Shown here: positions 1-14,001 of the stretch, piece after piece
Position numbering within the stretch: position 1 is the stretch's first letter
Layout of the letters: every line of letters starts with the position of its first letter
Assembly: GCA_900551625.1 (NCBI GenBank)
Contig: URWZ01000016.1
Location: 1-14,001 of the forward strand
From: an uncultured Collinsella sp.
GTDB taxonomy: Bacteria; Actinomycetota; Coriobacteriia; Coriobacteriales; Coriobacteriaceae
Direction: 5' to 3'
DNA: 14,001 nucleotides
The notes under the pieces: generated by a model
The model's database searches: none
What the model saw: the letters and a program-made list of their open reading frames with translations, nothing else
What the model was told of the DNA's origin: nothing
Made by a program: the position numbers and the translations under genes

Positions 1-14
1 GACACGCATAAAAA

Positions 15-48
15 GCCTCCCATTTCTCATGTCCAAGAAATGGGAGGC
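15..48 (-). terminator. Hairpin with T-tract on the minus strand
   Basis: A perfect 13-bp inverted repeat (15-27 pairs with 36-48) encloses an 8-base loop. A run of A at 10-14 lies on its left side, so the classic hairpin-plus-U-tract reads leftward, on the minus strand. On the plus strand the hairpin is followed by AGTTCAG, with no U-tract. No leftward gene is visible just to its right, so the orientation is odd. It may act in both directions for a gene ending left of the window. Confidence 0.5.
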
Positions 49-102
49 AGTTCAGTAGCGATGGGGGGCGGTGGGACAAAAACGTCTCCACCTTCCACCT
101 GC

Positions 103-108
103 TACAAT
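103..108 (+). promoter_or_regulatory. Putative -10 box (TACAAT) of the dCMP deaminase gene
   Basis: TACAAT lies 34 bases before the preferred ATG at 143 and would give a leader of about 28 bases containing the GGAGGT Shine-Dalgarno site at 130-135. No good -35 box is seen at the right distance. Because this box lies inside the longer GTG-started reading frame (from 71), it supports the shorter start. Confidence 0.4.
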
Positions 109-142
109 GGGTCAAACTATTGCGATTTCGGAGGTGTCTGCC

Positions 143-667
143 ATGTCGGACGATCTTCATCAAACCACGTCGGGCAAGCGCCGCGACGTTATTAGCTGGG
201 ACGAGTTCTTTATGAGCGTGGCCATCGCCGCGCAGCGCCGCAGCAAGGACCCCAACACGCAGGTGGGCGCGTGCATCGCCAACACCAACCACCGCATCCT
301 TTCGGTGGGCTACAACGGTACGCCCTCGGCACTCAACGATGACTTTTTCCCGTGGGGCACGAGCGATGACCCGTTGCAGGACAAGCACAACTACGTAGTC
401 CATGCCGAGGCAAACGCCGTGCTCAACTACCGCGGCTCGCTCAAAGACCTTGAGGGTTCCACGGTCTACGTCACGCTGTTCCCGTGCCATGACTGCGCCA
501 AGATCCTGGCGCAGGTGGGCGTGGGCGAGGTTGTCTACCTGGACAATAAGTACGCCGACACCGACGACGGCCGCATCAGTCGCCGCATTCTCGACTCCTG
601 CGGCATCAGCTACCGCCAGGTTATCGTCGATGTCCACATCGGCACCGGGGAACAAACTCAGCAGTAG
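143..667 (+). CDS. dCMP deaminase-like cytidine/deoxycytidylate deaminase family protein
   Basis: Zinc-dependent deaminase of the deoxycytidylate deaminase (ComEB/Dcd-type) family, 174 residues. It probably converts dCMP to dUMP in the cytoplasm to feed thymidylate synthesis. The zinc-binding and catalytic signature is complete: His87-Ala-Glu89 (HAEANA), then Pro114-Cys115-His-Asp-Cys118, with the N-terminal helix and the NTQVGACI strand typical of the fold. The length matches the family. I chose ATG 143 because GGAGGT lies at 130-135; an in-frame GTG at 71 would add 24 unconserved residues, would lack a convincing ribosome site and would span the likely -10 box. In some gram-positive bacteria relatives sit in competence operons (comEB), but no competence genes are near, so a housekeeping role is likelier. 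The exact substrate cannot be read from sequence alone. Confidence 0.9.
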   Translation: MSDDLHQTTSGKRRDVISWDEFFMSVAIAAQRRSKDPNTQVGACIANTNHRILSVGYNGTPSALNDDFFPWGTSDDPLQDKHNYVVHAEANAVLNYRGSLKDLEGSTVYVTLFPCHDCAKILAQVGVGEVVYLDNKYADTDDGRISRRILDSCGISYRQVIVDVHIGTGEQTQQ

Positions 668-804
668 CGGCAGCGTGTGCTAGCGCCGGGCGTCGGCAAA
701 AGCAGCTAAAAAGCCCCGTCCCAAATTGACTGCTCGTGAAAGTCGTGTCCGCGCGCATGGACGGCTCGTGAGCGGGTACATGGCTGTAGTAACATAGCTC
801 TGTC

Positions 805-820
805 CGCGGGCGCGCCCGCG
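805..820. repeat. 16-bp perfect GC palindrome upstream of the Nfu-type gene
   Basis: Bases 805-820 are a perfect 16-bp palindrome made only of G and C (CGCGGGCGCGCCCGCG). It lies 22 bases before the GTG start of the NifU-C gene and just upstream of its AAAGGAG ribosome site. It could be an operator or a 5' leader hairpin. GC-rich genomes make such palindromes by chance, so the functional claim is weak. Confidence 0.3.
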
Positions 821-842
821 TTATTGTGAGAAAGGAGCCCCT

Positions 843-1121
843 GTGGCTGTTAACGAAGAGCTGCTTAAGAAGGTTCTTGAGGAGATCCGCCCCAACCTGC
901 AGGCTGACGGCGGCGATATGGAGTATGTGGGCGTCGACGACGAGGGCGTCGTCCAGCTTGAGCTTCAGGGTGCCTGCGCCGGCTGCCCTATGAGCGCACT
1001 GACCCTGTCCATGGGTATCGAGCGTATCCTCAAGGAGCATGTGCCCGGCGTTACGCGTGTCGAGCAGGTCAACGCCTCCGGCGAGGCCGAGGATCTGTAC
1101 GACGAGTATGCGCCGTTCTAA
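843..1121 (+). CDS. NifU C-terminal domain (Nfu-type) iron-sulfur carrier protein
   Basis: Stand-alone NifU C-terminal (Nfu) domain, 92 residues, the usual size for one-domain versions. These proteins bind a 4Fe-4S cluster between two subunits and pass it to client enzymes in the cytoplasm. The sequence shows the family hallmarks: an N-terminal helix ending in RPNLQADGGD (residues 16-25) and the cluster-binding Cys45-Ala-Gly-Cys48-Pro motif followed by MSALTLSMGIERIL. Translation starts at GTG 843, with AAAGGAG at 831-837 placed 5 bases ahead. The C-terminal end is acidic. The next gene, lgt, follows after about 110 bases that contain a hairpin, so the two may be separate units. No SUF or ISC genes are in the window. 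Confidence 0.93.
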   Translation: MAVNEELLKKVLEEIRPNLQADGGDMEYVGVDDEGVVQLELQGACAGCPMSALTLSMGIERILKEHVPGVTRVEQVNASGEAEDLYDEYAPF

Positions 1122-1170
1122 GATGCGAAAGCTGCGGGCGATGTGCTCCGCATAGACGTCACGCCCAAAT

Positions 1171-1205
1171 ATGCGGCTGCGAGCGCAAGGCCCGCGGCCG
1201 CATTT
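1171..1205 (+). terminator. Weak Rho-independent terminator between the Nfu gene and lgt
   Basis: Bases 1171-1181 and 1193-1203 form an 11-bp stem with one G-U pair and an 11-base loop. Only a short T run (1203-1205, then GT) follows, so it is a weak terminator or a leader hairpin before lgt, whose ribosome site AGGGAG starts at 1212. Confidence 0.45.
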
Positions 1206-1230
1206 GTATGTAGGGAGCAAGGGGACCGAT

Positions 1231-2052
1231 ATGCTCAACGACCTCTACCATATGCTTGATCCCGTCGCGATTTCGGCGGGGCCCATCACCATCTACTGGT
1301 ACGGCTTGGCCTACGTGGTCGGCGCTCTGCTCACGGCGGTCGTCATGTATCGCACGCAGCGTCGCTGGGGTTTCGACATTACGGTCGACGACCTGACGAG
1401 CGTCGTGGTCGGTGTGGTCTTTGGCCTTATCATTGGCGCCCGCCTGTTCTACGTCATCTTTTACGGTGATGGCTACTACTGGGCGCATCCGCTCGAGATC
1501 TTCGCCACCAACGAAGGCGGCATGAGTTTCCACGGCGGCCTGGTGGGCGGCATCATCGGTGGCGTGCTCGTGTGCCGTATGTACAAGCTCGATGCCTGGA
1601 CTATCGCCGACCTTGCCGTTATCGGTGCTCCGCTGGCCCTGTGCCTGGGGCGCTGCGCCAACTTTGTCAACGGCGAGCTGTGGGGCAAGCCGACCGATCT
1701 GCCCTGGGGTGTGATCTTCGGCGGCGCCGCGGGCGATATGCCGCGCCATCCCTCCCAGCTCTACGAGGCGTTTCTTGAGGGCGTCGTGCTCTTCTGTATT
1801 TTGCAGGTGCTCAGCCGCAAAAAGCCGCTGCTGCCTCAGGGTACGTTTATGGGCGTGTTCGTGATGGGGTACGGCATCGTCCGCTTTCTCGTTGAGTTCG
1901 TGCGCGTGCCCGATGCCCAGCTGGGCTATCTGCTGGGCGGCGTCATCACCATGGGTCAGCTGCTGAGCCTGCCGCTCGTAATCGCAGGACTGGCGCTCAT
2001 CATCTTCGCCCGACACCGCAATCGCCCCCAGCGCATCTACCTCGACGCCTAG
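1231..2052 (+). CDS. lgt: Prolipoprotein diacylglyceryl transferase Lgt
   Basis: Integral membrane enzyme, 273 residues, that transfers a diacylglyceryl group from phosphatidylglycerol to the lipobox cysteine of prolipoproteins, the first step of lipoprotein maturation. Family signatures are intact: IYWYGLAYVVG near the N-terminus (21-31), SFHGGLVGG with His101, the Lgt signature around Gly140-Arg141 (GRCANFVNGELWG, with Asn144 and Glu149), RHPSQLYEA (172-180) and the late MGQLLSLP (241-248). About seven hydrophobic segments are visible, and the length is normal. The ATG at 1231 is preferred: AGGGAG at 1212-1217 and GGGGA nearer the start precede it, and it begins the conserved N-terminus. 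An upstream in-frame start at 1171 would lie inside the hairpin region. The gene ends 11 bases before a repeat hairpin that probably terminates it. Confidence 0.96.
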   Translation: MLNDLYHMLDPVAISAGPITIYWYGLAYVVGALLTAVVMYRTQRRWGFDITVDDLTSVVVGVVFGLIIGARLFYVIFYGDGYYWAHPLEIFATNEGGMSFHGGLVGGIIGGVLVCRMYKLDAWTIADLAVIGAPLALCLGRCANFVNGELWGKPTDLPWGVIFGGAAGDMPRHPSQLYEAFLEGVVLFCILQVLSRKKPLLPQGTFMGVFVMGYGIVRFLVEFVRVPDAQLGYLLGGVITMGQLLSLPLVIAGLALIIFARHRNRPQRIYLDA

Positions 2053-2063
2053 CCACCACATGT

Positions 2064-2099
2064 CACCACAAGGGGGACAGGCACCTTTGTGGTGGTTTT
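2064..2099 (+). repeat. GGGACAGG-family hairpin repeat, likely lgt terminator
   Basis: CACCACAA (2064-2071) pairs perfectly with TTGTGGTG (2087-2094), with a loop carrying GGGGGACAGGCACC, followed by GTTTT. It starts 12 bases after the lgt stop and looks like a terminator. The GGGACAGG core recurs at 2157-2164 (minus strand), 4400-4407 and 7019-7026, which marks it as a member of a dispersed REP-like family. Confidence 0.6.
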
Positions 2100-2122
2100 G
2101 CCGGGCAACGATGACAGAACCG

Positions 2123-2178
2123 TAACGTTTCCCCAGATAAAACCTGCCAAAATAAACCTGTCCCTTTTTGGCAGGTTT
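2123..2178 (-). repeat. REP-like dispersed element, copy A (inverted relative to 7006-7061)
   Basis: A perfect 13-bp inverted repeat (2140-2152 with 2166-2178) encloses a 13-base loop holding ACCTGTCCCT. The whole 56-base stretch, read on the minus strand, matches 7006-7061 with about five mismatches by eye. It ends 20 bases before the GTG start of the DUF6020-like gene, just ahead of its AGAAAGG ribosome site, so its hairpin is probably in the leader or promoter region of that gene. Confidence 0.65.
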
Positions 2179-2197
2179 CTAGAAAGGCTTTCGGACT

Positions 2198-4381
2198 GTG
2201 AAGGATTCCGACCTCTCCACAACGGCTGCGCGCGACGCTGCCCGCATCGTCTGGTTTAAGCGCTACCCCGCCAAGCAGACGCTCATCGCATTTTTGCTCG
2301 CGCTGTTGGCGACCACGGCGTTTTCCATCGATCCCGCCCCGGTGTCGAGCAACGCAGTCTTGGCGATTGACCCCAAAGCCTCGGGCATGCTGTACGTGTG
2401 CTACGAGGTGCTCCTCTCGTTTGCCGGCCATACCGACGCGGTCATGCTGCTTGCGCTTGCCTGCCTGCTTACGCTGCCGTTTCGCTACGTATTCTTTGGC
2501 CGCGGTGACGCTTGGCGCCCGTCGGTCGTGCTGCCATCGCTGTTCTTTGCCGTTTGCATGGTGTTCGGCCGTAGCTACGACCTTACCGATTCGGCAGAGA
2601 TTGTGCTGGGCGACAAGGCACGCGTTATCTGCGCCTGGATTGGCGGCGCGGGCTGGATGCTTCTGGCGATTGTGGCCTTCTATCTGGCTTTTGAGTTTTT
2701 GGATTGGTTGAGCTCCCGCCGCATTCCGTTTTCGGAGACCCACTTTGGCCGCGTGTGGCGTGTTGCCCACGCCGTGCTCTCGGTCCATCCCTTTGTCGGG
2801 CCGTTTCTTGTGCTCATGATTGCCTGGGCGCCCACGCTTATCGCCTCGCTGCCCGGCCTCTTTATGGGAGATACGGGCGCGCAGATCCGCCAATGGTTCA
2901 ACTACCCCAACGGCACGAGCGATTACCTGCGCCTGCTTAACCCCAACGTGCTGCTCAACGGCCATCATCCGGTGGTGCACACGGCCATCATCGGCTCGTG
3001 CGTGCAACTGGGGCTTTCGCTGTTCAATAGCGCCAATGCGGGCCTTGCCATCTACACCTGTGCCCAATTTGTCATCACGGCCGCCTGCATGGCCTATTCC
3101 ATATCGTCGCTGCGCAAGCTGGGCGTGAGCCTGCCGGTCCGTGGCGTCACCTTGCTGTTCTTTGCGTTTATGCCGATGTTCTCCAACTATGCGGCGCTGC
3201 TGACCAAAGACGTGCTGTTTGCCGATGCGTTTTTGGTGCTGCTCGTTCAGACCGTCAAGCTCGTGGCATGTGGCCTGCCCCGTCGCGATGCCAATGCCAA
3301 GCGCGCGGGCGAACAGGCGCCTGTGCTCTTTGCACGCCACGACTGGCTGTTGCTCGTGCTGGGTGCCATGGGTTCCACGTTTTTGCGCAATGGCGGCCTG
3401 GTCTTTCCGTTGGCGGCCTGCGTGATTGCGGCGGCGTTTTGCGCTTGGGACGCGCATGTGGCCCGTCGCGTGGCCAAACAGTCTGGCGTCACGCCCTCGT
3501 ACGCCACGCCACGCTTCCGCTGGGTCGGCGTGCTCGCAGTGCTTGCGCTCTGCCTTGTCTCCAACATGTATTTCACCAAGGTCTTTATGCCGGCGCACGA
3601 TATCACGCCGGGCTCCAAGCGCGAGATCCTCTCGATTCCGTTTCAGCAGACGGCGCGCTTCGTCCAAAAGCACGACGGCCTCAACTCGGGTGTCAACCCC
3701 ACGGTTAAGGAGGACGGCACCATCGTGGAGGCTCCTTGCGACGGCTTGGTGACCGACGAAGAGCGTGCCGTGATTGACCGTGTGCTCAAGTACGAGAATC
3801 TGGGCCGCCGTTACAACCCGGATAAGTCCGATGCCGTCAAGAACTGCTTTAACGAGTACGCCTCGCAGGAGGACATCAAGGCCTATTTTGAGGTGTGGGC
3901 CCAGATGTTCAAAAAGGACCCCGAGTGCTATATCTCGGCGCTCGTCAATAACTACTACGGGTACTTCTATCCGAGCGCTCGCGATGCGTGGGTCTACAGC
4001 ACGGCGCGCAGTGCCGAGATCATGGCGAAGCCCGATAACCTCAAGTACTTTGACTTCCATCCGGTCGACAGCAAAGCCGTGCGCTGGTGCGACCACCTGA
4101 TTAACCTGTACCGCGTGGCGGTGCAGCGCATCCCGTTTATCTCGCTCACCATGAGCTCGGCCACCTACGTGTGGATCATGATCTCCGTAGTGGTCTACCT
4201 GTTGCGCCGCCATTCGTGGCGCGCGCTGGCCATCTGGATACCGCTGCTGGGCGTGCTCGCCGTGTGCCTGATCGGTCCCTGCAACGGCTCGACCTACATG
4301 CGCTACCTGTACCCGGTCATCGCATGCATGCCTTTTGCCATCGGTGCCACGATCACCCGCAGCGACCTCCTCTGGGCCTAG
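2198..4381 (+). CDS. Large multi-pass membrane protein, DUF6020-like
   Basis: A 727-residue polytopic membrane protein with about ten or more hydrophobic segments (for example residues 28-43, 83-100, 152-170, 203-222, 310-332 and several after 630). It also has a long hydrophilic, probably external region at about 475-630. I recognise it as resembling the DUF6020 family found in gut Actinobacteria and Firmicutes. The features are SLPGLFMGDTGAQIRQW (residues 217-233, with Asp225), GHHPVVHT (255-262) and TKDVLF (336-341). An acidic residue after the first membrane loop, a HHP motif and a large external loop recall GT-C type lipid-linked glycosyltransferases, but that is inference and no substrate can be named. 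Translation starts at GTG 2198 after AGAAAGG (2181-2187). It stands alone, with repeat elements on both sides and no glycan biosynthesis genes nearby. Confidence 0.7.
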   Translation: MKDSDLSTTAARDAARIVWFKRYPAKQTLIAFLLALLATTAFSIDPAPVSSNAVLAIDPKASGMLYVCYEVLLSFAGHTDAVMLLALACLLTLPFRYVFFGRGDAWRPSVVLPSLFFAVCMVFGRSYDLTDSAEIVLGDKARVICAWIGGAGWMLLAIVAFYLAFEFLDWLSSRRIPFSETHFGRVWRVAHAVLSVHPFVGPFLVLMIAWAPTLIASLPGLFMGDTGAQIRQWFNYPNGTSDYLRLLNPNVLLNGHHPVVHTAIIGSCVQLGLSLFNSANAGLAIYTCAQFVITAACMAYSISSLRKLGVSLPVRGVTLLFFAFMPMFSNYAALLTKDVLFADAFLVLLVQTVKLVACGLPRRDANAKRAGEQAPVLFARHDWLLLVLGAMGSTFLRNGGLVFPLAACVIAAAFCAWDAHVARRVAKQSGVTPSYATPRFRWVGVLAVLALCLVSNMYFTKVFMPAHDITPGSKREILSIPFQQTARFVQKHDGLNSGVNPTVKEDGTIVEAPCDGLVTDEERAVIDRVLKYENLGRRYNPDKSDAVKNCFNEYASQEDIKAYFEVWAQMFKKDPECYISALVNNYYGYFYPSARDAWVYSTARSAEIMAKPDNLKYFDFHPVDSKAVRWCDHLINLYRVAVQRIPFISLTMSSATYVWIMISVVVYLLRRHSWRALAIWIPLLGVLAVCLIGPCNGSTYMRYLYPVIACMPFAIGATITRSDLLWA

Positions 4382-4398
4382 CCCAAGATTGGTATATC

Positions 4399-4420
4399 GG
4401 GGACAGGTTGCTTTGCCCCA
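4399..4420 (+). repeat. Partial GGGGACAGG repeat element
   Basis: GGGGACAGG at 4399-4407, followed by TTGCTTTGCCCC, repeats the core seen in the hairpins near 2072 and 7019, here without a clear left arm. GGGG at the left and CCCC at the right can pair over a short distance. It lies 18 bases after the DUF6020-like stop codon and looks like a degraded member of the same family. Confidence 0.45.
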
Positions 4421-4428
4421 ACGGCTTG

Positions 4429-4491
4429 TATCATCACGACGCCTTCATTTTGGGGTTTATCTCGCAGGCCAGTAGGTATATCATAACGACG
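4429..4491. repeat. Pair of 13-bp direct repeats 50 bp apart upstream of yebC
   Basis: TATCATCACGACG (4429-4441) and TATCATAACGACG (4479-4491) differ at one base, and their starts are exactly 50 bp apart. Both lie in the 171-bp gap upstream of yebC. Paired regulator sites or remnants of a small duplication are possible. No clear -35/-10 pair was found around them. Confidence 0.4.
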
Positions 4492-4552
4492 TTTGTTTAT
4501 ATTGCCCGAGCATTCACGCTGGGCTTTAGGTCGAAACCGATAGGAGACACGT

Positions 4553-5359
4553 ATGTCCGGACACTCTAAGTGGGCCACAACCAAGCATCGTAAGGGCGCG
4601 CAGGACGCCAAGCGTTCCGCCCTCTTCTCCAAGCTGAGCCGCAACATCACCGTTGCTGCCCGTCTCGGCGGTGACCCGCTGCCCGAGAACAACGCCAGCC
4701 TCGCCGCTGCCGTCGCTAAGGCCAAGGCTCAGTCCATGCCTAAGGACAAGATTAAGTCCGCTATCGATAAGGCCTTTGGTTCGGGTGCCGACGCCGCCGT
4801 CTACGAGAACATCGTGTACGAGGGCTACGGTCCCGCCGGTGTCGCCGTCTACGTCGACTGCCTGACCGACAACCGGAACCGCACCGCTGCTGATGTCCGT
4901 TCCGCCTTTTCCCACGCTGGTGGCAACCTGGGCACCTCCGGCTCCGTCGCCTTCCAGTTTGAGCGCAAGGGCCAGATCGTCGTCGCCAAGGAGATCCTGG
5001 ACGAGAACGCCAAGAAGGAGACCATGATCGCCAACGGTGCTGCCGGTGACGAGGATGAGTTCATGATGGCCATCGCCGAGGCCGGTGGCGAGGACTACGA
5101 GGACGCCGGCGAGGAGTGGATCGTCTGGACTACTGCCAACGAGGTCATGGCTGTCTCCAAGGCGCTCGAGGAGCAGGGCGTCCAGGTCAAGGGCTCCGAG
5201 ACCACCATGGTCCCGACCACCCCGACCGAGGTCTCCGGTGCCGACGCCAAGAAGGTTCAGCGCCTCATCGACCGTCTTGAGGAGCTCGACGACGTCCAGG
5301 ACGTCTACAGCACCATGGACATGACCGACGAGGTCATCGCTGCCCTCGAGGAGGAGTAG
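4553..5359 (+). CDS. yebC: YebC/PmpR (TACO1) family protein
   Basis: A 268-residue cytoplasmic protein of the YebC/TACO1 family. Older annotation calls these DNA-binding regulators; work on the family also supports a role at the ribosome in easing translation stalls. The N-terminal signature MSGHSKWATTKHRKG and the following KRSALFSKLSRNI are diagnostic. Also typical are MPKDKIKSAIDKA, YEGYGPAGVAVYVDCLTDNRNRT and the GGNLGTSGSVAFQF strand. It is some 20 residues longer than the common ~245, mainly an acidic segment near 180-190 and an acidic C-terminus. AGGAG lies at 4542-4546. Codon use is unlike its neighbours: nearly all Ala codons are GCC or GCT, all Lys are AAG and GCG is rare, which suggests strong translation. 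ruvC/ruvA/ruvB, frequent neighbours elsewhere, are absent here. A hairpin terminator follows at 5429. Confidence 0.96.
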   Translation: MSGHSKWATTKHRKGAQDAKRSALFSKLSRNITVAARLGGDPLPENNASLAAAVAKAKAQSMPKDKIKSAIDKAFGSGADAAVYENIVYEGYGPAGVAVYVDCLTDNRNRTAADVRSAFSHAGGNLGTSGSVAFQFERKGQIVVAKEILDENAKKETMIANGAAGDEDEFMMAIAEAGGEDYEDAGEEWIVWTTANEVMAVSKALEEQGVQVKGSETTMVPTTPTEVSGADAKKVQRLIDRLEELDDVQDVYSTMDMTDEVIAALEEE

Positions 5360-5428
5360 CGCCCGCACGGATTGAGCCGTGCATATCTGGGCATAATGAA
5401 GCGAGCATGCAAGCCTCGTGGAATAGAT

Positions 5429-5470
5429 GAGCCGGATTCGCGTGCAATGAGGCACCGGACCCGGCTCTTT
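5429..5470 (+). terminator. Terminator of yebC
   Basis: GAGCCGG (5429-5435) pairs with CCGGCTC (5461-5467), and an inner GTGC/GCAC helix (5442-5445 with 5452-5455) stacks inside. TTTT follows from 5468. It lies 70 bases after the yebC stop. The T-tract runs directly into the TATAAT box at 5471. Confidence 0.7.
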
Positions 5471-5476
5471 TATAAT
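5471..5476 (+). promoter_or_regulatory. Consensus -10 box for the amaP-DUF2273-asp23 operon
   Basis: A perfect TATAAT lies 51 bases before the amaP start and overlaps the end of the preceding terminator. No consensus -35 is present 16-18 bases upstream, because that space is the terminator stem. Either an activator or a relaxed -35 is used, or the box is just part of the AT-rich terminator tail. Confidence 0.45.
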
Positions 5477-5526
5477 GATGCGAATCGTTTTGCATTCCTT
5501 GGATCGAGATTTGAAGGGAGCGCCGC

Positions 5527-6072
5527 ATGCGCGTGCTCAAACGAGCCCTGGCGATCGTGTATCTTGTCGCCGCCGTTGTGGCGCTGGGTACGTTGGTCTG
5601 CCAGTTTTGGGGGCCATATACCTATCGCTTTATGCTGCTGATGCGCGATCCGCTGCCTCGCATCGTTGTTACGGCGTGCGGCGGTGTCGTGGCGCTCGGC
5701 GTGCTCGTGTGTTTCTTTCGCCTGATGTTTGCTCGTCGCGAGCCGTCCTGCGTGCATCCGGCGGGGGAGCGTAATATCGAGGTCACGCTCGCCGCCCTCT
5801 CCTCGTGTGCTCGCACCGCGGCAGAGCGCGACGACCGCGTGATGGTCGAGCATGTCGAGGCGCGCGTGCAGGGCTCCGACGAATCGCGCGTCCGTTTTAA
5901 GGTCGACGCCATCGCGCTCGACGACCGGGATGTGGCCTCCCTTGCAGCCGCGATGCAGCAACGTATCGAGGAGGCCTGCGACACCATGCTCGGCACGCCG
6001 GGCACGACTGTGCGCGTTCGTTTTTTACCGTCCAAGACTACCGTCCAGACCGTGGAGGTTTCCGGTGAGTGA
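5527..6072 (+). CDS. amaP: AmaP-like alkaline shock membrane anchor protein
   Basis: A 181-residue protein with two N-terminal membrane helices (about 7-27 and 47-66) and a cytoplasmic C-terminal half that resembles the Asp23 fold. Examples are NIEVTLAALSSCARTAAE and the strand RVRFKVDAIAL, followed by an amphipathic helix with MQQRIEEAC and the strand VRVRFLPS. This architecture and the following DUF2273 and Asp23 genes identify it as AmaP-like; in Staphylococcus AmaP tethers Asp23 to the membrane. GGGAG at 5516-5520 precedes the ATG by 6 bases. The stop overlaps the next gene by 8 bases, so translation is likely coupled. Sequence conservation is low in this family, so the name rests partly on context. 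Confidence 0.8.
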   Translation: MRVLKRALAIVYLVAAVVALGTLVCQFWGPYTYRFMLLMRDPLPRIVVTACGGVVALGVLVCFFRLMFARREPSCVHPAGERNIEVTLAALSSCARTAAERDDRVMVEHVEARVQGSDESRVRFKVDAIALDDRDVASLAAAMQQRIEEACDTMLGTPGTTVRVRFLPSKTTVQTVEVSGE

Positions 6073-6442
6073 TACCAATCAAGACAAGACCGTCCGCACT
6101 CCGCGCCTGACTATCGATCAGAGCGCCGCGCCGGCTAGCGAGGTCGTCGATCCCAAGGTGGAGGGTACCGAGTCGCATGACGCGGTCGCCAATGATTTTG
6201 ATGAGGCCATGGGTCTCATCAAGGGTACGGGGGCAGCCATCTGGAGCTATGCCGTCCGTCATCCCAATACCACGCTTGGAGCCGTCGCTGGTTTTGTGCT
6301 CGCCGTACTGGTGCTCACGCTCGGCCTGTGGGACACGCTCGTCATCGCATTCTTTGTACTGATCGGCGCCGTGATTGGCCAGATCCGTGACGGCGAGAAC
6401 GGGATCGTCAACTTCTTCGGTCGTCTGTTTAGCGGCCGCTAG
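6065..6442 (+). CDS. DUF2273 family small membrane protein
   Basis: A 125-residue protein with a hydrophilic N-terminal part of about 65 residues and two close membrane helices (about 70-88 and 89-107). These are followed by GQIRDGENGIVNFFGRLF, typical of DUF2273 proteins of Asp23 operons. The start is GTG 6065, inside the last codons of amaP (overlap 6065-6072), with GGAGG at 6054-6058. The open frame continues upstream, but those residues are just the other frame of amaP. The N-terminal hydrophilic region (residues 1-60) is longer than the mostly two-helix family core and contains a predicted amphipathic stretch around FDEAMGLIKGTGAAIWSY. It probably forms part of a membrane complex with AmaP and Asp23. 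Confidence 0.85.
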   Translation: MSDTNQDKTVRTPRLTIDQSAAPASEVVDPKVEGTESHDAVANDFDEAMGLIKGTGAAIWSYAVRHPNTTLGAVAGFVLAVLVLTLGLWDTLVIAFFVLIGAVIGQIRDGENGIVNFFGRLFSGR

Positions 6443-6453
6443 TATGTATTCGA

Positions 6454-6471
6454 CCGCCGCGTGTGCGGCGG
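6454..6471 (+). other. Intercistronic hairpin before asp23
   Basis: CCGCCGC (6454-6460) pairs perfectly with GCGGCGG (6465-6471) around a GTGT loop, between the DUF2273 stop and the AAGGAGG ribosome site (6476-6482) of asp23. There is no U-tract, so it is not a terminator. It could stabilise or process the mRNA and allow asp23 to be made in larger amounts than the two membrane partners. Confidence 0.5.
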
Positions 6472-6486
6472 GCATAAGGAGGAACC

Positions 6487-7008
6487 ATGGCTTTTAACAC
6501 GAAGGTCGATGTGGCCGATACCGAGCTCGAGGCAGACGAGACCGTCACCTCCGAGGCCGAGGACATAACGCTCGAGGATGAGGCACTCGTCGAGGCCGAG
6601 CCCGCCGATGATGCGGACGAGGATGATGAGGAAACAGACGAGTCCGAGGACTCGCTGACCTATTCCAACGGTGTAATCGAGAAGATCGTCGCCATGGCCA
6701 CCCGTGAGGTGCCGCACGTCCTGGGCATGAAGGGTAACCTCATGCACTTCGTGCAGGAGCAGTTTGGTGCCGAGAACCTGACCAAGGGCGTGACGGTCGA
6801 GGTCACCGATGACAACCGCGTGGTCGTCAACATTTCCGTCATTATCGAGTACGGCGCCTATGCGCCCGCGATTTTCGACGACGTCAAGGCGCGCGTGACC
6901 GAGCGTCTGGCTGCGATGACCGGTCTTGAGGTGGCAGGCGTCAACCTGCGCATCGAGGACGTCATCACCCCCGAGGAGTACGAGCACCGCACCAACCAGC
7001 ACGAGTAA
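6487..7008 (+). CDS. Asp23/Gls24 family envelope stress response protein
   Basis: A 173-residue protein whose C-terminal 115 residues are an Asp23 (DUF322) domain. The core starts LTYSNGVIEKIVAMATREVPHV (57-78) and has VTVEVTDDNRVVVNISVIIEYG (102-123). It is followed by a helix with DDVKARVTERLAAMTGLEV and a final strand GVNLRIEDVI. Asp23 proteins gather at the membrane through AmaP and respond to alkaline or cell-wall stress. Residues 8-56 are a very acidic, probably disordered extension rich in Glu and Asp, not part of the usual short form. The ribosome site AAGGAGG is nearly ideal (4 bases before ATG), stronger than those of the two upstream genes, in line with the high abundance known for Asp23. 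The stop codon is the first part of a REP-like repeat. Confidence 0.93.
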   Translation: MAFNTKVDVADTELEADETVTSEAEDITLEDEALVEAEPADDADEDDEETDESEDSLTYSNGVIEKIVAMATREVPHVLGMKGNLMHFVQEQFGAENLTKGVTVEVTDDNRVVVNISVIIEYGAYAPAIFDDVKARVTERLAAMTGLEVAGVNLRIEDVITPEEYEHRTNQHE

Positions 7009-7061
7009 CCTTCCAAAAAGGGACAGGTTTGTTTTGGCAGGTTTTATCTGCGAAAACGTTA
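7006..7061 (+). repeat. REP-like dispersed element, copy B
   Basis: This stretch matches the reverse complement of 2123-2178 at about 51 of 56 positions by eye. Its arms AACCTTCCAAAA (7007-7018) and TTTTGGCAGGTT (7032-7043) pair with one mismatch around a GGGACAGGTTTG loop. The element begins in the TAA stop codon of the asp23 gene and ends exactly where the operon terminator begins. Confidence 0.65.
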
Positions 7062-7104
7062 AACGGCCGACCGCGCAAGCAAAAGCGTGGCCGGCCGTTA
7101 TTTG
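7062..7104 (+). terminator. Rho-independent terminator of the asp23 operon
   Basis: Arms 7062-7076 and 7085-7099 form a 15-bp stem with one A-C mismatch and one G-U pair around the loop AAGCAAAA. ATTTGT follows. The A-rich left flank (AAAACGTTAAA) gives a U-rich tail on the other strand as well, so it may be bidirectional. Confidence 0.75.
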
Positions 7105-7145
7105 TATGCCCCCCGATGTAGGTATACCGCTCGTCTAACTAGGGG

Positions 7146-7173
7146 TTGCAATCGTCGCGTTCCGCGTTACCCT
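7146..7173 (+). promoter_or_regulatory. Putative promoter of the YitT-type gene
   Basis: TTGCAA (7146-7151) and TACCCT (7168-7173) are separated by 16 bases and lie about 45 bases before the ATG at 7217, just after the operon terminator. The -10 is a modest match. Confidence 0.4.
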
Positions 7174-7216
7174 AATGGGCGCATTGTTTCCAAATTGTTA
7201 ACGAGGGGTTGCCGTA

Positions 7217-8239
7217 ATGGCCGACGAGCACGAAACAGAAAGCAAGGCATGGGCGATTGAGGCCGCCGCGGCAGAGGCGGCATCGCGTGCTGCCGAGGAG
7301 ATGCATCGTCCTCCCGTGGTGCCGATGGAGCGCGTGGTTGATCGCACCGATATCGAGCGCGGCGAGCGTGCCGGTCAAAAGCGCAGCCAGGAGCCGGGCT
7401 TTCCGCGTTTTTTTGCCGAGCTCAATCTGGGCCTGATTCTTACGGCCTTCGCCATCGTTGCGTTTAAAACCCCTAATCACTTTGCTTTTGGCGGCACCTC
7501 GGGCGTGTCGGTCATTCTGTCCACGCTGTTCCCGACCCTGCCCGTCGGCGTCTTTATGTGGATTATCAACGCGGTTCTCGTCGTCTTGGGCTTTATCTTT
7601 TTGGAACGCAAGGCAATTCTGTGGAGCGTCTTCGCCTCGTTTGCGTTGTCCGCCTATGTTTCGCTGTTTGAGCTCTTTATTCCGACCGATGTCTCTCTGA
7701 CGGGTGATATGTGGCTCGACCTGTGCTTTGCCGTCATCTTGCCGGCGCTCGGCAGTGCCATCGTCTTTGACATCGGCGCCTCGACGGGTGGCACGGACAT
7801 TCTCGCTATGATCCTCAAACGCCGCACCACGCTCGAGATTGGCCGCGCCCTGCTACTGGTCGATATCGGCATCGTGACCATCGCGGCCTTTTTGTATGGC
7901 CCGCGTGTCGGTCTGTATTGCGTGCTCGGCCTGTTTGCCAAGACGCTTGTGGTCGACAAAGCCATTGAGAGCATTCATCTGCGCAAAGTCTGCACGGTCA
8001 TTTGTTCCGAGCCCCTTAAGGTCGAGGAGTTTATCGTCAAGCATCTCAACCGCACGGCGACCATCAGCCGCGGCTACGGTGCCTTCTCGGGCAAGTGCGT
8101 GACGGTGATCATGAGCGTGCTGAGCCGTCGCGAGGCCGTGCAGCTGCGCCGTTATGCGCGCGAGGTCGATCCGGGTGCCTTTATCACGATCGTCGACAGC
8201 TCCGAGATTGTCGGCAAGGGCTTCCGCGGAACGAACTAG
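7217..8239 (+). CDS. YitT family membrane protein (DUF161 + DUF2179)
   Basis: A 340-residue membrane protein. Residues 1-65 are a hydrophilic, Ala/Glu/Arg-rich cytoplasmic extension. Five to six membrane helices follow (about 66-250) with the two characteristic loops FGGTSG (91-96) and GASTGGTD (187-194). The C-terminal cytoplasmic DUF2179 domain (about 255-336) ends in FITIVDSSEIVGKGF. The YitT family is widespread and its transport or other function is not firmly established. Typical members are near 280-290 residues, so the N-terminal extension is unusual. GAGGGG lies at 7203-7208. It is transcribed alone: a strong terminator precedes it and a promoter-like sequence lies between. Confidence 0.92.
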   Translation: MADEHETESKAWAIEAAAAEAASRAAEEMHRPPVVPMERVVDRTDIERGERAGQKRSQEPGFPRFFAELNLGLILTAFAIVAFKTPNHFAFGGTSGVSVILSTLFPTLPVGVFMWIINAVLVVLGFIFLERKAILWSVFASFALSAYVSLFELFIPTDVSLTGDMWLDLCFAVILPALGSAIVFDIGASTGGTDILAMILKRRTTLEIGRALLLVDIGIVTIAAFLYGPRVGLYCVLGLFAKTLVVDKAIESIHLRKVCTVICSEPLKVEEFIVKHLNRTATISRGYGAFSGKCVTVIMSVLSRREAVQLRRYAREVDPGAFITIVDSSEIVGKGFRGTN

Positions 8240-8297
8240 CACAGACGTATTCAACGAACCGCCTGCTGGCGCCGTGTATCTTGCAAATCGGTCATCT

Positions 8298-8328
8298 TTG
8301 AGTATTTGACCCCACATTGGGCAATAAT
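8298..8328 (+). promoter_or_regulatory. Putative promoter of the zinc-ribbon membrane gene
   Basis: TTGAGT (8298-8303) and AATAAT (8323-8328) are 19 bases apart, with a predicted leader of about 55 bases to ATG 8389. A second -35-like TTGACC lies at 8306-8311. The spacing is long, so the call is tentative. Confidence 0.3.
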
Positions 8329-8388
8329 GATGCTAAAGACATCGTTTGCGATCCAAGTGATTTGTTCAAGATACGAAGGGATGATTCT

Positions 8389-9006
8389 ATGTTCTGCTCG
8401 CAGTGTGGCGCCCCCATGGGCGATAACGACAAGTTCTGCGGCGTGTGTGGTGCTCCTAATGCCGGTGCCGCTGGCCCCGCTCCCCAGGGACAGCCTCAGC
8501 CCCAGCAGTTTGTTCCGCAGCCGCCCGTGGCGAATGTGCCAAAGGGCTGTGTGGCTCAGGCGTTCCAAGATATGACCAAGACTCCGGGCGTGCTTCAGCG
8601 TGTATGCCAAATCGCGTTTTTGCCGGCGCTGATTTGCGTTGTGTCGGTGCTCGTGTTGTTTATTCCCGTTATTGGCGGCATTGCGGCTGCCATCGGCTTT
8701 TTGGCAGCTTGCATTGCGAGCGTGTGCGGTTCCGGCTTTGGTATTGAGTGGGGCCGTGATCTTTCGCTCAAGGTCGATGACGGCATGGATCGTCCGCTGA
8801 TGCGTTCCACGTCGTTTGGTCTCGGAGTCTTTTCGAGCGTTATTTCGGTCGTGCTCGAGGTTATCGCTGCCATTCCCGTTATCGGTGTAGTGCTTTCGCT
8901 GGCGGAGGGCGCGGTAATTGGCGCCGCAGGCTCGTATTCGTATTACGGCTCTTATGCGCTCGAAGCTGCGCTGTTTGGCTCGCTGGCCTGCTTGTCCTGG
9001 CGCTAA
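8389..9006 (+). pseudogene. Zinc-ribbon multi-pass membrane protein, N-terminal part of a frameshifted gene
   Basis: Residues 1-21 are a zinc ribbon (Cys3, Cys6, Cys17, Cys20; MFCSQCGAP), then a Pro/Gln/Ala linker. Hydrophobic segments start near residue 75 (LPALICVVSVLVLFIPVIGG), with further helices around 135-180. The frame stops at 9004-9006 in the middle of a hydrophobic helix (…LFGSLACLSWR). The next frame carries the rest of the helix (LLVLALIASAILGVFFKMFADIAV) and the remaining membrane domain, so a single-base deletion near 8980-8995 most likely split one gene of about 438 codons. The membrane part recalls DUF4013 proteins, tentatively. ATG 8389 has AAGGG at 8376-8380; the open frame reaches back to 8317 but those residues are unconserved-looking. 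I saw no canonical slippery heptamer at the junction. Confidence 0.7.
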
Positions 9007-9038
9007 TTGCCTCGGCGATTCTGGGTGTCTTCTTTAAG

Positions 9039-9704
9039 ATGTTCGCCGACATTGCCGTGATGCACTTTGCGGTGACCGGGCGCGTCGAGAGCGCGTTTTC
9101 GCTCGATAAGGTCTGGGCGGCCTTTAAGCACAACAAGACCAAGCTGTTCTGTGCTTCGTTCCTTCCCGAGTTTTTGACGGGCCTGGTTTCCAACGCCATT
9201 ACGTGGATCTTGACAGCTGTCTTTGGTGCCATCGCCGGAATTGGCGCGTACGGCTATTACTATCGCCCCACGGGTATCGAGGCGATTGTTACCGCCGGTG
9301 GTGTCACGCTCGTATTGTTCCTGGTGCTGATTGCATTCGTCACGGTGTTCCTTACGGTCTTTGGCAAGATGCTCAAGCACCGTGCCGTTGGCTATTGGGC
9401 TGCACGTTATGCAAGCGAATGGGCCGATGAGGACAAGGACGACGTTTTGACTTTTGTGCTCCCGGGTGAGAAGAAGCCTGCTCCTGCGGGATTCAATCCC
9501 ACGGCAGCCACTGGTGCTGCGCCTGCCCCGGCGCCCGCGCCTGCACCTGCCCCGGCACCCGCGCCTGCCCCTGCCCCGGCACCTGCTCCTGTCCCCGCAC
9601 CGGCGTCCGAGGCGACGCCTGCGGAGCCCGATTGGGATGCCGTTGCCACGCCGGCGGATGAGCCGGGCGATAATCCTGCTGCCGAAAACAATCAAACCGA
9701 ATAG
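9039..9704 (+). pseudogene. C-terminal part of the frameshifted zinc-ribbon membrane protein, with Ala-Pro tail
   Basis: This frame continues the membrane protein begun at 8389. The coding frame is already open before the ATG at 9039, with LVLALIASAILGVFFK immediately upstream, so that ATG is probably not a real start and no ribosome site precedes it. It carries FADIAVMHFAVTGRVESAF, a pattern like the end of DUF4013 domains, two to three more membrane helices (about residues 50-75 and 88-110 of this part), and a cytoplasmic end. The tail has a run of Ala-Pro dipeptides encoded by three 24-bp tandem repeats, then an acidic Asn/Glu-rich end. A strong terminator starts 8 bases after the stop. 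If the frameshift is a base-call error, this and 8389-9006 are one intact gene. The function is unknown. Confidence 0.65.
9522..9593 (+). repeat. Three 24-bp tandem repeats encoding (Ala-Pro)n
   Basis: Units at 9522-9545, 9546-9569 and 9570-9593 follow the pattern CCTGCCCCGGCRCCCGCGCC plus TGCM. Units 1 and 2 differ at about two bases; unit 3 diverges at its 3' end. Each unit is eight codons (Pro-Ala x4), so copy-number changes keep the frame. The protein tract is probably a stiff, extended linker. Confidence 0.85.
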
Positions 9705-9711
9705 CCGGTCG

Positions 9712-9749
9712 AGGCGCCCTGGGCAACTGAGCCCGGGGTGCCTTTTTCT
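9712..9749 (+). terminator. Strong Rho-independent terminator after the zinc-ribbon membrane gene
   Basis: A 13-bp stem (9712-9724 with 9731-9743, two G-U pairs) has a 6-base loop AACTGA and is followed directly by TTTTTCT. It separates this gene from the DUF4234-like gene, which therefore needs its own promoter. Confidence 0.85.
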
Positions 9750-9812
9750 ACTGCGAAAGCAAGAAAATGCCTGGGAAAACGGTTGCAGCAAAATTTCTCG
9801 GAAATTGGTCAA

Positions 9813-9824
9813 TGTTGCGCAACA
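9813..9824. promoter_or_regulatory. 12-bp perfect palindrome, possible operator
   Basis: TGTTGCGCAACA is a perfect 12-bp palindrome in the 195-bp gap before the DUF4234-like gene. Nearby TTG-containing motifs are candidates for a -35, but I could not settle on a promoter. It has the shape of a small dimeric regulator site, but this is a guess. Confidence 0.3.
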
Positions 9825-9865
9825 ACGTCGCGGCTATTGTTGAGAACGTAGACGTGTAAGGTTTG

Positions 9866-9882
9866 AAGGCGTGCGACGCCTT
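9866..9882 (+). other. Leader hairpin next to the ribosome site of the DUF4234-like gene
   Basis: AAGGCG (9866-9871) pairs with CGCCTT (9877-9882) around TGCGA. The ribosome site AAAAGGAGAG starts a few bases later at 9886. It may tune translation or mRNA stability. Confidence 0.35.
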
Positions 9883-9899
9883 AGGAAAAGGAGAGGCTC

Positions 9900-10508
9900 A
9901 TGTTCTGTCCCACTTGTGGTTCTCCCATTTCGGATGATGCCAAATTCTGCCCTGTTTGCGGATCCGCCGTTGGTGCCGCTTCTGCCGCTGCGGCCCCGCA
10001 GCCCCAGCCCGCTCCGGCCCAGGCTATTCAGCCCGCGCCCCAGCCTCAGCAGCAGTACACCGGTCAATACGCCCAACAGTCCGCATCCGCTCCGATGGGC
10101 TATGACCCCATTAAGGCTGACCGCAGCCTGATCGGCTGGCTGCTGCTCTCTCTTGTGACCTGCGGTATCTATTCGTTCTACTTCCTGTATTGCTTGGCAC
10201 GCGACGTCAACACGTTGTGTCAGGATGACGGCGATTACACGCCGGGTCTGGCGGAATTCATCCTTCTATCGTTTGTGACCTGCGGCTTCTACGCGTACTA
10301 CTGGTATTACAAGATTGGCAACCGCCTGCAGGCCAACGCTCCTCGCTACGGCCTGGTGTTCCAGGAAAACGGCACCACCGTTCTTCTGTGGCAGATCTTC
10401 GGCGCGCTCCTGTGCGGCCTTGGTCCCATCTTCGCTATGAACATCGTCATCAATAATACCAATGCCATGGCAACGGCTTACAACACTCGCCTTGGCGCTC
10501 GTGCCTAA
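9900..10508 (+). CDS. Zinc-ribbon DUF4234-like membrane protein
   Basis: A 202-residue protein. Residues 1-21 form a zinc ribbon nearly identical in layout to that of the gene at 8389 (Cys3, Cys6, Cys17, Cys20; MFCPTCGSPI). A Pro/Gln/Ala linker (about 31-65) leads to a membrane domain of DUF4234 type with two internally similar helical hairpins: LLSLVTCGIYSFYFLYCLARDVN (start 82) and LLSFVTCGFYAYYWYYKIGNRLQ (start 122). A third membrane helix lies at about 161-185. The 40-residue spacing and shared VTCG[IF]Y motif suggest an internal duplication. AAAGGAGAG precedes the ATG closely. Zinc-ribbon/DUF4234 proteins are common in gut Actinobacteria and Firmicutes with no assigned role. The next gene (DUF2752) begins about 13 bases after the stop and is probably cotranscribed. 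Confidence 0.88.
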   Translation: MFCPTCGSPISDDAKFCPVCGSAVGAASAAAAPQPQPAPAQAIQPAPQPQQQYTGQYAQQSASAPMGYDPIKADRSLIGWLLLSLVTCGIYSFYFLYCLARDVNTLCQDDGDYTPGLAEFILLSFVTCGFYAYYWYYKIGNRLQANAPRYGLVFQENGTTVLLWQIFGALLCGLGPIFAMNIVINNTNAMATAYNTRLGARA

Positions 10509-10521
10509 CAATAAGGGCGGC

Positions 10522-10998
10522 GTGAACAGCTTCCAGGGACATAGGGGCACGGCAGAGCTCCTTCGCCGCGCCCTTTTTTGCACCGGCGCGCTCTTTGTCG
10601 CCTGGCTCGCGCTCTACCTGCTCGACATTGGCTGCATTTTTCGATTGATGACGGGCATTCCTTGTCCGGGATGCGGCATGACGAGGGCGTGGCTGGCGGC
10701 GCTGCGCCTCGATTATGCGGCTGCCTTTGCCTACCATCCGCTGTTTTGTGTGGTGCCGATTGCGTTTGTGCTCGCGTTCGTGCGCGAGGAGGTGGCATCG
10801 AGCAAGCTAAAGCGTGGTATCGACATTGCGGTCACCGTGTTGTGCGTGCTGGTCGTCGTCGTATGGATCGTGCGCCTCATCAATCCGGCAGATGCCGGTC
10901 TGCTCTTTGGCGGCTATGCGCCCGCCGGAGTTCCCGACGATATCATCCACCTCGAACCCCCACGCTGGCTCACCATCCTTCGCTCTTACCTGGCGTGA
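10522..10998 (+). CDS. DUF2752 family membrane protein
   Basis: A 158-residue membrane protein with the DUF2752 signature GIPCPGCGMTRAW (45-57, with Cys48 and Cys51) after a first membrane helix (17-38). The usual Ala-rich stretch and YHPLF follow, then two further helices. The CPxCG pair suggests metal or redox chemistry, but the family has no settled function. I chose GTG 10522, which has AAGGG at 10513-10517. An in-frame GTG at 10501 overlaps the end of the upstream gene and would add 7 residues but lacks a ribosome site; the open frame reaches further up inside that gene. It probably shares an operon with the DUF4234-like gene. The stop is followed 32 bases later by a hairpin terminator. 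Confidence 0.85.
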   Translation: MNSFQGHRGTAELLRRALFCTGALFVAWLALYLLDIGCIFRLMTGIPCPGCGMTRAWLAALRLDYAAAFAYHPLFCVVPIAFVLAFVREEVASSKLKRGIDIAVTVLCVLVVVVWIVRLINPADAGLLFGGYAPAGVPDDIIHLEPPRWLTILRSYLA

Positions 10999-11030
10999 CG
11001 GAGGACGCGCTAGAAAAACGGTCGACACAT

Positions 11031-11070
11031 AAGCGGGGGCGAACGTTGAGATAACGTCCGCCCCCGCTTT
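11031..11070. terminator. Hairpin terminator between convergent genes
   Basis: A 17-bp stem (11031-11047 with 11053-11069, one A-C mismatch) has a 5-base loop. CTTTGCTTTA on the right serves rightward transcription. On the other strand the tail is less T-rich, but the long stem may still stop leftward reading from the M20 gene at 11105. Confidence 0.8.
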
Positions 11071-11104
11071 GCTTTAGCCAGGCTGTTATGGATGGGCGTG
11101 ACGG

Positions 11105-12568
11105 CTACTCGTCGCGCTTTTCCTCGTGGCGAGCGGCAGCCCGCGCATCGTGGATGCCCTTGATTGCAGCATGGCGGGCGGTGCGAGCATCGTGCATGGC
11201 GTCGCGCGCCTCAGCGGCCGTGGCCTTGGCAGAGCGCAGCTTGGCGGCCAAGTCGGGGTTGGTCTCGGCAACCGCGGCGATCGTGGGGCCGTCGAGCTCC
11301 TCTTGCGTGGGCTCGGCCAAAAAGTCGATAGCATACTGGGCGGCCACCATGGAGCCCTTTGCCAGCACGGTCTCGTCAATCTTGTAGAAGCAAGAATGTT
11401 GGGCGTACGTGGCGCCAATCTGGGGGTTGCGCGTGCCAACAAAGGCGAGCACGCCCGGCACGCGGCGCAGGTACTCCGAGAAGTCCTCGCCCGAAAGCGT
11501 GCCGCGATAATGGCCTTCGCCCGCGGGGCCCAAGCACTTGACCACGGCCTGACGGCAGCGCTCGCTCGAGGCGGCGTCGTTTTCGACCTTGTAGTTGGCG
11601 ATGGTGTAGTCGGTGAGCTCTGCCTCGGCGCCCAAGGCGGCCGCGGTATGCTCCACGATGCGGCGCATAAGCTCCGGCATTTCCTCGTGGGTCGAATCTC
11701 CGTAGGTGCGCACCGTGCCGGCGAGGTAGGCCGTGCCGGCGATAACGTTGCGCGCGGTGCCGCCGTGCAGCTCGCCGACGGTGATGACGGCCGGCTCGTA
11801 GGGGCTGATTTCGCGCGAGACGATGGTCTGCAGGGCGTTGACAATCTCGGCGGCAACCATGACGGCGTCGTGACCTCGCTGGGGCATGGCGCCATGGCAC
11901 GAGGTGCCGCGGACGTCGATGCGGAACCAGTCGGTATTGGCCATGCGCGGACCGGGCTCGCAGCTCACGGTGCCGGCGTCGACCTCACTCCAGATGTGCG
12001 CGGCGTAGGCGCCATCGACGCCGTCGAGCACGCCCGTGCCGATCATGAGCTTGGCGCCCTGGCCGTTTTCCTCGCTGGGCTGGAAGACGATGCGGACCTC
12101 GCCGTGGATGTCGTCGGTCATATGGCGCAGGATTTGCAGCGTGCCGAGCATCATGGCGATATGGCAGTCGTGACCGCAGGCGTGCATGCAGCCCTCGTTG
12201 ACGCTGGCGAACTCCTCGCCGGTCTGCTCGGTGACGGGCAGGGCGTCGATGTCGGCGCGCAGCAGGATGCGGCGGCGTGGCGTGCCGTCCTCGCGGTAGG
12301 CATCCGGCGCGGTACCGCGAAGCGTTGCCACCAAGCCGGTCTTGAGCGGACGCTCGTAGGGGATATTCATGGCGTCGAGCTGGTTGGCGATGTCGGAGGT
12401 CGTGCGCTCCTCGGCAAGGCTCAGCTCCGGGTGCTTATGGAAGTGCCGGCGCTGCTTGATGATATATGGTTCAAATTCGGTAGCGATATCTTTGATGGCT
12501 GCGGTGACGTCGTCAGCCGCGCGAGCCTCGGTCGCCGCCATAATCTGCTGTGCCTTGGTCTTCGTCAT
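11105..12568 (-). CDS. M20 family amidohydrolase/peptidase (M20D-like) with C-terminal helical tail
   Basis: A 487-residue cytoplasmic metal-dependent hydrolase of the M20D group (hippurate hydrolase, N-acyl-amino-acid amidohydrolase type). The metal site is complete: Cys131-Gly-His133-Asp134 (HACGHD), Glu166-Glu167 (PSEENG), His191 and His391, plus RADIDALP (104-111). The dimerisation domain lies at about 207-325, with SCHGAMPQRGHDAV and GGTARNVIAG. It resembles amidohydrolases that remove acyl groups from amino acids; the substrate cannot be named. Typical members are ~390-400 residues, so the last ~65 residues (about 423-487), rich in Ala, Arg and His, are an extra helical tail with HDAR repeated 14 residues apart (459, 473). 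The true start is ATG at 12568 with AAGGAG (12579-12584); the frame's apparent extension further right is spurious and ends in adapter sequence. Confidence 0.92.
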   Translation of the reverse strand: MTKTKAQQIMAATEARAADDVTAAIKDIATEFEPYIIKQRRHFHKHPELSLAEERTTSDIANQLDAMNIPYERPLKTGLVATLRGTAPDAYREDGTPRRRILLRADIDALPVTEQTGEEFASVNEGCMHACGHDCHIAMMLGTLQILRHMTDDIHGEVRIVFQPSEENGQGAKLMIGTGVLDGVDGAYAAHIWSEVDAGTVSCEPGPRMANTDWFRIDVRGTSCHGAMPQRGHDAVMVAAEIVNALQTIVSREISPYEPAVITVGELHGGTARNVIAGTAYLAGTVRTYGDSTHEEMPELMRRIVEHTAAALGAEAELTDYTIANYKVENDAASSERCRQAVVKCLGPAGEGHYRGTLSGEDFSEYLRRVPGVLAFVGTRNPQIGATYAQHSCFYKIDETVLAKGSMVAAQYAIDFLAEPTQEELDGPTIAAVAETNPDLAAKLRSAKATAAEARDAMHDARTARHAAIKGIHDARAAARHEEKRDE

Positions 12569-12619
12569 GGTCGATTTGCTCCTTGCTGGGTTGATCGCAA
12601 AATCGTACAGGCTCTCTCC

Positions 12620-12649
12620 AGTATGCCACCTGCCGCTAGGGCTGGTAAA
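12620..12649 (-). promoter_or_regulatory. Putative promoter of the M20 gene
   Basis: On the minus strand TTTACC (12644-12649) and CATACT (12620-12625) are 18 bases apart, each a 4-of-6 match. A start near 12613 would give a leader of about 45 bases. The divergent gene needs a promoter in the same 162-bp gap, where TTACAA (12676-12681) is a possible -10. Confidence 0.4.
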
Positions 12650-12730
12650 GTTGCCGTTTGCCGCTTGGGGTTTTGTTACAAGGGCGGGGGAGTACACTCG
12701 GGGGTGTTGAATTTCCTGCCAGAGATGGGG

Positions 12731-13957
12731 ATGCCCATGCAACATATCGATCGGATTATCCGCTCCAAGAACGTCTTTACCGCGCAAGACGGCATCGATA
12801 CCGCCCGCGAGCTGGCGATTGCCATCGCAGGCGACCGTATCGTCGCAGTCGGTGCGCCCGATGACGTGATTGCCGCCGCGCCTGCCGCCACGCCGGTTAT
12901 CGACTGCGGCGAGCAGTTTGTCTGCCCCGGTTTCCATGACGCTCATCTGCACTTCTTCCATACCTCGGTCGGTTCCTCGCCGTACATGCTCATGGATATG
13001 GGTACGTCCGAGGCGGCACTGGTGCAACACGCGCTCGAGTTTTCCCAGGATCTGCCCGACGACGCCTGGGTTGTGACGCAGGGATGGCGCGACTACCGTT
13101 GGGACCCGCCCGAGCATCCTACCAAGGCGTCGCTCGATGCAGCATTCCCCGATCGTCCCTGCGTTATGTATTCGGGCGACGGGCACACGCTTTGGCTCAA
13201 CAGCCGCGCACTCGAGGCGCTCGGCGTCACGCGCGACAGCGAGCCGCCAGCGGGCGGCAGTTACGACAAGGACGCAAGCGGCGAGCTCACGGGCATTGCG
13301 CACGAAGCGGCTGCCATGCAGCTGCTGCCGCGCTGCCTTGAGTGGCTGGGCGAAGGTCGCATCGCAAGCGCTTACGCCGATCAAATGAGGCGCATGGCCG
13401 AGCAGGGTATTACTTCGATCTGCGATATGTCGCTCATGCCCATGCCGGGCTGCGATTTTATCCGCGACGATGTCTACGACAAATTGCAGACGGCCGGTAG
13501 GCTGGGCATTCGTGCCCATCTGTTTCCCACGCTGCTGGATGACCAGTCGCGTCTGGAAGAGCTGCAGGTACGTTACGCGAACAACGCGCTGCTTTCGGCG
13601 CCGGGTTTTAAGCAGTTCTTCGACGGCGTGTCGAGTGAACACACGGCATATCTCACTGAGCCCTATACCAATCCGCGCTTCCCGGGCGACCAGGGCCGTC
13701 TGACGGTCCCGGTTGAGCGCATGCGCAAACTGGTTCTGGCGGCCGCGGAGCGCGGTCACACCGTGCGCATCCACGTCATTGGTGACGGTGCGATTCATGC
13801 CGCGCTGGATATCTTCGAGGAGGCGGCCGATCTGTACGGCCTGCCCCAGCACGGCCATAACACGCTCGAGCACCTGGAGAACCTTCTGCCCGAGGACATC
13901 GACCGCCTGCGCAAGCTCAACGTGGTTGCTTCGAGCCAGCCCTGCCATATCACGCTC
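12731..13957 (+). CDS. YtcJ-like amidohydrolase, partial (3' end missing)
   Basis: An amidohydrolase_3 family metal-dependent hydrolase, 409 residues before the genuine sequence ends; family members are usually ~530-550, so roughly a quarter is missing. The N-terminal β-strand domain (IIRSKNVFTAQ) leads to PGFHDAHLHF (residues 66-75; His72 and His74 are the metal-binding HxH). GDGHTLWLNSRAL follows, the typical GVSSEHTAYLTEPY segment comes later, and then IHVIGDGAIHAAL and LEHLENL. In-frame ATG codons at 12725, 12731 and 12737 are possible; GAG at 12722-12724 sits 6 bases before 12731. YtcJ-like enzymes hydrolyse various amide or cyclic substrates; the substrate is unknown. It is divergent from the M20 amidohydrolase across 162 bp, which suggests shared regulation. 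After 13957 the frame reads LSLIHISEPTRRYA, which is adapter, not protein. Confidence 0.9.
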
Positions 13958-14001
13958 CTGTCTCTTATACACATCTCCGAGCCCACGAGACGCTACGCTA
14001 T
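13958..14001 (+). other. Illumina Nextera adapter contamination at the contig end
   Basis: CTGTCTCTTATACACATCT (13958-13976) is the 19-bp Tn5 mosaic end. CCGAGCCCACGAGAC (13977-13991) is the Nextera read-2 adapter. GCTACGCT (13992-13999) matches my memory of index N709, and AT begins the P7 part. These 44 bases are a library artefact and not chromosomal DNA. Confidence 0.97.

Follow-up and report, generated by a model that had tools for sequence, protein, structure and literature searches.

The window, i.e., the whole stretch of 14,001 nucleotides that was analysed, contains a gene for a large DUF6020 family protein (PF19484) at 2198–4381 and one for a protein with a long proline-alanine repeat (gene at 9039–9704, repeat at 9454–9704), the latter flanked by genes for zinc-ribbon proteins (8317–9006 and 9900–10508). 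The right edge, on which emphasis is placed here, includes two genuine genes, one false reading frame and four consecutive segments of adapter letters:

11105..12568, minus strand: genuine Peptidase_M20 gene, left of the cut gene; likely start ATG 12568, which is residue 469 of the false frame
12731..13957, plus strand: genuine amidohydrolase (PF07969) gene, cut on its 3' side; 409 codons from ATG 12731, with ATG 12725 and ATG 12737 also in frame
11105..13972, minus strand: false frame of 955 aa that starts with MYKRQ in the adapter (GTG 13972) and runs antisense to the amidohydrolase gene, then into the M20 gene
13958..13976, plus strand: Tn5 mosaic end, 19 bases, CTGTCTCTTATACACATCT; identical to the Tn5MErev oligo (PMC4248319, in the portion available)
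13977..13991, plus strand: rest of the Nextera read-2 adapter (P7 side), 15 bases, CCGAGCCCACGAGAC; reverse-complementary to Tn5ME-B in its 5' part (PMC4248319, same portion)
13992..13999, plus strand: sample index, 8 bases, GCTACGCT; Ad2.9 in a published table (available in part), and present also in two stretches of other genomes (L032 and L081)
14000..14001, plus strand: start of P7, AT, two bases only; same order in the PMC7814285 primer table (available in part)

Terminal letters and the cut amidohydrolase gene

Compared letter by letter, the 44 terminal bases of the window (13958–14001) are adapter letters throughout, with 0 mismatches. Directly behind the mosaic end comes the read-2 tail, then a listed 8-base index and P7, of which two bases are present. 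The mosaic-end and Tn5ME-B oligonucleotides printed in the available portion of PMC4248319 are identical to the letters of the window, in excerpts of the PMC7814285 and PMC7156688 primer tables GCTACGCT (as Ad2.9 or Primer2.9) has P7 on one side and the same tail on the other, and an excerpt of PMC6460022 names the same 34-base adapter among trimming sequences. The preliminary description, which read the last 44 bases as mosaic end, read-2 adapter, 8-base index and P7 start, thus agrees base for base with the window and with the excerpted published oligonucleotides. The adapter sits at the extreme end of the window, 14001 presumably being the last base of the contig as well, and the mosaic end occurs there in a single copy even when up to three mismatches are permitted. 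The index GCTACGCT is taken here to be the one that Illumina names N709; a literature search for the two together gave no match.

These letters adjoin a gene that lacks its 3' side. The protein encoded by the cut gene matches the Amidohydro_3 profile (PF07969; E 6.3e-49) at positions 2–337 of 472 only, and is therefore without its C-terminal part. A search of 58 genomes taken as relatives gave matches to 12600–13957 in 36, some of them over short lengths, and the junction was compared in the 20 best-scoring of these 36. All 20 have a base homologous to 13957 that is followed by conserved genomic sequence coding for DPGGPERDLG (73–99% identity), and the amidohydrolase frame in them is open for 547–550 codons from the projected start; the window leaves this conserved sequence exactly after base 13957 (20/20 loci examined). 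The claim that the chromosome is cut at the right edge inside a gene, which the preliminary description labelled YtcJ-like, is borne out by these relatives, none of which has the same 44 bases as its genomic continuation, the observation that had been named as contrary to an adapter. At the protein level, 1430 relatives of the cut gene passed the E-value threshold, and the uncut continuation ITLDPGG is present in 109 of the best 120 listed. The sources named for these 120 include Collinsella sp. at 97% identity (P0014) and, at 72%, C. tanakaei and C. stercoris, which would put the window in or close to Collinsella. An adapter-coded peptide occurs in 0 of these best 120 of 1430 relatives, so no database copy of this tail was seen there. 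One homologue, a database amidohydrolase of 630 aa (P0001), has a duplicated inner segment, one copy of which is clearly divergent by eye, and may have been assembled as a chimera from two related species.

The amidohydrolase frame stays open to the end of the window, as it would if the terminal bases were genuine genomic sequence with a fortuitous likeness to an adapter. The chance of this is negligible, given that the mosaic end appeared in 0 of 200 dinucleotide-preserving shuffles of the window and that a different conserved continuation is found in 20/20 of the relatives examined. A real insertion of Tn5/IS50 or of an engineered transposon into the amidohydrolase gene would likewise begin abruptly within a gene, and its 19-base mosaic end is that of hyperactive Tn5 (PMC4248319, in part). 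It is nevertheless rejected as extremely improbable, because the mosaic end leads into the read-2 tail, then a listed index and the first bases of P7, and not into a transposon body; moreover, according to the same portion of that source, wild-type ends were replaced by mosaic ends in vitro.

The same adapter in other genomes and its proposed origin at this edge

Scanning the 34-base core across genome contigs gave at least 129 occurrences in at least 120 stretches of other genomes, belonging to several phyla as judged by record title. Many of the adapter-bearing records come from a few studies, again by title, and hence the records are not independent. Among the matches listed, no more than 42 bases separate the adapter from the end of the stretch in 127 of 129 occurrences, the exceptions being L044, where it lies 156 bases from the end, and L063, where it is internal and beside a run of N. 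In a separate count, 6 of 98 related genomes contained mosaic ends, and the reversed-pattern control gave 0.

The bases that precede the 129 listed junctions are biased, with C at −1 in 46 and G at −9 in 51, against a background of about 0.24 (C) and 0.23 (G) measured on the first 85 occurrences. Such a bias is expected from the target preference of Tn5, and the junction of the window fits it partly: C is present at −1, whereas −9 is occupied by A.

Where at least 10 bases follow the core, an 8-base index and then an exact P7 are present in 96 of 105 listed occurrences; of the nine others, the six inspected show longer indexes, mismatches or N. The 96 include 14 different indexes, 12 of which are in the excerpted table of PMC7814285 while CGGAGCCT and TACGCTGC are absent from that excerpt, and GCTACGCT is represented twice (L032 and L081). 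Sample barcodes are bound to have this form, in which a listed index varies while its flanks stay constant.

The terminal 44 bases are an assembly artefact of a familiar type, which the preliminary description had recognised correctly, and with a probability of about 0.99 they represent untrimmed Nextera library adapter left by a Tn5 cut, short-insert read-through and extension by the assembler. The letters and the junction are observed directly; what transposase, sequencer and assembler did is proposed from the way such libraries work. Tn5 transposase would have cut genomic DNA after 13957, attaching the mosaic end and the read-2 tail, and PCR would have added the index GCTACGCT and P7. Wherever a read exceeded the length of its insert, sequencing would then have continued into the adapter, incomplete trimming would have left adapter on the reads, and an assembler with no better continuation may have followed the adapter-bearing reads as far as they went, two bases into P7.

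Joining of the adapter by chimeric ligation or as an adapter concatemer, instead of by read-through of a short insert, would yield the same letters, being separable only with reads, and the two occurrences distant from a stretch end (L044 and L063) are in keeping with such events elsewhere. For the window this origin is improbable, as there is one clean copy in native orientation at the extreme end, the usual layout of read-through.

The value of recognising adapter at this edge is that of a warning to trim, and its biological interest is small. The amidohydrolase has to be treated as truncated at 13957, and nothing should be concluded about the organism beyond that base.

False protein ends in the window and in databases

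The adapter reads LSLIHISEPTRRYA in the first plus-strand frame; minus-strand translation gives SVASRGLGDVYKRQ and IA*RLVGSEMCIRD. The amidohydrolase frame is fused to LSLIHISEPTRRYA, a tail of 14 residues, and is open to the window end, as had been described from the plus strand; the MYKRQ and MCIRDR starts announced for the opposite strand are likewise both coded by the adapter. The MCIRDR frame, from ATG 13974, reaches a stop after 59 residues.

For the leftward frame of 955 residues, the preliminary description was right about a start within the adapter, whereas the length is a matter of chance antisense openness. In relatives free of adapter the same antisense frame extends 65–252 codons further to the right; leftward, it is fully open (950 codons) in 2 of the 20 relatives and interrupted in 18. 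This indicates that the adapter provides the false start and the chance antisense openness the length. Residues 1–440, the part before the M20 gene, gave 0 matches in the protein database at E ≤ 0.001 with 7985 candidates scored, these being restricted to 0.55–1.75 times the query length, so that short spurious copies could not appear. Neither the 14-residue plus-strand tail nor the MYKRQ start should be annotated.

At each of 85 of the at least 129 occurrences elsewhere, the two reverse frames able to start in the adapter were followed; of these 170, 25 (15 MYKRQ and 10 MCIRD) stay open over 100 residues or more, and therefore false N-termini of this sort can enter databases. One such frame is a cut alanyl-tRNA synthetase in L042. 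Among the best 120 listed relatives of the L042 protein there is one, an alanyl-tRNA synthetase relative of 649 aa (P0154), that begins with MYKRQ, and it is the only such start in 240 database proteins inspected; the L042 protein itself is absent at high identity from these 120, the best of which stands at 58%.

The related peptide DVYKRQ appears with LSLI.. or CLLYTS, in excerpts of three papers, as mosaic-end-coded residues of Tn5-type linker insertions (PMC11075570, PMC4106830, and PMC3066235), and in an excerpt of a fourth it is used in a linker (PMC9917459). The excerpted literature found on MYKRQ and DVYKRQ does not describe adapter-coded peptides as marks of database contamination; the match for MYKRQ itself was a paper on fish oestrogen receptors, which is unrelated. 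The statement that these peptides are known signatures of the artefact in databases is thus supported by the MYKRQ start of P0154, the one record that speaks for it, and not by the excerpted literature. There is about an even chance that the artefact is systematic enough for MYKRQ, MCIRD, and LSLIHISEPTR to define a class of false protein ends that can be searched for throughout public protein databases, one that biases statistics on start sites and domain ends and in which the index records the source library.

Comparison with known adapter residues

Bare mosaic-end residues, found in four relatives (G022, G035, G055, and G072), consist of the same 19 bases at the extreme end of a contig. They stop exactly after these 19 bases in the seven loci read, whereas the window goes on into tail, index and P7. 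The loci fetched from the four genomes (L021, L023–L025, L027, L029, and L030) have the bare mosaic end exactly at the contig end in 7/7 cases.

Nextera mate-pair junctions contain the same mosaic end, with two copies back to back over 38 bases, as seen inside a contig of the relative G018 (L022); they are internal, palindromic and without index or P7, unlike the window. In G018, 20 of 30 mosaic-end hits, as counted from the listing, form 10 back-to-back pairs within contigs, and the 38-base junction was read at L022:1501–1538 (L028 is the same place), a region to which other genomes match only in short separate pieces. These pairs are presumably uncleaned Nextera mate-pair junctions. In G095, a genome of the same order, there are ten hits to the mosaic end; the one that was read, at L026:127–164, has an imperfect copy of the mosaic end behind it in reversed orientation.

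The closest counterpart is read-through into the i7-side Nextera adapter after Tn5 tagmentation, with which the window shares, at its sequence end, the mosaic end, CCGAGCCCACGAGAC, an index of 8 bases and the beginning of P7. There is no substantial difference between the two, the tail of the window stopping two bases into P7, and the layout is the same as in the 96 occurrences among the matches listed from contigs of other genomes.
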